Source: Ignavibacteria bacterium
GTDB taxonomy: Bacteria; Bacteroidota; Ignavibacteria; Tepidaquicellales; Tepidaquicellaceae
NCBI GenBank assembly: GCA_028714695.1
Contig: JAQTLX010000004.1
Coordinates: forward strand, 1 to 64,000
Direction: 5' to 3'
Length of the DNA: 64,000 nt
Shown here one piece after another: positions 1 to 64,000 of this stretch (position 1 is the first letter of the stretch; every line of letters starts with the position of its first letter). Under the pieces are notes generated by a model that was given only the letters and a program-made list of their open reading frames with translations, ran no database searches and had not been told where the DNA came from. A program made the translations under genes and the position numbers.

Positions 1-1
1 A

Positions 2-91
2 GAAGCGATACGAGGAATTACCGGTCGGAGTTTGAAAGTTGTAAAAGAATATATTAAATTGTATAACGATTTACATCCAAAAAAACATTAA
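2..91 (+). CDS. C-terminal tail of an unidentified protein (cut by window start)
   Basis: An open frame enters from the left edge and stops with TAA at 89-91, leaving 29 codons. The end reads like a helix-turn-helix tail (IRGITGRSLKVVKEYIKLY, then DLHPKKH), the kind found in transposase- or DUF1670-like proteins, but this is too little to assign a family. A good intrinsic terminator follows about 60 bp downstream, which supports a real gene end. It sits beside repeats and a restriction-modification gene, fitting an accessory region. Low certainty on function, moderate on being coding. Confidence 0.4.
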   Translation, partial: EAIRGITGRSLKVVKEYIKLYNDLHPKKH

Positions 92-149
92 AAAAGACCA
101 TAGGACAAATGTCCGTATAGTAAATAAAGAATTATCATATACAACACAA

Positions 150-188
150 GGGGTCCGGCATGCAAGTCGGGCCCCTATAATTTTTTTT
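150..188 (+). terminator. Intrinsic terminator after the left-edge gene
   Basis: A GC-rich hairpin, GGGGTCCGGC with GTCGGGCCCC (two imperfect pairs, short loop), is followed by TATAATTTTTTTT. It lies just after the left-edge reading frame and is oriented to terminate it. Confidence 0.75.
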
Positions 189-205
189 AAATCGTTAACA
201 GGAAG

Positions 206-239
206 TTTCTACCAAAATGCCGCCCCTGACGGGGCTTTA
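206..239. repeat. Interspersed palindromic repeat, copy 1
   Basis: The unit reads TTTCTACCAAAATGCCGCCC then CTGACGGGGCTTT. The core GCCCC/GGGGC is a short palindrome. Related copies are at 295-329, 50483-50514 and 50531-50563. It behaves like a short REP/MITE-type interspersed element confined to intergenic DNA. Confidence 0.6.
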
Positions 240-264
240 TTAATTCAAAATTTAAAATTGAAAA

Positions 265-513
265 TTAAGAATATTGAATTTTGAGGAGGATATTGTTTTC
301 TACCAAGATGCCGCTATGACGAGGGTGAAATTTGAATTCGTTATCGTTGGTAATTGTTATTTTGTTTCTTAAATTCCTAAACATCGGATCCTCAATAATT
401 GAATAATATTCTTCATCGAAACTAAAACAACGATAAATAAATGAAGCCCAGGCAAGATAAGAGAAATTCTTAATGTCATATGGATTCATTGAATCATTTC
501 TTGCGTTTTCCAT
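265..513 (-). pseudogene. Small unknown ORF whose 3' end runs into a repeat
   Basis: This 82-codon frame has ordinary-looking protein composition in its first 60 residues (acidic and aromatic, e.g. YLAWASFIYR and DEEYYSIIEDP). The last 20 or so residues are simply a translation of the palindromic repeat at 295-329 and the AT-rich DNA beyond it. The likely explanation is a remnant of a longer gene whose end was replaced when the repeat inserted. An internal ATG at 489 is an alternative start. No family recognised; it could also be non-coding. Confidence 0.35.
295..329. repeat. Interspersed palindromic repeat, copy 2 (degenerate)
   Basis: Shares TTTCTACCAARATGCCGC with copy 1, but the core palindrome is decayed (CTATGACGAGGG). 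Like copy 1 it is bordered by AATT/AAATTT-rich DNA. It overlaps the 3' end of the small frame on the minus strand. Confidence 0.5.
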
Positions 514-537
514 AAGTGTGATTTCTTTATGATTATG

Positions 538-659
538 TAGAGACTTCTGAAAAACTCCTGGATTCGATCAATATGAAATCAAAATCTGTGTTTCTATCTT
601 GGATCCCGGCTTTCGCCGGGATGACAAATCTGAAAACATCCGTTTTTCAGAAGTCTCTA
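538..659. repeat. MITE-like element with 18-bp perfect terminal inverted repeats
   Basis: The ends are exact inverted repeats: TAGAGACTTCTGAAAAAC at 538-555 and its reverse complement at 642-659. The 122-bp element contains no gene. Its interior carries a perfect 8-bp hairpin (ATCCCGGC, loop TTTC, GCCGGGAT) at 603-622, inside the widely seen GGATCCCGGCTTTCGCCGGG type of repeat. No transposase is present, so it would be non-autonomous. It ends 12 bp from the stop codon of the restriction-modification gene. Confidence 0.7.
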
Positions 660-671
660 TATAATAATAGT

Positions 672-3600
672 TTAATTAAAGTCGATGATGTCTTTTTCGG
701 CTTTGATGAATACTTTATCTATATTTTTTTGGAGTTCGATTGTTTTAGAAATTGCCATTGCCATTCGGCAATAGTGACCCGGGTCATCCATTTGACGACC
801 TTTGCGGTCTTTGAGATATTTTTCCATAACCTGATATCCGCCGATGTGGTAATTCCAGACTTCGGGGGTTACGTATTCGAAATATTTGGTTTCATTGATT
901 GAAACCGTGTTATCGGCTTCCGAATAAACGGGTTTTTCGATTGTGTCGTCAGTTCCTCTGCCGCGGTATTTCACGATGGGATTATACTTATGTTTGAGGA
1001 GATGCAGTTCTATAAGTTCACTGCCGAAAGCGGATAGTTCGTTAAACAGTGCGTATTTTTTCGTGAAAGGTATTCTCGGGAAATCAATTTTCAGAAATTC
1101 GGAATATTTTTCACGATAGACATTACTGTACAGGACGGCATAAACGTAGCCAAGTATTTCTTCAGGAGAGGGAAGTGTTTTATATGTTTTTGATAATTTT
1201 TCCAATACTATACCAGCAATATTTACTTTTCTTCCTTCTTCTTTATATTCCGCATCGGATTCAAAGAGCATGAAGTTGTGAAGGGATTTTTTCTTGTGTT
1301 CCGATGGATAAAGATAGAGGGGGAAGAGTAATTCGCCTCCGCGATAGAATAAATTGAAGTCTATTATATCTTCCGATATAAAAGCAAGATTCCATAGATT
1401 TTCCGTCCCAGCTACCTGTCCTTGTCTGCCAACAGTTAAACCGATATTATCTTTTAACATATGCTGCATAACTTCGCCTCTAGGCATACAATGGAATCCT
1501 CTTGAGTTACCGGTATAATAAGTAAACATCGTATCAAACGGTCTGTACAAAATTGTACGAATATTTTCAGGTTTTATTCCTGTTTGTTTCAAATCTTCTT
1601 GCGCTAATGAAACTTTCCAATCCCTTGCATCTTTACCTAGTTTATAGGTTTGCCTTGCTAATTCAATATCCATATTACCGAATAATCTCACAGTATTTAG
1701 CATTTCACTTGCACTCCAATTTATTGTTAGATTATCCCTAGCAGTAACAATTCCAACGCTGTTTACCGGAAATATATCATTTACTTTTAGCCATTTATTA
1801 TAATACTCTATTTCATCCGTATCTCTTTCAATAAGGAAATACCATGGAGTTTTTGGTTTCAACAAATTATAATCTTTTTTCTTAAATTCTTTTTTGCCGA
1901 GCCAGTTATATTTTTCTTCACGAAGACCGAAAATGTCTCTATGATAAACCTTACAGCCTTTTACGTTTTTCTTTTTCACCATTATTGCAATAGAAACACC
2001 CTGCATAATATCAAATACGTTTTCATCTTTGCCGCCATCGGGGCAGGTTTCTTTTTTCAGACTGTTTCCGTGCAGGTCAATAATATAAATTTCATTAAAA
2101 GTATTTATAAGACTCTGACGCATGCCTCTGAAAGTCGGATTATCGAGATAACTATGGTTAGTTATCATTCCGACAATGCCCTGACCTGCTTTGTGTATTT
2201 TCCACTGAGAAAAGCGGAGAAACTTTACATAGTCGTCCTGCAGCCATTTAGGATTCTTTTCTCCGAGGGATTCACCATCGATGGTGTAATAACTTTGCGC
2301 GCCGTCAATATCATTTTTAAGAAGATTTTCAGTCCAGTCATTTTGATTTGCGGAATGACCGCTATACGGCGGATTACCAACGATAACAAGGATAGGTTCA
2401 TTCTTTTTAACATTCGCGGCGAGATGGCTTTCGTCGCTAAGGGATTCGAGACCGGGAATTTCGGTCTGCTGAAGGTCTTCCATATCGAGAGTATTCGTAA
2501 GATACAGTTTAAACCTGTCATCTTCCTTCATTTGATAACCGAGTTCTTCGAGAAGGAAACTTATTTTAATATGACCTATGGCATAGGGAGCCATCATCAG
2601 TTCGAAAGAATAGAAATTTTTGAGAATCTGATTTTTTATAAATTTATTTTTTCCCGCATCGCCGTATTTTTCGGTGAATTCTTTTACGGCGAGTTTAATC
2701 GCTTCGGCAGGGAATGTGAGGGTACCGCCTGCGGGGTCAAGAAGAGTAACCTCTTTGTTTGCAAGACCGTCGTTCAAATCGAAATGTGATTTCAGAAGAC
2801 TATGGACAGAGCGGATAATATATTTCACAACGGGTTCAGGAGTATAATACACGCCTCGTTTTTCACGGGCCGCGGGGTCATAGACATTCAGGAACGTTTC
2901 ATAGAAATGAACAATAGGGTCTTCGCCTTTGCCTTTCCGATAAAACTCATCGAGAATTTTGTTCACATCCGCGGCATGAAGAACTTCTGAAATATCATCG
3001 ACAATTACTTCCATCTGCTGAGAAAGTTTACCGAGGGAAATAAAATGAAAAACATCGCGGAGGATGCCGATTGTTTGAGGAATCAGGTCATAGGCTGTTT
3101 TGCGGTTGAAATCTCCGTCCGCGCGTGTTCTTGCGGCGAACAAGCCGTAAGTGATAGTCTGTGAATAAATATCCGCGAAATCGGCATGAGTTAAATTTGA
3201 TACAAGATATTGTTTGAAGGCAGTATAGAAGCCGTAAATCTTTCCTTTGCCTTTTTCTTCTTCTTCGAGTTCTTTAGCAACGACTTCATCGCGGAGGAAT
3301 CCTGTTCTTTTCGCGAGTTCGACGGCGAGAGTTTCCGCGCTGAAAACTTTAGGGAAAGAAAATGAGAAGAATTTTTCAATCAGAGAATCGAACTTAGATT
3401 CATTTTCAACGGGCGGAACGGTTTGCAATTTTTCGGCTAAGAAATATCTGCCGATTGATACTTTATCTGTCATGCTGCCGTTACGATACAATCTGAACTC
3501 ATAGAAATTTGTCAGTATGAGATTCGGGAAAGTAGAGCGGTATCTTTCGAGTTGTTCCGAATTTTCGATATCATCGAGATTATCACCGGGTTTCTTCGCT

Positions 3601-3818
3601 TCTATATAACCGACTATATGCTGTTTGCCGTCCCATATACGGAAATCGGGGTTTCCCGCTTCTGTTTTTTTGGGAAGAATAGTGATATGAGTTTCCTTTT
3701 TGCCTGTATTAACGGCGAATTCGGAAATCAAATTTGACAAATGGATATAATAACTTTCTTCTCTGGCATCGCCGAGGGAAGTAGTTTTGGAAATTTTCTT
3801 TAAATATTCTTTTAGCAT
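672..3818 (-). CDS. Single-chain restriction-modification enzyme (type ISP/IIG-like N6-adenine methyltransferase with nuclease domain)
   Basis: The 1048-residue protein likely cuts and adenine-methylates DNA in one polypeptide. Residues about 1-150 carry a PD-(D/E)xK nuclease signature: NPDF (Asp58) and IEAK (Glu73, Lys75). A methyltransferase follows: AdoMet motif I as LDPAGGTLTF near residue 360 and catalytic motif IV NPPY near 480. The C-terminal part looks like the target-recognition region of type ISP enzymes (YRPFDTMFTYY, FHCMPRGEVM). Classical type ISP enzymes are about 1,600 residues with a helicase-like motor between nuclease and methylase; no Walker motifs are seen here, so it is closer to type IIG. 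Start: ATG at 3818 has GGGAG upstream and begins MLKEYLKK; an earlier frame extension to 3881 looks unnatural. No partner S, R or M gene adjoins it. Confidence 0.88.
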   Translation of the reverse strand: MLKEYLKKISKTTSLGDAREESYYIHLSNLISEFAVNTGKKETHITILPKKTEAGNPDFRIWDGKQHIVGYIEAKKPGDNLDDIENSEQLERYRSTFPNLILTNFYEFRLYRNGSMTDKVSIGRYFLAEKLQTVPPVENESKFDSLIEKFFSFSFPKVFSAETLAVELAKRTGFLRDEVVAKELEEEEKGKGKIYGFYTAFKQYLVSNLTHADFADIYSQTITYGLFAARTRADGDFNRKTAYDLIPQTIGILRDVFHFISLGKLSQQMEVIVDDISEVLHAADVNKILDEFYRKGKGEDPIVHFYETFLNVYDPAAREKRGVYYTPEPVVKYIIRSVHSLLKSHFDLNDGLANKEVTLLDPAGGTLTFPAEAIKLAVKEFTEKYGDAGKNKFIKNQILKNFYSFELMMAPYAIGHIKISFLLEELGYQMKEDDRFKLYLTNTLDMEDLQQTEIPGLESLSDESHLAANVKKNEPILVIVGNPPYSGHSANQNDWTENLLKNDIDGAQSYYTIDGESLGEKNPKWLQDDYVKFLRFSQWKIHKAGQGIVGMITNHSYLDNPTFRGMRQSLINTFNEIYIIDLHGNSLKKETCPDGGKDENVFDIMQGVSIAIMVKKKNVKGCKVYHRDIFGLREEKYNWLGKKEFKKKDYNLLKPKTPWYFLIERDTDEIEYYNKWLKVNDIFPVNSVGIVTARDNLTINWSASEMLNTVRLFGNMDIELARQTYKLGKDARDWKVSLAQEDLKQTGIKPENIRTILYRPFDTMFTYYTGNSRGFHCMPRGEVMQHMLKDNIGLTVGRQGQVAGTENLWNLAFISEDIIDFNLFYRGGELLFPLYLYPSEHKKKSLHNFMLFESDAEYKEEGRKVNIAGIVLEKLSKTYKTLPSPEEILGYVYAVLYSNVYREKYSEFLKIDFPRIPFTKKYALFNELSAFGSELIELHLLKHKYNPIVKYRGRGTDDTIEKPVYSEADNTVSINETKYFEYVTPEVWNYHIGGYQVMEKYLKDRKGRQMDDPGHYCRMAMAISKTIELQKNIDKVFIKAEKDIIDFN

Positions 3819-4225
3819 GAAATTTATTCTCCCGGGAAATAAGCATAAAGATAAGAATTGGATTGCAATATTAACATACAAATAAAATTAGGGAAGGAAA
3901 AACAGAAAATGGGTGAATGGGAAACGGGTAAGTTCTAATTATTATCACATTTATGTTCCCGCACGAATAGTGCAGCATTTACATATGCGATTATTCTGTT
4001 TATAATGTTACAATACGGGTAACGGACTATCTATTCACTAAAAATGGAGAAAAAACAATCACTAACTGCAACCGAAAAATTATAAAACATATAAGATAAA
4101 TCGGCCACATATTGTTAATAGGAAGTAATAAATTAAAATTAAACATATATAAAAGCACTTAAGCGTTTGAACAGTAGTTTATTACTTCCTATAATAAATC
4201 TCACAACATGATAACGAAGAAAATG
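3819..4225. other. Intergenic region with an inverted repeat
   Basis: About 400 bp without a credible gene, very AT-rich. It must hold the promoter of the leftward restriction-modification gene and the 3' region of the leftward amidase gene. The only structure seen is the inverted repeat at 4119-4191. Confidence 0.5.
4119..4191. repeat. 14-bp perfect inverted repeat spanning 73 bp
   Basis: TAGGAAGTAATAAA at 4119-4132 is matched exactly by TTTATTACTTCCTA at 4178-4191, with 45 bp between. The arms lie 35 bp beyond the stop of the leftward amidase gene. Arms this far apart fit a small non-autonomous element or a long 3' stem better than a classical terminator; there is no strong T-run. Confidence 0.45.
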
Positions 4226-5257
4226 CTATTTTGAAATCATGGATTTAAGTTGTTCGCTCGGTACGAATTTTTCTGTAACATTGCCTGTATAATCAGGGTT
4301 ATTGATTAGATCAAGTTTTTTAACAGAAGCGCCTTTGCTGAAATCGATATCATTAAGTTTAATCCACAATAAGCCTGATTTTCTTGCAAAATCGAGGTAA
4401 TAAATATTATTTGTTAAATCCATTATAGTAGATAAAAATGTATGCGAAACGTTCGGTCTTTTGGGATCACTTGTTCCGTATGGTTGCGCTACATTTTTTA
4501 GTACACTTCTCACTCCTGCGATAGCTTCATTATTGTTTGCCGGATTCAGGGGAAGGTGTGCTGTATAATACGCGGCTCTAACGAATCTATCGTCAGGTTC
4601 ATGCGAACCGGGAAGCGGTTTCGCGCCGCCGAATACATCAAAATTTTTCATATAGGCTAATTGTTTGTCGTAAGACGGGTCATTGGTCATGATCTGAAAT
4701 TCTTTTCCGTGATGTATGGTAATTTTCCCGTTAAGATATTCGATAATTGCATTATCCCCTGAAGGGTCACCTAGAGCCATATGTACAAGGCCGGGAATAT
4801 CATTGACAATTTTAAGTTCTATAATTTGCAAATCATTATTTTGAAGATAATTCACAGCCTCATCTACAGTCGCAAAATTATCGACAATGAACTGCGTCCA
4901 GACGTAGAGAGAAAGACCCGGTCTGTTTTCATCGCGTTTGCCAAAATCAGATTCCGATAGATAAAGAACCGCCGCGCCGAGACCTTTCTCGTTAATTGCT
5001 TCGATAGGTCCTTTTTCGTAGACTGTCGAACTAATGCTTCCGTATTTTGATGTCCATTTTATCGAATTACCTGACGCGAGACCGTCACGCTCGATACCGC
5101 GAGGGAATATCCATGCATTAACTTTCATGTCTTCAAACCAATCAATATTTCTTCCAACAAGTACGTATCCATTATTTCCGACCCACATAATACGGCTGCA
5201 AGGGAATAAACTAGAAGTAAAAACAAAAAAAACACACAAGGTTATTAACTTTTTCAT
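4226..5257 (-). CDS. Exported choloylglycine-hydrolase-family amidase (Ntn hydrolase)
   Basis: A 343-residue linear-amide C-N hydrolase of the penicillin V acylase/bile salt hydrolase family. The signal peptide runs MKKLITLCVFFVFTSSLFP and the next residue is Cys20, so cleavage would expose the N-terminal nucleophile. Family-typical residues follow: GRNIDW (Asp), IMTNDPSY (Asn) and FVRAAYY (Arg). Length matches the family. Substrates in the family include N-acyl homoserine lactones, penicillin V and conjugated bile acids; the sequence does not decide which, and bile acids are unlikely for an apparently free-living organism. The gene stands alone, with no terminator-quality hairpin close behind it and an AT-rich upstream region. 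Confidence 0.85.
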   Translation of the reverse strand: MKKLITLCVFFVFTSSLFPCSRIMWVGNNGYVLVGRNIDWFEDMKVNAWIFPRGIERDGLASGNSIKWTSKYGSISSTVYEKGPIEAINEKGLGAAVLYLSESDFGKRDENRPGLSLYVWTQFIVDNFATVDEAVNYLQNNDLQIIELKIVNDIPGLVHMALGDPSGDNAIIEYLNGKITIHHGKEFQIMTNDPSYDKQLAYMKNFDVFGGAKPLPGSHEPDDRFVRAAYYTAHLPLNPANNNEAIAGVRSVLKNVAQPYGTSDPKRPNVSHTFLSTIMDLTNNIYYLDFARKSGLLWIKLNDIDFSKGASVKKLDLINNPDYTGNVTEKFVPSEQLKSMISK

Positions 5258-5900
5258 ACAAATAAATTTAAGTTTATAAAATGATTTTTGTTTTAATTAA
5301 TTTGCCAGTGGGCAATTTTGCTGTAAAATTTAGAAAAGAACAAATTCAGTGAATATTTTTATCCATATAAATATGAATTATTTATTAAAAATCTACAGAC
5401 AATAAACAGCAAAAATAATTCTCTGCGGATAGATTTAGGTTTACTAATGTATTAAACTAATCAAAAATATTGCAGAATATTTAATAATACAATATAATAA
5501 AACATACAAAATCATACTTTATATTACTCGGTTTATTTAATTTTTAAATATTAGAGAAATATAATCAACATATTATTTATAATTATAATATTTTATTAAT
5601 ATATTATAATATTAATTAAAAATACTAAACAAAGAAAAAAAACAGAAATGAATAGTTCCTCCGTTTATTTGCTGTTTCTGTTATTGAAATCCTGCATATA
5701 TAAGTATATTCATTGTGATCTGAAACAACGATATCGAGATTATATCGTCATATTCACTTTGTTTTTGCAAAATTGAATTTTTGTTAACGCTGTCGGTAGT
5801 GATAATAGGGGAATAAGATTGTCATTCATTTCTGAATTTAGTTTAAATTTTAATAATTCTATATTGAAAGATATAAATAATAAAAAATTAAATTACACAT
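5258..5900. other. AT-rich intergenic region upstream of gcvP
   Basis: 643 bp between divergent genes with no credible reading frame. No glycine riboswitch consensus is recognisable upstream of gcvP. Only minor hairpins are seen: AACAGAAA with TTTCTGTT around 5640-5684, and ACGATAT with ATATCGT at 5728-5748 (7-nt loop). Promoters for both flanking genes should lie here. Confidence 0.5.
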
Positions 5901-8771
5901 ATGGATAACTCTCTGGCTTTTGACAGTTTTAAATCACGCCACATAGGTCCGCGGAATAATGATATAAATGAAATGCTTAAGGTTGTAAATGCGGATTCAA
6001 TCGATAAATTAATTGAAGAAACAGTTCCGAATAACATCAGGCTCGACAAGCCTCTTAAACTCAGCGAGCCGCTGACAGAGTTTGAATTTATAAACAGATT
6101 AAGAGAGATTGCATCAAAGAATAAACTTTATAAAAATTATATAGGACTTGGATATTATCCGGCGGTTGTGCCCGCGGTGATTCAGAGAAACATACTTGAG
6201 AATCCGGGATGGTACACACAATATACGCCGTATCAGGCGGAGATTTCGCAGGGAAGGCTTGAAGCGCTTCTGAATTTCCAGACTGTAGTTGCCGATATGA
6301 CAGGACTTCCGATTGCAAACGCTTCGCTTCTCGATGAAGGCACAGCGGCAGCGGAAGCAATGCTTATGACTAAAGCGCTGCGCAAGGGTCCGAAAGCAAA
6401 TTCGGATACTATTTTTGTTTCGGAAGAATGCCTGCCGCAGACTATTGAAGTTGTAAAGACGCGCGCACTGCCTGTGGGCATCAAGGTGCTCGTAGGCGAT
6501 CACAAAAAGATTGAACTAACGGATAATATATATGCAGTGATTGTACAGTATCCCGCGGCAGAGGGACAGATTTACGATTACACAGATTTCTTTAAAAGCG
6601 CAAAAGAGAAAAATATAAGAACAATAGTTGCAGCCGATTTAATGAGTCTTGCAATTCTTAAAACTCCCGGAGATATGGGAGCGGATATTGCTGTTGGTTC
6701 GACACAGAGATTCGGAGTGCCGTTAGGATTCGGCGGTCCGCACGCTGCATATTTTGCAACACGGGACGAATACAAACGCCAGATACCAGGAAGAATAATC
6801 GGCATCACAATAGATTCGCATAACAAGCGCGCATTAAGAATGGCATTGCAGACAAGGGAACAGCATATCAAGAGAGAAAAAGCGACAAGCAACATTTGCA
6901 CTTCGCAGGTTTTGCTCGCTATAATGGCAGGTATGTATGCCGTTTATCACGGTCCGGAAGGCGTTAAGAGAATTTCGCAGAGGATTCATAATTTCACCGT
7001 TATACTGAATGAAATTCTTACAGCAAACGGTTACAAGCAACTTAACACGAATTTCTTTGATACATTAAAGATTGAAGCCACAGAATCGCAGATAAAAGAA
7101 ATCTGGAAAAAAGCGGATAAGTTAAAATTAAACTTACGTTACGCGAAAGAATTTATAGGCATATCGCTTGACGAGACAACTACTCTTGAGGATATCGCGG
7201 TGCTGGTTTCGGTTTTCGTAAAGGATTTAAAACCTGAAACGATAACGAAGGCGATAGAAAAATCGGAATGCGGTCTCAAATATATACCGGAAGGATTAAA
7301 GAGAAGTTCGAAATATCTGACGAATAAGGTTTTCAACAGATACCATGCAGAGATGGAAATGATGAGATACATAAAATCACTTGAGAATAAAGATTTATCG
7401 CTGACGGGTTCTATGATTCCGCTTGGTTCATGCACGATGAAATTGAATGCGGCGACTGAAATGTTCGGAATAACGTATGCAGAGATAGCGAACATGCATC
7501 CGTTCGCGCCCAAAGACCAGACTGCCGGTTATCTTGAAATGATAGACGAACTCGGGAAAGACCTGTGCGAGATAACGGGTTTCGCTGGAATTTCATTCCA
7601 GCCGAATTCGGGAGCGCAGGGAGAATATACGGGACTGATGGTAATTCGCGAATATCTGCTGAGCAAGGGCGAAACTCAGAGAAACATTGTACTGATTCCG
7701 AGTTCAGCGCACGGAACAAATCCTGCGAGTGCGGTAATGGCGGGCATGAAGGTAGTTGTTGTCGGCTGCGATGAACACGGAAATATAGACATGAATGATT
7801 TGAAGAAGAAAGCGGAAGAAAATAAAGATAATCTTGCAAGCATAATGGTGACATATCCTTCGACTCACGGAGTATTCGAAGAATCGATAGTTGAACTTTG
7901 CGAAGTAATTCATAAATACGGCGGGCAGGTTTACATGGACGGAGCGAACATGAATGCGCAGGTCGGTCTTACGAGTCCGGGAAAAATAGGCGCGGATGTT
8001 TGTCATCTTAATCTTCACAAGACATTTGCGATTCCTCACGGCGGCGGCGGTCCCGGCGTCGGTCCGATTGCAGTAGCGAAACATCTCGTTGAATTTTTGC
8101 CGTCACATCCGCTTGTGAAGATGGGAACGGATAACTCAATAACGGCTGTATCATCAGCGCCGTACGGCAGCGCGGGAGTGCTTGTGATACCGTTTGCATA
8201 CGTGAAAATGATGGGCAGTGAAGGATTGACTGAAGCAACGAAGATGGCAATTTTAAATGCGAATTACGTAAAGGACGCGCTTAAAGATTATTACAAGACA
8301 TTGTATACAGGCACAAAAGGCAGAGTGGGACACGAATTAATTTTCGATATGCGGGAATTCAAGCACACTTCAAAAGTCGATGTACTCGACATAGCGAAGA
8401 GACTCATGGATTATGGATTCCACGCGCCTACTGTGTCGTTTCCGGTGCATGATACTTTGATGTTTGAACCTACAGAAAGCGAAGCGAAGGAAGAACTCGA
8501 CAGATTCTGCGAAGCGATGATAAAGATAAGAGAAGAGATAAAAGAAGTAGAAAACGGAACGGCGAGCGATACGGATAATGTGCTTCACAATGCACCGCAC
8601 ACTGCCGAATCGGTTTGCGCGGATAACTGGGAGCATTCATATTCACGCGAAAAGGCTGCATACCCGATTGAGACATTAAGACAGAGAAAATTCTGGCCGT
8701 CGGTAGGCAGAATAAACGATGCATACGGCGACAGGAATCTTGTTTGCAGTTGCACTTTTGACAATGAGTAA
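5901..8771 (+). CDS. gcvP: Glycine dehydrogenase (decarboxylating), P-protein
   Basis: The PLP-dependent P-protein of the glycine cleavage system decarboxylates glycine and passes the aminomethyl group to the lipoyl arm of H-protein. The 956-residue single chain is the fused full-length form (N- and C-terminal halves together). Start signature [12 protein letters not shown] is typical; the PLP lysine lies in [18 protein letters not shown] at about Lys707; [10 protein letters not shown] and the C-terminal VSFPV region are also conserved. ATG at 5901 follows an A/T-rich leader without Shine-Dalgarno. gcvT and gcvH are not adjacent, so the system is split in this genome. A terminator follows at 8807. 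Confidence 0.97.
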
Positions 8772-8900
8772 TTAGTAATTAGTAATCGATAAACAGAGCA
8801 TAATATATCCCCTCGAAAGAGGGGATTCTTATTATCAATTGGCAATTAATAATTAGTAATTAATAATTAGTAATTAGTAATGAATAATTAGTAATTAGTA
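8768..8900. repeat. AT-rich short tandem repeat (AATTAGT type)
   Basis: Runs of the 7-mer AATTAGT and close variants (TAATTAATAATTAGTAAT) start at the gcvP stop codon, pause for the terminator hairpin, and continue to about 8900. The gcvP stop TAA is itself part of the first run. Low-complexity slippage-prone DNA; no spacer structure, hence not CRISPR. Confidence 0.6.
8807..8833 (+). terminator. Intrinsic terminator after gcvP
   Basis: Perfect stem ATCCCCTC / GAGGGGAT with a stable GAAA tetraloop, followed by TCTTATTA. It lies 35 bp after the gcvP stop codon, embedded in the AATTAGT repeat array. The T-run is weak. Confidence 0.6.
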
Positions 8901-8958
8901 ATTTGAAATTGGCAATTGATAATTTGCTGTTGACGATTAAAGATTGACGATTAATATT

Positions 8959-9008
8959 CTTAATGACGAAAAAATACGGGTTAGTACTTAATGACGAAAA
9001 AATACGGG
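8959..9008 (+). repeat. 22-bp direct duplication covering a start codon
   Basis: A 22-bp segment containing ATGACGAAAAAATACGGG is present at 8959-8980 and again at 8987-9008, with a 6-bp spacer (TTAGTA). The second copy holds the start codon and first six codons of the downstream membrane protein. The first copy has an ATG at 8963 offset by 28 bp, so it opens a different frame of 39 codons ending at 9082. Confidence 0.9.
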
Positions 9009-10502
9009 ATAATACTGATTATATTTTTTATATGCGTAAACCTATATTGGGTTTTTGCGCTTCCGCTGCTGCCCTTTATTGATTTACCTTTTCATCTTGC
9101 CGAGTCATTTGTTGTAAAAAATTTTTCAAAAGAGGGTTATCTGTTCAGCACATATTATTCGATACCGACATTTCTGAAATCAAATACATTCCATACTTTT
9201 TTCTGCGCATCGGGATTATTTCCTGATGTTGAAACGGGCAACAAAATATATTACGCACTATATATAATTTTACTTCCTTCGTCGGTTTATTTTCTGATAC
9301 GTACTTTAAAAGGAAACGGGTATTACGCGCTGCTGTCATTTCTGTTCATCATAAATCACAATGTACACTGGGGATTTACGGGTTATATGATGTCAACAGT
9401 TGTGTTGATTTATCTTTTCGCATTATTTTTTAAATACTTTGCGGAGGGCAAAAGTTATTTCGCGTACGTGATAGCGCCGCTGTTTTTAATTTTGTTCATG
9501 CTGCATTTCCAGTCGGCTATTTTTGCAATACTTGTATTTTCGATTTTACATATTTTCTATCGATATAAGTCATTAAAGTCATGGCTGATAAATATTGCAG
9601 TCGTTATACCCGTTATTGCTGTGATGGTATATGCTTATGCCGCGGATTCGCAGGGAGGCGGTTCATTATCAGTTTATCTGATACGATATTACGTAAATGA
9701 ATATTTTGTGACGCTTCCGGCAAGGTTCGGAATATTTTTCATACTCGATAATTTTTTCATGTTTGCGGGTATTAAAGGGTTAATTTACGCAGGGGGCATT
9801 TCGGTTTTTATAATTACGCTTTTTGTTCTCAGCATTAAGGGAAAAATTAAAAACTCCGCGGCGGAGAATAAATTCATACGCATATTACTTATAATATCGG
9901 CATTGTGTTATACAATTCTCCCAAACAACATTAACGGGCAGAATATTATTTATGAAAGGTATTCGGTAATCATATTACTATTGTTGACAACGGTTATCGG
10001 GATTAACATCGATACAGGATTTGTCGGAAAATATTTGAAAGAAACGACAGTCGGTTATATTGTTGCCGGCGTTGTACTGATACACTCTTGTGTAATAATT
10101 GATTACATGAATGATTTCCGTATAGAGTCGAAGGATTTCAATGCAAGTATATTACCGGAAGGGCAGAAAATAATTCTTGGCGGAGTAATTATTGATAATG
10201 ATTTCCGCGGGCGGAAAGTATGGACGCATTTTCCGATGTATTTCACGGTAAGGAGCGGGGGAATTACAACGGGGTTAATTGATTACAAATTCGGGCTTAT
10301 TAAAAGGAATACCCCAAAAGAATTTCTGCCTCAATACATGGAATGGGTTGATGACGGCAAGACAGATTTTGGTAAATATTATATGCCTGCCGATTATCTG
10401 CTCGTAAGAAGCGGCAAAAATGAAACCATAAAATATTTCAATATTAAAACCGAATCGGGGAAATGGAAATTATACAGGAATATATTAAAGACTAGCCCCT
10501 GA
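8991..10502 (+). CDS. Polytopic membrane protein, GT-C-glycosyltransferase-like
   Basis: A 503-residue integral membrane protein with roughly ten hydrophobic segments and a soluble C-terminal tail of about 120 residues. After the first helix comes LPFIDLPFHLAE, an acidic/His loop resembling the catalytic first periplasmic loop of GT-C glycosyltransferases, which use lipid-linked sugars. That resemblance is weak and the family is not firmly recognised. The start region is duplicated (8959-9008); ATG at 8991 is the copy in frame with the protein. No Shine-Dalgarno is visible. The 3' end overlaps the convergent PAS gene by 11 bp. Confidence 0.7.
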   Translation: MTKKYGIILIIFFICVNLYWVFALPLLPFIDLPFHLAESFVVKNFSKEGYLFSTYYSIPTFLKSNTFHTFFCASGLFPDVETGNKIYYALYIILLPSSVYFLIRTLKGNGYYALLSFLFIINHNVHWGFTGYMMSTVVLIYLFALFFKYFAEGKSYFAYVIAPLFLILFMLHFQSAIFAILVFSILHIFYRYKSLKSWLINIAVVIPVIAVMVYAYAADSQGGGSLSVYLIRYYVNEYFVTLPARFGIFFILDNFFMFAGIKGLIYAGGISVFIITLFVLSIKGKIKNSAAENKFIRILLIISALCYTILPNNINGQNIIYERYSVIILLLLTTVIGINIDTGFVGKYLKETTVGYIVAGVVLIHSCVIIDYMNDFRIESKDFNASILPEGQKIILGGVIIDNDFRGRKVWTHFPMYFTVRSGGITTGLIDYKFGLIKRNTPKEFLPQYMEWVDDGKTDFGKYYMPADYLLVRSGKNETIKYFNIKTESGKWKLYRNILKTSP

Positions 10503-10827
10503 CAAAGTGTTTCATTTCAGACGGTATTTCAAATGAAAACTCAATGAAGCCTGCATATTCATTATTCACCGTGTAAGGCGACTGGAGTATAAGTTTTTTC
10601 TTACCTTGTTTTTCAATAGTATATACATTCTTCGTTTGGTTTTTCAGCATATCGGACAGTTGAGTTTTTGACGGTTCGGGGTGGCAGTCGAGAACGTTTG
10701 TTCCTATAAGTTTATCGCCACCATCATCCTTGAAGGTTCCTTTAGCCTTATCATTCATTGAAGTTATTATGCCGTCTTTGTCACAGACCGTAATTGCGAT
10801 GTCGATTTCTTTAATCCAGTTGCTCAT
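10492..10827 (-). CDS. Small stand-alone PAS-domain protein
   Basis: The 111-residue protein is a single PAS sensor fold. N-terminal ITVCDKDGIITSMNDKA is the usual PAS beta-A/beta-B start; LDCHPEP in the middle is a motif of small single-PAS proteins and could contribute a cofactor ligand; the last strands are YAGFIEFSFEIP. There is no output domain, kinase or membrane segment, so it presumably acts through a partner. Converges with the membrane protein gene, overlapping its last 11 bp. Confidence 0.8.
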   Translation of the reverse strand: MSNWIKEIDIAITVCDKDGIITSMNDKAKGTFKDDGGDKLIGTNVLDCHPEPSKTQLSDMLKNQTKNVYTIEKQGKKKLILQSPYTVNNEYAGFIEFSFEIPSEMKHFVRG

Positions 10828-10936
10828 TTTTATATTATAGTAGTTAACGAAAAAAAATATTATATAAAATCAAATATTTGGTTATATTATATAAATAATA
10901 ATATACTTAAATTTGTTCAAATATAAACTTTTTGAA

Positions 10937-13069
10937 ATGAAAAAAACAATCTCTTTTGCTTTTATTTTCTTAATTGCACTCGTACTCTTTACGGGAACAA
11001 AGACACATAACAATAAAATCTCGGAAAGATTACAAAAGGCAATCAGTTATTCACAGGAGAACAAATTAGCGGTATACATATATTTTAACGACAAGGGACC
11101 GGATGCACAGAGTTATCTGGCAAAGCCGTTGTCGCTTGTTACAGAGCGCTCGCTTGAAAGAAGAAAAAAAGTTCTTCCTCCGGACGCGCTTGTAGAAATG
11201 GCTGACGTTCCTCTATATCAGCCTTACGTAGAAATGGCTGCAGGACAAACGACCAGGTTAAGGAATCAGTTAAGATGGCTCAACTGCGTTTCAGCGGATG
11301 TTACAATCGAGCAGATAGACGCACTTGCAAAAATGAACTGCGTGAAGAATATGGATTTGGTAGAAAAGTTTAAGAAGTCGAAAGACGAAAATCAGATAGG
11401 CGCGAATGAAAACAGACCCGTTGAAAACACAGGCGATAATCCGCTTGTCGATACACTCGATTACGGAACAAGTCTGGCTCAGAGTTCATTGATAAAAGTA
11501 AATCTGGTTCACGATCAAGGAATATTCGGACAGAAAATCATAATAGGACATTTCGATGCCGGTTATCTTAATTTAAATCACGAAGCATTCACAACGCTTC
11601 CGATGAAAATACTTCACAGAAAAGATTTTCATACGGGTGATACGGTAAACATAGCGTCGCATTCGCATGGACAGGCAACACTTTCGCTTGTGGGCGGATA
11701 TAAACCGGGGCAATTGATAAGTCCAGCATTCATGTCGAGTTTTTTACTCTGCAGAACAGAAGTAGACCCGACCGAAACGCCGATAGAAATGGACCACTGG
11801 ATTGCAGCGGCACAATGGGTTGACAGTCTTGGAGCGGATGTAATCAGCAGTTCTCTGGGTTATCGGACATTTGATTCGCCTTACACGAGTTATACATGGC
11901 AGGATATGAACGGTCATACATTGCCGATTTCAATAGCGGCAGGACACGCGGCGCACGTAGGAATACTCGTAAGCAACTCGGCAGGAAATGACGGACAGGA
12001 AACAAACAATACATTAGGAGGTCCGGCGGATGCAGACAGTATTTTAACTGTAGGCGCTTTAAACAGTGACGGAACAAGGGCTTCATACAGTTCAGTAGGA
12101 CCGACAACTGACGTTCCGGCGAGATTTAAACCTGATATCATGACACAGGGTTCCGGAAACAAAGTTGCAGACCAGACGGGTTATAATATGTTTGGCAGCG
12201 GCACATCGTGGGCATGTCCTATGAACGCAGGTGTAGCGGCATTAATGCTTTCCGCAAACAGAAATTTAACACCGCTTCAGATTATAGGAATAGTACATAA
12301 ATTCGGAAGTAATTCAACATCACCGAACAATCTAATCGGATGGGGAACACTAAATGCTCAGTTGTGTGTTGATTCGGCAAGGAAACTTGACAACACGGCA
12401 CCGGCAATATTGCACACACAGCCGTTTGCAACGACTACGGATACGAGTGCGAAAATTTTTAAAGCGGTAATTTCGGACAATGGAATTATTCGTTATACAA
12501 GAAGCAATGAAGCGCCGAGAATATATTTCAGGAAGAATACAGGCGGCGGTTTCGGAACATACACATCGGCGAATTTTTACAACAGAAATTTAGATACATT
12601 TTATTTCAAAATAACCGGAAGTCCGTTAGGAACAACGGTAGAATATTACATAGCGGCACAGGACATTGCATTGCCGACTCCGAAAATAACAACCGTACCT
12701 GCAGGCGGTTCCGGAGTAACCCCTCCGGGTACGACTGCTCCGGGCACAAGGTATTCATATACGGTACAGACTACTTCGGTTATTGCAACGGGTTCAGACG
12801 TTCCTAATGAATTCAGGTTATTCAATAATTACCCGAATCCGTTCAATCCATCGACTTTGATTAAATTTGAAATTGCAAAGCCGGAATTAGTAACACTAAA
12901 GATTTACGATATTGCAGGCAGGCTCGTCAGACTTGCAGTGAACGAACGCTTGAATGCAGGTACATATCAATATCAGTTCGATGCGGAAGGTTTATCGTCA
13001 GGTCTGTATATTTATCAGATAAACGCGGGAACATTCAGGGCAACGAATAAAATGCTGCTTGTGAAATAA
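10937..13069 (+). CDS. T9SS-secreted subtilisin-like serine protease (S8 family)
   Basis: A 710-residue exported protease. Signal peptide from MKKTISF; a long propeptide-like stretch precedes the catalytic domain. The triad is visible: Asp in GHFDAGY (about 207), His in SHSHGQA (about 244) and Ser in GSGTSWACPM (about 424); AGNDG supplies the oxyanion Asn. A further beta-domain follows and the last 85 residues are a T9SS sorting domain (NNYPNPFNPST through KMLLVK), directing export and surface attachment or release. ATG at 10937 fits the signal peptide; a TTG eight codons earlier is less likely. First gene of an export-rich block. Confidence 0.93.
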   Translation: MKKTISFAFIFLIALVLFTGTKTHNNKISERLQKAISYSQENKLAVYIYFNDKGPDAQSYLAKPLSLVTERSLERRKKVLPPDALVEMADVPLYQPYVEMAAGQTTRLRNQLRWLNCVSADVTIEQIDALAKMNCVKNMDLVEKFKKSKDENQIGANENRPVENTGDNPLVDTLDYGTSLAQSSLIKVNLVHDQGIFGQKIIIGHFDAGYLNLNHEAFTTLPMKILHRKDFHTGDTVNIASHSHGQATLSLVGGYKPGQLISPAFMSSFLLCRTEVDPTETPIEMDHWIAAAQWVDSLGADVISSSLGYRTFDSPYTSYTWQDMNGHTLPISIAAGHAAHVGILVSNSAGNDGQETNNTLGGPADADSILTVGALNSDGTRASYSSVGPTTDVPARFKPDIMTQGSGNKVADQTGYNMFGSGTSWACPMNAGVAALMLSANRNLTPLQIIGIVHKFGSNSTSPNNLIGWGTLNAQLCVDSARKLDNTAPAILHTQPFATTTDTSAKIFKAVISDNGIIRYTRSNEAPRIYFRKNTGGGFGTYTSANFYNRNLDTFYFKITGSPLGTTVEYYIAAQDIALPTPKITTVPAGGSGVTPPGTTAPGTRYSYTVQTTSVIATGSDVPNEFRLFNNYPNPFNPSTLIKFEIAKPELVTLKIYDIAGRLVRLAVNERLNAGTYQYQFDAEGLSSGLYIYQINAGTFRATNKMLLVK

Positions 13070-13091
13070 AAGGAAAGAATTATATGATGAC

Positions 13092-13120
13092 AAAAACCCG
13101 CTCAAGAGCGGGTTTTTTTA
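13092..13120. terminator. Bidirectional intrinsic terminator
   Basis: AAAAACCCGCTC and GAGCGGGTTTTTTT form a near-perfect stem with A-run and T-run on either side, so it can serve both the subtilase gene and the convergent lipocalin-like gene ending at 13140. Confidence 0.9.
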
Positions 13121-13139
13121 TAGCGTAAATCGAGACTAT

Positions 13140-13655
13140 TTATTTAGTAAGTTTTGCTTTTTGAATAACGAATACCGGATATGATTTAACTTCATCATCG
13201 CCATTGCCGGAAATGCGGGGAGTATCGCTTTTTGACGAAAGGACTTCGAAGACAATGTTATTTCCATCAAGAGTATAAATTGAATTAAGCAGGGAGCCTT
13301 TAACTTCGAAAAGAGTGTACATCACATTATCAGTCAGGTAAACATCAAGAAAAATCGTATTGTCTTCATCGAGTATCCATTGTCCTTTATCTGCGTCTTT
13401 TGCATAAAGAAAATAATTCTTTTCAAGTGTCTTCGGGCTTTCGCCGTATGTTGTTTTCCATGAATATTTGCCGGGTGCTGATGTTTTTGCAATTTCAAGC
13501 GTCATTGTAACTTCCTGAACTGATGACGGGTAAAGAATTTTCAAACTTCCTTTCCATGTTCCTATCCAGTCATTTTCATTGAAAGCATGATAGTTTTGAG
13601 AAAAACAAAACGAAAACGTCAAAAATGAAAAAAGCATTGCAAAGAATATTTTCAT
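13140..13655 (-). CDS. Exported protein of unknown function, lipocalin-like
   Basis: 171 residues with a clear signal peptide (MKIFFAMLFSFLTFSFCFSQ). The mature part begins NDWIGTWKGSL, reminiscent of the lipocalin-type GxW start, and continues as alternating beta strands, consistent with a small beta-barrel that might bind a hydrophobic ligand. No catalytic motif and no T9SS domain, so the likely location is periplasm. The name is only structural analogy. It lies 29 bp downstream of the leftward propeller gene and may share its transcript. Confidence 0.6.
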   Translation of the reverse strand: MKIFFAMLFSFLTFSFCFSQNYHAFNENDWIGTWKGSLKILYPSSVQEVTMTLEIAKTSAPGKYSWKTTYGESPKTLEKNYFLYAKDADKGQWILDEDNTIFLDVYLTDNVMYTLFEVKGSLLNSIYTLDGNNIVFEVLSSKSDTPRISGNGDDEVKSYPVFVIQKAKLTK

Positions 13656-13684
13656 GTGCCTGTATAAATTATTTATATTAAATA

Positions 13685-16189
13685 TTATTTAATTAGAACC
13701 ATTTTTTTTATATCATAAAAATCTCCCGCTTTGAAATTCAGGAAATAAATACCGCTTGCAAGGTTACCGGCATTCCAGGAAACCGAATAACTTCCTTTGT
13801 CTTTCTTTTCGCTTACGAGAGTTTTAATCAGCGAGCCTTTCACGTCATAGACTGACAATTTAACGAATGAGTTTTTATTTATCTCATAACGGATTACTGT
13901 CTGCGAGTTAAATGGGTTCGGATAGTTGTCGAATAATTTATACGATAAAACCGTTCCCGTAATATTATGAATTCCGGTTACAGGCGGAAGTGTAGTGCTG
14001 TATGCGCTTCTGCCGTGTGTCCATGCAACCATTTTCAGAGTAGGAGTGTGTATAGTAAGGTCGTGAACGGGAATATAAGCCGGCATTCCGTTTCCGTACA
14101 ACTGCCATGTCTGTCCATCGTTTGTAGAACTCATTACTCCGAGGTCAGTGGCTATATACAGGTTCGAATATAATCTTGGATCAATGAGCACGTCATTAAT
14201 AGGAGCATCGGGAAGATTGCCTGATTTTGAAATCCATGCAGCGCCGTAGTTTGTTGTTTTGAAAATATGCGCGCCTGTTGTATCAATTTTATAACCTGAA
14301 AGTGTTACATAACAAATATTGGCGGAGTCGGGATGGATTGTAACACGCGTTACCCATCTGTTCGGAAGACTTGAACTAATTTTCGTCCAGTTTGAACCGC
14401 CGTTAGTCGTTACCCAGACATTTGCATCATCGGTTCCGGCATAAAGGACATTCGGATTTGATTTCGAAACGTCAAGTGTAGTGATTGTGCCGAGATTGGC
14501 AACGTGACCGTTTGTGAGGTCGGGGCTGATTGCAGCCCATGACTGCATTCCGTTAACTGATTTATAGACTTTATAAGTGCCGCAATAGAGAGTCAGCGGA
14601 TTTGTCTTATCCATAATAAACGGTGTAGACCAATTCGTATAGGTAAGATCGAGTCCTGAAGTACCGCTATAGAAAGAGTTTCCGCCGTCGGTTGAGCGGC
14701 CAATGCTGCCTGACTGCGATTCCGCGTACATGCGCTGGGGATTCTGATAATCGTAAAGGCAATAAAATCCGTCGCCGCCGTAAACTGAAGTCCAGTTTCC
14801 TGTGGAGCCGCTTGCAGTGCGGTTAGTACCATTATCCTGAGCGCCTGCCATAATATCGGCGGGGTTCTGATAATTTATATCGCCGGCATAAAACTGAGTA
14901 ATCGGAAGAGACAGACTTTCAATCCACGTGGAACCTCCATTAGTCGAATAATCAATACCGCCGTCGTTACCGATAATAATATAATTCGGATTTGAAGGAG
15001 CGAATGCAACAGCATGTTCATCGACATGAGATTCGCCCGAATATGAAAACGAAGTACCTCCGTTATTTGAATACTGCATATCAAGACCGCCGCAATAAAC
15101 TACATCGGGGTTTGAAGGATTGACTTTACATATCCTGTTGAACCAGGCGTAATTACTCGAACCGCCTACTGAACTGTTTATATTAGTCCAGGAGGTTCCC
15201 GCATTAGTTGTTTTATACAAACCGCGGGTATTGCCGTTAGAATTTGCTAGCAGGGCGTACATGATAGCGGGATTAGATTTGCATATATCAAGTGATATTC
15301 TTCCCAGCGCCGCATCGTTTGCGGGGAATCCGTTGTTAAGAACAGACCATGTACTTCCCGAGTTTGATGACATATATAAAGCAGACTGCGTGCCGCCGTA
15401 CTTTATATAATCTTCGCGTCTTAATCTTTCCCATGCGGAAGCATACACGTAATTAGGGGAGGCAGGATTAACAGCGACATCAACAAATCCAACGGAATCG
15501 GACAAATATATATTCAGGTTCCAGTTTGCACCTCCGTTAGTTGATTTATACAAACCTCTTTCGGGATTCTTTTTTCTGCATGCGCCGAGAACGGCAGCGT
15601 ATATTTCCTGAGGAGACAAAGGATTGATTGCTATATTTCCAATGTTATAAGAATTCGGAAGTCCAATAAAAGTCCAAGTTGAGCCGCCGTTAGTTGATTT
15701 AAACATTCCTGTGCCCGCGTAATGGCTACGCAGCGAATTTGCTTCACCCGTTCCGCAGTAGATAATTTCTGGATTGGCAGGGTCGATTGCGAGTGCTCCT
15801 ATCGAGGAAGTATTCTGGTTATCGAAAACACTTACCCATGACTGGCAGAAGTTTGTCGATTTCCACACTCCGCCGTCCGCCGCGCCCGCATAAACGATTT
15901 GAGGGTTTGTCGGGTGAATAGCGATTGTTGTGATTCTGCCTTCCACGTTTGTCGGACCTGCGAGAGTCCAGTTCGAACTTTTATCGGCGCTAAAATTCTT
16001 AACCTGTTCGATTGATTTTAGTCTTTCCGCCTGCGGTATTTCATCAAAAGGGTACGCTCTTTGAGTTTCGAACCAATCATAATCCGGAGTTTCATTTTCG
16101 AATTCCTCATCGGAATATGGAAAAACTGAAATGATAAGAACAGGCAGCAAAAAAACGAGAGATAAGTATAATATTTTTTTCATATTCAT
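13685..16189 (-). CDS. T9SS-secreted Asp-box (sortilin/BNR-like) beta-propeller
   Basis: 834 residues: signal peptide, short linker, then a large propeller built from about a dozen Asp-box repeats of the form S-T-N-x-G-x-x-W (STNGGSTW, SSNSGSTW, TTNAGTSW, STNDGQTW). Ends in a T9SS sorting domain (DNYPNPFNSQT to KKMVLIK). Asp-box propellers of this VPS10/sortilin or xyloglucanase-like type act as glycosidases or binding scaffolds; no acidic catalytic pair can be picked by eye, so no activity is assigned. Two possible start ATGs at 16189 and 16183 precede the signal peptide. Confidence 0.85.
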   Translation of the reverse strand: MNMKKILYLSLVFLLPVLIISVFPYSDEEFENETPDYDWFETQRAYPFDEIPQAERLKSIEQVKNFSADKSSNWTLAGPTNVEGRITTIAIHPTNPQIVYAGAADGGVWKSTNFCQSWVSVFDNQNTSSIGALAIDPANPEIIYCGTGEANSLRSHYAGTGMFKSTNGGSTWTFIGLPNSYNIGNIAINPLSPQEIYAAVLGACRKKNPERGLYKSTNGGANWNLNIYLSDSVGFVDVAVNPASPNYVYASAWERLRREDYIKYGGTQSALYMSSNSGSTWSVLNNGFPANDAALGRISLDICKSNPAIMYALLANSNGNTRGLYKTTNAGTSWTNINSSVGGSSNYAWFNRICKVNPSNPDVVYCGGLDMQYSNNGGTSFSYSGESHVDEHAVAFAPSNPNYIIIGNDGGIDYSTNGGSTWIESLSLPITQFYAGDINYQNPADIMAGAQDNGTNRTASGSTGNWTSVYGGDGFYCLYDYQNPQRMYAESQSGSIGRSTDGGNSFYSGTSGLDLTYTNWSTPFIMDKTNPLTLYCGTYKVYKSVNGMQSWAAISPDLTNGHVANLGTITTLDVSKSNPNVLYAGTDDANVWVTTNGGSNWTKISSSLPNRWVTRVTIHPDSANICYVTLSGYKIDTTGAHIFKTTNYGAAWISKSGNLPDAPINDVLIDPRLYSNLYIATDLGVMSSTNDGQTWQLYGNGMPAYIPVHDLTIHTPTLKMVAWTHGRSAYSTTLPPVTGIHNITGTVLSYKLFDNYPNPFNSQTVIRYEINKNSFVKLSVYDVKGSLIKTLVSEKKDKGSYSVSWNAGNLASGIYFLNFKAGDFYDIKKMVLIK

Positions 16190-16313
16190 GTGTTAGAAAA
16201 AGAAAGTAATTATTATTAATTTAAGATTAAATAATTAAAAAAACATCAAAAATATTCATGGAATTTCACGGAAAATTAAATTAAGTTAGATGATAAATTA
16301 ATCTGGAGGGCTT

Positions 16314-17948
16314 TTGAAAAAGTTATTATCTTTAGTTCTATTCTTAGTATTCTTTTCCACATTTTTATATTCTCAAAATACAGGCAAAGAGCAGGTAAAT
16401 GCTCAGGTAAACGGAATAATGAACAGCATGATTATTACAAATCCCGCGCCGTGTGATAAAAAAGGAAGCGATGTGAACAATGTATTTTATCCTACGGTTT
16501 ATCCGCAGAATTCATCGATGGTAAGGTATTCTGCTATCGATCCGATAGGGATAGGCAACGATATAAGTACAAGCGGAAACGGCTTAAATACGGCAGTGGG
16601 CTGGGCTCTAAATAATAAGCGTGTTGAATTGTTCGGAAATACAAACAATACTCCGTTATGGATATATCCGACAAGCACGGCAGGTAACAGGAGTTATGTT
16701 GCAGTATCGGACACAGGAGGAATGGTTGCAGTCGGCGCTTACAAAAATATATATTTATTCGATAAATCTACGAACACTCCGTATTTGAATTTTGATTTAA
16801 CGACAACGGCAGATACGGGTGCGGCGGGACCGCTGGACGTAACATCAAGCGGTAATTTCCTTGTTGCATCGGGCAGCAGAAATGATTCGAGCAAGATTTA
16901 CGGTTTTGCAAAAGGTTCAAACACGCCGACCTGGAAAGTATACATACCGGGCGGGCAGATATACGGCATAAGAATATGCGGAAATGATTCTCTTGTTATC
17001 GTCAATACGTATTCTTATGTAAAGGTTATAAATACTTATACGGGAGTAGTAAGGTACGGCGCTGCAATAACAAACGGAACGCAATGCGCGCAAGGGATAA
17101 GCGGCAACGGAAATATTATTGTAACGGTAAATTTCTACGGTTACGTTAAAGTGTATCAGTGGAACGGCTCTACATACAATATGCTGTGGCAGTATCAGGA
17201 GCCGACAGGAACATATTACAATTGGATTAGTTGCGTTGATGTTTCCTATGACGGCGCTTATGTAGCCGCCGGAACGCTTAATTTCGTTACTTCAAGTTCA
17301 TACGACGGAAAAGTCAGGTTCTTTAAAGTATCGAACGGCAATGTTCCTCTCTGGTCAACAAACGGTGCAATGGATGAAATTTCAGGAATATGTTTCTCAA
17401 AGAACGGCAAAATATTAGCGGCATGTTCCTGGGGACCCACTGATTACTCAAAGGATAATATTTTTATTTACAGGGCAAACCCCGGTAATGGAACAGTATG
17501 GTTCTCGGCAAAAGCGCAGGGTTCAGCGGATGCATGCAGCATATCCGACGATGGAACTACAGTAACAGTTTCCGGCAAACTTGTGCATGAGCGTATGATG
17601 GGGTCGGGCGGGACATATTATAATATTTTTGTGGATACAAATTTCAATCCGACAGGAATTCATCTGGCATCGGGAACAGTTCCGGCAGAATTCAAGATGT
17701 ATCAGAATTATCCGAATCCTTTCAATCCGAGCACAAGAATAAAATTCGATTTACCTCAGGCTTCCGACGTTAAATTAGCGGTTTACAATTCCGCGGGAAT
17801 GCAGGTAAGGGAACTTGTAAACGAAAGACTTTCGGCAGGCTCTTACGATACTGAATTTGATGGCGGCAAGTTAAGCAGCGGAATTTATTTTGCGGTAATA
17901 AAAACAGATAAATATTACAATGTTTTGAAAATGATATTAATTAAATAA
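16314..17948 (+). CDS. T9SS-secreted WD40/quinoprotein-like beta-propeller
   Basis: 544 residues. TTG start at 16314 is chosen because GGAGGG lies 4 bp upstream and MKKLLSLVLFLVFFSTFLYSQ is a perfect signal peptide; no ATG is available. The body has repeated blades with patterns like VAVSDTGGMVAVGAYKNIYLFD and ISCVDVSYDGAYVAAGTL, i.e. a WD40/quinoprotein-type propeller that generally binds rather than catalyses. C-terminus is a T9SS sorting domain (QNYPNPFNPST to KMILIK). First gene of a tight three-gene unit with the next two secreted proteins (gaps 12 and 17 bp). Confidence 0.83.
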   Translation: MKKLLSLVLFLVFFSTFLYSQNTGKEQVNAQVNGIMNSMIITNPAPCDKKGSDVNNVFYPTVYPQNSSMVRYSAIDPIGIGNDISTSGNGLNTAVGWALNNKRVELFGNTNNTPLWIYPTSTAGNRSYVAVSDTGGMVAVGAYKNIYLFDKSTNTPYLNFDLTTTADTGAAGPLDVTSSGNFLVASGSRNDSSKIYGFAKGSNTPTWKVYIPGGQIYGIRICGNDSLVIVNTYSYVKVINTYTGVVRYGAAITNGTQCAQGISGNGNIIVTVNFYGYVKVYQWNGSTYNMLWQYQEPTGTYYNWISCVDVSYDGAYVAAGTLNFVTSSSYDGKVRFFKVSNGNVPLWSTNGAMDEISGICFSKNGKILAACSWGPTDYSKDNIFIYRANPGNGTVWFSAKAQGSADACSISDDGTTVTVSGKLVHERMMGSGGTYYNIFVDTNFNPTGIHLASGTVPAEFKMYQNYPNPFNPSTRIKFDLPQASDVKLAVYNSAGMQVRELVNERLSAGSYDTEFDGGKLSSGIYFAVIKTDKYYNVLKMILIK

Positions 17949-17960
17949 TTATAATCCGTA

Positions 17961-18929
17961 ATGAAAAAAATATTTATAATACTGTTACTAATTTCAGGAT
18001 TCAGTTCGGTAACATATTCGCAATTTGCATACTCGTTCAAGAATTCGAAATATAATTACAGTATAAATATTCCGAAATCATACGATATAAAAAAATATCC
18101 GTCTGAAAACGATCCGGATACAGTAGTCGCGATTAATTCGGATGGTTCGGAATTTTCAATCACGGCGGGTTACGACAAGGTATATAAAGGGGTTAACGGA
18201 AGCCAACTTCCTCCGAATTCATTTATGCCCGCGCTTAAGTATAAATACAAACAGGTAGAACTGATTGAAAACGATTATACAGATTTGGGCGGGGAACCCT
18301 GCATGTTCATGAAAGTTAAATACAAAAATGAGGATGAAGAAGGTATTGTGTCGCAGTTCGTATTAGTAAGAAGCGAAAGATTATTCATAATCCGGGTAAA
18401 GGCGGTAAAAGATTTGTACGAAAAGTTCGAGGCTGAACTTACCGGATATATTTTCACATTTCAGTTCATGGAAAGCGCCCAGAAGGAATTTTATAAGAAT
18501 GAAATGTATTCTTTTATAATAAACTTTCCTCCAGGCTGGCAGTTTGACCGGAATGAGTTTCCCGTGCAGGCAAACAGTCCAAAGGGTTCAAGTATGTATA
18601 TTGAAACAATAAAGAGCACGGAATACGCTGATATGACGGCGTTCGACCTCGATACCGATATGCTGCTTGAGGCGTTGAATACAAAGTTTTCGAATATAAC
18701 TATTGCAGCGAAGAAAAAACTTAACATTGACGGGAATCCCGTGCTTTACGTAAAATACAGATGGGTACAGGCGCAGACCGGGAAAGGTGATTCATACTAT
18801 ATAATACATTATTATTTGATTAAAAAAACCGTCTTATTTGTTTTTCAGGGAATGGTAAGGGATAAGGACACAAAAGACGAGGAAAAATTAATACAAGAAT
18901 CTGTTGAATCGTTCCAATTTACAAAATAA
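17961..18929 (+). CDS. Exported protein with two PsbP-like repeats, function unknown
   Basis: 322 residues, signal peptide MKKIFIILLLISGFSSVTYSQ. Two homologous halves are visible: YNYSINIPKSYDI (about 31) followed by a beta-rich stretch, and YSFIINFPPGWQF (about 180) followed by a similar one. This form recurs in PsbP/DUF1795-like exported proteins of unknown role. No sorting domain, so it should stay periplasmic or be loosely outer-membrane associated. Second gene of the 16314-20383 unit. Confidence 0.65.
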   Translation: MKKIFIILLLISGFSSVTYSQFAYSFKNSKYNYSINIPKSYDIKKYPSENDPDTVVAINSDGSEFSITAGYDKVYKGVNGSQLPPNSFMPALKYKYKQVELIENDYTDLGGEPCMFMKVKYKNEDEEGIVSQFVLVRSERLFIIRVKAVKDLYEKFEAELTGYIFTFQFMESAQKEFYKNEMYSFIINFPPGWQFDRNEFPVQANSPKGSSMYIETIKSTEYADMTAFDLDTDMLLEALNTKFSNITIAAKKKLNIDGNPVLYVKYRWVQAQTGKGDSYYIIHYYLIKKTVLFVFQGMVRDKDTKDEEKLIQESVESFQFTK

Positions 18930-18946
18930 TTCTAAAGGAGAATGAA

Positions 18947-20383
18947 ATGAAGAAACTATTACTTGTAATTGTTCTGATTTTTTTCATTTCACCGGGCGCT
19001 TTTGCTCAATTCGGTGACATATTAAAAAAAGCAACGGAAAAAGTTACAAAAGTAGATTTGCTTGAAGAAAAAAACGTAACAACATCAATCGAAGATGCTT
19101 TGCCGGTGGCTTTCTGGCTGAAGGATATCGATGAATATTATGAACCTACAGAACCCGAGACTAACGATTTCAATCTTGATCCGGGCTATTACAGGTTTTA
19201 TGTGCAGTCATATTGTCTGAAAGCGGGAACGCACGGACCGTCAAAAGGTTCGGGATATCTGCTTGCACCGCTTAAAGGCAAAAGATCAGACCTTGTATAT
19301 AATATAGTTGCAAGGTCATCGAATTTTCCTGAAATTGAACAGCACGACATACAACTTCTGCTCTGGGGAATAATAGCAGGGTCGAAGTTCACGGATTTCG
19401 ATATATCTTTTCAAAACAAAGTAAGACCTTTAATGACCACGGCAGAGATAGCCGAGTTCAGTCTGGATTTAAAGAATGTTCCTATTGAAGTGATGCCGGA
19501 CGATATAAAGCAGATTGCACAGTTTTATAAGGATTTCCGCGCTCGCTTGACAAATCCGAATATTACTTATAACGAAGTCGAATCTATGGCGATGGTCAAC
19601 GGGGTTCTGCCTGAAGACCCGTTTTCAAAATATGTAGAGAAAGGATTATGGGCTTATTTAGGCGACGGATTTTACGGCAGGGGCATGCCGCAGAGTTATC
19701 CCAGAACAATATTTGAAGTCTACAGACCGGTTAAGATAAACAGTACTCGGGACAGCAAAGGCAGGCTTTCGGTTCTCGAAAACGACGGAAACAAAATTGA
19801 AATAATTTACGACGATGAACAGGGAAGGGATGTAATTTCTTTTGGAAGCAACGGAGATTATCCGATATGGAGAATTAAATCGATTAAACTAACGGGTACG
19901 AATCCGGGCGAAGAATACTCGCTTGATAATTCCGGATGGATGATAAAAGACAAAGGCCTCAAAATAAAAACATCGGGGCAGGGTTTAAAAGACGGTGTTG
20001 CCGGAGACGATCCCGCTTACGGAGATTATACTTTTAGAATGAATAACGGTAAAAACGCTCTAAAGAATTACGATGATTATATGAACGAGAAAAAAATGAA
20101 ACCGCTTAAAGACAAACAGGACGAATACTGGGCGGATTATAATACGATGGAAGGACTGAAAGTTGCAACTAATCCGTTGAACAAAAAAGGCCAGATGGGA
20201 TGGATTGAAAAGAATTTAAAGATGGTAACAGAATGGTGGAATACAGCCTCGAGTTCTCTTGCAGGCGAAGAAAGTCCTGATAACGGCAAGAAAAAGGTCG
20301 ATATCAGAAAAACTCCTGCGGTTCCCGCAACAAACGGAATGCAGAGGATAATTTCATCCGAACGAAGATATAAGAACGAATAA
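18947..20383 (+). CDS. Exported protein of unknown function
   Basis: 478 residues, signal peptide MKKLLLVIVLIFFISPGAFA then QFGDILKKATEKVTKVD. ATG at 18947 has a strong AAGGAG six bases upstream. The centre (GYYRFYVQSYCLKAGTHGPS, KGSGYLLAPLKGK) looks like a beta/alpha mixed domain I do not recognise; the C-terminal 100 residues are charged and lysine-rich. No sorting domain, no catalytic motif. Last gene of the secreted unit and followed by a terminator. Confidence 0.65.
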   Translation: MKKLLLVIVLIFFISPGAFAQFGDILKKATEKVTKVDLLEEKNVTTSIEDALPVAFWLKDIDEYYEPTEPETNDFNLDPGYYRFYVQSYCLKAGTHGPSKGSGYLLAPLKGKRSDLVYNIVARSSNFPEIEQHDIQLLLWGIIAGSKFTDFDISFQNKVRPLMTTAEIAEFSLDLKNVPIEVMPDDIKQIAQFYKDFRARLTNPNITYNEVESMAMVNGVLPEDPFSKYVEKGLWAYLGDGFYGRGMPQSYPRTIFEVYRPVKINSTRDSKGRLSVLENDGNKIEIIYDDEQGRDVISFGSNGDYPIWRIKSIKLTGTNPGEEYSLDNSGWMIKDKGLKIKTSGQGLKDGVAGDDPAYGDYTFRMNNGKNALKNYDDYMNEKKMKPLKDKQDEYWADYNTMEGLKVATNPLNKKGQMGWIEKNLKMVTEWWNTASSSLAGEESPDNGKKKVDIRKTPAVPATNGMQRIISSERRYKNE

Positions 20384-20401
20384 AAGGTATTGAGGACATA
20401 T

Positions 20402-20436
20402 AAAGGCGCCGTGCAAAAACACTGCGCCTTTTTTTA
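20402..20436 (+). terminator. Intrinsic terminator
   Basis: AAAGGCGC-C-GTG, loop, CAC-T-GCGCCTTTTTTT: stem with one mismatch followed by seven T. Closes the 16314-20383 unit. Confidence 0.88.
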
Positions 20437-20497
20437 TAATACATTTTAACTTTCATTCAAATCCTGCATTTGATAAATTACAAAAAATTAAAATATC

Positions 20498-20905
20498 ATG
20501 ACAACGGTTGAAATACTAAATAAATATAAAACCATCGCGGTTGTTGGTTTTTCGGATAATCCGGACAGGGACAGCAATGCAATATCCTTATATATGAAAG
20601 AAAAAGGATATAACATTATCGGTGTAAATCCGAAATTAGGCGGAAAAACAATAAACGGGATAATTTGTTATTCCGAACTTAAAGACATACCCGGAAAAGT
20701 AGAGATAGTAAATATTTTCAGAAAATCGGAGGCTTTGCCTGAAATAGTTAATCAGGTAATTGCTCTGAAGAACAGACCGGATGTAATCTGGACACAGTTA
20801 GGCGTTATTGACAGCGGAGCAAAAAAGACGGCTGAAGATAGCGGATTCGAGTATATCGAAAACAAATGTATTTACGTAGAACATAAATTAAACCACATAA
20901 AGTGA
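20498..20905 (+). CDS. CoA-binding domain protein (YccU-like)
   Basis: 135 residues forming a single Rossmann-like CoA_binding_2 domain, as in E. coli YccU. Signature: IAVVGFSDNPDRDSNAIS at the N-terminus, then YNIIGVNP and WTQLGVIDSGA. Function in the family is unsettled; CoA or nucleotide binding is assumed from the fold. The stop TGA overlaps the GTG start of the DUF2723 gene by 4 bp, so the two are translationally coupled and head the envelope operon. Confidence 0.9.
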   Translation: MTTVEILNKYKTIAVVGFSDNPDRDSNAISLYMKEKGYNIIGVNPKLGGKTINGIICYSELKDIPGKVEIVNIFRKSEALPEIVNQVIALKNRPDVIWTQLGVIDSGAKKTAEDSGFEYIENKCIYVEHKLNHIK

Positions 20906-22833
20906 ATATATTAAAGAATAAATATTTAATTTCAATTCTGGCGTTTGTAATTCCTTTAATACTTTACATATTTACTCTTGCTCCCGGATTGTATTTCATA
21001 GATACGGGTGAACTTGCAACTGCCTGCATAAAACTCGGCATAGCGCATCCGACGGGATATCCTTTGTTTACGCTTATTGGCAGGTTATTTACGCTGATGC
21101 CCATTGGCGAAGATATATACGAGTTGAATCTCATGTGCGCAATCATGTCGGCGGTTTCAACATTCGTTTTCTTTCATCTGATGCATTTCGTGATTACGGA
21201 ATTGAATCTGAACAGCGGCAATAACGACGATAAATTATTCAAAAAATCGGACGGAAATGAAGCGCTTATAAATATAATAGCGCTGTCAGGTTCGCTCGTT
21301 CTGGCATTTTCAAATACATTCTGGAACACTGCGAATTCACTCGAAGTTTATTCGCTTCATGTATTATTTGTAATTACGGTGATATTTGTTTTTTTAAAAG
21401 CGTGCAAAGGTTATGTTGAAAGCAAGGGGAAGGACGACCTGAGGTACTGGATATTATTCGCTTTTATACTTGGCTTAAGTTTTTCAAATCACCTGACAAC
21501 GATATTCCTTAGCGTCGGGTTCCTGTATCTGTATTTTGCTATAAATGGATTTAAGAAAAGCGCTTATATCAGGATTGCGGCAATGGCAATACCGTTTATC
21601 GGAGCACTGACGGTTTATATTTATTTCTTCCTGAGAGGCAATAATCCTGTTGTCAGTTGGGATTATCCTGTCAATTTAAGCAATTTCTACAGGCATGTAT
21701 CGGGAAAACAGTTCAGTGTATGGATGTTTTCGAGCACAGAGGCGGCTTCAAAACAGTTCTCTTATTATTTATCGGCTTTCCCGAAGGAATTTTTCTATTT
21801 TCCGCTTATAGTCGCAATTTTCGGCTTATTTTCTGCATTTAAAAAGCAGAGAAAATTCTTCTATTTCACTGTTTTATTATTCGTTTTTAATATTTTATAC
21901 GCAATAAATTATGATATTCATGATATAGACACATACTTTCTTTTATCGTATATTGTAGCGTCAATATGGTTTACACTGGGTCTTTTATTCATTTATGAGA
22001 AACTTAAACTGAATATAAATGTGGTACTGCTGCTTGCGGTATTATTTCCGGTAATCTGTATTTATTCAAATTATAATGAAAATAATGAAAGCAAGAGCAA
22101 TTTTGTTAAGGAATATACGGAAAATGTATTTAATTCGGCGCGTCCGAATTCAATAGTATTTTCAACACAATGGGATTTCTGGGTATCCGCGTCTTTCTAC
22201 TATCAGTATACAAAGAATTTCAGACCCGACGTTACAGTGCTTGATAAAGAACTAATGCGCAGAAGTTGGTATTTAAGGCATATCAGGATACATTATCCTG
22301 TCATTTACGAGCGAAGCAGACAGGAATTCGACGCGTACGAGACTGAACTTTTTAAATTTGAAAAGGAAACCGACAGATATACGAAACCGACAACGGAAAT
22401 GGACAGGCAGGATTTAATTAAGATACAAAGCGCTTTTGCCGCTTTGTTGAACGGAATTGTGAAGAAAAATATTGACGACCACTATATTTACACAACCTTT
22501 GAAATTGAAGAGGACAAAAAAGAGAGATTCGGAGCGGAATTTGCACGAGTGCCGGAGGGAATGCTGATAAGGATGGCAAAAACGATCGATTTTGATTCTA
22601 CGTATACGGAACCTGACATAAAATTCACAAAAACGTCCAATCCGGACTATTATCACACTTTTTTGATGAATACGTATTATATGATGTTCCTGAATCGCGC
22701 AAGTTATCTCATGAACGTAAATAAACTTGATATATCGGAAAATTACGTAAAAAGGGCGCTTGATTTGAGACCGAATGATAAAACAGGAACAGGTATGCTG
22801 AAGCGATTAAATGAAATGCGAGCAGTAAAATAA
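20902..22833 (+). CDS. DUF2723 family membrane protein (GT-C-like)
   Basis: 643 residues, GTG start at 20902 overlapping the preceding gene. The N-terminal signature FIDTGELATACIKLGIAHPT-GYPLF is diagnostic for DUF2723: an Asp-Thr-Gly-Glu loop after the first helix, followed by HPTGYPL. About ten membrane segments to residue 390, then a soluble domain of about 250 residues containing YQYTKNFRPDVTVLD and ending in a TPR-like stretch. The fold resembles protein O-mannosyltransferases, so glycosyl transfer on the periplasmic side is the usual inference. The stop overlaps the start of the Omp85 gene by one base. Confidence 0.88.
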   Translation: MNILKNKYLISILAFVIPLILYIFTLAPGLYFIDTGELATACIKLGIAHPTGYPLFTLIGRLFTLMPIGEDIYELNLMCAIMSAVSTFVFFHLMHFVITELNLNSGNNDDKLFKKSDGNEALINIIALSGSLVLAFSNTFWNTANSLEVYSLHVLFVITVIFVFLKACKGYVESKGKDDLRYWILFAFILGLSFSNHLTTIFLSVGFLYLYFAINGFKKSAYIRIAAMAIPFIGALTVYIYFFLRGNNPVVSWDYPVNLSNFYRHVSGKQFSVWMFSSTEAASKQFSYYLSAFPKEFFYFPLIVAIFGLFSAFKKQRKFFYFTVLLFVFNILYAINYDIHDIDTYFLLSYIVASIWFTLGLLFIYEKLKLNINVVLLLAVLFPVICIYSNYNENNESKSNFVKEYTENVFNSARPNSIVFSTQWDFWVSASFYYQYTKNFRPDVTVLDKELMRRSWYLRHIRIHYPVIYERSRQEFDAYETELFKFEKETDRYTKPTTEMDRQDLIKIQSAFAALLNGIVKKNIDDHYIYTTFEIEEDKKERFGAEFARVPEGMLIRMAKTIDFDSTYTEPDIKFTKTSNPDYYHTFLMNTYYMMFLNRASYLMNVNKLDISENYVKRALDLRPNDKTGTGMLKRLNEMRAVK

Positions 22834-24245
22834 TGCATAGATTATTTAGTATAATTCTATTCATATTATCCGCATTATTTACTATAAACATATATGCATT
22901 AAATGATACGTTGAAAGTTGATTCTACGTATATAAAGATAATAGAATCAATGACGGTTGAGAGAGTATTGTTTATTGGCAATGATAAGACGAAGGATGAA
23001 GTAATACTGCGCGAGATGAAGACGAAAGAAGGCGAAAAGTTAAATTTGCAGACGCTTGAAAACGACGTAAAAAGGTTATATAATTTAGGATTATTCAATA
23101 GAATTGATGTTGTTCCTGGACCGATAGGCAATAATAAAATAAATCTTGTTTTTCAGTTCGAGGAAATGTTTTATTTCCTTCCTATTCCGCAGGGCGGTAT
23201 AAAGGAAGGTTCTTTCAAGAAGATATGGGGCGGTTTGAATTTCCAATTGAGAAACTTCAGCGGCAAGAATCAGACAATAAATACGAGTTTCGGAATCGGG
23301 TATGAGCCTTTTATTTCAATTGGTTTCCTGAACCCGTGGATATTCGGAAAACATCACTTTTTTTACCAATTTGGGCTTAAATACGCGAGGAATTATCCAA
23401 GAGCCACGGGAAGGCTTGATTCGACCGGCAGCATTTTCAGAAAAGACGATTTACCGACATACACATTAAACAATTTTCAGACTGATTTAAGGATTGGTAA
23501 GTTTTTCGGCGAAAATCTTTCGATTTCGGGCATATTATCGTTCAATTCTTATTCCACGTCTGAATACCAGGAAGGAATGACAGTTTCGAAGAGCGGGGTT
23601 GATAACTACCCGACAGCCGCGATTGATTTGACATACGACACTCGTGATTATTACAAATTCGCGACTTATGGTTCGTATTACAATCTCAGATATTCGAGAA
23701 TAGGGTTCACCGGCAATTTATTTGATATAAACAAATTCAGGACGGATTTAAGGCGATACATACCTATAAAGATCAAGAACGACTACGCGTTTGTACTGGC
23801 TGCGAGATATAACAGCGTAATTACGTTTGGAGGAGGGGATTTACCCGTTTATCAGAGGGAAAATCTGGGTTACAATGATATGATTCGCGGATGGGACAAT
23901 TACGTTTTCGAGGGTGAAGATAAAGTCCTTGGATCGCTTGAACTTAGAATACCCGTAGTTAAGCCATATTACGTAAAAGGAAAAGACCATATTTTATTAA
24001 GGAAGTTGCCTTTATTTAGGGCGCTATCATACAGATACGGAATGTACGCGACAATATTTTTCGATGTAGGCGGAGTATGGGGGCGAAAAGAAAGAATTTT
24101 CGATTCACAGTTCAAAAACGGATACGGAGTTGGGCTTAATTTTCTTCTGCCGTTTGATTTCGTCGGAAGAACGGATTTTGCGATAAGAAAAACAAATTCA
24201 ACTTATAAAGGTCAGATAATTTTTTCATTAGACGCATCATTTTAA
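22833..24245 (+). CDS. Omp85/BamA-superfamily outer-membrane barrel with one POTRA
   Basis: 470 residues. After a signal peptide, one POTRA domain is visible (about 38-115: MTVERVLFIGNDKTKDEVIL, then NDVKRLYNLGLFNRIDV). The rest is a beta-barrel with the bacterial surface antigen pattern (YDTRDYYKFATYGSYY near 265) and ends in a terminal Phe. BamA carries five POTRAs and is about 800 residues, so this is a shorter paralogue that may move lipid or a specific protein. TAATG coupling to the DUF2723 gene suggests a joint envelope role. Confidence 0.85.
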   Translation: MHRLFSIILFILSALFTINIYALNDTLKVDSTYIKIIESMTVERVLFIGNDKTKDEVILREMKTKEGEKLNLQTLENDVKRLYNLGLFNRIDVVPGPIGNNKINLVFQFEEMFYFLPIPQGGIKEGSFKKIWGGLNFQLRNFSGKNQTINTSFGIGYEPFISIGFLNPWIFGKHHFFYQFGLKYARNYPRATGRLDSTGSIFRKDDLPTYTLNNFQTDLRIGKFFGENLSISGILSFNSYSTSEYQEGMTVSKSGVDNYPTAAIDLTYDTRDYYKFATYGSYYNLRYSRIGFTGNLFDINKFRTDLRRYIPIKIKNDYAFVLAARYNSVITFGGGDLPVYQRENLGYNDMIRGWDNYVFEGEDKVLGSLELRIPVVKPYYVKGKDHILLRKLPLFRALSYRYGMYATIFFDVGGVWGRKERIFDSQFKNGYGVGLNFLLPFDFVGRTDFAIRKTNSTYKGQIIFSLDASF

Positions 24246-24246
24246 A

Positions 24247-24969
24247 ATGGAATATTACTACACAAAACCTGAAGACATAGATGAAAAGAATTCGAAACTC
24301 GAAGTGAAGGGTTACGATTACAAACATCTTGCCAGGGTGCTTAGAAAAAAAACGGGAGACAAACTGAAAATAACAGACGGGAAACGGAACATTTACACGT
24401 CTGAGATAGTTGAAATAAAAAGTGATTCTTTAAAATGCAGGATTCTTTCTAAGAGTTATAATTTATTCGAGCCGAAAGAGGATTTGAAATTATTCACTGC
24501 TCCGTTAAGGAATCAGGACAGGTTTGAATTTCTGATTGAGAAAGCGGTCGAGTTAGGCGTAAGTTCAATTTATCCCGTCATAACACAGAACTGTATTGTG
24601 AAAGCAGGATTTTCGGCAAACAAGATGGAGCGTATGAGGAAGATAATAATAAGTGCGATGGGGCAGTCGCAGAGATGTTTGCTGCCGGAATTTCATGAAA
24701 CAATTGATTTCGAAGAGATGATTAATATTACGAATAGTATGGAAAACAAAATTGTTTTTTACGAATTTGCAGATGAAGAAAGTAAATTCGGAAAAGGGCG
24801 GGATCAAAAGGCAATATGTTCTTTGATAGGACCCGAGGGTGGATTTACGGAGCGGGAAATAGATACATTAAAAGAAAAAAACTGGCAGGTTTGCAGTCTC
24901 GGAGGCAGGAAGATGAGGGCTGAAACCGCAGCAATAATTAGCGTCTATGAAATATTAAATCATAAATAA
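24247..24969 (+). CDS. rsmE: 16S rRNA (uracil-1498-N3)-methyltransferase
   Basis: 240-residue SPOUT-class methyltransferase that modifies U1498 of 16S rRNA. The N-terminal PUA-like part has HLARVLRKKTGDKL; the knot region has KMERMRKIIISAMGQSQR, IGPEGGFTEREI (AdoMet loop) and LGGRKMRAETAAI, all family hallmarks. Starts one base after the stop of the Omp85 gene and is clearly in its operon. Confidence 0.95.
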   Translation: MEYYYTKPEDIDEKNSKLEVKGYDYKHLARVLRKKTGDKLKITDGKRNIYTSEIVEIKSDSLKCRILSKSYNLFEPKEDLKLFTAPLRNQDRFEFLIEKAVELGVSSIYPVITQNCIVKAGFSANKMERMRKIIISAMGQSQRCLLPEFHETIDFEEMINITNSMENKIVFYEFADEESKFGKGRDQKAICSLIGPEGGFTEREIDTLKEKNWQVCSLGGRKMRAETAAIISVYEILNHK

Positions 24970-24982
24970 TTAAAGGAAAAAC

Positions 24983-25900
24983 ATGAAAACAAGATTTCTA
25001 TTTTTACTGGCAGTAATAATTATTGCCTTCTCGTCTCAGACATACGCGCAGTTCGATAAATTTTCTTTTCAGATTGGCGCTGGTATAGTCAATCCGGATA
25101 AGGGAATGCGCGGTAGCAATTATATAAATTATTCAAATACATACCGATACGTAAATCAGGTATTCGGAATCGATTCAACATTTGTATTCCCGTGGCAGGT
25201 AGCGCTTGTAGATTCTTCATTAATGAATCGTAATTACGGTGCGAAGACAGGATTTTTCATACAGGGAATGGGAAAAATAAATCTGGATAAATACGAAACG
25301 GTCAGATTAATTGGTACAATTGGATACAGCGCGTTCAACGCATTTGAAGGTTCGAAATCCGGATTCGTACCTGAATTCACTCAATCCTACATTCAGCAGA
25401 AATCAATAAGTTATGATTACTCATTAAGCAATTTCGGACTTGGGCTTGGTGTTGAAGTAGCGCCGTTATCGTTTACAAAGGTTGTTAGTCCTTTCGTAAA
25501 CGGCACTTTTAATTTTAACTTTCTGAATGCGAAACTCACAAGAACAACAGGTCCGAGCGATTCGATGAGCATTAACTTCTCGGATTTTCGTATGGGAATA
25601 AGTCTTGGTGTTGGTATAGAATTTAAAGTCAATCCTCAGTGGGGGCTTGTGGTTGGAGCGAAGTATGATTTCGCAAACCTGCTGCTTAAAAACACGGACA
25701 GAGCAAGCGGTGTTTATTGGGGTAGAACAAATGCCGGATTTAACGATGAAGAAGGAAATGTACAGGCAAATATATACGATCCGCTTGGAACTCCAATCAG
25801 AAATAATATACACGTATCCCAGAAGGACATGAACTGGTCGACATTCTATGTAGCCGTAAACTTCTATCCTAATTTCGGCGGAACGACGAAGAAGAAATAA
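24983..25900 (+). CDS. Outer-membrane beta-barrel protein
   Basis: 305 residues. Signal peptide MKTRFLFLLAVIIIAFSSQT-YAQ with AAAGGA seven bases before ATG. The mature protein is a series of amphipathic strands (FSFQIGAGIV, LGLGLGVEVAP, MGISLGVGIEF, WGLVVGAKYDFANL) typical of small 8-10-strand outer-membrane barrels. A basic tail (TTKKK) follows the last strand. No function can be named. Last gene of the operon; a strong terminator follows. Confidence 0.75.
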   Translation: MKTRFLFLLAVIIIAFSSQTYAQFDKFSFQIGAGIVNPDKGMRGSNYINYSNTYRYVNQVFGIDSTFVFPWQVALVDSSLMNRNYGAKTGFFIQGMGKINLDKYETVRLIGTIGYSAFNAFEGSKSGFVPEFTQSYIQQKSISYDYSLSNFGLGLGVEVAPLSFTKVVSPFVNGTFNFNFLNAKLTRTTGPSDSMSINFSDFRMGISLGVGIEFKVNPQWGLVVGAKYDFANLLLKNTDRASGVYWGRTNAGFNDEEGNVQANIYDPLGTPIRNNIHVSQKDMNWSTFYVAVNFYPNFGGTTKKK

Positions 25901-25920
25901 AAGGATTTAAATATTTTCTT

Positions 25921-25952
25921 AAAAGGCTGTTTCTTTGAAACAGCCTTTTTTT
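25921..25952 (+). terminator. Intrinsic terminator
   Basis: GGCTGTTTC, TTT loop, GAAACAGCC, then seven T; flanking A/T extends the stem. Ends the envelope operon. Confidence 0.93.
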
Positions 25953-26009
25953 ATTATGCACGGGGATTTTTTTTGAAATTCCGGTGTTTATTAATATAAA
26001 TCTTAAAAT

Positions 26010-26765
26010 ATGAAAAAACAGATATATTTGGTTCTATCGGCGGTTGTTTTAATGAGTTTTTATTCCTGTTCGAAGAACAAGGATGTTACGGAAACAAAGA
26101 AGGATACTGAAATTAAGAAAGAAACATCTTTTAATACTGATGAATCTGCTAAAGGCAAGGAATTGTTTTACACAGCATCGAATCTCACGGGACTTAAATG
26201 CGCAGACTGCCACAGCGACGGCACAAATAAGGACAATACGAACACAAAATATTTCGCTGATGTAATAGGCGCAAACAAACGCCAGTCGGTGTTTGCCGGT
26301 ATGTATAAAGGCGATGAAGTAACATCGACAGGCGCGGGCGCTTCATTCTGCTGGGAAACTTTTCTGAAGATGGGAAAACCGATATCGGGCGATGAAGTCA
26401 AGGCGTTCAATGCATATTTCGAATCGCTGAGCAAGGGAGATGCCAAGACTTTGAACTACACCACAATAGCGATACCGAAACCGGATAAATCGAAATTGAA
26501 AGACGACCAGACAAAGATTGCCGGAATGACACCCGACATAAAGAACGGGGAGAGAATATTCAAGGAAACTTGCGGGTTCTGCCATCAGGGAAATAAAATT
26601 AAGCATGCTCCTTCATTCCCGGATGATTTCGAAGGCAATCTAAAGAGCATAGTCTATCACATAAGAATGGGTTCGAAGTTCATGCCTTTTTATCCGTATG
26701 AAATGATATCCGATCAGGAAGCAGCGGATATTACGGAATACACATTAAAAAATCTTAAGAAATAA
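26010..26765 (+). CDS. Di-haem c-type cytochrome lipoprotein
   Basis: 251 residues. Lipoprotein signal MKKQIYLVLSAVVLMSFYSC with lipid-attachment Cys20. Two haem-c sites: CADCH at 64-68 and CGFCH at 188-192, each in a class-I-like domain; Met220 and Met225 (MGSKFMPFYP) could provide a distal ligand for the second haem. It should carry electrons at a membrane surface in the periplasm. The partner is unknown. It stands alone and its 3' end lies one base from the convergent nuoL stop. Confidence 0.88.
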   Translation: MKKQIYLVLSAVVLMSFYSCSKNKDVTETKKDTEIKKETSFNTDESAKGKELFYTASNLTGLKCADCHSDGTNKDNTNTKYFADVIGANKRQSVFAGMYKGDEVTSTGAGASFCWETFLKMGKPISGDEVKAFNAYFESLSKGDAKTLNYTTIAIPKPDKSKLKDDQTKIAGMTPDIKNGERIFKETCGFCHQGNKIKHAPSFPDDFEGNLKSIVYHIRMGSKFMPFYPYEMISDQEAADITEYTLKNLKK

Positions 26766-26766
26766 A

Positions 26767-28677
26767 TCAGGCAAATATAAAATAAAGTATCACAGCGATT
26801 ATGCCCGTTACAGCAAGCGCGGCGTAATCCTGTACTATTCCTGTCTGAATTCTTTTCCAATCCAAACTGAATCTCGAAGCGGAAGTTGCAACACCATTTA
26901 CGAATCCGTCAATTATTTTCACGTCAAAAATTTTCCAGAGAAAACTATCGGATGACCAAAATATGGGTTTTACGATTGCATTATCGTACGCTTCATCGAC
27001 GTAATATTTGTTCTCGAGCAATTTCCCGAGTCCTTTTTCTTCTTCGAATTTTTCCTGCCTGGAATACTTCCTGAACGAAATATAAATTGCAGCGACAGCA
27101 ACCACAACCGAGAGGGCAATTAAAGCCCATTCGAGCAGGGAAGTGTGTTCCGATTCAGGCCTGAATCCGTTCAACGCCATATAAGAATTCTTAAAAACGG
27201 GTTCGAGCCAGTGGTCGAGAGCATTAAATCCGAGAATATGCGGTAATCCTATGAATCCGCCGATTGCAGACAGAATCGCGAGAATGATTAGCGGAACTGT
27301 CATTGTTTTCGGAGATTCGTGAGGGTGAACTTCAGAGCCGTATCTTGGTTTACCGAAGAACGTCAGCCCGACAAGTCTGAACATATAAAATGCAGTGAAT
27401 CCCGCTGTGATAAGTACTAAAATATATGGTAAAATGCCCGCGTTTATGAAAGTTTTATAAAGAATTTCATCTTTGCTGAAGAAACCCGAAAGGGGAGGAA
27501 TCCCCGAAATTGCGAATGCGCCGATTAAGAAAGTAATGTATGTTACCTTCATTTTATCCTTCAGACCGCCCATTTTTCTTATATCCTGTTCGTCGTGCAT
27601 ACCATGAATCACCGAACCGCTTCCGAGGAACATAAGGGCTTTAAAGAAGGCATGAGTTACAAGGTGGAATATTGCCGCAACGAAAGAAAATGTTCCAAGA
27701 GCGATGAACATGAATCCAAGTTGCGATATAGTTGAATATGCTAGAATTTTCTTTATATCATTCTGTTTAACTGCTATAGTTGCAGATAAAATAGCCGTCG
27801 CAATTCCAATTATTAATACTACATTGCCGGCATAAGGAGCGAGAACATACAATAGGGAAGTTCTGGCAATAAGATAGATACCGGCAGTCACCATCGTAGC
27901 CGCATGAATGAGAGCGGACACCGGTGTAGGACCCGCCATAGCGTCCGGCAGCCAGGTATAAAGCGGTATCTGAGCCGATTTACCGGTTGCGCCCATGAAG
28001 AAAAACAGTGCAATAGCAACAAGAATCGCACTATTTACGGGAAAACCTGCAATTAATCCAAGAAATTGTGAAACATCAAGAGTACCAAAATTTGTGAATA
28101 TAAAGAACATAGCCATCAGAAATCCAAAATCTCCGATTCTATTCACAATAAAAGCCTTTTTCGCTGCATCGCCTGTGAATTTCTTCTCGTACCAGAATCC
28201 AATAAGCAGGTAAGAACAGAGACCAACACCTTCCCAGCCGAGGAAAATAAGAAGAAAATTATCGGCGAGAACGAGGTGAAGCATAGCAAAAATAAACAGG
28301 TTCAGGTAAGCAAAGAAACGCGCATAACCTTCATCTCCGTGCATATATCCGATTGAATAAACATGTATAAGAAAACCTATTCCCGTGACCACAAGAATCA
28401 TCACAAGCGAAAGGGGATCAACAAGAAAAGAATAATTAACCGTCAGTTTGCCTGCGGATATCCAGTTGAAATAGGTAAATACAATTCTGCGCGACTCTTC
28501 GGGCAGATTAAGCAATTCAATAAAAGCCATTATACCAAGCAGAAACGGTATAAAAACAAATATAGAAGAAAGCCAGCCTGAGAATTTTTCAGAATTGATT
28601 TTTTTGCCGAAAATGGAATTTATCAAAAAACCCAGCAGCGGAAAAACTGTAATCAGAATGAAATAGTTTTGCATCAT
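26767..28677 (-). CDS. nuoL: NADH-quinone oxidoreductase subunit L
   Basis: 636 residues, the largest antiporter-like proton-pumping subunit of complex I. Characteristic stretches: WEGVGLCSYLLIGFWY, PDAMAGPTPVSALIHAATMV and the long C-terminal lateral helix region. Start ATG at 28677 or 28674 follows immediately on the nuoK stop. Length is normal. nuoM and nuoN, which normally follow, are absent: the next gene is convergent. Confidence 0.97.
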   Translation of the reverse strand: MMQNYFILITVFPLLGFLINSIFGKKINSEKFSGWLSSIFVFIPFLLGIMAFIELLNLPEESRRIVFTYFNWISAGKLTVNYSFLVDPLSLVMILVVTGIGFLIHVYSIGYMHGDEGYARFFAYLNLFIFAMLHLVLADNFLLIFLGWEGVGLCSYLLIGFWYEKKFTGDAAKKAFIVNRIGDFGFLMAMFFIFTNFGTLDVSQFLGLIAGFPVNSAILVAIALFFFMGATGKSAQIPLYTWLPDAMAGPTPVSALIHAATMVTAGIYLIARTSLLYVLAPYAGNVVLIIGIATAILSATIAVKQNDIKKILAYSTISQLGFMFIALGTFSFVAAIFHLVTHAFFKALMFLGSGSVIHGMHDEQDIRKMGGLKDKMKVTYITFLIGAFAISGIPPLSGFFSKDEILYKTFINAGILPYILVLITAGFTAFYMFRLVGLTFFGKPRYGSEVHPHESPKTMTVPLIILAILSAIGGFIGLPHILGFNALDHWLEPVFKNSYMALNGFRPESEHTSLLEWALIALSVVVAVAAIYISFRKYSRQEKFEEEKGLGKLLENKYYVDEAYDNAIVKPIFWSSDSFLWKIFDVKIIDGFVNGVATSASRFSLDWKRIQTGIVQDYAALAVTGIIAVILYFIFA

Positions 28678-28980
28678 TTACCACTTTAAAATGTTTATTT
28701 TATCTATATCAAGAGTTTCCTTATTTCTGTATAACGATATAACAATTGCAAGCCCTACAGCAGCCTCAGCCGCAGCGACAGTCATAACGAAGAAGACAAA
28801 TATCTGTCCGCTCGCGTCACCCAGAAAACTTGAAAATGCAACGAGCGAAAGATTTATGGCATTGAACATAAGTTCGATACACATCATAATTATAATCGCA
28901 TTTCGTCTTACAAGCACGCCTACAACGCCTATTGAAAATAATATTGCGCTAAGAACAAGATATAAATTTAATTCATTCAT
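28678..28980 (-). CDS. nuoK: NADH-quinone oxidoreductase subunit K
   Basis: 100 residues, three membrane helices, with the conserved buried glutamates in [19 protein letters not shown] and the [17 protein letters not shown] helix. Part of the proton path of complex I. Directly abuts nuoL. nuoJ, which normally precedes it, is not found upstream; instead there is a divergent LptF/G gene. Confidence 0.96.
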
Positions 28981-29130
28981 AAAATATATAATTGTTTGGA
29001 AATTTAAATAATTCCACTAATAAATAAAATCGTAAAAATAATAATAAATAAACGAAACAAACAATGATAGGGAATATCGATAATTTCAGAAATGATATAT
29101 TTGCAGAAGTTATTAAAGAGATATCAATAT

Positions 29131-29167
29131 ACAACTTTACATAATATATATTATATAACAACTTTAC
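29131..29167. promoter_or_regulatory. Direct repeats flanking a palindrome between nuoK and lptF/G
   Basis: ACAACTTTAC occurs at 29131-29140 and 29158-29167 around the perfect palindrome ATAATATATATTAT (29141-29154). It lies in the 272-bp divergent intergenic region, where operators would be expected. Only a suggestion. Confidence 0.25.
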
Positions 29168-29252
29168 TAACATTGCCTGTATGCGAATAGTTTATAACTC
29201 AAAATTTCACCGGTCACATTGCGGCCCTTTTGATTAGATTATTTATAATACG

Positions 29253-30404
29253 TTGTTTATTGATGCACGCATTATTATTTTGCATAAAAGAAATTCTCTG
29301 AAAAAATTAGACAAATACATACTACGGCATTTCATACAGAACTTTGTTTTCGGTCTGCTATGCTTTATTCTGATTTTTATAATGGTAGATTTGTTCGAGA
29401 ACCTTGACAGATTCATAGATAAAAAGTTGACTATAGGAATGTTGTCGCTTTATTATATGTATTTCATTCCTGATATACTCAAATTAATCACACCGGTTGG
29501 AATGCTGCTGGCATCTTTATTTACAATCAGCAGATTTGTCAATTATTCGGAGTTAACAGCCATGAAATCGGCCGGAATATCAATTTACAGATATTTACTG
29601 CCAATACTGACAGTTGGGTTCATAATTACCCTATTTGCGATATATTTTGACGGCTGGGTTGTGCCGCATTCCAACCGGGCGAAGTACAAATTCGAGCGTG
29701 AAATACTGGGCAGGAATACCGTCTCGAATTCTATACAGAATATCTATATTCAGGATAAGATAAATCGCATAATTGTCATAAATAATTATGAGAAAAATAC
29801 ACAGACTTGCAGTAATACATCAATACATGTTTTCGCTAAAGATACACTTACAAAAATCATCTCGAAGGTCGATATTGTTTCAATGAAATGGGATTACGAA
29901 AAGAACGACTGGCATATAAGTGTTGCGTATGAAAGAGATTTCTCAGGAACAGAAAATGAATCTTTGCATATAATAAATGACGCTAACCTTTCAACTTTAA
30001 AGGGTCTGGACAACATTAACATCTCCCCTGACATACTTGAAAAGAAGCAATTAAAGCCGGAGGAACTTGTTTTAAGCGAATTTAAAGAATTTATAGATAA
30101 TTTAGAGGCAAGCGGACAGGATGTTTCAAGGCAAAAAGTAGATTACTACTCAATAATCTCATTCCCTTTCGCCAATATAATCACGATAATCTTCGGAGTT
30201 TCGATATCATCGAACAGAAGAAAAGGCGGAGCCGCCTTACATTTCGGTATCAGCCTTATAGTAAGTTTCATATATCTTGGATTCGTGAAAATATCTCAGG
30301 TATTCGGATATAATGGAGATTTAAACCCAATATTTACAGCCTGGCTTGCCAATATTGTATTCCTGACAGTATCTCTCGTAAATTTTTACAGATTGAACAA
30401 TTAA
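29253..30404 (+). CDS. LptF/LptG family permease (LPS export)
   Basis: Up to 383 residues. YjgP/YjgQ-type permease: KLDKYILRHFIQNFVFGLL at the N-terminus, three N-terminal helices, a periplasmic jellyroll domain (about 130-280), then three C-terminal helices with SFPFANIITIIFGVS. With LptB and LptC it would extract lipopolysaccharide for transport. Start is uncertain: TTG at 29253, TTG at 29280 or CTG at 29298, none with a clear Shine-Dalgarno; family N-termini favour a later one. Ends 4 bp inside the convergent DUF3467 gene. Confidence 0.9.
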   Translation: MFIDARIIILHKRNSLKKLDKYILRHFIQNFVFGLLCFILIFIMVDLFENLDRFIDKKLTIGMLSLYYMYFIPDILKLITPVGMLLASLFTISRFVNYSELTAMKSAGISIYRYLLPILTVGFIITLFAIYFDGWVVPHSNRAKYKFEREILGRNTVSNSIQNIYIQDKINRIIVINNYEKNTQTCSNTSIHVFAKDTLTKIISKVDIVSMKWDYEKNDWHISVAYERDFSGTENESLHIINDANLSTLKGLDNINISPDILEKKQLKPEELVLSEFKEFIDNLEASGQDVSRQKVDYYSIISFPFANIITIIFGVSISSNRRKGGAALHFGISLIVSFIYLGFVKISQVFGYNGDLNPIFTAWLANIVFLTVSLVNFYRLNN

Positions 30405-30733
30405 TTAACTTTTTCGTCATTAGGTTTCATAGGAATCTGGAAACCGAACGGATGTTCGCCCGGAGCGCCGAAAATTTTAACTTCACCGTATTGTGCTTCG
30501 AATCTCTCAATATTTTCCTTAAGAGCATTCAGAAACATTTTGCAGTGCTGTGGCGTCATTATTATTCTTGAGTGAACTTTGGCTTTCGGAATACCCGGGA
30601 AAATTCTCGTGAAATCAATAATGAATTCCGCTCCCGAGTGTGATATAATAGCGAGGTTAGAATAATTCCCTTCCGCTTCTTTTTCATTCAGTTCTATGTT
30701 AATCTGCTGTTGTGGGTTTTGTGTATCGTCCAT
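30401..30733 (-). CDS. DUF3467 family protein
   Basis: 110 residues, a small soluble protein of the DUF3467 family. Recognised by YSNLAIISHSGAEFIIDF, FPGIPKAKVHSRIIMTPQH and LKENIERFEAQYGEV. The function of the family is unknown. Short, acidic N-terminal tail. Converges on the LptF/G gene with a 4-bp overlap. Confidence 0.9.
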   Translation of the reverse strand: MDDTQNPQQQINIELNEKEAEGNYSNLAIISHSGAEFIIDFTRIFPGIPKAKVHSRIIMTPQHCKMFLNALKENIERFEAQYGEVKIFGAPGEHPFGFQIPMKPNDEKVN

Positions 30734-30893
30734 TTTTATTTTAATTTTTTTACAAATTTAACCAATAAGACCACAATTGAAAGTCAAAAATAATAAGAAA
30801 ATTTCGGTATGAACAAAATCGAATTTATATTATCATTTCGCTTTAAGAATTTTAGATATATTTTTGCAATAATTTCAAACTAAAATAAAGAGA

Positions 30894-31814
30894 ATGAGTT
30901 TACTTGTAATAGGTTCGCTGGCATTAGACACAATAGAGACTCCTTTCGGTAAAGCGGAATACACGCTCGGAGGGTCGGCAACATTCATTTCAACAGCATC
31001 AAGTTATTTCACTGATGAAGTAAGGCTTGTAGGAATAGTCGGCAGCGACTTCCCTGCCGCGGAAATAGATTTCCTGAAATCGAAGAAGATAGACATTTCG
31101 GGTCTTGAAATTTCGAAGACGAAAAAGACATTTCACTGGCACGGAGTATATCACACCGATATGAATCAGCGCGATTCGATAACAACGGAACTAAACGCGT
31201 TCGAGGATTTCGATCCCGTCATTCCCGAAAAATTCAGGAACAGCGAGTTTGTATGTCTCGGAAACGTGAATCCGGAAATTCAGAAGAAAGTTATACTTCA
31301 GTTAGACAAGCCGAAATTCGTAATGATAGACACAATGAATTTCTGGATTGAAGGAAAACTGCCGCAGTTGAAAGAAACCATGAAACTTGTTGACATGATG
31401 GTCATAAACGATTCCGAAGCGCGCATGCTTGCAGAAGAAGACAATCTTCTCAAGGCGGCGAAGAAAATTTTCGCGATGGGACCGAAGATGCTTATTATAA
31501 AAAAAGGTGAACACGGCGCATTGCTTATTACAAAGGAACTTATATTCAGCGTTCCCGCCTTCCCTCTCGAAACCGTATTCGACCCGACAGGCGCGGGAGA
31601 CACGTTCGCGGGTGGATTCATGGGCTGGCTTGCGAAGACGAAGGACATAACTCCCGCCAATTTAAAACTGGCGATAGTATACGGCAGTGTGATGGCATCG
31701 CTGGCGGTTGAAAAATTCTCATTAGACGGTATCAGGGATTTATCGCGCGGCAAAATTATGAAGAGATTCGATGAGTTCAGGAACCTTACGCATTTTGAAA
31801 CAGTATCATTATAA
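30894..31814 (+). CDS. PfkB-family carbohydrate/nucleoside kinase
   Basis: 306 residues with the ribokinase fold. N-terminal LVIGSLALDTIETPFG and GGSATFISTAS (substrate side), C-terminal DPTGAGDTFAGGFMGWL with the catalytic Asp and anion hole. It phosphorylates a hydroxymethyl group using ATP; the sugar cannot be read from the sequence. Followed 26 bp later by recO on the same strand. Confidence 0.9.
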   Translation: MSLLVIGSLALDTIETPFGKAEYTLGGSATFISTASSYFTDEVRLVGIVGSDFPAAEIDFLKSKKIDISGLEISKTKKTFHWHGVYHTDMNQRDSITTELNAFEDFDPVIPEKFRNSEFVCLGNVNPEIQKKVILQLDKPKFVMIDTMNFWIEGKLPQLKETMKLVDMMVINDSEARMLAEEDNLLKAAKKIFAMGPKMLIIKKGEHGALLITKELIFSVPAFPLETVFDPTGAGDTFAGGFMGWLAKTKDITPANLKLAIVYGSVMASLAVEKFSLDGIRDLSRGKIMKRFDEFRNLTHFETVSL

Positions 31815-31840
31815 CGAAACAATTTAAAGATTTTTTACGT

Positions 31841-32560
31841 ATGTCTAATTTAAAAACAGATGCAATAGTGCTGAGCGGGTTCAAATACGGCGACACGAGT
31901 AAAATTGTTTCCATACTGTCTGAAAATTCGGGAAAGTTTTCGGCTATTATAAAAGGCGCGAGAAACACGAAGTCTAAGATGGGCGGAGTATTCGAGAACA
32001 TGAATCACATAAGCGTAATGTTCACAAAAAAGGAAAACAGGGATTTGCAGATTATATCGAAAGCGGAATGCATATCATCATTCAACGGAATAAAGACAGA
32101 TCTTGACAAGTTATCCGTTGCGTACAGGATGCTTGAACTGACGTCGAAGTCAACGTACGATTATCACGCAAGTCCTGATGTTTACGTTTTGTTGAGAGAA
32201 TATCTCTACGGAACTGACGTATGCGCGAGGAATCTCGAGTTGATTTTTTTAAAATTCCAGATAAATTTATCGGTGCTTCTGGGCATCGATCCGTTCGGAT
32301 ATCGAAATTTTGAAGGCGGAAATTTTGTTTTAAACGACAGAGACAGACACCTGTATTTCGGGCGTTTAAAGGATGAACAAATAGAGTTCATAGGAAGACT
32401 TTCCGAATCCGATTTTAAACAAATCGAGTGTATGGATTGTCAAATGAATGATATAAGGATGATGCAGAATTCGTACGAAACGCATTTTCTGCAGAATTCC
32501 GGCAAATACGGAGTTTCAAAAAGCAATCAAATATTCGAAGAATTAAAGAAAGTGAATTAA
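31841..32560 (+). CDS. recO: DNA repair protein RecO
   Basis: 239 residues. N-terminal OB fold (TDAIVLSGFKYGDTSKIVSI, FSAIIKGARNTKSKMGG) then the helical domain. RecO loads RecA at gaps with RecR. The zinc-binding Cys cluster of many RecO proteins is absent, as it is in E. coli. Start ATG at 31841. Confidence 0.92.
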   Translation: MSNLKTDAIVLSGFKYGDTSKIVSILSENSGKFSAIIKGARNTKSKMGGVFENMNHISVMFTKKENRDLQIISKAECISSFNGIKTDLDKLSVAYRMLELTSKSTYDYHASPDVYVLLREYLYGTDVCARNLELIFLKFQINLSVLLGIDPFGYRNFEGGNFVLNDRDRHLYFGRLKDEQIEFIGRLSESDFKQIECMDCQMNDIRMMQNSYETHFLQNSGKYGVSKSNQIFEELKKVN

Positions 32561-32621
32561 TTTGACCTTTGTTTACAACTTATTATTAAGCAAAAAGTAA
32601 AAAACAAAAGGAGATAAAAAC

Positions 32622-34118
32622 ATGTCAAAGAAAGCAGTATTCGCAGGAGCGTTCCTGTTAGTATTTGCACTCGCATTCGGTGCAATCATGGCGGTGAATT
32701 TCAGCAACGTAAAAAGTCTTGTTGCTAATTCACAGATAGATTTCAAGACCGAGCCGCCTGTAAAGGCAGGTACTGATTTAAAGGGCTTGAATGACGCATT
32801 CGTTGAAATATCTAAAACAGTTACTCCGGCAGTCGTTTTCATCGACGTAACGAGCAACGTAAAACCAAAAACGGACGACAAGAATTTTCAGTATTTTTTC
32901 GGTCCTGATTTTCAGATGCCCGAGGACGTGCCGCAGCACGGTTCAGGTTCGGGAGTGATAATCAGCAATGACGGATACATTATGACAAACAATCACGTCG
33001 TCAGCAACGCAACAGACAAAGGAATAAAAGTAGTTCTCGCCGATAAGAGAGAATTCACGGCAAAGTTGATAGGCAAAGATCAGAATACGGATATCGCCGT
33101 AATAAAAATCGATGCGTCGGATTTGCCGGTAGCGTCAGTAGGAAATTCCGACAATGTGCAGGTCGGACAATGGGTTCTGGCAATCGGCAATCCCCTTGGG
33201 CTGAACAATACCGTAACGGCGGGAATTGTATCCGCGCTCGGTAGAAACATAAACATAGACGGCAACAGTTACGCGATAAACAATTTCATACAGACCGATG
33301 CCGTAATAAATCCGGGCAACAGCGGCGGCGCTCTGGTGGATATTAACGGACTGGTTATAGGAATAAATGCCGCAATAAAAACAACGACCGGTTATTATCA
33401 GGGTTACGGATTCGCCATACCGATGAACATAGCGAAGAGCGTGGCATCGGAACTCATTAAGAACGGAAAGATTGAAAGAGGATACATAGGAGTTTCTATA
33501 AAGGATGTCGATTCGAAGGAAGCAAAGGGACTGGGACTTGACAAGGCAAAGGGTGTATTGATTCAGAACGTAATTAAAGGCGGCGCGGGCGATGATGCAG
33601 GATTAAAAACCGGTGATGTTATTTTATCGGTTGACGGAAAAGAAGTTAATGCGGCGAATCAGTTACAGACCTTAATCGGTTCGAAACGACCGGGAGAAAC
33701 AGCGCAACTTGTGATTTTCAGGGACGGTAAGAATATGGACGTCAGTGTTAAACTGAAACCTAAATCCGATAATGATACGGCACTTAACAATCAGACGGAA
33801 GAAAAGAAAGAAGACGTAACGCAGAATTCGAAAAAGTTTGACAATCTCGGATTGCTTGTAACCGAATTGCCGGACGGGATTAAGAAGCAGTACGAAGTAG
33901 ATAACGGAGTAATGGTGAAAGACGTGGCGCATTTTTCGGAAGCATTCAACCGCGGTTTGCGCGCAGGATTTGTTATAATAGAAGCGGACAAACAGAAAAT
34001 ATCCAATATTTCGGATTTAGAGACAGTGCTCAGCAAGAAAGGTACAGGCGATATCATCGTACTTAAAGTGGTGACGCAAATGAAGGATATAAGGCTTATT
34101 GCCATAGAAGTGTCCTGA
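32622..34118 (+). CDS. HtrA/DegP-type periplasmic serine protease
   Basis: 498 residues. N-terminal signal anchor, trypsin-like domain with His125 (NNHVV), Asp157 (NTDIAVI) and Ser234 (NPGNSGGALV), then two PDZ domains (GYIGVSIKDVDS onwards and NLGLLVTELPD onwards). Envelope quality control by degradation or chaperoning of misfolded proteins. ATG at 32622 has a good GGAG eight bases upstream. A terminator follows. Confidence 0.97.
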   Translation: MSKKAVFAGAFLLVFALAFGAIMAVNFSNVKSLVANSQIDFKTEPPVKAGTDLKGLNDAFVEISKTVTPAVVFIDVTSNVKPKTDDKNFQYFFGPDFQMPEDVPQHGSGSGVIISNDGYIMTNNHVVSNATDKGIKVVLADKREFTAKLIGKDQNTDIAVIKIDASDLPVASVGNSDNVQVGQWVLAIGNPLGLNNTVTAGIVSALGRNINIDGNSYAINNFIQTDAVINPGNSGGALVDINGLVIGINAAIKTTTGYYQGYGFAIPMNIAKSVASELIKNGKIERGYIGVSIKDVDSKEAKGLGLDKAKGVLIQNVIKGGAGDDAGLKTGDVILSVDGKEVNAANQLQTLIGSKRPGETAQLVIFRDGKNMDVSVKLKPKSDNDTALNNQTEEKKEDVTQNSKKFDNLGLLVTELPDGIKKQYEVDNGVMVKDVAHFSEAFNRGLRAGFVIIEADKQKISNISDLETVLSKKGTGDIIVLKVVTQMKDIRLIAIEVS

Positions 34119-34136
34119 TAAAGTATAAGAACATGA

Positions 34137-34162
34137 AAAGGGCGCAGAAATGCGCCCTTTTT
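34137..34162 (+). terminator. Intrinsic terminator
   Basis: AAAAGGGCGC, loop AGAAAT, GCGCCCTTTTT: perfect stem 18 bp after the HtrA gene. Confidence 0.92.
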
Positions 34163-34266
34163 AAGAAATCGTGAAACATTTATGTATAATAAGGTGTATT
34201 ATAAGTAGACAAAGTAAATTAAATTTTATATTGAATTTAAAAAATAAGTTTACTATACTTGAACAA

Positions 34267-34659
34267 GTGAAAAAGGGATTAACCGAAATATTATTGCTAG
34301 TGTTTATTCTATCCGGTACAGTATTATACGCCGGTAATAATAAACATTTCAACATCGATCCGATTAACAAAGAGAGAACCTCTCTGCAGCAATCGGAAGA
34401 CTACAAGTTATATCAAAATTTTCCAAACCCGTTTAATCCCGTCACGAAAATAAGTTATAAAATTTCAAGAGAAGGAACGGTTACTCTGAAAGTTTATAAC
34501 CTTGTTGGACAGGTCGTCGGGACGTTAGTAAATGAAAAACAGAACGCCGGTACTTACGAAGTTGATTTTGACGCTTCGGAACTTACATCGGGTGTTTATC
34601 TTTACAAACTCCAGATTAACGGATTCACATCCGTTAAGAGAATGACCGTCATAAAGTAA
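34267..34659 (+). CDS. Minimal secreted protein consisting almost only of a T9SS sorting domain
   Basis: 130 residues from GTG at 34267, chosen because it gives a clean signal peptide (VKKGLTEILLLVFILSGTVL-YA); the same frame is open back to GTG 34171 but that extension is basic and unlike a leader. After cleavage there are only about 25 residues (GNNKHFNIDPINKERTSLQQ) before the sorting domain QNFPNPFNPVT through KRMTVIK. All core features of the domain are intact, so it is not degraded. Either a truncated relic of a larger T9SS substrate or a deliberate small surface protein. Followed 23 bp later by another T9SS protein. Confidence 0.75.
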   Translation: MKKGLTEILLLVFILSGTVLYAGNNKHFNIDPINKERTSLQQSEDYKLYQNFPNPFNPVTKISYKISREGTVTLKVYNLVGQVVGTLVNEKQNAGTYEVDFDASELTSGVYLYKLQINGFTSVKRMTVIK

Positions 34660-34682
34660 TTATTAAACTAAATATTGTATTA

Positions 34683-35582
34683 ATGATGAGAATTGTCACA
34701 ACACTAACAATTTTATTGTTATTTTCCGTTAAGGCATTTTCCCAGGGCAACATTTACGATGATTTTTCAAAAAAGGATTTGAGCAAATGGATTTGGGGCG
34801 GTATTGATATGAAATATTCGCACGAAACCGACAATAAAGAAAACGGTTACGTGGAGGTATTTTCAAAAGCACCCGTAAAAGCAAATTCCTACATCGGCAA
34901 ATCGGCAAAGTATTCATTTATGATGTTCTCTGCCGGCAATTACGTAAATGTAATGTTACAGGGAGTTAACAACGATGCTACGGTAAAGATTGAACTGCTG
35001 TACGACATCGATAACAACGGAAAGTACAACGAAGACAAAGACATAATGCTTATGTCAAAACCCATACCGCTTAATTTCAGCGGCTGGAAAGAAATAAAAG
35101 TAAAACTCGACCAGGATAATTTCAAATTAATTTCTAAATTCGACGACGATTTCACAGTCACCGAAGAAGATGCGATGGCAATACAGTTCGAATACGAGTC
35201 GGGAAAGAGTTACAAAGAAAAGAAATTCGAAACCGGAATTGCTTTGATATCGGAAATCCCGAACAAAGAAACTCTGACTCCAAAAGACAGCGAGCAGACA
35301 TCGCAGCAGAAGGACAAGGAATCGTATTTCGACGCGAAGAATTATCCTAATCCATTCAATCCTACAACTACCATCAGTTACACGCTCAAAGAAGGAACTA
35401 ACGTGAGACTAACGGTATATGACAGACTCGGGCGCGAAGTGAAGACGCTTATTGACGAGAACCAGAATGCTGGAACGCATACTGTAACATTTGACGGCGG
35501 CAGTCTGCCGAGCGGCATATATTTTTACAGGATTAAAACTAACGATAAGACGGAAGTACAGAAAATGATTTTGGCAAAATAA
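34683..35582 (+). CDS. T9SS-secreted protein with lectin-like N-terminal domain
   Basis: 299 residues. Signal peptide ending AFSQ, then a beta-sandwich-like domain (NIYDDFSKKDLSKWIWGG is the usual opening of laminin-G/glycoside-hydrolase-16-type jelly rolls; WKEIKVKLDQDNF later) without visible catalytic Glu pair. A polar linker at about 195-215 leads to the sorting domain (KNYPNPFNPTT to KMILAK). Probably binds carbohydrate or is a scaffold; this is inference from architecture. Confidence 0.75.
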   Translation: MMRIVTTLTILLLFSVKAFSQGNIYDDFSKKDLSKWIWGGIDMKYSHETDNKENGYVEVFSKAPVKANSYIGKSAKYSFMMFSAGNYVNVMLQGVNNDATVKIELLYDIDNNGKYNEDKDIMLMSKPIPLNFSGWKEIKVKLDQDNFKLISKFDDDFTVTEEDAMAIQFEYESGKSYKEKKFETGIALISEIPNKETLTPKDSEQTSQQKDKESYFDAKNYPNPFNPTTTISYTLKEGTNVRLTVYDRLGREVKTLIDENQNAGTHTVTFDGGSLPSGIYFYRIKTNDKTEVQKMILAK

Positions 35583-35604
35583 TCGGTTAAATTTAATTAA
35601 CGAT

Positions 35605-35636
35605 AAAAAAGGACAGTACAGCGCTGTCCTTTTTTA
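35605..35636. terminator. Bidirectional intrinsic terminator
   Basis: AAAAAAGGACAG, loop TACAGCG, CTGTCCTTTTTT. Lies between the rightward T9SS gene and the leftward thioesterase gene. Confidence 0.92.
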
Positions 35637-35647
35637 TTGTACATAAT

Positions 35648-36106
35648 TCATCTCAGTATATCGCAGTTGACCTCAAAATTCTTAATTTCATTTACGAACT
35701 TATCAGCCAGATTTTCAGGTATATTTGTAGAAGGATTTACGTTGACTATAATCCCCTTTCCTTCCGCAATTATTTCTTTTGTTTTATCTTTTTCGATATA
35801 GTGTTCAAAACAGAAACTCGAATTTTTTATCCATGACACGCGGGTATAAACGTTAAGAACAACATCGAGCGTAGCCGCTGCCCTGTAATCAATTGAATTA
35901 TGAACGACAAAAACTTTAAGACCATCATTGAACGTTCCGTCCGGGTTCAGGTCGTATCCGAATACGCGCCTGTATTCTACTCTTCCTATTTCCATATAGC
36001 GGAGGTAGTAGGAATTATGCACTATCCCCTGCCAATCCACTTCCCATGTACGCACTCGTATTTGCACTGAATGTTTAAACAGCGCGGTGTTTAGTTCTTT
36101 TGCCAT
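35648..36106 (-). CDS. Acyl-CoA thioesterase, 4-hydroxybenzoyl-CoA thioesterase-like hotdog
   Basis: 152 residues of YbgC/FadM type: RTWEVDWQGIVHNSYYLRYMEIGR carries the family Asp (position 24 region) and the conserved NxxYxxYxExxR helix. It hydrolyses acyl-CoA or acyl-ACP thioesters; chain preference unknown. Single gene, divergent from the cDPGS-like gene. Confidence 0.9.
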   Translation of the reverse strand: MAKELNTALFKHSVQIRVRTWEVDWQGIVHNSYYLRYMEIGRVEYRRVFGYDLNPDGTFNDGLKVFVVHNSIDYRAAATLDVVLNVYTRVSWIKNSSFCFEHYIEKDKTKEIIAEGKGIIVNVNPSTNIPENLADKFVNEIKNFEVNCDILR

Positions 36107-36236
36107 TATATTAGGATTTTGATAAAGAAAAATTGGATTTAAGATACGCGAAATACACTTAAAAATTAATATTAAAATTTGTATATTTAATCACATTTCA
36201 AAAACCAAAAAATTTTAAAGAAACAAATTTACTTTT

Positions 36237-37577
36237 ATGGACAAAATTAAAGTTCTCATTATGGGTGCCGCAGGCAGAGATTTTCATAATTTCAACGTGG
36301 TATATCGTGATAATCCGAGATATGATGTTGTCGCATTTACTGCAACACAAATCCCCTATATAGATGACAGAAAATACCCCGCAGCGTTGTGCGGGAAGTT
36401 ATATCCAAAAGGAATTCCTATCTATCCAGAAAGTGAACTTATTGGTCTTATAAAGAAACACAAAGTTGATGAAGTAGTATTCGCGTATTCGGATTGCAAA
36501 TTCCAGTATGTAATGACGAAAGCAGCCGAAGTCAATGCAGCAGGCGCGACATTCTCAATGCTTGGCGGCGAACCTACAATGGTAAAATCCTCGAAACCAG
36601 TAATAGCGGTTGTTGCAAACAGAACGGGTTCGGGAAAGAGCCAGACATCAAGAAGAGTTATTGAAATTTTAATGGAACTTGGTTTGAAAACGGTAGCGGT
36701 AAGACACCCAATGCCTTACGGCGACCTCGTAAAACAAAAAGTTCAGAGGTTCGCGACTATCGCCGACCTTAAGAAACACAAATGCACTATCGAAGAAATG
36801 GAAGAATACGAACCTCATGTAGCAAGAGGCAACGTAATTTATGCAGGTGTGGATTACGAAGCAATACTTCGTCAGGCTGAAAAAGAAGCCGATGTTGTAA
36901 TATGGGACGGCGGCAACAACGATTTACCGTTCTATAAATCCGATTTAATAATCACTGTTACCGATTCGCTTCGTCCGGGACATGAAGTTTCTTATTATCC
37001 GGGTTTGACAAATCTTATTCTTGCTGATGTAGTAGTATTGAATAAGATAGATTCAGCATCACCCGAAAATATTCAGATGGTAAGAGAAAATATCAGAAAG
37101 TTCAACAGCAAAGCACCAATTATTGAAGCCGCGTCACCGATATCGCTTCAGAACCCTGCCGACATTAATCTCATTAAAGGCAAGAGAGTGCTCGTAATTG
37201 AAGACGGTCCTACACTTACTCACGGTGAAATGAAATACGGTGCAGGAACGGTTGCAGCAATGAAATTCGGAGCAAAGGAAATAGTTGACCCGAGGAAATA
37301 TGCCGTAAAATCAATTGCCGAAACATACGCAAAATATCCTAACATCGGTGTCTTGTTACCGGCAATGGGATACGGTCCCCAGCAGGTTAAGGATCTTGAA
37401 ACAACAATCAACCGCGTACCGTGCGATGCAGTAATTATCGGAACGCCGATTGACCTCAAGAGACTTGTAAAGATTAAAAAACCGGCAGCGACAGTGACTT
37501 ACAAACTGCAGGAAATCGGAAAACCCGATCTTTATGATATCATATCCGATATGCTTAAAAAGAAGAAAAGAAAATAA
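36237..37577 (+). CDS. Homologue of archaeal cyclic 2,3-diphosphoglycerate synthetase (P-loop NTPase)
   Basis: 446 residues. The N-terminal Rossmann part begins IKVLIMGAAGRDFHNFNVVY and the P-loop NRTGSGKSQTSRR lies at 129-140; DVVIWDGGNNDLPF and VVLNKIDSA (about 270) complete a GTPase/dethiobiotin-synthetase-like nucleotide fold. This layout and length match cyclic 2,3-diphosphoglycerate synthetase of thermophilic methanogens, which makes a thermoprotectant from 2,3-DPG. Bacterial members are not characterised to my knowledge, so the reaction here is open. No 2-phosphoglycerate kinase neighbours it. Basic tail KKKKRK. Confidence 0.85.
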   Translation: MDKIKVLIMGAAGRDFHNFNVVYRDNPRYDVVAFTATQIPYIDDRKYPAALCGKLYPKGIPIYPESELIGLIKKHKVDEVVFAYSDCKFQYVMTKAAEVNAAGATFSMLGGEPTMVKSSKPVIAVVANRTGSGKSQTSRRVIEILMELGLKTVAVRHPMPYGDLVKQKVQRFATIADLKKHKCTIEEMEEYEPHVARGNVIYAGVDYEAILRQAEKEADVVIWDGGNNDLPFYKSDLIITVTDSLRPGHEVSYYPGLTNLILADVVVLNKIDSASPENIQMVRENIRKFNSKAPIIEAASPISLQNPADINLIKGKRVLVIEDGPTLTHGEMKYGAGTVAAMKFGAKEIVDPRKYAVKSIAETYAKYPNIGVLLPAMGYGPQQVKDLETTINRVPCDAVIIGTPIDLKRLVKIKKPAATVTYKLQEIGKPDLYDIISDMLKKKKRK

Positions 37578-37601
37578 ATTATTGATATAAATAGAAAATG
37601 A

Positions 37602-37627
37602 AAAAGGGCTGTTGACAGCCCTTTTTT
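37602..37627. terminator. Bidirectional intrinsic terminator
   Basis: AAAAGGGCTGT, TG, ACAGCCCTTTTTT: stem with A- and T-runs, between the convergent cDPGS-like gene and valS. Confidence 0.92.
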
Positions 37628-37657
37628 GTTATACACGTTACTATAAATAATTCGTTG

Positions 37658-40297
37658 TTACAGCATTTTTGAAATCTTCTCGTATTTCTCGCGCGCTTCT
37701 TTCAGTTTCTGATTTTCATTATCAATCACATTCTGCGCGGCTTTCGCAAGGAAATTCTCGTTATTTAATTTCTTCTCGAGACCTGCAATATATGATTTAA
37801 GGCTGTCAAGTTCTTTAACCAATTTATCTTTGCCTTCATCATTCTTCATTTTCGGGATTTCATTTTTGAAGTTGAATTTCACCGCAAAGAATTCTCCGTT
37901 TGTGCCTTTGAAATCACCTGTCGATTTTTCTATGACAATTCCGCCTTTATTGTTTATCAGTAAGTGCAGAGATTTTTTCAGATTGTCAACGCTGTAGGAT
38001 GCCGTTGTATTCAACGGTTTGATGCATATATCAAATTCATACTCATTTATTGCCGTGTATTTCGCGCGTTCATTTCTTGATGTAGTCACGAGGTCTTTGA
38101 ACAGGTCGAATAATTTTTCCGAGTCTTCATCAATTTTTGAAGCATCAAGTTTGGGATAATCGATAAAAGAAACCGACTTCCCTTCCCTGCTTTCATCGAG
38201 CAGATGCCATATTTCTTCCGTGACAAACGGAATAACCGGATGAAGCAATCTGAGAACGTTCTCGTAAATGCCGAGCGCTCTTTCGATTGTTTTCTTTGCT
38301 GCTGATTTATTCTGGTAGATGCTTACTTTTGTAAGTTCGATATACCAGTCGCAGAAATCACTCCATACGAACGAGTAAAGCGATTTTGTATAATCGTTTA
38401 ATCTGTATGAGTTTAGATAAAATTCAATATCTTTTATCGTTTCGTTGTATCTTGAGTCAATCCATTTTTCTACAAAATTGTATTCGGGTTCGGAATTTCC
38501 CAGACCGCTTTCCGAATTTATTTTATCGCGGGTCATCATCAGGAAGCGTCCCGCATTCCATAGTTTCGTAATGAAATTTCTTCCGATTTCTGTATTCTTT
38601 TCGTCGAAAAGTACGTCGCTGCCGAGAGGCGCGAGATATACAATCGTAAATCTAAGCGCGTCCGTGCCGAACCGGTCCATCAGAACGAGCGGATCCGGAG
38701 AATTCCCGAGCGACTTTGACATCTTTCTGCCTTTGCCGTCTCTGACGGTTGAATGGAAATATACATCCTTGAATGGAATATCGTTTCTGTATTCAAGTCC
38801 TGAAATAATCATACGGGCCACCCAGAGGAATATTATTTCCGGCGCTGTCGATAGAAAATCCGTAGGATAATAGTAATTCAGGTCTTTATTGTCTTTATCT
38901 TTTTCGCTGTTTTCCCATCCAAAAACACTGAACGGCCACAACCACGACGAGAACCACGTATCGAGCACGTCGGGGTCCTGATTCCAGTTTTCGATATCAA
39001 CAGGCGGGGTTGTTTCGCAGTATATATCGCCGGTTTCTTTATGATACCAGATAGGAATTTGATGTCCCCACCAAAGTTGTCTTGAGATGCACCAGTCTCT
39101 TACGTTATCGAGCCAGTGATAATAAGTTTTTGTCCATTTATCGGGGTGAAATCTGACTTTTCCGTCTTTTACAACCTGTATTGCGGGTTTTGAAAGTTCT
39201 TTCATTGAAACAAACCACTGGTCGGAAAGGAAAGGCTCGATTACCGCACCGGAACGCTCCGAAATGGCAACGTTATGTATGTAATCTTCCTCTTTAACGA
39301 GATACCCTTCTTCTTTCAGTTTTACAAGAATCTTTTTGCGGGCTTCATTTACAGACATTCCCTGAAATTCTAAACCGTTTTCATTGATTTTTCCGTCTTT
39401 TGTTAGAATATTTAGCGCTTCAAGTCCGTGTCTCTGACCGACTTCAAAGTCATTTATATCGTGCGCGGGCGTAATTTTTAATGCGCCTGTACCGAAAGTA
39501 ACATCTACGTATGAATCGAATAAAACCGGAATTTCCTTATTCACCAGAGGAAGAATAACCTTCGCATTCTTATATTTTTCGTATCTTTTATCCGCCGGAT
39601 TTACAGCAACAGCAGTATCGCCAAGCATAGTTTCAGGACGTGTCGTAGCAATTATTAATGCTTCATCCGTACCTACTATAGGATACTTCACATAATAGAG
39701 TTTATCCCTTTTTTCTGTATAACTTATCTCATCATCGCTTAAAGCAGTTTGTGTTATATTGTCCCAATTTATAATCCTCTTGCCCTTATAAATATATCCT
39801 TTTTTATAGAGGTCAACGAATACCTCTTTTACTGCTTTTGAGAGACCTTTATCGAGTGTGAAACGTTCTCTTGACCAGTCAACTGATACTCCGAGTTTTC
39901 TTAATTGCTTAAGAATAATACCGCCGTACTTATCTTTCCAATCCCAGATAAGTTTAACGAATTCTTCCCTGCCGAGGTCATATTTTGACTTTCCTTCGTT
40001 CTTTTTTAATTCCTGTTCGACTTTTATCTGAGTAGCAATTCCTGCATGGTCCATTCCAGGCACCCAGCAGACTTCAAAGCCTGACATTCTTTTCCAACGG
40101 CAATATATATCCTGAATTGTATTATTTAAAATATGCCCTATATGGAGCATACCTGTAACATTAGGGGGTGGAATTACGACTGAGTACTTCTCTTTTTCGG
40201 AATTCACGGAAGACTTATAGATTTCATTATCTTCCCAAAACTTACGCCATTTTTCTTCGATTTCTATAGGTTCGTACTTTGGAGGAAATTCTTTCAT
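37658..40297 (-). CDS. valS: Valyl-tRNA synthetase
   Basis: 879 residues, class I synthetase charging tRNA-Val. HIGH motif in PPNVTGMLHIGHILNNT, KMSKS in GRKMSKSLGNSPDP, editing domain with TTRPETMLGDTAVAV, and a C-terminal coiled-coil tRNA-binding arm. ATG at 40297 is preferred over a TTG two codons earlier. It follows the parA-like gene with only 6 bp between them and is the last gene of a leftward run that begins with, or upstream of, tRNA-Val(CAC). Confidence 0.97.
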   Translation of the reverse strand: MKEFPPKYEPIEIEEKWRKFWEDNEIYKSSVNSEKEKYSVVIPPPNVTGMLHIGHILNNTIQDIYCRWKRMSGFEVCWVPGMDHAGIATQIKVEQELKKNEGKSKYDLGREEFVKLIWDWKDKYGGIILKQLRKLGVSVDWSRERFTLDKGLSKAVKEVFVDLYKKGYIYKGKRIINWDNITQTALSDDEISYTEKRDKLYYVKYPIVGTDEALIIATTRPETMLGDTAVAVNPADKRYEKYKNAKVILPLVNKEIPVLFDSYVDVTFGTGALKITPAHDINDFEVGQRHGLEALNILTKDGKINENGLEFQGMSVNEARKKILVKLKEEGYLVKEEDYIHNVAISERSGAVIEPFLSDQWFVSMKELSKPAIQVVKDGKVRFHPDKWTKTYYHWLDNVRDWCISRQLWWGHQIPIWYHKETGDIYCETTPPVDIENWNQDPDVLDTWFSSWLWPFSVFGWENSEKDKDNKDLNYYYPTDFLSTAPEIIFLWVARMIISGLEYRNDIPFKDVYFHSTVRDGKGRKMSKSLGNSPDPLVLMDRFGTDALRFTIVYLAPLGSDVLFDEKNTEIGRNFITKLWNAGRFLMMTRDKINSESGLGNSEPEYNFVEKWIDSRYNETIKDIEFYLNSYRLNDYTKSLYSFVWSDFCDWYIELTKVSIYQNKSAAKKTIERALGIYENVLRLLHPVIPFVTEEIWHLLDESREGKSVSFIDYPKLDASKIDEDSEKLFDLFKDLVTTSRNERAKYTAINEYEFDICIKPLNTTASYSVDNLKKSLHLLINNKGGIVIEKSTGDFKGTNGEFFAVKFNFKNEIPKMKNDEGKDKLVKELDSLKSYIAGLEKKLNNENFLAKAAQNVIDNENQKLKEAREKYEKISKML

Positions 40298-40303
40298 TTT
40301 CAA

Positions 40304-41080
40304 TTATTTATTGACTTCAATATTTTTATTTATAACCTCGTACGCTAAATTCATGTATGCCATAGCGCCTTCGGAATTTATTTTGTAAAGACAAAGCGGT
40401 TTTCCGTAGAATGTCGCTTCATTCAATAGATTTGTTGTTGGAATCGTTGTTTCGAACATATACCCGCCGTATTTTAGCCTTAATTCCCTTTCGGAAATTT
40501 CCGTCACTTTTGAGTTTTGTTCATACATCGTGAGCAAAATGCCTTCGATATCAAGATAAGGGTTGGAAACTTCTCTGACCCAGGAAATATACTCAAACAA
40601 TTTATCGACTGCTTCGAGCGAAAAATGCCCGGATTTTACAGGAATAAGCACTGAATCGGACGCCGTAAGCGCATTCAATGTGATGCCGCGCAATGTCGGC
40701 GGGCAATCGAGAATAAGATAATCGTATTTATTCCTTATGTCTTTTAATGCATTTTTCAAAACGACCCGGTTTTCTGTCATTTTCGCGAATTTTTCATCGT
40801 TTTGAATAGAATTAATATTCGCAGGAATGAAATCGAGGTAGGGTATTTCGGTATTATGAATCGTATATTCAATTGATTTTGAGAAATTGAATATATCGGC
40901 GATACCGCCCTTTATTCTATCGGGCGTAAATCCCATAGCGACGGCAGATGAACCGTATGGGTCGACATCTATCAGCAATGTCTTCTTCTCCGATAATGAG
41001 AGTGACGCAGCCAGATTAACTGCAGTTGTAGTCTTCCCGACCCCGCCTTTCGAAATACAGATACTAATTACCTTACCCAT
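40304..41080 (-). CDS. ParA/Soj-family ATPase without adjacent ParB
   Basis: 258 residues with the deviant Walker A KGGVGKTT at about 10-17 and DYLILDCPPTLRG (Walker B). Related to chromosome-partition ParA but also to orphan ParA/MinD-like ATPases that position other cargo. No parB or parS-like repeat is seen nearby, so chromosome segregation is not implied. ATG at 41080; overlaps the FAH gene by 8 bp, so translation is probably coupled. Confidence 0.88.
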   Translation of the reverse strand: MGKVISICISKGGVGKTTTAVNLAASLSLSEKKTLLIDVDPYGSSAVAMGFTPDRIKGGIADIFNFSKSIEYTIHNTEIPYLDFIPANINSIQNDEKFAKMTENRVVLKNALKDIRNKYDYLILDCPPTLRGITLNALTASDSVLIPVKSGHFSLEAVDKLFEYISWVREVSNPYLDIEGILLTMYEQNSKVTEISERELRLKYGGYMFETTIPTTNLLNEATFYGKPLCLYKINSEGAMAYMNLAYEVINKNIEVNK

Positions 41081-41756
41081 CAACTTTAACTTTTAAATTC
41101 AATAAATTATTTCCAAGGACAGCATGCAGATTGTCTCCTCTGATAACTTCGCCGACACCTTCAGGGGTACCCGTGAAAATCAAATCCCCTTTTTGTATAT
41201 AGAATATACTTGATATATAGGATATTAACTTACATATATTAAATAACATTAAACTTGTATTTCCATGTTGTTTCTCAATACCGTTTATTTCGAGTTTCAA
41301 ATTCAAATCCATAGGATTTATTTTCTTATCCGCACGGATTATATTACTAATCGGAGCGGAAGAATGGAAACCTTTGGCGGCTGTCCAGGGCAGACCGGAT
41401 TTTTTTGCTTCTGACTGAACGTCTCTGAGAGTCATATCCAGACCAATGGCATACCCGAATATAAATTCTTCTGCCTCGTTTTCAGGAATTTTACTGCCGT
41501 TTTTTCCTATTGCAACAACAAGTTCCGTTTCATAATGAACCGAATTTGAAATCGGTTTGCCTTCCCAAACTGGAATATTAATTGATTCACCATCTCCTAT
41601 GATAGCCGAATTCGGTTTCAGAAAAACCACAGGTTTTTCGGGAGCAGATGTCTGACCGAATTCCTTTATATGGTCAAGATAATTTTTCCCGATACAGTAA
41701 ATGTTGTTTACTTCAAAATGCTCGTTGGAACCGGCTATTTTAATAAATTTCGGCAT
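41073..41756 (-). CDS. Fumarylacetoacetate hydrolase family protein
   Basis: 227 residues of the short FAH type (acylpyruvase / oxaloacetate decarboxylase-like). IYCIGKNYLDHIKEFG, then the metal ligands in HYETELVVAIGKNG (Glu..Glu), FGYAIGLDMTLRDVQ and the FTGTPEGVGEV loop. Mg-dependent cleavage of a C-C bond in a beta-diketone or oxaloacetate-like substrate; specificity unknown. ATG overlaps the pyrC stop by one base. Confidence 0.9.
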   Translation of the reverse strand: MPKFIKIAGSNEHFEVNNIYCIGKNYLDHIKEFGQTSAPEKPVVFLKPNSAIIGDGESINIPVWEGKPISNSVHYETELVVAIGKNGSKIPENEAEEFIFGYAIGLDMTLRDVQSEAKKSGLPWTAAKGFHSSAPISNIIRADKKINPMDLNLKLEINGIEKQHGNTSLMLFNICKLISYISSIFYIQKGDLIFTGTPEGVGEVIRGDNLHAVLGNNLLNLKVKVDG

Positions 41757-43042
41757 TATAAATCGGAAAAATAAATTTTACCATTATTTATTATGGCAAA
41801 AGGCTTGCAAGCCGTCTGAAATCCGTCGAATGGAGTATTTTTCCCTTTCGATTTAAATTTTCCGGAATCTATCGTCCATTCAGCATCGAAATCCACGATA
41901 GTAAAATTTGCTTTTTCCCCTTCCGCAATTTGTATTCTCGGAAGATTCAGTAATCTTCTCGGATTATCGGAGAGTTTTTCAATCCATTTATCTACGGAGA
42001 TTATGTCTTCATCAACGAGATACTTATACGAAAGCCCGATACAGGTTTCAAGTCCGACAATACCGAACGGCGCTTTCGAAAGTCCTTTTGATTTCTCCAA
42101 TGCAGTATGCGGAGCGTGGTCAGTGCATAAAACTTCAATCGTATCATCCTGAAGTCCCTGAATTATTTTATTGACGTCTTTATCGCTTCTCAGCGGAGGA
42201 TTCATTTTCGCATTCGGTCCGTTTACAAGTACATTTTCATCTGTCAAAATAAAATGGTGCGGGCACGCTTCGGCGGTAATATATTTATTATTTTTTCTTG
42301 CTTCTCTAACGATATCGACAGTTTCGCCGCATGAAATATGCTGGACGTGATATCTGGAATATTTAATCGAATCGGCAAGCGATATATCGTTTTTCACTGT
42401 GACAATTTCACTGTCTTCGGAAATACCTTCAACTTGAAGTTGTTCGGAGACTTTTCCTTTATGGATGGCGCCGTTGGCGCTCAATTTTATATTTTCTGCA
42501 TGCTGCATAAAAGGAGTACCGTTGACAGCGGAAAACTCAAGTACGCTCTTTAGGATTTCCGGATTTGAGACAGGACTGCCGTCGTCAGTAAAAGCGGCCG
42601 CGCCTTCATCGAAAAGAATCTGAAAATTTGCCGGCTCAGCATCTTTTCTTAATTTCGATGCGCAGGCAGAGACAAATACATCTACAATATTATCTTTTGC
42701 TTTTTCAATAATGTACCTGATAGTTTCGGGTTCATCAATCGGAGGATTTGTATTCGGCATACAAAGTACGCCTGTGAATCCGCCGTTGGCAGCGGACTCG
42801 CAGCCTGAGATGATATCTTCTTTTTCGGTCTGTCCTGGGTCCCTGAAATGAACGTGCATATCGAAAAAGCCCGGCATTAGTGTTTTGCCTTCACAGTCAA
42901 AGATGTTGATATCAACCGGCAAAGATGATTCATCTATAACACCGATTTTACTAATAATACCATCGGCGATATAGACGTCGAAAACACCTTTCAGATTATC
43001 TTTCGGAGAAAGGACAAAAATATTTTTTAATAATATATGCAA
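41756..43042 (-). CDS. pyrC: Dihydroorotase
   Basis: 428 residues, class I dihydroorotase of pyrimidine synthesis. Zinc-binding MPGFFDMHVHFRDPG, and VLCTDHAPHT late in the protein. The frame can be extended to 43090 but that lies inside the tRNA gene, so the start must be later; TTG at 43042 (MHILLKNIFVLSP) is the best candidate and lies 15 bp after the tRNA. No Shine-Dalgarno is seen. No other pyrimidine gene is nearby. Confidence 0.92.
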   Translation of the reverse strand: MHILLKNIFVLSPKDNLKGVFDVYIADGIISKIGVIDESSLPVDINIFDCEGKTLMPGFFDMHVHFRDPGQTEKEDIISGCESAANGGFTGVLCMPNTNPPIDEPETIRYIIEKAKDNIVDVFVSACASKLRKDAEPANFQILFDEGAAAFTDDGSPVSNPEILKSVLEFSAVNGTPFMQHAENIKLSANGAIHKGKVSEQLQVEGISEDSEIVTVKNDISLADSIKYSRYHVQHISCGETVDIVREARKNNKYITAEACPHHFILTDENVLVNGPNAKMNPPLRSDKDVNKIIQGLQDDTIEVLCTDHAPHTALEKSKGLSKAPFGIVGLETCIGLSYKYLVDEDIISVDKWIEKLSDNPRRLLNLPRIQIAEGEKANFTIVDFDAEWTIDSGKFKSKGKNTPFDGFQTACKPFAIINNGKIYFSDL

Positions 43043-43057
43043 ATGTATAAAAAAAAG

Positions 43058-43131
43058 TGGGCAATACTGGATTCGAACCAGTGACCTCATCCGTGTGAAG
43101 GATGCGCGCTAACCAGCTGTGCCAATTGCCC
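43058..43131 (-). tRNA. tRNA-Val (anticodon CAC)
   Basis: Minus strand, 74 bases including discriminator A. Acceptor GGGCAAT pairs with ATTGCCC; anticodon stem CATCC/GGATG with loop TTCACAC gives anticodon CAC (valine codon GUG); T-arm ACTGG-TTCGAAT-CCAGT is perfect. CCA is not encoded. It lies between mlaE (21 bp upstream) and pyrC (15 bp downstream) on the same strand without a terminator. Confidence 0.97.
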
Positions 43132-43152
43132 AATGTGTAAATTTACAAACTA

Positions 43153-43917
43153 TTATCCAATAAGAAAATTCCATAATATAGCATCAAGAATCAGAATCAT
43201 CGCCGCGCAGATAACGAATGATTTAATAGTGGATTTGCCGACGCCTTCTGCTCCGCCTGTGGTTTCAAATCCGACATAGCAGCCGATTGTAGAGATTGCA
43301 AATCCGAAGAAAAGCGCTTTAATACAAGCGGTGTTAACATCCTTGACCTCAAAAGTTTTTCTGAAACCGTTAATGAACACGCCTCCGGATACATCGAGGA
43401 ATGCTACAGAAACGATATACGAACCGAGTATTGCAACGGTACTCGAAAATATTACGAGCACGGGCATTACCAGTATTGTCGCTACAATCCTCGGCATAGC
43501 GAGATACCTCAGAGGATTGATAGCCATGGCTTCGAGAGCGTCTATTTGTTCGGTAACTTTCATTGTTCCGATTTCCGCGCTGATTGAAGCCCCTACCCTG
43601 CCGGCAAGTACGATAGCAGTAAGCACGGGTCCGAGTTCGATGATAATTGCTTTTGGAGTTGCGGTACCGAGAATACTCAGGGGAACCATTCCTGCCATTT
43701 GATACGCTACCTGCCATGCTGATACGGCACCGGTAAATAATCCGATGATTGACATGAGGGCAAGCGAATCAACGCCGATGTGGACCATCTGGTCGAGAAT
43801 AAGTTTTCTGTCCTTGAACACTCTGGGGAAACTGATAATTACTCCTCCAAGCAGGAAAAAATAATCTTCAATATCCTTAAAAAAAGTGTAGAGTTTTCTT
43901 AAAATTAGATTTAGCAA
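43153..43917 (-). CDS. MlaE-family ABC transporter permease
   Basis: 254 residues. MlaE/YrbE signature helices: IGLFTGAVSAWQVAYQ, ELGPVLTAIVLAGRVGASISAEIG and the MKVTEQIDALEAMAINPLRY coupling helix. Works with an ATPase (MlaF) and an MCE protein (MlaD) in phospholipid transport between membranes. Neither partner gene adjoins it here. Only TTG at 43917 fits as start. The tRNA gene follows 21 bp downstream. Confidence 0.9.
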   Translation of the reverse strand: MLNLILRKLYTFFKDIEDYFFLLGGVIISFPRVFKDRKLILDQMVHIGVDSLALMSIIGLFTGAVSAWQVAYQMAGMVPLSILGTATPKAIIIELGPVLTAIVLAGRVGASISAEIGTMKVTEQIDALEAMAINPLRYLAMPRIVATILVMPVLVIFSSTVAILGSYIVSVAFLDVSGGVFINGFRKTFEVKDVNTACIKALFFGFAISTIGCYVGFETTGGAEGVGKSTIKSFVICAAMILILDAILWNFLIG

Positions 43918-43932
43918 GTATATATAATTATT

Positions 43933-45231
43933 TTATAATCTTTGAACTTTAACCTGCAATAAGCGATTCACGGATTTTTTCATCACAGTAAATACCAGTC
44001 CTTTATAATCGATGCGCTCATATATTTCAGGTACATGTCCCGTAACTTTCTGCAGAAACCCGCTCAGCGTGTGGTAATCATCATAATCTACAGGTATATC
44101 CGTATTGAATTTTTCGTTAAACTCTTCAATACCTATAATCGGATTAACGAGGAAAAGACCGAGTTTATCTTTCTGAACATTCCTTGTATCCACATCGTAT
44201 TCGTCTTCTATTTCGCCGACAATTTCTTCAATAATATCTTCAAGGGTTATAAGCCCTTCAACAGAACCGTGTTCATTGACAACAATACCGAGGTGAATAT
44301 GTTTTTTCTGAAACTCTTTCAGAATTTCCCCGATTTGCTTAGTTTCCGGGACAAAATATGCCGTTCTAAGAATATCGGAAAGAACAATCAGTTCACGGTG
44401 TTCCGTAGCGCTGATAAGGTCTTTTGAATAAATAATTCCGATAATGTTATCAATCGTATCTTTATACACCGGTATTCTTGAATATCCTTCATCAATAACC
44501 TTTCGAATGATTTTTTCGCGGTCGTCATTAATATTCAGCGCGACAATATCGTTTCGAGGTATCATAATATCTCTTGCAAGTTTATCATTAAAGTCAAAAA
44601 TCTTTTCTATCAATTGATGTTCGGTTGAATCAATTATGCCGGTTTTTCTGCCTTCGGAAATAAGGTATCGAATTTCATCTTCGGAACGAACTATATCGTC
44701 GCCTGCGATTGTCTGCAGACCGAGTAATTTTAAAATCTTGTTAGCACAAAAGTTCAGCAGTAGAATAAAGGGTTTGAATATATTATAAAATACTCTAAGC
44801 GGTACAGCAAGCCAGGAGGCAATCTTCAGCGGATACTGAATTGCAATCATCTTCGGTGTCTGCTCGCTGAAAATAACTGTAATGAAAGTTATAACAAGTA
44901 CGCCGATAATCGAAGCCATAGTCGAATCGACTTTAGATGACAATCCGAAAAGTTCGAAAAAAGGCATGAAATATTTCGAAAGTGATTTTTCTCCAATCCA
45001 TCCAAGCACAACATTAATGAGCGTTATTCCGAACTGTGTAGCGGATATGTATTTATTTAGATTATCTTTGACAACACGGAGGTTTTTAACACCGACAGAA
45101 TGATTTTCGTCAAGGTCTGTTTCTATCTCGGATTTTCTTACTTTAATGATGGCGTACTCTACTGCAACGAACAGTGCGTTGAGTATAACCAGTATGCCTA
45201 TGATGAGTATTTCAAATAATAATGATTTCAA
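43933..45231 (-). CDS. CNNM/CorC-family (HlyC-type) membrane protein
   Basis: 432 residues: N-terminal DUF21 membrane domain (helices with NALFVAVEYAIIKVRKSEIE and SEQTPKMIAIQYP), two CBS domains (MIPRNDIVALNI, SKDLISATEH and EGLITLEDIIEEIVGEIEDE) and a C-terminal CorC_HlyC domain. Family members are linked to Mg/Co efflux; the haemolysin name is historical. Start TTG at 45231 is the only reasonable one. 15 bp upstream of mlaE, 9 bp after nuoI. Confidence 0.92.
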   Translation of the reverse strand: MKSLLFEILIIGILVILNALFVAVEYAIIKVRKSEIETDLDENHSVGVKNLRVVKDNLNKYISATQFGITLINVVLGWIGEKSLSKYFMPFFELFGLSSKVDSTMASIIGVLVITFITVIFSEQTPKMIAIQYPLKIASWLAVPLRVFYNIFKPFILLLNFCANKILKLLGLQTIAGDDIVRSEDEIRYLISEGRKTGIIDSTEHQLIEKIFDFNDKLARDIMIPRNDIVALNINDDREKIIRKVIDEGYSRIPVYKDTIDNIIGIIYSKDLISATEHRELIVLSDILRTAYFVPETKQIGEILKEFQKKHIHLGIVVNEHGSVEGLITLEDIIEEIVGEIEDEYDVDTRNVQKDKLGLFLVNPIIGIEEFNEKFNTDIPVDYDDYHTLSGFLQKVTGHVPEIYERIDYKGLVFTVMKKSVNRLLQVKVQRL

Positions 45232-45240
45232 ATTGAAGTT

Positions 45241-45732
45241 TTATCTTCTTTCTTTCAAAAACTTCAGCCTGTTTTCAAGATTTTTGCGTGGTATCAGGAG
45301 TTTATCTTTACCGAAAACGGCTTCTTCCTGTGATTTAAATACGAGTTCAAATTCATCGCTCATGACGATGGCTTCTTCCGGGCAGACTTCTTCGCAGAAT
45401 CCGCAGAATATGCATCTCACCATATTTATCTCAAATTTTTCGGGATAACGTTCCTTTTCAAGTTCGGTTTCATTTGCCTGAACTTCGATTGCAAGCGCGG
45501 GGCAAACTCTGGAGCACAAGCCGCAAGCAACGCATCTTTCGGTTCCGTTATCTTCGAGGACAAGAACCGGTCTTCCCCTGAAACTTGCAGGAGACACCCA
45601 TTTCTCTTCGGGATACTGCCTAGTGAATTTTGGTTTGAACATCTGTTTAAACGTAAGAGCCAGACCCATTGCTATCTGAGGCAGATAAGTTTTTTCGATT
45701 AATGTTAAGTCTTTATATTTTATATAGTTCAT
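45241..45732 (-). CDS. nuoI: NADH-quinone oxidoreductase subunit I (NuoI-like, two 4Fe-4S)
   Basis: 163 residues. Two ferredoxin motifs [12 protein letters not shown] and [12 protein letters not shown] bind clusters N6a/N6b. N-terminal amphipathic part ([20 protein letters not shown]) and the linker RGRPVLV are typical of NuoI rather than free ferredoxins. No other complex I gene adjoins it; nuoK-nuoL lie about 16 kb away on the same strand, separated by unrelated genes. Confidence 0.88.
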
Positions 45733-45780
45733 TTGTTTGCCTTAAATGAATATCGTTTTCACTATAAATAACCCATATAT

Positions 45781-45825
45781 AAAATAATCGTTCCCTTAAA
45801 TATACAGAGAACGATTATTTTATTT
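45781..45825 (-). terminator. Terminator-like inverted repeat
   Basis: AAAATAATCGTTC / GAACGATTATTTT, 13-bp perfect arms with a 15-base loop, followed on the minus strand by TTATTTTAT. Lies 10 bp beyond the stop of the leftward T9SS gene. Confidence 0.65.
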
Positions 45826-45831
45826 GAAACT

Positions 45832-46572
45832 CTATTTAACTAACAACATTTTCTTTGTCGATACAAAACTGCCTGTACGGAGTGTGTAATAATAAACGCC
45901 CGAAGACATTTTGAAATCATTTGAATTAAATTCAACTGCAAATGTACCGGGCTGTGATATTTTATCCGGAATCAAGTTTGCAACTTCGTTTCCGAGAATA
46001 TCATAAACCTTCAATGATACTCTTTCCGCTTTCGCTATTGAAAAATTAATTTTAGTCGAAGGGTTAAATGGATTCGGATAATTCTGTTCGAGTTTATAAC
46101 CGTCAATTACGCTTGATATCTGGCGGATACCGACAGTTCCTAACTGGACTCTGAATGTGTCAACGAGGAAATTCGACGGATTAGATTCAAGATATGCTTT
46201 GATTATCACAGTTGCCAATCCGGGCGTATGTCCGAGAAAATCAATCTGAATACTATCGAGTACATTTGGTGCTCTTGTTACAGGCTGTGCTCCTCTCGGA
46301 GGAATCGTATCCTGGTCAGAAGCGTAGCAATACTCTACGCAGATGCTTGTCTGCCATGTGGGTCCGGGCAGACTGTTAAGAACGCGGACGAATTTGAAAT
46401 TCTGATTCGTGGAAGTCATATTCTTAAAATATCCTATCGCGACTGTAGCATTAATCAGCGATGTATCGCCGTAAATAATCCGCGGAGAATGTCTGTAGAA
46501 TTGAAAAGTCTGTGAATTTGCCATGCCTGCAACGAACATCAGGACTAAGACTAAGGAAAATATTTTTTTCAT
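45832..46572 (-). CDS. Small T9SS-secreted protein
   Basis: 246 residues from ATG 46572 (MKKIFSLVLVLMFVAGMANS-QTF). A beta-rich domain of about 140 residues with FRHS, SICVEYCYASDQ and VIIKAYLESNPSN, possibly an Ig-like fold, then the sorting domain EQNYPNPFNPSTKI to KKMLLVK. The domain is not recognised; three residues upstream in frame are not needed. Monocistronic with its own 3' hairpin. Confidence 0.78.
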   Translation of the reverse strand: MKKIFSLVLVLMFVAGMANSQTFQFYRHSPRIIYGDTSLINATVAIGYFKNMTSTNQNFKFVRVLNSLPGPTWQTSICVEYCYASDQDTIPPRGAQPVTRAPNVLDSIQIDFLGHTPGLATVIIKAYLESNPSNFLVDTFRVQLGTVGIRQISSVIDGYKLEQNYPNPFNPSTKINFSIAKAERVSLKVYDILGNEVANLIPDKISQPGTFAVEFNSNDFKMSSGVYYYTLRTGSFVSTKKMLLVK

Positions 46573-46610
46573 CTCAAACAATATTTATTTGTAAAAATTA
46601 TTGATAAATT

Positions 46611-47096
46611 TTAATTCATTTTTATTTGAAGCCTGTTACGGCTGTTTTCCGCTGTACCGTAATCAGGATTTATACTGATTGCTTTATTATATTCCGCGAT
46701 TGCTTCGAACCAGAGCCCCATTTTTTCATAAACAACCCCGAGATTGTAATATGCAAATTCCCTGTTTGTATATCTTCCCGCTTTAACTGCAAGTTCGAGC
46801 CAGGCAACCGCTTCTTCATAACGTTCGAGACTGATAAGATAAGCGCCGATGTCATTATAAGGATTACCGTAATCGGGATCAAGTTTAATTGCATTTTTGC
46901 ATTCAGCAATGGCTTTTTCGTATTCGCCTTTCATGCTAAGAACCCAGCCGAGAAAAGTGTATGTCTCCGCCGCGGGATAAATTTCGAGCGATCTTTCGTA
47001 ATAAATAATCGCTTCGTCATACTCACCCTCGAGTTGCAAACGATACGCTTTTTCAAAATATTCTTTCGACTTTTCTATTAGATATTTTGTTTCCAT
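46611..47096 (-). CDS. TPR-repeat protein
   Basis: 161 residues made of about four tetratricopeptide repeats: YFEKAYRLQLEGEYDEAIIYY, AETYTFLGWVLSMKGEYEKA, GNPYNDIGAYLISLERYEEA and REFAYYNLGVVYEKMGLWFE. Cytosolic, no signal peptide; a protein-protein interaction module. Partner unknown. Confidence 0.88.
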   Translation of the reverse strand: METKYLIEKSKEYFEKAYRLQLEGEYDEAIIYYERSLEIYPAAETYTFLGWVLSMKGEYEKAIAECKNAIKLDPDYGNPYNDIGAYLISLERYEEAVAWLELAVKAGRYTNREFAYYNLGVVYEKMGLWFEAIAEYNKAISINPDYGTAENSRNRLQIKMN

Positions 47097-47244
47097 AATA
47101 TTAACAATTTGTAAATACCTAACCGTACAAATATATTAAAAGTTTAACTGAAATAACATTCATTAATTAGTTTCGGTTAGCATATAATATCCCATTTATT
47201 TGGAATGGCTTAATTTTAAGCCATAATTTTTTTATCTTTAAAAT

Positions 47245-47943
47245 ATGACACGAATCGGAGTAATATTGGGGTCCGGCCTTTCCGGATTCACCAAGGAACT
47301 GGATAAACCGGATGTTATTTATTCGGAATTGGGCGGTATTCACAAAAAATCGGTGATTGAAGGGCGAATCGGCGGAAAAACCGTTTTTTTGTTTACCGGC
47401 AGAAACCATTTTTACGAAACGTATTCGAGAGATAAAGTTTTCAGAAACGTAAATATTGCAAAAGACCTTAACATAGAGTTTTTGATTATTACAAATGCGG
47501 CGGGAGGAATAAATCCTTTATATAACGTATCCGACCTGATGCTGATAAAAACATACATAAATTTATTTCAGAGAAGGCTTATAAAAAAAGACATTTGCGC
47601 AATCGATTTTGGATTACTTCAGTGGGCTAAGGACATAGCGATACGAAACAGCATTAAGGCATATGAAGGATGTTATTACGGTTCGACAGGTCCGACTTAT
47701 GAAACACAATCAGAAATAAATTATTTAAAAAGAATCAGAGTGGATGCGGTAGGCATGTCAACAATTCCCGATATTCAAAGAGCACAAGAACTTGGCATGA
47801 AGACTCTTGGGATTTCATGCATTACGAACAAACTTTTTTCCGGGTTTTCCGTTAAAGTAACTCATGATGAAGTAATTGATGCGGGAAACAAAGCATACAT
47901 TCGATTTTCGAAATATCTTAAGCATCTGATAAATGATTATTGA
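47245..47943 (+). CDS. Purine-nucleoside phosphorylase
   Basis: 232 residues of the trimeric PNP/MTAP family. GVILGSGLSGF (phosphate loop), FTGRNHFYE, TNAAGGIN, GPTYETQSEI with the base-binding Glu, VGMSTIPD, and ISCITN: Asn rather than the Asp of MTA phosphorylases points to 6-oxopurine nucleosides. A little shorter than usual (about 270). Start ATG at 47245 lies right after TATCTTTAAAAT, a possible Bacteroidota-type -7 element. Overlaps tatD by 11 bp. Confidence 0.85.
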   Translation: MTRIGVILGSGLSGFTKELDKPDVIYSELGGIHKKSVIEGRIGGKTVFLFTGRNHFYETYSRDKVFRNVNIAKDLNIEFLIITNAAGGINPLYNVSDLMLIKTYINLFQRRLIKKDICAIDFGLLQWAKDIAIRNSIKAYEGCYYGSTGPTYETQSEINYLKRIRVDAVGMSTIPDIQRAQELGMKTLGISCITNKLFSGFSVKVTHDEVIDAGNKAYIRFSKYLKHLINDY

Positions 47944-48703
47944 TACACACGCCCACCTTTATTATCCCGATATCATTTCCAATCTGGATGAGATTCTCGA
48001 CAATGCGCGGGAATCAGGTATAGGAAAAATAATTATTCCTGCGGTCGATATAAAAACTTGCGAAACAATTTTAAATCTGACTTCGAAACATGATATGCTT
48101 TATGCCGCTCTGGGTCTTCATCCATGCGATATAAAGGAAACTGAAGAAAGCGAATTTAAGATACTTGAAGATATGCTTACTGAAAAAAAGGTTGTGGGTA
48201 TCGGCGAGACGGGGCTCGATTATTACTGGGACAAAACTTATAACGATAAGCAAAAACTTTTTTTCAAAAGACACCTCGAACTTGCTTCATCATATAAACT
48301 TCCCGTAATTATACACACGCGGGATTCGATGAAGGACGCGCTTGAAGTAATAAGAAATCTTAAAAGCGAAATAACATGCCAGTTTCATTGTTTTTCAGGC
48401 GATGAAGAAGACCTTGAATACGTTCTGGGAAAAGAGAATTATTATGTATCATTCTGCGGCAACATCACTTACAAGAATTTCGATGCATTGGATTTAATTG
48501 AAAAAACCCCCATTGAGAGATTACTGTCGGAAACCGACTCCCCTTTTCTCACGCCCGTGCCATACAGGGGAAAGAAAAATCAGCCTGCATACGTAGTAAA
48601 TACAATTAATAAGATAGCGGAGATTAAAAAAACAGATAAAGATATTTTAATTGATGCACTTTTATCGAACACAGAAAAATTATTCCGAAATATTACGTTT
48701 TAA
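47933..48703 (+). CDS. tatD: TatD-family metal-dependent deoxyribonuclease
   Basis: 256 residues, TIM barrel. Metal ligands: DTHAHLYYPD at the N-terminus, GETGLDYYWD (Glu), PVIIHTRDS (His), QFHCFSGD (His) and ETDSPFLTP (Asp). Acts as 3'-5' exonuclease in DNA repair or turnover; some members act as D-aminoacyl-tRNA deacylases. Coupled to the PNP gene by an 11-bp overlap. Confidence 0.93.
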   Translation: MIIDTHAHLYYPDIISNLDEILDNARESGIGKIIIPAVDIKTCETILNLTSKHDMLYAALGLHPCDIKETEESEFKILEDMLTEKKVVGIGETGLDYYWDKTYNDKQKLFFKRHLELASSYKLPVIIHTRDSMKDALEVIRNLKSEITCQFHCFSGDEEDLEYVLGKENYYVSFCGNITYKNFDALDLIEKTPIERLLSETDSPFLTPVPYRGKKNQPAYVVNTINKIAEIKKTDKDILIDALLSNTEKLFRNITF

Positions 48704-48729
48704 TCCTAAACGGTTGATTTTTATCAAAC

Positions 48730-48760
48730 TTGAATAACTATGTTTTTTATTTTATATTTG
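48730..48760 (+). promoter_or_regulatory. Bacteroidota-type promoter (-33 TTG, -7 TAnnTTTG)
   Basis: TTG at 48730-48732 and TATATTTG at 48753-48760, 20 bp apart, match the known Bacteroidota sigma-A promoter. Transcription would begin about 6 bases downstream, giving a leader of about 20 bases to the DUF4190 gene. Confidence 0.5.
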
Positions 48761-48788
48761 ACTACCTTTTCAAACTTAATCAAATGCT

Positions 48789-49160
48789 ATGAACAATAAT
48801 TTATACTTTCAGGACAGCGGTAACACGGGTTTCGTACCTCCGCCCCCGCCTCCTCCTCCGCCGCCAATGGGTGGAAGCCAGTATTCATCAGGCAAAGCAA
48901 GCAGTAATGCTATCTGGGCATTGGTATTAGGAATTTTATCATGGGTGCTTTGCGGTATTTTCGCCGCTATTCCTGCATGGATAATCGGCAAGAAAGAAAT
49001 CAGCGCCATTGAAGCGGGTCAGTCCGATCCTTCAGGCAAAACCATGGCTCAAATCGGCATGTGGCTTGGAATCATTCAGGTGATTTTGGGTATTCTTGGA
49101 ATTATTGTTGTAATTATTTTACTTGCACTCGGTGTACTCGGCAGTGCAATAAATCATTGA
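48789..49160 (+). CDS. DUF4190 membrane protein with poly-proline N-terminus
   Basis: 123 residues. A stretch of ten prolines at 18-27 (VPPPPP..PMGG) leads to two membrane segments (IWALVLGILSWVLCGIFAAI, then MWLGIIQVILGILGIIVVII) of DUF4190 type. Function unknown; the loop between carries WIIGKKEISAIEAG, conserved in the family. Poly-Pro would require EF-P during translation. Terminator follows. Confidence 0.8.
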   Translation: MNNNLYFQDSGNTGFVPPPPPPPPPPMGGSQYSSGKASSNAIWALVLGILSWVLCGIFAAIPAWIIGKKEISAIEAGQSDPSGKTMAQIGMWLGIIQVILGILGIIVVIILLALGVLGSAINH

Positions 49161-49176
49161 TTTTAAATTTTAATAT

Positions 49177-49206
49177 GGCTGTTAGATTATGTCTGACAGC
49201 CTTTTT
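49177..49206 (+). terminator. Intrinsic terminator directly upstream of dut
   Basis: GGCTGT-T-AGA, loop, TCT-G-ACAGCC then TTTTT. Ends the DUF4190 transcript but finishes only 5 bases before the dut ATG. Confidence 0.8.
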
Positions 49207-49211
49207 CTATT

Positions 49212-49652
49212 ATGGAAATTAAGTTCATAAAATTCGATTCGGAAAAAAGCTGTGTCATTCCCTCTTATGCAACCGAAGGCTCTGCAGGTATGGACCTGTC
49301 ATCGGCATCGGATGAAAAAATTGTAATCAAAAGAGGCGAGGCGAAATTAATTCCTACAAATTTAATCATCGAAATCCCTGCCGGATATGAAGGGCAGATA
49401 CGGCCGCGAAGCGGATTGGCATTAAAACACGGCATTACGGTTCTTAATTCGCCCGGTACCGTTGATTCAGATTATCGCGGTGAGGTTAAAGTACTTTTAA
49501 TAAATCACGGCTCGAATGACTTTGTAATAAATTTCGGGGACAGAATAGCGCAATTGATAATCGCTAAGTACGAGAAAGCAAGTTTTAAATCATCTGACAA
49601 TTTATCTGATACATCGAGGGGCGGCGGAGGCTATGGCAGCACGGGGAAATAA
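49212..49652 (+). CDS. dut: dUTP diphosphatase
   Basis: 146 residues, trimeric dUTPase producing dUMP. All five motifs: GSAGMDLSSA, RPRSGLALKHG, LNSPGTVDSDYRGE with catalytic Asp, DRIAQLIIAKYE, and the P-loop-like tail TSRGGGGYGSTG. ATG lies 5 bases after a terminator T-run, leaving no space for a Shine-Dalgarno. The last 20 bp overlap rsmI. Confidence 0.96.
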   Translation: MEIKFIKFDSEKSCVIPSYATEGSAGMDLSSASDEKIVIKRGEAKLIPTNLIIEIPAGYEGQIRPRSGLALKHGITVLNSPGTVDSDYRGEVKVLLINHGSNDFVINFGDRIAQLIIAKYEKASFKSSDNLSDTSRGGGGYGSTGK

Positions 49653-50424
49653 AAAATTCAGGAAAGACAAACCGACCTTCAGTCAGATTTACAGGGAAGT
49701 TGAAGTTTCACTGCCCTTGGATTCTGTTTCAAATGAAGATAAAAAAGGAAAACTTTATCTTGTTTCAACTCCCATAGGCGATTATTCCGACATAACCATA
49801 CGCGCTCTGAAAGTACTTGACGAATCCGATTATATTATCTGCGAGGACACAAAAATCACGTCGAGACTATTAAGGTTTTTTGGAATTAAAAAAGAGATGA
49901 AGATACTCGACGAACATAACGAAGCGGAAACGGCGATAAATTATGCAGGCGAAATTGCTGCGGGTAAAACCGCTGCATTGGTATCCGACTGCGGCACACC
50001 GGTGTTTGCAGACCCCGGATTAAGGTTAGTTCGTGAATGCATTAATTTCGGGATACCAATGGAATTTGTTCACGGAGCAAATTCGGTGATTTCTACAATT
50101 GTAGTTTCGGGATTTGACATAAGCAGATTTTATTTCTACGGATTTCTTTCTCCAAAGAGAGAGATTCGCGTGAAAGAAATAAGCGGAATATCAGGGCTCG
50201 ACTATCCTGTAATATTGATGGATACGCCGTACAGGCTGATAACGCTTCTCGATGATATTTCGGATAAAATTCCGGAAAGAGAAATATTTTTGGCGACGAA
50301 TTTATCGACCGATTCGGAAAAATTCTTCAGAGGCAGACCGGAGGAAATTAAATCGGCATTGAAACTGCATTTCGGAGAAGAAAAACCAAAAGCGGAATTT
50401 GTGCTTGTGATAAAGCAGAAGTGA
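49633..50424 (+). CDS. rsmI: 16S rRNA (cytidine-1402-2'-O)-methyltransferase
   Basis: 263 residues. Tetrapyrrole-methylase fold: GKLYLVSTPIGDYSDITIRALKVL (usually the extreme N-terminus), CEDTKITSRLL, ALVSDCGTPVFADPG and FYGFLSPK. Modifies C1402 in the ribosomal P site. The ATG at 49633 is inside dut and gives an unusual basic extension of about 38 residues; TTG at 49717 would give a normal-length protein. The 20-bp overlap suggests coupling with dut. Confidence 0.93.
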   Translation: MAARGNKKFRKDKPTFSQIYREVEVSLPLDSVSNEDKKGKLYLVSTPIGDYSDITIRALKVLDESDYIICEDTKITSRLLRFFGIKKEMKILDEHNEAETAINYAGEIAAGKTAALVSDCGTPVFADPGLRLVRECINFGIPMEFVHGANSVISTIVVSGFDISRFYFYGFLSPKREIRVKEISGISGLDYPVILMDTPYRLITLLDDISDKIPEREIFLATNLSTDSEKFFRGRPEEIKSALKLHFGEEKPKAEFVLVIKQK

Positions 50425-50482
50425 TTTTGGCGGAAATATAATAAAAGTTTTTCGAGTTCCGCATTGTTTTACAATTAATTTA

Positions 50483-50514
50483 ACTATTAAAGATGCCGCC
50501 CCTACGGGGCTTTT
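50483..50514. repeat. Interspersed palindromic repeat, copy 3
   Basis: ACTATTAAAGATGCCGCCCC then TACGGGGCTTTT: same core as copy 1 with a perfect GCCCC/GGGGC palindrome. Confidence 0.6.
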
Positions 50515-50530
50515 AATTTAGCCTGCTCAT

Positions 50531-50563
50531 GTTCTACTAAAATGTCTTGCCTACGGCGCTTTC
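50531..50563. repeat. Interspersed palindromic repeat, copy 4 (degenerate)
   Basis: GTTCTACTAAAATGTCTTGC then CTACGGCGCTTTC. Keeps the TTCTACYAAAATG leader of copy 1; the core palindrome is decayed. Sits 17 bp after copy 3 in the same orientation. Confidence 0.5.
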
Positions 50564-50626
50564 TTAAATCTTCATTCTTCAGTCTTCAATGTTCAATGAA
50601 AGAAATACTTGGTAGTGTTCTTTTTT

Positions 50627-50676
50627 CCATATACCATTTTCCATATTCCATATTCCATTTTCTATATTCATATTCC
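50627..50676. repeat. Short tandem array of CCATATT/CCATTTT units
   Basis: Imperfect repeats of 7-9 bp (CCATATACCATTTTCCATAT, TCCATATTCCATTTTCTATA). Low-complexity DNA; translation of the opposite strand yields repeats such as NMENGIW, which is a by-product. Confidence 0.6.
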
Positions 50677-50821
50677 AAATTCGAATCATTTTATTGAGAA
50701 AAAATGTAACCAAAAACAGAATATTTTTTTGTAAGGAAAATCCTGTGTTTAAACTGTTTAAACGATGTATTTTCATTCGTAAATGAATTGAAAAATGCGG
50801 AAAATATGACTAATTTTAATA

Positions 50822-51811
50822 ATGGTTTCATACAAATCCTCTGGAGTAAATATTCAAAAAGCGGACGCATTTTTAGATAGAATTAAACCGCTTGTTAAAA
50901 CTACTTTTTCTAAAAATGTTCTTTCCGGAATCGGAAATTTCGGTGCATTTTATGAAATTGATGCGAAGAAGCATAAAAATCCCGTATTCGTCAGCAGTAC
51001 TGACGGTGTCGGTACAAAGGTAAAAATTGCCGGCATGCTGAACAAGTACGATACTGTCGGCGAAGATCTCATCAATCACTGTGTGAACGATATCGCTGTA
51101 TGCGGAGCGGCTCCCCTTTTCTTTCTGGATTACTACGCGATGGGAAAACTGAACGTGAAAAATTCCGTTAACATCGTTAAGGGGCTTGTACGCGGCTGCA
51201 AAAACAATTCTATGTCGCTTATCGGCGGTGAGACTGCAGAAATGCCCGGTGTTTACGGCGATAACGATTTCGACCTTGCAGGCACAATAGTCGGAATTGT
51301 TGATAAGAAAAAAATAGTGAATTACGCGAAAGTAAAAAAAGGCGATGTACTGATAGGCTTTGAATCGAATGGTCTGCATACAAACGGATATTCGCTTGTC
51401 AGAAAAGTTTTTTCTCACAACGATTACAAGATGAAATATCCCGGTTTAAAATCATCGCTTGGTTCGGAATTGCTGAGAGTTCACAAATCATATCTCAATG
51501 TTATTCAGAAGTCACTGAATAATTTCAGCATAAAATCATTCTCGCATATAACCGGCGGCGGTATTGTCGGCAATACAAAGCGAGTCGTACCAAAAGGAAT
51601 GAAACTCGATATCTACTGGGACGCATGGAAGCGGCCTGAGTTGTTCAAACTGATACAGAAAAAAGGAAACGTGCCCGAAGCGGACATGAGAAAGACTTTC
51701 AATCTTGGAATCGGACTGGTTGTGATTATAGATAAAAAGGCTGTTGAAGGGTTTATGTCATACTGGAAGAAGAATAAAGAAAGAACTTACATAATAGGAA
51801 GTATAAAATAA
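50822..51811 (+). CDS. purM: Phosphoribosylformylglycinamidine cyclo-ligase (AIR synthetase)
   Basis: 329 residues, step five of purine synthesis (FGAM + ATP to AIR). Signature stretches SSTDGVGTKVKIA, NDIAVCGAAPLFFLDYYA, GGETAEMPG and FSHITGGGIVGN. Slightly short compared with the usual 340-350. No Shine-Dalgarno; the leader is A/T-rich (TAATTTTAATA). Alone among purine genes here. Confidence 0.95.
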   Translation: MVSYKSSGVNIQKADAFLDRIKPLVKTTFSKNVLSGIGNFGAFYEIDAKKHKNPVFVSSTDGVGTKVKIAGMLNKYDTVGEDLINHCVNDIAVCGAAPLFFLDYYAMGKLNVKNSVNIVKGLVRGCKNNSMSLIGGETAEMPGVYGDNDFDLAGTIVGIVDKKKIVNYAKVKKGDVLIGFESNGLHTNGYSLVRKVFSHNDYKMKYPGLKSSLGSELLRVHKSYLNVIQKSLNNFSIKSFSHITGGGIVGNTKRVVPKGMKLDIYWDAWKRPELFKLIQKKGNVPEADMRKTFNLGIGLVVIIDKKAVEGFMSYWKKNKERTYIIGSIK

Positions 51812-51847
51812 CATAGATTACATTAACCATTTTAAACCGGGAGTTTT

Positions 51848-53173
51848 ATGATCAAAAGACACAATTTCAAGCCTGAAGAAGTTCAGGACATTTTGCGCAA
51901 ACGTATGCTCGTTGATGGTTTTGACATGACGCTGGATTTACACCAGTCCGCAGACGGATATTTATACGATTCCAAGAGAAAGAAGAAAATGCTTGATTTC
52001 TTCACTTTCGTGGCATCAAGTCCGCTCGGAATGAACCATCCGAAACTCAACAACGAAGAGTTCATAATGCAGATAGGCCGCATTGCGCTTAATAAGCCCT
52101 CGCTTTCCGACATTTACGCTCATGAGCAGGCAGAGTTTGTTGAAACATTTTTCAACTTAGCGGTACCGTCTTATTTCAAGTATTCGTTTTTCATCGAAGG
52201 AGGAGCGCTTGCAGTAGAGAACACGATTAAAGCGGCAATCGACTGGAAAGTGCAGAAGAATTTTCAAAAAGGTTACAAAGAAGAAAAAGGAAAACAAATC
52301 ATTCACTTCAAGGAAGCATTTCACGGCAGGTCCGGTTATACGCTTTCATTAACCAACACAGACCCCGTAAAGATTTATTACTTCCCGAAATTCGACTGGC
52401 CGAGAGTGACAAATCCGAAAATCACTTTCCCGCTTAATGATGAGAATCTTGAAAAAGTAATCGCGCTCGAAAAACAATCAATCGATGAAATCAAGAAAGC
52501 GATAGCAGACAATAAAGACGATATAGCGGGTCTGATAATCGAAACGATACAGGGCGAAGGCGGCGACAACCATTTCAGAAAAGAATTTTTCATGCAGTTA
52601 AGACAAATCTGCAATGATAACGATATACTTTTCATTATCGACGAAGTGCAGACGGGTATTGCCATGACCGGCAAATGGTGGGCGCATGAACATTACATTA
52701 AACCCGATATTATTTCCTTCGGAAAGAAAACACAGGTATGCGGAATTCTTTCAACGGACAGAATAGACGAAGTTGAAGAAAACGTATTCAGGAAACCAAG
52801 CAGAATAAATTCAACATGGGGCGGTAATATAGTCGACATGTTCAGATTCAAAAAGATTCTTGAAATTATAGACGAAGAAAATCTCGTAAAGAACTGCGAA
52901 GTCAACGGCAAATACCTTCAGGATAAAATACACGTTCTCGAAGAAAAATATCCCGGCAAAGTAACAAACGGAAGAGGTCTCGGTTTGTTCTGCGCATTCG
53001 ATGTTCCCGATACGGCAGCGAGAAACAAAATCGTTTCCGATGCGGTCAACGAAGGTTTGCTGATATTAGGATGCGGACCAAGGTCAATAAGATTCAGACC
53101 GCCGATTACTGTTCAGGCGCATAAGATTGATGAGGGCATGGACATTCTCGACAAATTAATAAGTAAATTATAA
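51848..53173 (+). CDS. lat: L-lysine 6-transaminase
   Basis: 441 residues, class III PLP aminotransferase. It moves the epsilon-amino group of lysine to 2-oxoglutarate, giving aminoadipate semialdehyde/piperideine-6-carboxylate. The family-specific FGKKTQVCG holds the PLP lysine (about 294); IDEVQTGIAMTGKWWAHEH binds the ring nitrogen; GPRSIRFRPP binds substrate carboxylate. GGGAG six bases before ATG. Separated from purM by 36 bp, so possibly cotranscribed. No aminoadipate semialdehyde dehydrogenase adjoins it. Confidence 0.92.
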   Translation: MIKRHNFKPEEVQDILRKRMLVDGFDMTLDLHQSADGYLYDSKRKKKMLDFFTFVASSPLGMNHPKLNNEEFIMQIGRIALNKPSLSDIYAHEQAEFVETFFNLAVPSYFKYSFFIEGGALAVENTIKAAIDWKVQKNFQKGYKEEKGKQIIHFKEAFHGRSGYTLSLTNTDPVKIYYFPKFDWPRVTNPKITFPLNDENLEKVIALEKQSIDEIKKAIADNKDDIAGLIIETIQGEGGDNHFRKEFFMQLRQICNDNDILFIIDEVQTGIAMTGKWWAHEHYIKPDIISFGKKTQVCGILSTDRIDEVEENVFRKPSRINSTWGGNIVDMFRFKKILEIIDEENLVKNCEVNGKYLQDKIHVLEEKYPGKVTNGRGLGLFCAFDVPDTAARNKIVSDAVNEGLLILGCGPRSIRFRPPITVQAHKIDEGMDILDKLISKL

Positions 53174-53198
53174 AAATCGAAATTTATCGTTATATTAT

Positions 53199-53229
53199 AT
53201 CCCGGAGCACTTAACTCCGGGATTTTTTT
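53199..53229 (+). terminator. Intrinsic terminator abutting the fur start codon
   Basis: ATCCCGGAG, loop CACTTAA, CTCCGGGAT then TTTTTT(T). Stem is perfect over 9 bp. The T-run is directly followed by A of the fur ATG at 53230. A possible -10-like TATATTATA at 53191-53199 overlaps its foot. Confidence 0.9.
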
Positions 53230-53694
53230 ATGGAAAAAAAAGACTTTAAAGACATTTTCATCAAGTATCTGAAGGATAACGGACAGAGAATAACCAACGA
53301 GCGTATTCTTATACTCAACTCCGCCCTTTCGATGGAAGACCATTTCGATGCCGATGAATTATATACGAAAATGCGAAATGATTTCATTCGTGTGTCAAGA
53401 GCAACAGTTTACAATACACTGGAACTTATGAACAACTGCGATATACTTTCGAAACATAATTTTAAAGGAGAACGGGCTAGATATGAAGCAAAACGCGGAA
53501 GTAAAAATCATTACCACATTATCTGCCTGAGTTGCAACAAAATAATCGAATTTGAGAACCAATCTATCGATAAATCACTTTTAAAGGTCTGCAAGGATAA
53601 AGAACTCAAACTGCTGGACTATTCAATACAGGTTTTCGCATCCTGTGAAAGCGCCGATGATTGTAAAATCGGCAATGAACCATGCAAGAAATAA
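53230..53694 (+). CDS. Fur-family metalloregulator
   Basis: 154 residues. Winged helix with DNGQRITNERILIL and the recognition helix VSRATVYNTLELM; dimer/metal domain with HYHIICLSCNKIIEFE (Cys99, Cys102) and a C-terminal Cys cluster (Cys139, Cys145, Cys152) that can complete a structural zinc site. Iron-responsive repression is likely because feoAB follow directly with a strong palindrome between. No other start fits, so the ATG touches the terminator T-run and the message has essentially no Shine-Dalgarno. Confidence 0.9.
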   Translation: MEKKDFKDIFIKYLKDNGQRITNERILILNSALSMEDHFDADELYTKMRNDFIRVSRATVYNTLELMNNCDILSKHNFKGERARYEAKRGSKNHYHIICLSCNKIIEFENQSIDKSLLKVCKDKELKLLDYSIQVFASCESADDCKIGNEPCKK

Positions 53695-53720
53695 CGATTT
53701 TTGACTTGTTTTTTAAGTAT

Positions 53721-53749
53721 TTCTTATTTAGATTAAGTCTAAATAAGAA
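53721..53749. promoter_or_regulatory. Palindromic operator in front of feoAB
   Basis: TTCTTATTTAGA (53721-53732) and TCTAAATAAGAA (53738-53749) are perfect inverted repeats around TTAAG. The site lies 9 bp before the feoA start and 27 bp after the Fur-family gene. An iron-dependent repressor site is the natural reading; the TTTAGA-n5-TCTAAA core also resembles DtxR-type boxes. Confidence 0.8.
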
Positions 53750-53758
53750 TTAATTTAA

Positions 53759-53992
53759 ATGACGGTAGCAGATTTAAATTCGGGTCAGAGAGCGATAATT
53801 AAGGATATTGATTTTTCACATCCATCATCGAACAGAGTAGTTGAATACGGTTTTACTCCCGGTCAGGAACTGCAGGTATTAAACAAGTCAATATTCAACG
53901 ATCCCCTATCCGTCTCATTACGGGGAGCATTAATTGCAATCCGCAAAAATGATGCACGCTGCATAGAGGTGATTTTAGCAAATGAGCATTGA
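53759..53992 (+). CDS. feoA: FeoA-like ferrous iron transport protein A
   Basis: 77 residues, small SH3-like FeoA domain: LNSGQRAIIKDIDF, YGFTPGQELQVLNK, and LRGALIAIRKNDARCIEV. Cytosolic, supports FeoB. Overlaps feoB by 11 bp; the operator lies just upstream. Confidence 0.9.
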   Translation: MTVADLNSGQRAIIKDIDFSHPSSNRVVEYGFTPGQELQVLNKSIFNDPLSVSLRGALIAIRKNDARCIEVILANEH

Positions 53993-56006
53993 TACCGTTA
54001 AAGAAAAAAAACTTCTCATAACATTAGTTGGTCCTCCTAATTCCGGCAAAACTACTTTATTCAATCTGTTAAGCGGAAAAAAACACAAGACCGTTAATTA
54101 TCCGGGCGCGACAATTGAATACAGCATTTCAAGTTTTCTCGAGCAGTACGGCATAAACGCGAACCTTATGGATTCTCCCGGAATAATAAGTTTGATTCCC
54201 GCTTCGCCCGATGAAAAAGTGACAATTGATAATCTTTATATCCATCCCGAATTCGGAAAACCGGATTTAATAATCGTGACTGCCGATGCTTCTCAATTGT
54301 CCAGACACCTTCTGCTTGCAAGACAAATTATAGATTCAGGTTTCAAAACTATTGTCGTTCTTACAATGAACGACCTGCTGGCGGAAAAATCATTTTCGAT
54401 TGACGATAAGGAATTAAGCGTATTACTGAATTGTGAAATAATAAAATTTGATCCGCGGAAATCAGACGGTATAAATACATTAATAGATATAATTAAATCT
54501 AATCTTAACGGCGATACCAAAACCATTAACAAAAGAGTAAGAATTACTGACGACGACATACTTTGCATATACAGGGAAATTGAAGTAATCGAGAAACATG
54601 TCTTAATTGATTTGAACAAAGATAATCATGAAGACCCGCGCGTAGCAAAAGCCAACAGAGAACTGGTTATTGCCGGCGCAGGAAGCATGATTAAACTGCC
54701 CGATAAACTGACAGTAAACATCGACAAAATACTGCTTCACAAATACTGGGGACTGTTTATTTTCATTTTTGTAATGTCGCTGATGTTCACGTCAATTTTC
54801 TGGCTCGCTTCGCCTGTCATGGGACTTGTTGATGATTCAATACAGGCGTTAGGAAATCTGGTTACGGATACATTCGGCAATTACTGGTATTCAGATTTAA
54901 TTTCGAAAGGAATAATAGGCGGATTCGGCGTTGTGCTTGTTTTCCTTCCTCAGATATTAATTCTCTTTTTCGTATTAGGCATACTTGAGGATTCAGGTTA
55001 TCTTGCCCGTGGCGCAATGATTATCGACAGACCTTTATCGATGCTGGGGCTTAACGGACGTTCATTTGTGCCGATGCTTTCCGGATTTGCATGCGCAATA
55101 CCCGCAATTATGGCGGCGCGAACAATACAGAACAAAAGAGAAAGATATCTTACGATTTTTATAATACCGCTAATGAGTTGCAGCGCCAGAATTCCCGTTT
55201 ACGGACTGCTGCTTGCATTTTTATTTCCGGGAAAATATTTTCTAAGCGGGTTGATACTGTCGCTTATCTACGTGACAGGAGTTATAATCTCTCTGATTGT
55301 CGCGGGAATAATAAACCGCTATAAAAAGACATTCCTTAAGTTCGAAGACAACTCTTCATTTATAATGGAACTGCCTGTTTACAGAGTTCCGAAAATAACA
55401 AATGTCATTAAGAACACATATTCAAATGCAGTTCAGTATCTTCAAAAAGCGGGACCGACAATAATAACATTTTCGCTTATAATCTGGCTGCTTACATATT
55501 TTCCAAACAACGCTCCTGATACGATTTCGAAAGAAAACGGTAACACCGCAAGTATTTCCAAACTGATTGAATCGGAAAGAATTTCAAATTCATACGCTGC
55601 TCAAATTGGAAAAACTATAGAGCCGGTGATGAGACCTCTGGGACTGGATTGGAGAGTGGGTGTTTCTTTGATTGCGACGTTTGCAGCGAGAGAAGTTTTT
55701 GTAAGTTCGCTTGCTTTGATGTTCAAAGTAACGGAAACAGATGATAATATGAGTGCTACATTAATTAAGGAAATGAAGAATGCAAAAATAAGCGGCACGA
55801 ATGAGTATTTATTTACTACCGCTACTTCAGCAGGGCTTATAGTCTTTTTCATGCTTGCTTTGCAATGTATATCGACTATTGCAATCACGAAGAAGGAAAC
55901 GGGAGGATGGAGAATCCCAATCTTGCAATTGATTATTTATACAGGCTCGGCATATCTGCTCGCCTTTGTGACAGTTAACGGTCTGCGGTTCATCGGAATA
56001 AACTGA
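53982..56006 (+). CDS. feoB: Ferrous iron transport protein B
   Basis: 674 residues. N-terminal G domain with GPPNSGKTTLFN (G1, 17-28), MDSPGIISL (G3), then a helical spacer and about ten membrane segments with two Gate motifs; GFACAIPAIMAARTI and LIATFAAREVFVSSLALMF contain the conserved Cys/Glu regions. Imports Fe(II) across the inner membrane. Convergent with ychF, no terminator seen between. Confidence 0.96.
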   Translation: MSIDTVKEKKLLITLVGPPNSGKTTLFNLLSGKKHKTVNYPGATIEYSISSFLEQYGINANLMDSPGIISLIPASPDEKVTIDNLYIHPEFGKPDLIIVTADASQLSRHLLLARQIIDSGFKTIVVLTMNDLLAEKSFSIDDKELSVLLNCEIIKFDPRKSDGINTLIDIIKSNLNGDTKTINKRVRITDDDILCIYREIEVIEKHVLIDLNKDNHEDPRVAKANRELVIAGAGSMIKLPDKLTVNIDKILLHKYWGLFIFIFVMSLMFTSIFWLASPVMGLVDDSIQALGNLVTDTFGNYWYSDLISKGIIGGFGVVLVFLPQILILFFVLGILEDSGYLARGAMIIDRPLSMLGLNGRSFVPMLSGFACAIPAIMAARTIQNKRERYLTIFIIPLMSCSARIPVYGLLLAFLFPGKYFLSGLILSLIYVTGVIISLIVAGIINRYKKTFLKFEDNSSFIMELPVYRVPKITNVIKNTYSNAVQYLQKAGPTIITFSLIIWLLTYFPNNAPDTISKENGNTASISKLIESERISNSYAAQIGKTIEPVMRPLGLDWRVGVSLIATFAAREVFVSSLALMFKVTETDDNMSATLIKEMKNAKISGTNEYLFTTATSAGLIVFFMLALQCISTIAITKKETGGWRIPILQLIIYTGSAYLLAFVTVNGLRFIGIN

Positions 56007-56025
56007 CTAATCCCCTATTCGAAAA

Positions 56026-57129
56026 TCACAGATTAAACCTGAAGAAAACTATATCGGCATCTTCCATCACGTAATCTTTCCCTTCAACTTTCATCAGACC
56101 TTTTTCCTTAACTGCCGCTTCACTGCCCAGTCTTATTAAATCGTCATACTTTATTATTTCGGCGCGTATGAATCCTTTTTCGAAATCAGTGTGGATTACT
56201 CCTGCTGCTTGCGGCGCTTTAAGTCCTTTATCAATTGTCCACGCATGAACTTCCTTTTCGCCGGCTGTGTAGAAGGTTACAAGTCCGAGAAGAGAGTAAC
56301 TTTCCCGAATCAGCCTGTACAAACCCGACTCGCTTAGTCCGAGGTCTTTAAGAAATTCCTTTTTCTCTTCCATTGTTTCCAGAGCGGCAATTTCAGACTC
56401 GATTTTGACAGACAATATCAGACATTTTGCATTTTCCTTTTGAGCAATATCCTGTACTATTTTTGTGTATTCATTCCCGTTGACGTCATCTTCATTAACG
56501 TTGGCAACGTAGATGATCGGTTTATCGGTGAGCAGATGCACTTCACTAAGTATTGCCCTGTCTTCCGGAGTAAGTTCGGTTACGAAATAATGCGCCAGTC
56601 GTGACTTAGCGAAATGTTCTTTCAGTTGATGCAGCAATTCGACTTCTCTGATAGATTTCTTATCTCCGACTCTAACGCTCTTTTCAAGTTTCTCAAGGCG
56701 TTTTTCTATAACATCGAGGTCTTTAAGTATAAGTTCGGTTTCTATTATTTCTATATCATCTTTCGGGTTAATCTTATTGTTCACGTGAATGATGTTATCG
56801 TCGTCGAAGCACCTGACGATATGTATAATTGCTTCAACCTCGCGGATATGCGACAGGAACTGATTTCCCAATCCTTCGCCTTTTGAGGCACCTTTTACAA
56901 GCCCCGCAATATCGACGAAACTTATTGTACTCGGAGATATTTTCTTCGGGTTATATATGCTTACAAGTTTATCTACTTTGGGATCGGGTACGATAATCGT
57001 GCCTATATTCGGTTCTATCGTGCAGAATGGATAATTTGATGCTTCTGCATTTTGTGATTCTGTAAGAGCGTTAAAAAGCGTTGACTTACCTACATTCGGT
57101 AATCCTACTATTCCACAGCGTAATGGCAT
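56026..57129 (-). CDS. ychF: Redox-regulated ATPase YchF (Obg-like)
   Basis: 367 residues. G1 GLPNVGKSTLFNAL, G3 DIAGLVKGASKGEGLGNQFL, and the variant G4 (YVANVNEDD, instead of NKxD) which explains ATP preference; C-terminal TGS domain. Ribosome-associated. One base between it and the lipid-kinase gene, so same transcript. Confidence 0.96.
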   Translation of the reverse strand: MPLRCGIVGLPNVGKSTLFNALTESQNAEASNYPFCTIEPNIGTIIVPDPKVDKLVSIYNPKKISPSTISFVDIAGLVKGASKGEGLGNQFLSHIREVEAIIHIVRCFDDDNIIHVNNKINPKDDIEIIETELILKDLDVIEKRLEKLEKSVRVGDKKSIREVELLHQLKEHFAKSRLAHYFVTELTPEDRAILSEVHLLTDKPIIYVANVNEDDVNGNEYTKIVQDIAQKENAKCLILSVKIESEIAALETMEEKKEFLKDLGLSESGLYRLIRESYSLLGLVTFYTAGEKEVHAWTIDKGLKAPQAAGVIHTDFEKGFIRAEIIKYDDLIRLGSEAAVKEKGLMKVEGKDYVMEDADIVFFRFNL

Positions 57130-57130
57130 T

Positions 57131-57748
57131 TTATATAAATTTAATTAGTAATGTTGTAATAAATCCGTAAACAAGAGGTATTGCGAGATTATCATTAATC
57201 TTACTCACGAACAATTCGAATAATGTTGTAACAAACAGCGCTATCAATGCCGCTTTCCAGAAAAAATATCCGTCGAGCAGTAAAGAGAGAATAATGAAAA
57301 TCAAAACTCCGGAAACGAAAAACATTATAGAGCCTTCAAGCGTTTTATTTCCGTAAATTTTTACTCTTCCGAAATATCGTCCGAAAATTGCAGCGAGTGT
57401 ATCGGACCATATCATCGTGAGAATAGAAACTACAGCAATTTCTTTTGTAAAGAAAACAAGCGAAAGAAATATTCCAAAGGCATAATATGTTCCGCCGGTA
57501 AATAATTTTGTATCGAAATTTCTTTCATCCGGACGAAGGATTTTTCCGAAAATCGAATTATAGAACCTGCCGAACGGTTTTGAATAACGTTTTAATAAAT
57601 CGACACCGACCATCAGAATTGTTCCTGTTCCGACAAGTGTAACTATAAAATCTTTTGATGTTAGAATATATATAACGGGAATTATTGTCGAAACAATATG
57701 AATTAATTTACGGTAGAACTCATATTTAATATCTATATCTCTCGTCAT
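57131..57748 (-). CDS. CTP-dependent lipid kinase (dolichol/phytol kinase family)
   Basis: 205 residues, seven or so membrane helices. Motifs EFYRKLIHIVS, a central TGGTYYAFG, then SDTLAAIFGRYFGRVKIYGN-KTLEGS, the CTP-binding signature of the Dgk1/SEC59/VTE5 family. Phosphorylates a lipid alcohol (diacylglycerol, polyprenol or phytol). ATG at 57748 is preferred over a TTG two codons upstream. Confidence 0.82.
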   Translation of the reverse strand: MTRDIDIKYEFYRKLIHIVSTIIPVIYILTSKDFIVTLVGTGTILMVGVDLLKRYSKPFGRFYNSIFGKILRPDERNFDTKLFTGGTYYAFGIFLSLVFFTKEIAVVSILTMIWSDTLAAIFGRYFGRVKIYGNKTLEGSIMFFVSGVLIFIILSLLLDGYFFWKAALIALFVTTLFELFVSKINDNLAIPLVYGFITTLLIKFI

Positions 57749-57766
57749 ATTCAAAAATAAATCAAA

Positions 57767-57791
57767 AAAAAGCGAGATAAACTCGCTTTTT
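57767..57791 (-). terminator. Intrinsic terminator after ftsH
   Basis: AAAAAGCGAG, TTTAT loop, CTCGCTTTTTTTT on the minus strand. Separates hpt-ftsH from the lipid kinase-ychF pair. Confidence 0.9.
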
Positions 57792-57809
57792 CAGTTAGTG
57801 TATAAAATT

Positions 57810-59825
57810 TCAAACACCTGAAACAGTCGTCTCGTTTTCTTTGACGGGTTCTGTTCTGACCGGTTCTGTTTTTTCCGGTGCAGGTGTATTTATTCCATTG
57901 TTGTAATCATCGTCTTTTTCAACAGGAGGCAGAGTTTCGCCTCTTATTACCTTGTCGATTTCTTCAGCATCGAGTATTTCCCTTTCGAGAAGCACGTCAG
58001 ATAAGCGGTGAAGCACATCAAGGTGTTCAACAAGAATTCTCATCGCCCTGTCCATTCCGGCGTTTACAATTTTTTTGATTTCGTCGTCAATTAATATCTG
58101 CGTCGTTTCACTGTAATTTTTGTGTTCATGAAGTTCTTTTCCGAGAAATACTTCTTCCTGTTTGTTGCCGTAAGTAATCGGTCCGAGTTTTTCGCTCATT
58201 CCGAATTCACAGACCATTCTTCTTGCAATAGAAGTTGCTCTTTCAATATCGTTGCTTGCGCCTGTTGTATATTCGTTGAACACGAGTTTTTCCGCGGCAC
58301 GTCCGCCCATGGCGTAGGTAATCATTGCCTCGAGATATTCTTTTGAGTATGTATGCTTTTCATCCATCGGAAGGTATGTTGTAACGCCGAGCGCTCGTCC
58401 CCTCGGTATAATAGTAACTTTATGAACGGGATCCGCTTCAGGAGTATATCTTGCAACCAGTACGTGTCCTGTTTCATGATACGATGTAGTTTTCTTTTCT
58501 CTTTCCGAAATAATAAGGCTCTTTCTTTCAGTTCCCATCATCACTTTATCTTTCGCGCTTTCAAGGTCGCGCATGGTGACGGAATCGGAATTTCTTCGAG
58601 CCGCGAGCAAGGCCGCTTCGTTAACCAGATTTGCCAGGTCAGCGCCTGAAAAACCCGGAGTACCTTTTGCAAGAACATCGAGTTTGATATCGCTTGAAAG
58701 CGGTATTCTTCTCGTATGCACCTTCAGGATGCCTTCACGACCCTTAACATCAGGTCTGTCTACAACAACCTGCCTGTCGAATCTGCCCGGTCTCAGCAGA
58801 GCCGGATCGAGAATATCGGGTCTGTTTGTTGCTGCTATTATAATAACTCCGCTGTTTTGTTCGAAACCGTCCATTTCGATGAGCAGTTGATTAAGAGTCT
58901 GCTCTCTTTCATCATGACCGCCGCCAAGACCTGCGCCTCTGTGACGTCCTACCGCATCGATTTCGTCAATGAAGATTATGCACGGTGCATTTTTCTTGCC
59001 CTGGTCGAAAAGGTCGCGGACTCTTGACGCTCCTACCCCGACGAACATTTCGACGAAATCTGCTCCGCTGATTGAGAAGAACGGAACACCCGCTTCGCCT
59101 GCAACTGCACGCGCAAGTAATGTCTTACCTGTTCCCGGAGGACCTAAGAGAAGTACGCCTCTTGGAATTTTACCGCCCAGCCTTTGAAATTTCGCGGGAC
59201 TTTTCAGAAACTCAATTATTTCGGATAATTCCTGTTTTGCTTCGTCCGCTCCGGCAACATCGTTGAAAGTAATTTTCATCTGCGAGCCTGTCATCATTTT
59301 TGCCTTTGACTTGCCGAAGGAGAAAATACCTTTTGTACCGCCGCCGCCGTTTTGCATTCTGCGCATCAGTATAATCCAGAAAACAATAATAAGAATCCAC
59401 GGGAGAGCGCTTAAAATCGGACCGAGCCAGCCGCCGTCATCTTTTTCGATGTTATAAGTAGCGATATTCTCAGACCATGATTTGATTATACTGTCGTCCG
59501 TATTTGTATATGGAAGGTAAAGTTCGAATCTGTCAATATTAATCTGCCGGCCGTTAATGTTAAGGTTTTCGGGATTTCTCAATTTACCGATAAATTCGTA
59601 ATTATTATCGGATTTCTTGATTGTTGCCGATTCAATTTTCTTTTCTAACAATAATTTCTGATACTGGTCAAACGAAACCGTTGTAGTTTTAGCATCCGTA
59701 CCCTTTGTATAAATCATTATAAGGAAGAATCCGATTAATATCGCAGACCATCCGAGTACTATCTTAAAAACTCTGTTCCAGTTAAAATCATCGTTATTTT
59801 TATTCTCTTTAGTTGGTTGTGCCAT
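57810..59825 (-). CDS. ftsH: ATP-dependent zinc metalloprotease FtsH
   Basis: 671 residues. Two membrane helices flanking a periplasmic domain (about 20-150), AAA+ domain with [26 protein letters not shown] and [17 protein letters not shown], then the protease HETGH zinc site. Degrades membrane and short-lived cytosolic proteins. Acidic, proline-rich tail. 16 bp after hpt. Confidence 0.97.
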
Positions 59826-59841
59826 ACAATAAATTTATAAT

Positions 59842-60360
59842 TTATAACACATAAATACCTTTTAAATTCCTGTATTTCTGTGCGAAATCGAGGCCGTAAC
59901 CCACAACGAATTTATTTTCAATTTCAAAGCCGAGGTAATCGATCTTGAAGTTGAATTTTGGTGAGCCTTTTTTAATCAAAAGACTTGCTATTTTTATGGA
60001 TGCCGGCTTTCTCGTTTTAAGTGTTTTAATAATATATTCCATTGAAAGTCCCGAATCTACGATATCTTCGACAATAATAATATCTCTGCCTCTCAGATCG
60101 CAGTTAAGTTCTTTCAGAGTTTTAACCTCCCCTGAAGAGATTTTACTGTCGCCGTAACTGGAAAGTTTCAAAAAATCAATTTCGCAATTAACTTTTATTT
60201 CTCTGATAAGGTCCGACATAAAAATAAATGCGCCGTTCAATACGCCTATAAAAATCGGGATTTTATTCTCATAGTCCTTATTAATCTGATCGGCTAACTG
60301 CTTTATTCTCTTTGAGATTGTTGAAGGTTTGATGTAAACCTGAAGTTTAGTCTTTTCCAT
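59842..60360 (-). CDS. hpt: Hypoxanthine phosphoribosyltransferase
   Basis: 172 residues from ATG 60360 (MEKTKLQVYI); a hydrophobic upstream extension to 60456 overlaps the rpsU terminator and is unlikely. PRPP motif IIIVEDIVDSGLSM, DFLKLSSYGDSKISSG and the FVVGYGLDFAQKYRNL tail. Purine salvage. The hpt-ftsH pairing is a common bacterial arrangement. Confidence 0.95.
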   Translation of the reverse strand: MEKTKLQVYIKPSTISKRIKQLADQINKDYENKIPIFIGVLNGAFIFMSDLIREIKVNCEIDFLKLSSYGDSKISSGEVKTLKELNCDLRGRDIIIVEDIVDSGLSMEYIIKTLKTRKPASIKIASLLIKKGSPKFNFKIDYLGFEIENKFVVGYGLDFAQKYRNLKGIYVL

Positions 60361-60412
60361 CCGGATTATAAGTTTGTGTTTTTCTATGTTATAATAAAAG
60401 ATTTTAAATAAA

Positions 60413-60443
60413 AAGAAAACCCACAACCAAAGGGGTATGTGGG
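60413..60443 (-). terminator. Intrinsic terminator after rpsU
   Basis: On the minus strand ACCCACA..., loop, TGTGGGT, then TTTTCTTTTTA. About 30 bp after the rpsU stop. Confidence 0.7.
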
Positions 60444-60471
60444 TAATAAAAATCAAATATGTTAAATCGAA

Positions 60472-60669
60472 TTAATTATTCTCTTCGGCTATAATTCTCT
60501 TTGATTTTCTTATTGCTCTTTCTTTATTCATCTTTTTATCTACAGAAGGTTTAACAAAAAATTGTCTTCTTCTGAACTCTTTCAATACCCCTGCTTTTTC
60601 GTATTTCTTTTTAAATCTCTTTAACGCTTTGTCTATCGATTCATTGTCTTGTACAACTACTTTTATCAA
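60472..60669 (-). CDS. rpsU: 30S ribosomal protein S21
   Basis: 65 residues. IKVVVQDNESIDKALKRFKK and KAGVLKEFRRRQFF are the S21 signature; basic C-terminus. Start is TTG at 60669: AAGGGG lies 5 bases upstream and the protein then begins exactly where S21 begins. This is one of the few strong Shine-Dalgarno sites here, notable because S21 contacts the anti-Shine-Dalgarno region of the ribosome. Confidence 0.95.
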   Translation of the reverse strand: MIKVVVQDNESIDKALKRFKKKYEKAGVLKEFRRRQFFVKPSVDKKMNKERAIRKSKRIIAEENN

Positions 60670-60674
60670 ATGAA

Positions 60675-60680
60675 CCCCTT
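60675..60680 (-). promoter_or_regulatory. Ribosome binding site of rpsU (decides a TTG start)
   Basis: AAGGGG on the minus strand, five bases before TTG at 60669. It fixes the start against the 53-codon upstream extension of the frame. Confidence 0.75.
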
Positions 60681-60723
60681 TTTTAAAAGTTTTATAAAAA
60701 GTAAAAATACAACATTTTGACGA

Positions 60724-60769
60724 ATTAATCAACCAATTTTGCAGTCTCATAAAGCAAAAATTGATTAAT
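60724..60769. repeat. Imperfect inverted repeat in the rpsU leader region
   Basis: ATTAATCAACCAATTTTGC (60724-60742) and GCAAAAATTGATTAAT (60754-60769) can pair with a 3-base bulge. It lies 55-100 bp upstream of the rpsU start and about 180 bp before the divergent T9SS gene. Could be an mRNA leader hairpin or an operator. Confidence 0.45.
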
Positions 60770-60952
60770 CGGTAAAAACTTTTCTTTATATAACGGTAAA
60801 TCCTGCATTTGACATAAAAAAAGTGCAAAATATTAACGATTTGATAAATATTTCATAACCCTGAAAATTGCAATTTGAATGGAATATTTAGGATATATTG
60901 ATTATAATTATCCTAATTAAATATATTCCAAAAACTAAAACTCCAATAAATT

Positions 60953-61999
60953 ATGAAGTTAAGAATTTTATTCTCTATTTTTATCCTGGCAGCATTTTTT
61001 GCCGGCGCGAATTCACAGGTTATATTTACTGAAAACTTTAACTATACAGCAGGAGATTCTATAGGTTCACACGGATGGACTTCTTTCAGCGGAGCGGTTA
61101 ATAACTTAAAAGTAGTTTCTCCGGGTCTTACATATACGGGATATCCTTTATCCGGTATCGGTAATGCATGCCGTGTAAGCAATAACGGTATTGACGCCTA
61201 TAAGAATATGACCGATAGTATTTCCACAGGTGTCGTTTATGTTTCCTGTATGGTAAAAATCGATACTGCAAAAACAGGCGATTATTTCCTCGCATTGCTT
61301 CCGCAGTCATCGACATCTTTATATACTCCGAGATTATTCGTTAAGGATTCATCCGGAACGCTTTCATTCGGTATCAGCAAAGGTGCAACATCCAGTGTTC
61401 CCGCAACTTTTGGTCCTAACGGATATGCATACGGAACAACATATTTATTGGTTTTAAAATATAAATTCAATACCGGTTCAACAACTGACGACGAAGTCAG
61501 TTTATTCGTATTTACATCACCTACGCTTCCGTCAACCGAACCATCAACACCGACAGTAGGACCTATTACGGCAACAACTCCTGACGCTAACAGTATCGGA
61601 AGAGTGGCACTCAGACAGGGCAGCGCAACATTAGCGCCTTCGCTTACAATTGACGGAATAATGGCTGCAAAGTTATGGTCAAATTTGACTACCGGAATGG
61701 TACGCAATGAAACTACAGCCGATAAATTTGAATTATCACAGAATTATCCGAATCCTTTCAATCCCGTAACCAACATCAAATTTGCATTACCGACAAGCGG
61801 ATTTGTAAATTTAAAAGTATATGATATCAACGGAAGAGAAGTGAATTCACTCGTAAACAATCAACTTAATGCAGGCGTTTACACAGTAAACTTCAACGGC
61901 ATGAATTTAAGTTCAGGTACATATATGTACAAACTTATTTTCAAATCGATTAACGGTACAGTTTACAATGATATTAAGAAATTGATGCTGGTTAAGTAA
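60953..61999 (+). CDS. T9SS-secreted protein with lectin-like domain
   Basis: 348 residues. Signal peptide MKLRILFSIFILAAFFAGANS-Q. The opening VIFTENFNYTAGDSIGSHGW and later SCMVKIDTAKTGDYFLALLP suggest a concanavalin/LamG-like jelly roll of about 220 residues. Ends in a T9SS sorting domain (QNYPNPFNPVT to KKLMLVK). Substrate unknown. Strong terminator follows. Confidence 0.8.
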   Translation: MKLRILFSIFILAAFFAGANSQVIFTENFNYTAGDSIGSHGWTSFSGAVNNLKVVSPGLTYTGYPLSGIGNACRVSNNGIDAYKNMTDSISTGVVYVSCMVKIDTAKTGDYFLALLPQSSTSLYTPRLFVKDSSGTLSFGISKGATSSVPATFGPNGYAYGTTYLLVLKYKFNTGSTTDDEVSLFVFTSPTLPSTEPSTPTVGPITATTPDANSIGRVALRQGSATLAPSLTIDGIMAAKLWSNLTTGMVRNETTADKFELSQNYPNPFNPVTNIKFALPTSGFVNLKVYDINGREVNSLVNNQLNAGVYTVNFNGMNLSSGTYMYKLIFKSINGTVYNDIKKLMLVK

Positions 62000-62021
62000 T
62001 ACGATAGATAATTTGATTTTC

Positions 62022-62056
62022 AAAGGTGTGGTTCGAAAGAATCACGCCTTTTTTAT
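62022..62056. terminator. Bidirectional intrinsic terminator
   Basis: AAAGGTGTGGTTC, GAAA loop, GAATCACGCCTTTTTT. Stem with G-T and A-type mismatches. The T-run overlaps the stop codon region of the leftward TPR gene. Confidence 0.85.
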
Positions 62057-63183
62057 TTAATGTAGGCTTCTTTGATGTATTTGTTTGCGTCCTTATGACT
62101 GTTGTTATATTCCTTCATATCAAGAACCTTCTTGTAATACTCAATTGCTTTCTTTCTGTCCCCTGCCGCGTCCGATTTCATACCCATCATCAGACAAGTA
62201 AACGATTTGAAAGAAGAATCATCCTTATCAAGTTTGTTGTTTAATTTTTCACACTCATAAATGTAATCATCCGTTTTATCAATATTTCCGAGTTTCAGCA
62301 TTGTAAGCGTAATGTAATAATCCGATTCTCTGAGCACCGCATCGTTGTTATATCCGTAAACTCCGTTTTTGCTTTTTTCTCTTACTTTCATCCATCCTTC
62401 AAGCGCTTCCGGAAATTTTGACTTGCCTACAAAGCAACTGTAAAGCATTCTTTCGAATACGGGATTTTCCGGAAATAAATTCGACAGGTATGAAGCATAT
62501 ATTTCACCTTCGTTATAATTTTTTTCGTAGTTCATGTTAAGATACGCGATTATATAATGCGCTTCATACATTGCTATCTTCGAATTCTGCGACGCTTCTT
62601 TAATTTGTGCAAGTCCTTTGACCTTATCGCCTTTAGGAAATATTATCAGCAGTGGTTTAAGAAAAGGATATCTTGTGGGAACATATTCGGCGAAATAGTT
62701 ATAAATTCCTATTCCGAGAAGTGCCTCTTTGTTCTTGGGATTAATTTCAAGCGCTTTATCCATCAGATTGAGCGCCTGTTTTCCGTCGTCGGCGGCAGAA
62801 AGCCATTTTTCGCGAATACTTTTCAGCAATCCTCTGTAGCCAAGCGCGCCGCCTTTATAAAACAGCGCTTCGAAATCATCAGGATTCTTGTCGAGTACCT
62901 CATCGCATACTTCGACTGTTTTGCTGACTTTGTCATTGAACTTCTCGTCAAGTGTTTCGTTTTTCCTGTCAATATTTATTTTCCACCAGTCGGAAAGCAC
63001 ATCGAAGAAATAACCTTTAGGCGAATTCGGCTTTGTGACGATAAAATTATCGATTAGAATTTTTGACGAATCGAATTTGCAGGAATAAATGTACTTTACT
63101 ACGGGCACAAGTTCATCATCGCTCTGCGAAAAAGCGCACAAAGCAGGTAATAAAAATATTATAAGAAAAACAATTTTACGCAT
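62053..63183 (-). CDS. Exported TPR-repeat protein
   Basis: 376 residues from ATG 63183. Signal peptide MRKIVFLIIFLLPALCAFSQ, then helical repeats of TPR type (DDFEALFYKGGALGYRGLL, NKEALLGIGIYNYFAEY, KKAIEYYKKVLDMKEY). Periplasmic scaffold of unknown partner. TGATG overlap with the upstream PP2C phosphatase gene suggests coupled translation and a shared process. Confidence 0.8.
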   Translation of the reverse strand: MRKIVFLIIFLLPALCAFSQSDDELVPVVKYIYSCKFDSSKILIDNFIVTKPNSPKGYFFDVLSDWWKINIDRKNETLDEKFNDKVSKTVEVCDEVLDKNPDDFEALFYKGGALGYRGLLKSIREKWLSAADDGKQALNLMDKALEINPKNKEALLGIGIYNYFAEYVPTRYPFLKPLLIIFPKGDKVKGLAQIKEASQNSKIAMYEAHYIIAYLNMNYEKNYNEGEIYASYLSNLFPENPVFERMLYSCFVGKSKFPEALEGWMKVREKSKNGVYGYNNDAVLRESDYYITLTMLKLGNIDKTDDYIYECEKLNNKLDKDDSSFKSFTCLMMGMKSDAAGDRKKAIEYYKKVLDMKEYNNSHKDANKYIKEAYIK

Positions 63184-64000
63184 CAACTGATTCGTTTAAT
63201 TGCAACTATTGTTCTGTCGTCAGAGTATTTGCCGTGAGCGGAATATTTCTGAACATCTTCAATGATTTTTTTAACCATGAATTCGGGAGAAGAATTCTTG
63301 TGAAGCAATATTAGATTTTTTAATCGGTCTTCGCCGTAAAACTCAAATTTATGATTTGTCGCTTCCACAATACCGTCCGTATAAAGAATAAGAAAATCGC
63401 CTTTTTCTATGTACTGGCTGTCGAGATAATATTCCTGATTCGGGGACGGACCCAGCACGGGACCGGTTGATTCAAGGCTTAATATTTTATTCTCGGAATT
63501 TTTCAGCATGAACGGAGAATTATGCCCCGCGTTCACATACACACAAAGTCCTTTTTTATCTTTATATATTTCACAAAGAAATAATGTAACGAAACGCTCG
63601 TCAGGAAAAGTTTCGTTTACGAGGTTGCTGATTTTCTTTATCAATGTTGTAAATCCAACATCATAACTTACACCCATTTTAAGCGCGCCAGATACATACA
63701 GAGCCTGAGCCGCTGCGGATATTCCCTTTGAAGCGGCGTCCCCTATTACAATGCACAGTTTATTGTTATCGGCAATATTAATGTAATCAAAGAAATCCCC
63801 TCCGACAATTTTATCGGGCATCGATAATCCGAATATTTCGTAGTTCCCGAATTTGTATGCATGTTCAGGAAGGATGCTCCTTTGAATCTCGCTGGCTTTT
63901 TCAAGATCGGAAATATTTTCATTGGCTTTTCTCTCAATTTTTTTGGAGCGTATAATGGAATTAAGAGTTACTCCGATTATGTTCAAAGCATAGATGAATT
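63183..64000 (-). CDS. SpoIIE/RsbU-type PP2C serine phosphatase (N-terminus beyond window)
   Basis: At least 272 residues visible; the frame stays open to the window edge, where FIYALNIIG looks like the end of a membrane helix, so the protein is probably a membrane-bound phosphatase. Linker with coiled coil (KANENISDLEKASEIQRSIL), then PP2C domain: VGGDFFDYI, IGDAASKGISAAAQ, VNAGHNSPF, LYTDGIVEA, DDRTIVAIK. Acts on phosphoserine in anti-sigma antagonist-type switches in known cases. A TTG at 63986 is not the likely true start. Confidence 0.88.
   Translation of the reverse strand, partial: FIYALNIIGVTLNSIIRSKKIERKANENISDLEKASEIQRSILPEHAYKFGNYEIFGLSMPDKIVGGDFFDYINIADNNKLCIVIGDAASKGISAAAQALYVSGALKMGVSYDVGFTTLIKKISNLVNETFPDERFVTLFLCEIYKDKKGLCVYVNAGHNSPFMLKNSENKILSLESTGPVLGPSPNQEYYLDSQYIEKGDFLILYTDGIVEATNHKFEFYGEDRLKNLILLHKNSSPEFMVKKIIEDVQKYSAHGKYSDDRTIVAIKRIS

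Follow-up and report, generated by a model that had tools for sequence, protein, structure and literature searches.

In a family of Ignavibacteria, a gene for tRNA-Val(CAC) stands where relatives carry pyrB in the gene run mlaE-pyrB-pyrC-(FAH)-parA-valS. We consider it on balance probable that the tRNA gene replaced pyrB in this older operon, was inherited thereafter and is co-transcribed down to valS, and that its pairing with its own synthetase is a by-product of the landing site. According to this explanation the arrangement would have been inherited in the family, probably since one event. In the source genome (G000) transcription of the tRNA would start at a Bacteroidota-type promoter within the 21 nt that separate it from mlaE, possibly supplemented by transcripts reading through from mlaE, and would continue across pyrC, FAH, parA and valS as far as the terminator. 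The 5' end of the tRNA would be released by RNase P and its 3' end by a further enzyme. The tRNA would add a dispensable reader of GUG codons, and its site upstream of the cognate synthetase would not be a control device. The locus is a clear case of a tRNA gene occupying the slot of a protein gene in a conserved operon, with both arrangements present in living relatives.

Organization of the locus

The features around valS in the window, that is, the whole stretch of 64,000 nucleotides analysed from G000 (3.85 Mb, 96% complete), are listed in Table 1.

Table 1. Features of the tRNA-Val(CAC)-valS locus in window coordinates
Feature	Position	Strand	Remarks
mlaE-like permease, upstream neighbour	43153..43917	-	PF02405 and TIGR00056; stop 21 nt before tRNA
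putative -7 promoter element TAGTTTGTA	43144..43152	-	starts directly after mlaE stop codon, 21 nt upstream of tRNA
tRNA-Val(CAC)	43058..43131	-	ARAGORN and Rfam RF00005; C74 encoded at 43057, C75-A76 not encoded
spacer, A73 to pyrC start	43043..43057	-	15 nt, with T8 tract
pyrC, dihydroorotase, TTG start	41756..43042	-	TIGR00857, 380 bits (cut-off 279)
fumarylacetoacetate hydrolase (FAH) family protein	41073..41756	-	PF01557
ParA/MinD-like ATPase (parA-like)	40304..41080	-	PF13614; ATG 41080; adjoins valS in neighbouring family too
valS, valine--tRNA ligase	37658..40297	-	TIGR00422, 1008 bits (cut-off 612)
intrinsic terminator-like hairpin 3' of valS	37601..37626	-	terminator scan

The tRNA-Val with anticodon CAC was found on the minus strand both by ARAGORN, which also added C74 after A73 (43058), and by Rfam RF00005 (62.9 bits, gathering threshold 29). 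The original prediction had read the minus-strand order as tRNA-Val, pyrC, FAH, parA-like and valS with gaps of 15, -1, -8 and 6 nt, and ARAGORN, Rfam, the open reading frames and the profiles all confirm it: by open reading frames and sequence, pyrC overlaps FAH by 1 nt and FAH overlaps parA-like by 8 nt, while valS begins at ATG 40297 or TTG 40303, leaving a gap to parA-like of 6 or 0 nt. Two further claims hold as well, namely that the unit contains no terminator, since the scan of the minus strand lists none from the tRNA down to valS and one good site 3' of valS, and that only a short leader of 15 nt precedes a TTG start, the TTG of pyrC being aligned with the ATG or GTG starts of relatives. 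Moreover, the minus-strand run extends upstream of the tRNA, which had gone unmentioned, through mlaE, identified by profile scan, and a CBS-domain protein and a nuoI-like gene, both named by reading the sequence. The RNA fold of the tRNA region was uninformative (z -1.22).

Conservation of the locus across relatives

The valS neighbourhoods of 56 relatives were fetched and their genes and tRNAs mapped. Conservation of the order in related genomes, named with the original prediction as a check on it, was found within the family: among the 28 family genomes for which a stretch was available (counting G000 but not G021), the tRNA lies between mlaE and pyrC in 14, a gap of about 930 bp takes its place in 11, and two have neither; the stretch of G027 misses the place, so that neither G027 nor G021 was given a state. 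The tRNA-bearing count includes G001, whose contig starts inside the tRNA, G019, whose contig ends before mlaE, and G008, whose tRNA (called GAC) contains an NN join and was counted with its anticodon not trusted. In fact the G008 tRNA (G008:C364; L042:6902-6975 after orientation) has a 5' part of CAC type and a middle of GAC type, probably because a scaffold join falls at the tRNA.

When the positions were checked singly, the gap was filled by pyrB in all 11 gap-bearing genomes; mlaF had been considered as its content and was ruled out. In the tRNA-bearing genomes and the two with neither, this pyrB is absent and only distant carbamoyltransferases occur elsewhere (at most 34% identity, in a search over these genomes except G028). 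The tight gene order is kept across genera, with FAH absent from several genomes, both tRNA-bearing and pyrB-bearing. In the neighbouring family f2, parA and valS are adjacent too and pyrC-FAH lie mostly about 2 kb further upstream, and a tRNA-Val at the valS locus occurs in 0 of 14 stretches of f2 and 0 of 15 of other families of the class. A tRNA-Val lies near valS in 7 of the 80 loci taken from named genomes; all 7 belong to the family and come from the same assemblies, so they do not count as independent cases.

Proposed origin of the tRNA in the pyrB slot

The tRNA-Val(CAC) probably took the place of pyrB in the older run once. In a tree of five operon-region proteins, 13 of the 14 tRNA genomes form one clade (bootstrap 99, SH-aLRT 99) and G006 is left unplaced; a single clade of all 14 is not rejected (p-AU 0.4). 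An earlier quick tree grouped G006 with the pyrB genomes (SH-aLRT 95), from which a second origin or a transfer would be possible. One gain accompanied by the loss of pyrB is the simplest reading; the direction, from pyrB to tRNA, is what we infer.

As for the source of the tRNA gene, neither BLAST nor two anticodon-arm patterns, which could miss a diverged gene, revealed a tRNA-Val(CAC) in those family genomes that lack the operon copy. An origin from tRNA-Pro(CGG) was suggested by BLAST (78-80% over positions 8-66) and rejected, because in full alignment it is no closer than others: the body identity to tRNA-Val(CAC) is 75% for Pro(CGG), 75% for Gly(GCC) and 73% for other Val tRNAs. A mobile origin was also considered; in plasmid and phage collections the matches were all just of tRNA size, and the best one from phages (87%) lies in an unannotated record.

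Predicted transcription and processing of the unit

Upstream of the tRNA gene in G000, the motif TAGTTTGT at -21 is of the form TA-N1-2-TTTG-Y, the Bacteroidota -7 promoter type. This form precedes 11 of the 40 other G000 tRNAs at a distance of up to 34 nt (mean 1.05 and maximum 5 in 1000 shuffles), and its strict version is present in 8 of 13 orthologous upstream regions (shuffle mean 0.77, maximum 4). The loose version is found in 9 of 13 (shuffle mean 2.8), a count that the shuffle maximum equals, and no motif precedes the tRNA in the remaining four regions, those of G006, G008, G026 and G028. With respect to the single transcription unit originally proposed, the conserved order and gaps without room for internal promoters speak for it, and co-transcription itself, of the tRNA with the genes from pyrC to valS, is likely when judged on the sequence.

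Alternatively, the tRNA could be transcribed separately, as a short RNA that stops at the U8 tract, with pyrC to valS read from elsewhere. In G000, G001 and G002 the tRNA is immediately followed by the tract CTTTTTTTT, and in G003 and G004 by six T; in G000 the tract could end many of the transcripts, which counts against our preferred explanation. However, the scan lists no terminator-like site there, a separate promoter would not fit into the 15-nt gap, other genera lack the T tract, and many other tRNAs here have, by eye, an ordinary hairpin terminator downstream, so that separate units appear quite unlikely. A different possibility, unlikely as well though deserving of somewhat more weight, is that a nearly leaderless pyrC message arises when the tRNA is excised from a longer transcript running from mlaE to valS. 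The distance from A73 to pyrC is 15 nt in G000 and G001, 13 in G002, 22 in G003, 23 in G004, 32 in G006, 12 in G008, 28 in G009, 9 in G011 and G023, 134 in G018, 2 in G019, and 3 in G026 and G028. In G026 and G028 the spacers are near zero on both sides of the tRNA (21 and 15 nt in this window), as the mlaE stop is only 4 and 3 nt before it, respectively; with 3-4 nt before and 3 nt after, there is no room for a promoter, the motif is missing, and the tRNA would be expected to derive from the mlaE transcript or from a promoter inside mlaE. At a spacer of 2-3 nt, moreover, the folded acceptor stem, if uncut, would cover the start codon, which implies that the tRNA is cut first or that translation is unusual. 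Against this possibility, the motif before the tRNA in 9 of 13 genomes makes a long transcript unneeded there, the spacers vary from 2 to 134 nt, and RNase Z was not found above the curated cut-off in any of 8 (TIGR02651) or 9 (NF000801) genomes, whereas both searches matched in all 14 controls and exceeded the cut-off in 9 of these.

RNase Z would be the obvious enzyme for the proposed cut making the 5' end of pyrC; the best G000 match in the RNase Z searches belongs to another metallo-beta-lactamase (MBL-fold) group. Every tRNA gene of G000 (41) and of G028 (42) encodes C74, whereas the full CCA is encoded by only 1 and about 5 of them, respectively. Taken with the absence of RNase Z above cut-off in 8-9 genomes, the C74-encoding tRNAs suggest that 3' maturation may be unusual. 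A pyrC message made by processing would be most interesting in the genus of G026 and G028. Spacers of 2-3 nt raise the problem of how a tRNA is freed without destroying the pyrC start in genomes without a recognisable RNase Z. One rather improbable answer would be a bacterial form of the tRNA punctuation seen in mitochondria, in which a tRNA with flanks of 2-4 nt is cut by a 3' nuclease other than RNase Z, yielding a leaderless pyrC-to-valS message; were this true, the yield of that message would be tied to the maturation of valS's own tRNA.

The pairing with the cognate synthetase

The original prediction suggested that co-transcription would tie together the supply of the tRNA and the enzyme, while doubting whether the pairing was more than chance, and this doubt looks right. 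Selection for joint supply would fit the retention of the pairing in half of the family genomes and the observation that tRNA-Val(CAC) is seen in the family only in this operon. However, genomes lacking the tRNA conserve the same gene run just as well (11 with pyrB, 2 with neither), so the association does not go beyond the general conservation of the run; two to three genes of unrelated function separate the tRNA from valS; and only one of three Val isoacceptors is concerned, the one that relatives do without, tRNA-Val(CAC) being absent from 13 family genomes and hence reckoned dispensable. Besides, tRNAs heading genes are ordinary in the family, and no special cause has to be invoked for the pairing with valS. 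For example, tRNA-Val(GAC) precedes the non-cognate thrS in 28 of 29 family loci (L248-L276; in G000, G000:C7:196757-198329), where one of the 28 lies 1.2 kb away, the sole miss begins at a contig end and a second partial G004 locus was left out; tRNA-Leu(TAG) precedes clpX in 26 of 27 (L218-L244), with spacers from 13 nt up; and several other G000 tRNAs precede genes at 7-80 nt. Since the run is kept without the tRNA and another tRNA-Val heads a non-cognate gene, purposeful coupling is unsupported, and we regard it as highly doubtful.

By our preferred explanation, in which the pairing is a by-product of the landing site, the pairing is real and inherited and probably arose accidentally, not as a control circuit. 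It amounts to one evolutionary event, which chance could give: with about 41 tRNAs, 4 next genes each and about 3400 genes (an assumed number), we estimate about 0.05 such pairings per genome. GTG codon usage offers no clear reason for the tRNA: in operon-region genes, GTG makes up on average 0.14 of the Val codons in 13 genomes with the tRNA and 0.12 in 14 without. Nevertheless, the pairing has been retained in several genera whose sequences diverge widely, which is compatible with some selection on it, and selection may have kept the pairing once it had formed.

Comparison with known systems

In E. coli, tyrT-tpr, the thrU cluster with tufB, and metY-nusA join tRNA and protein genes on one transcript, which is cut by RNase P and other nucleases. 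The present locus likewise joins a tRNA gene with protein genes, co-directional, tightly spaced and with no terminator between, in one predicted transcript; unlike those operons, it ends with the gene for the cognate synthetase, and in 13 of 14 genomes 2 to 32 nt separate the tRNA from the start codon. By annotation only (anticodon CAC; TIGR00422), tRNA-Val(CAC) is the substrate of valS. Another known case is pylT-pylS, where tRNA-Pyl and its synthetase form a functional module dedicated to a special amino acid; in both cases a tRNA shares a locus with the synthetase that charges it, whereas here the tRNA is an ordinary isoacceptor and unrelated genes lie between. With tRNA punctuation in animal mitochondria, some relatives share a tRNA abutting protein genes with hardly any spacer (on both sides in G026 and G028, downstream in G019), while the spacers in this window are 21 and 15 nt; the family differs in that no RNase Z was found above cut-off in the 8 or 9 genomes searched, that most genomes have a promoter motif before the tRNA, and that processing is here putative. 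Among the titles and abstract beginnings covered, no paper on co-transcription of a cognate tRNA and synthetase surfaced; we make no claim of absence from print, and the locus would belong among the known tRNA-mRNA operons.

Within the same family, tRNA-Leu(TAG)-clpX and tRNA-Val(GAC)-thrS also have a tRNA shortly upstream, family-wide and with an AT-rich leader, though those tRNAs are not cognate to the following gene. Separately, tRNA-Gln(TTG) of G000 (G000:C16:27273-27343) seemingly lies inside a ribosomal protein run, just before rpsE, a gene named by reading the sequence.
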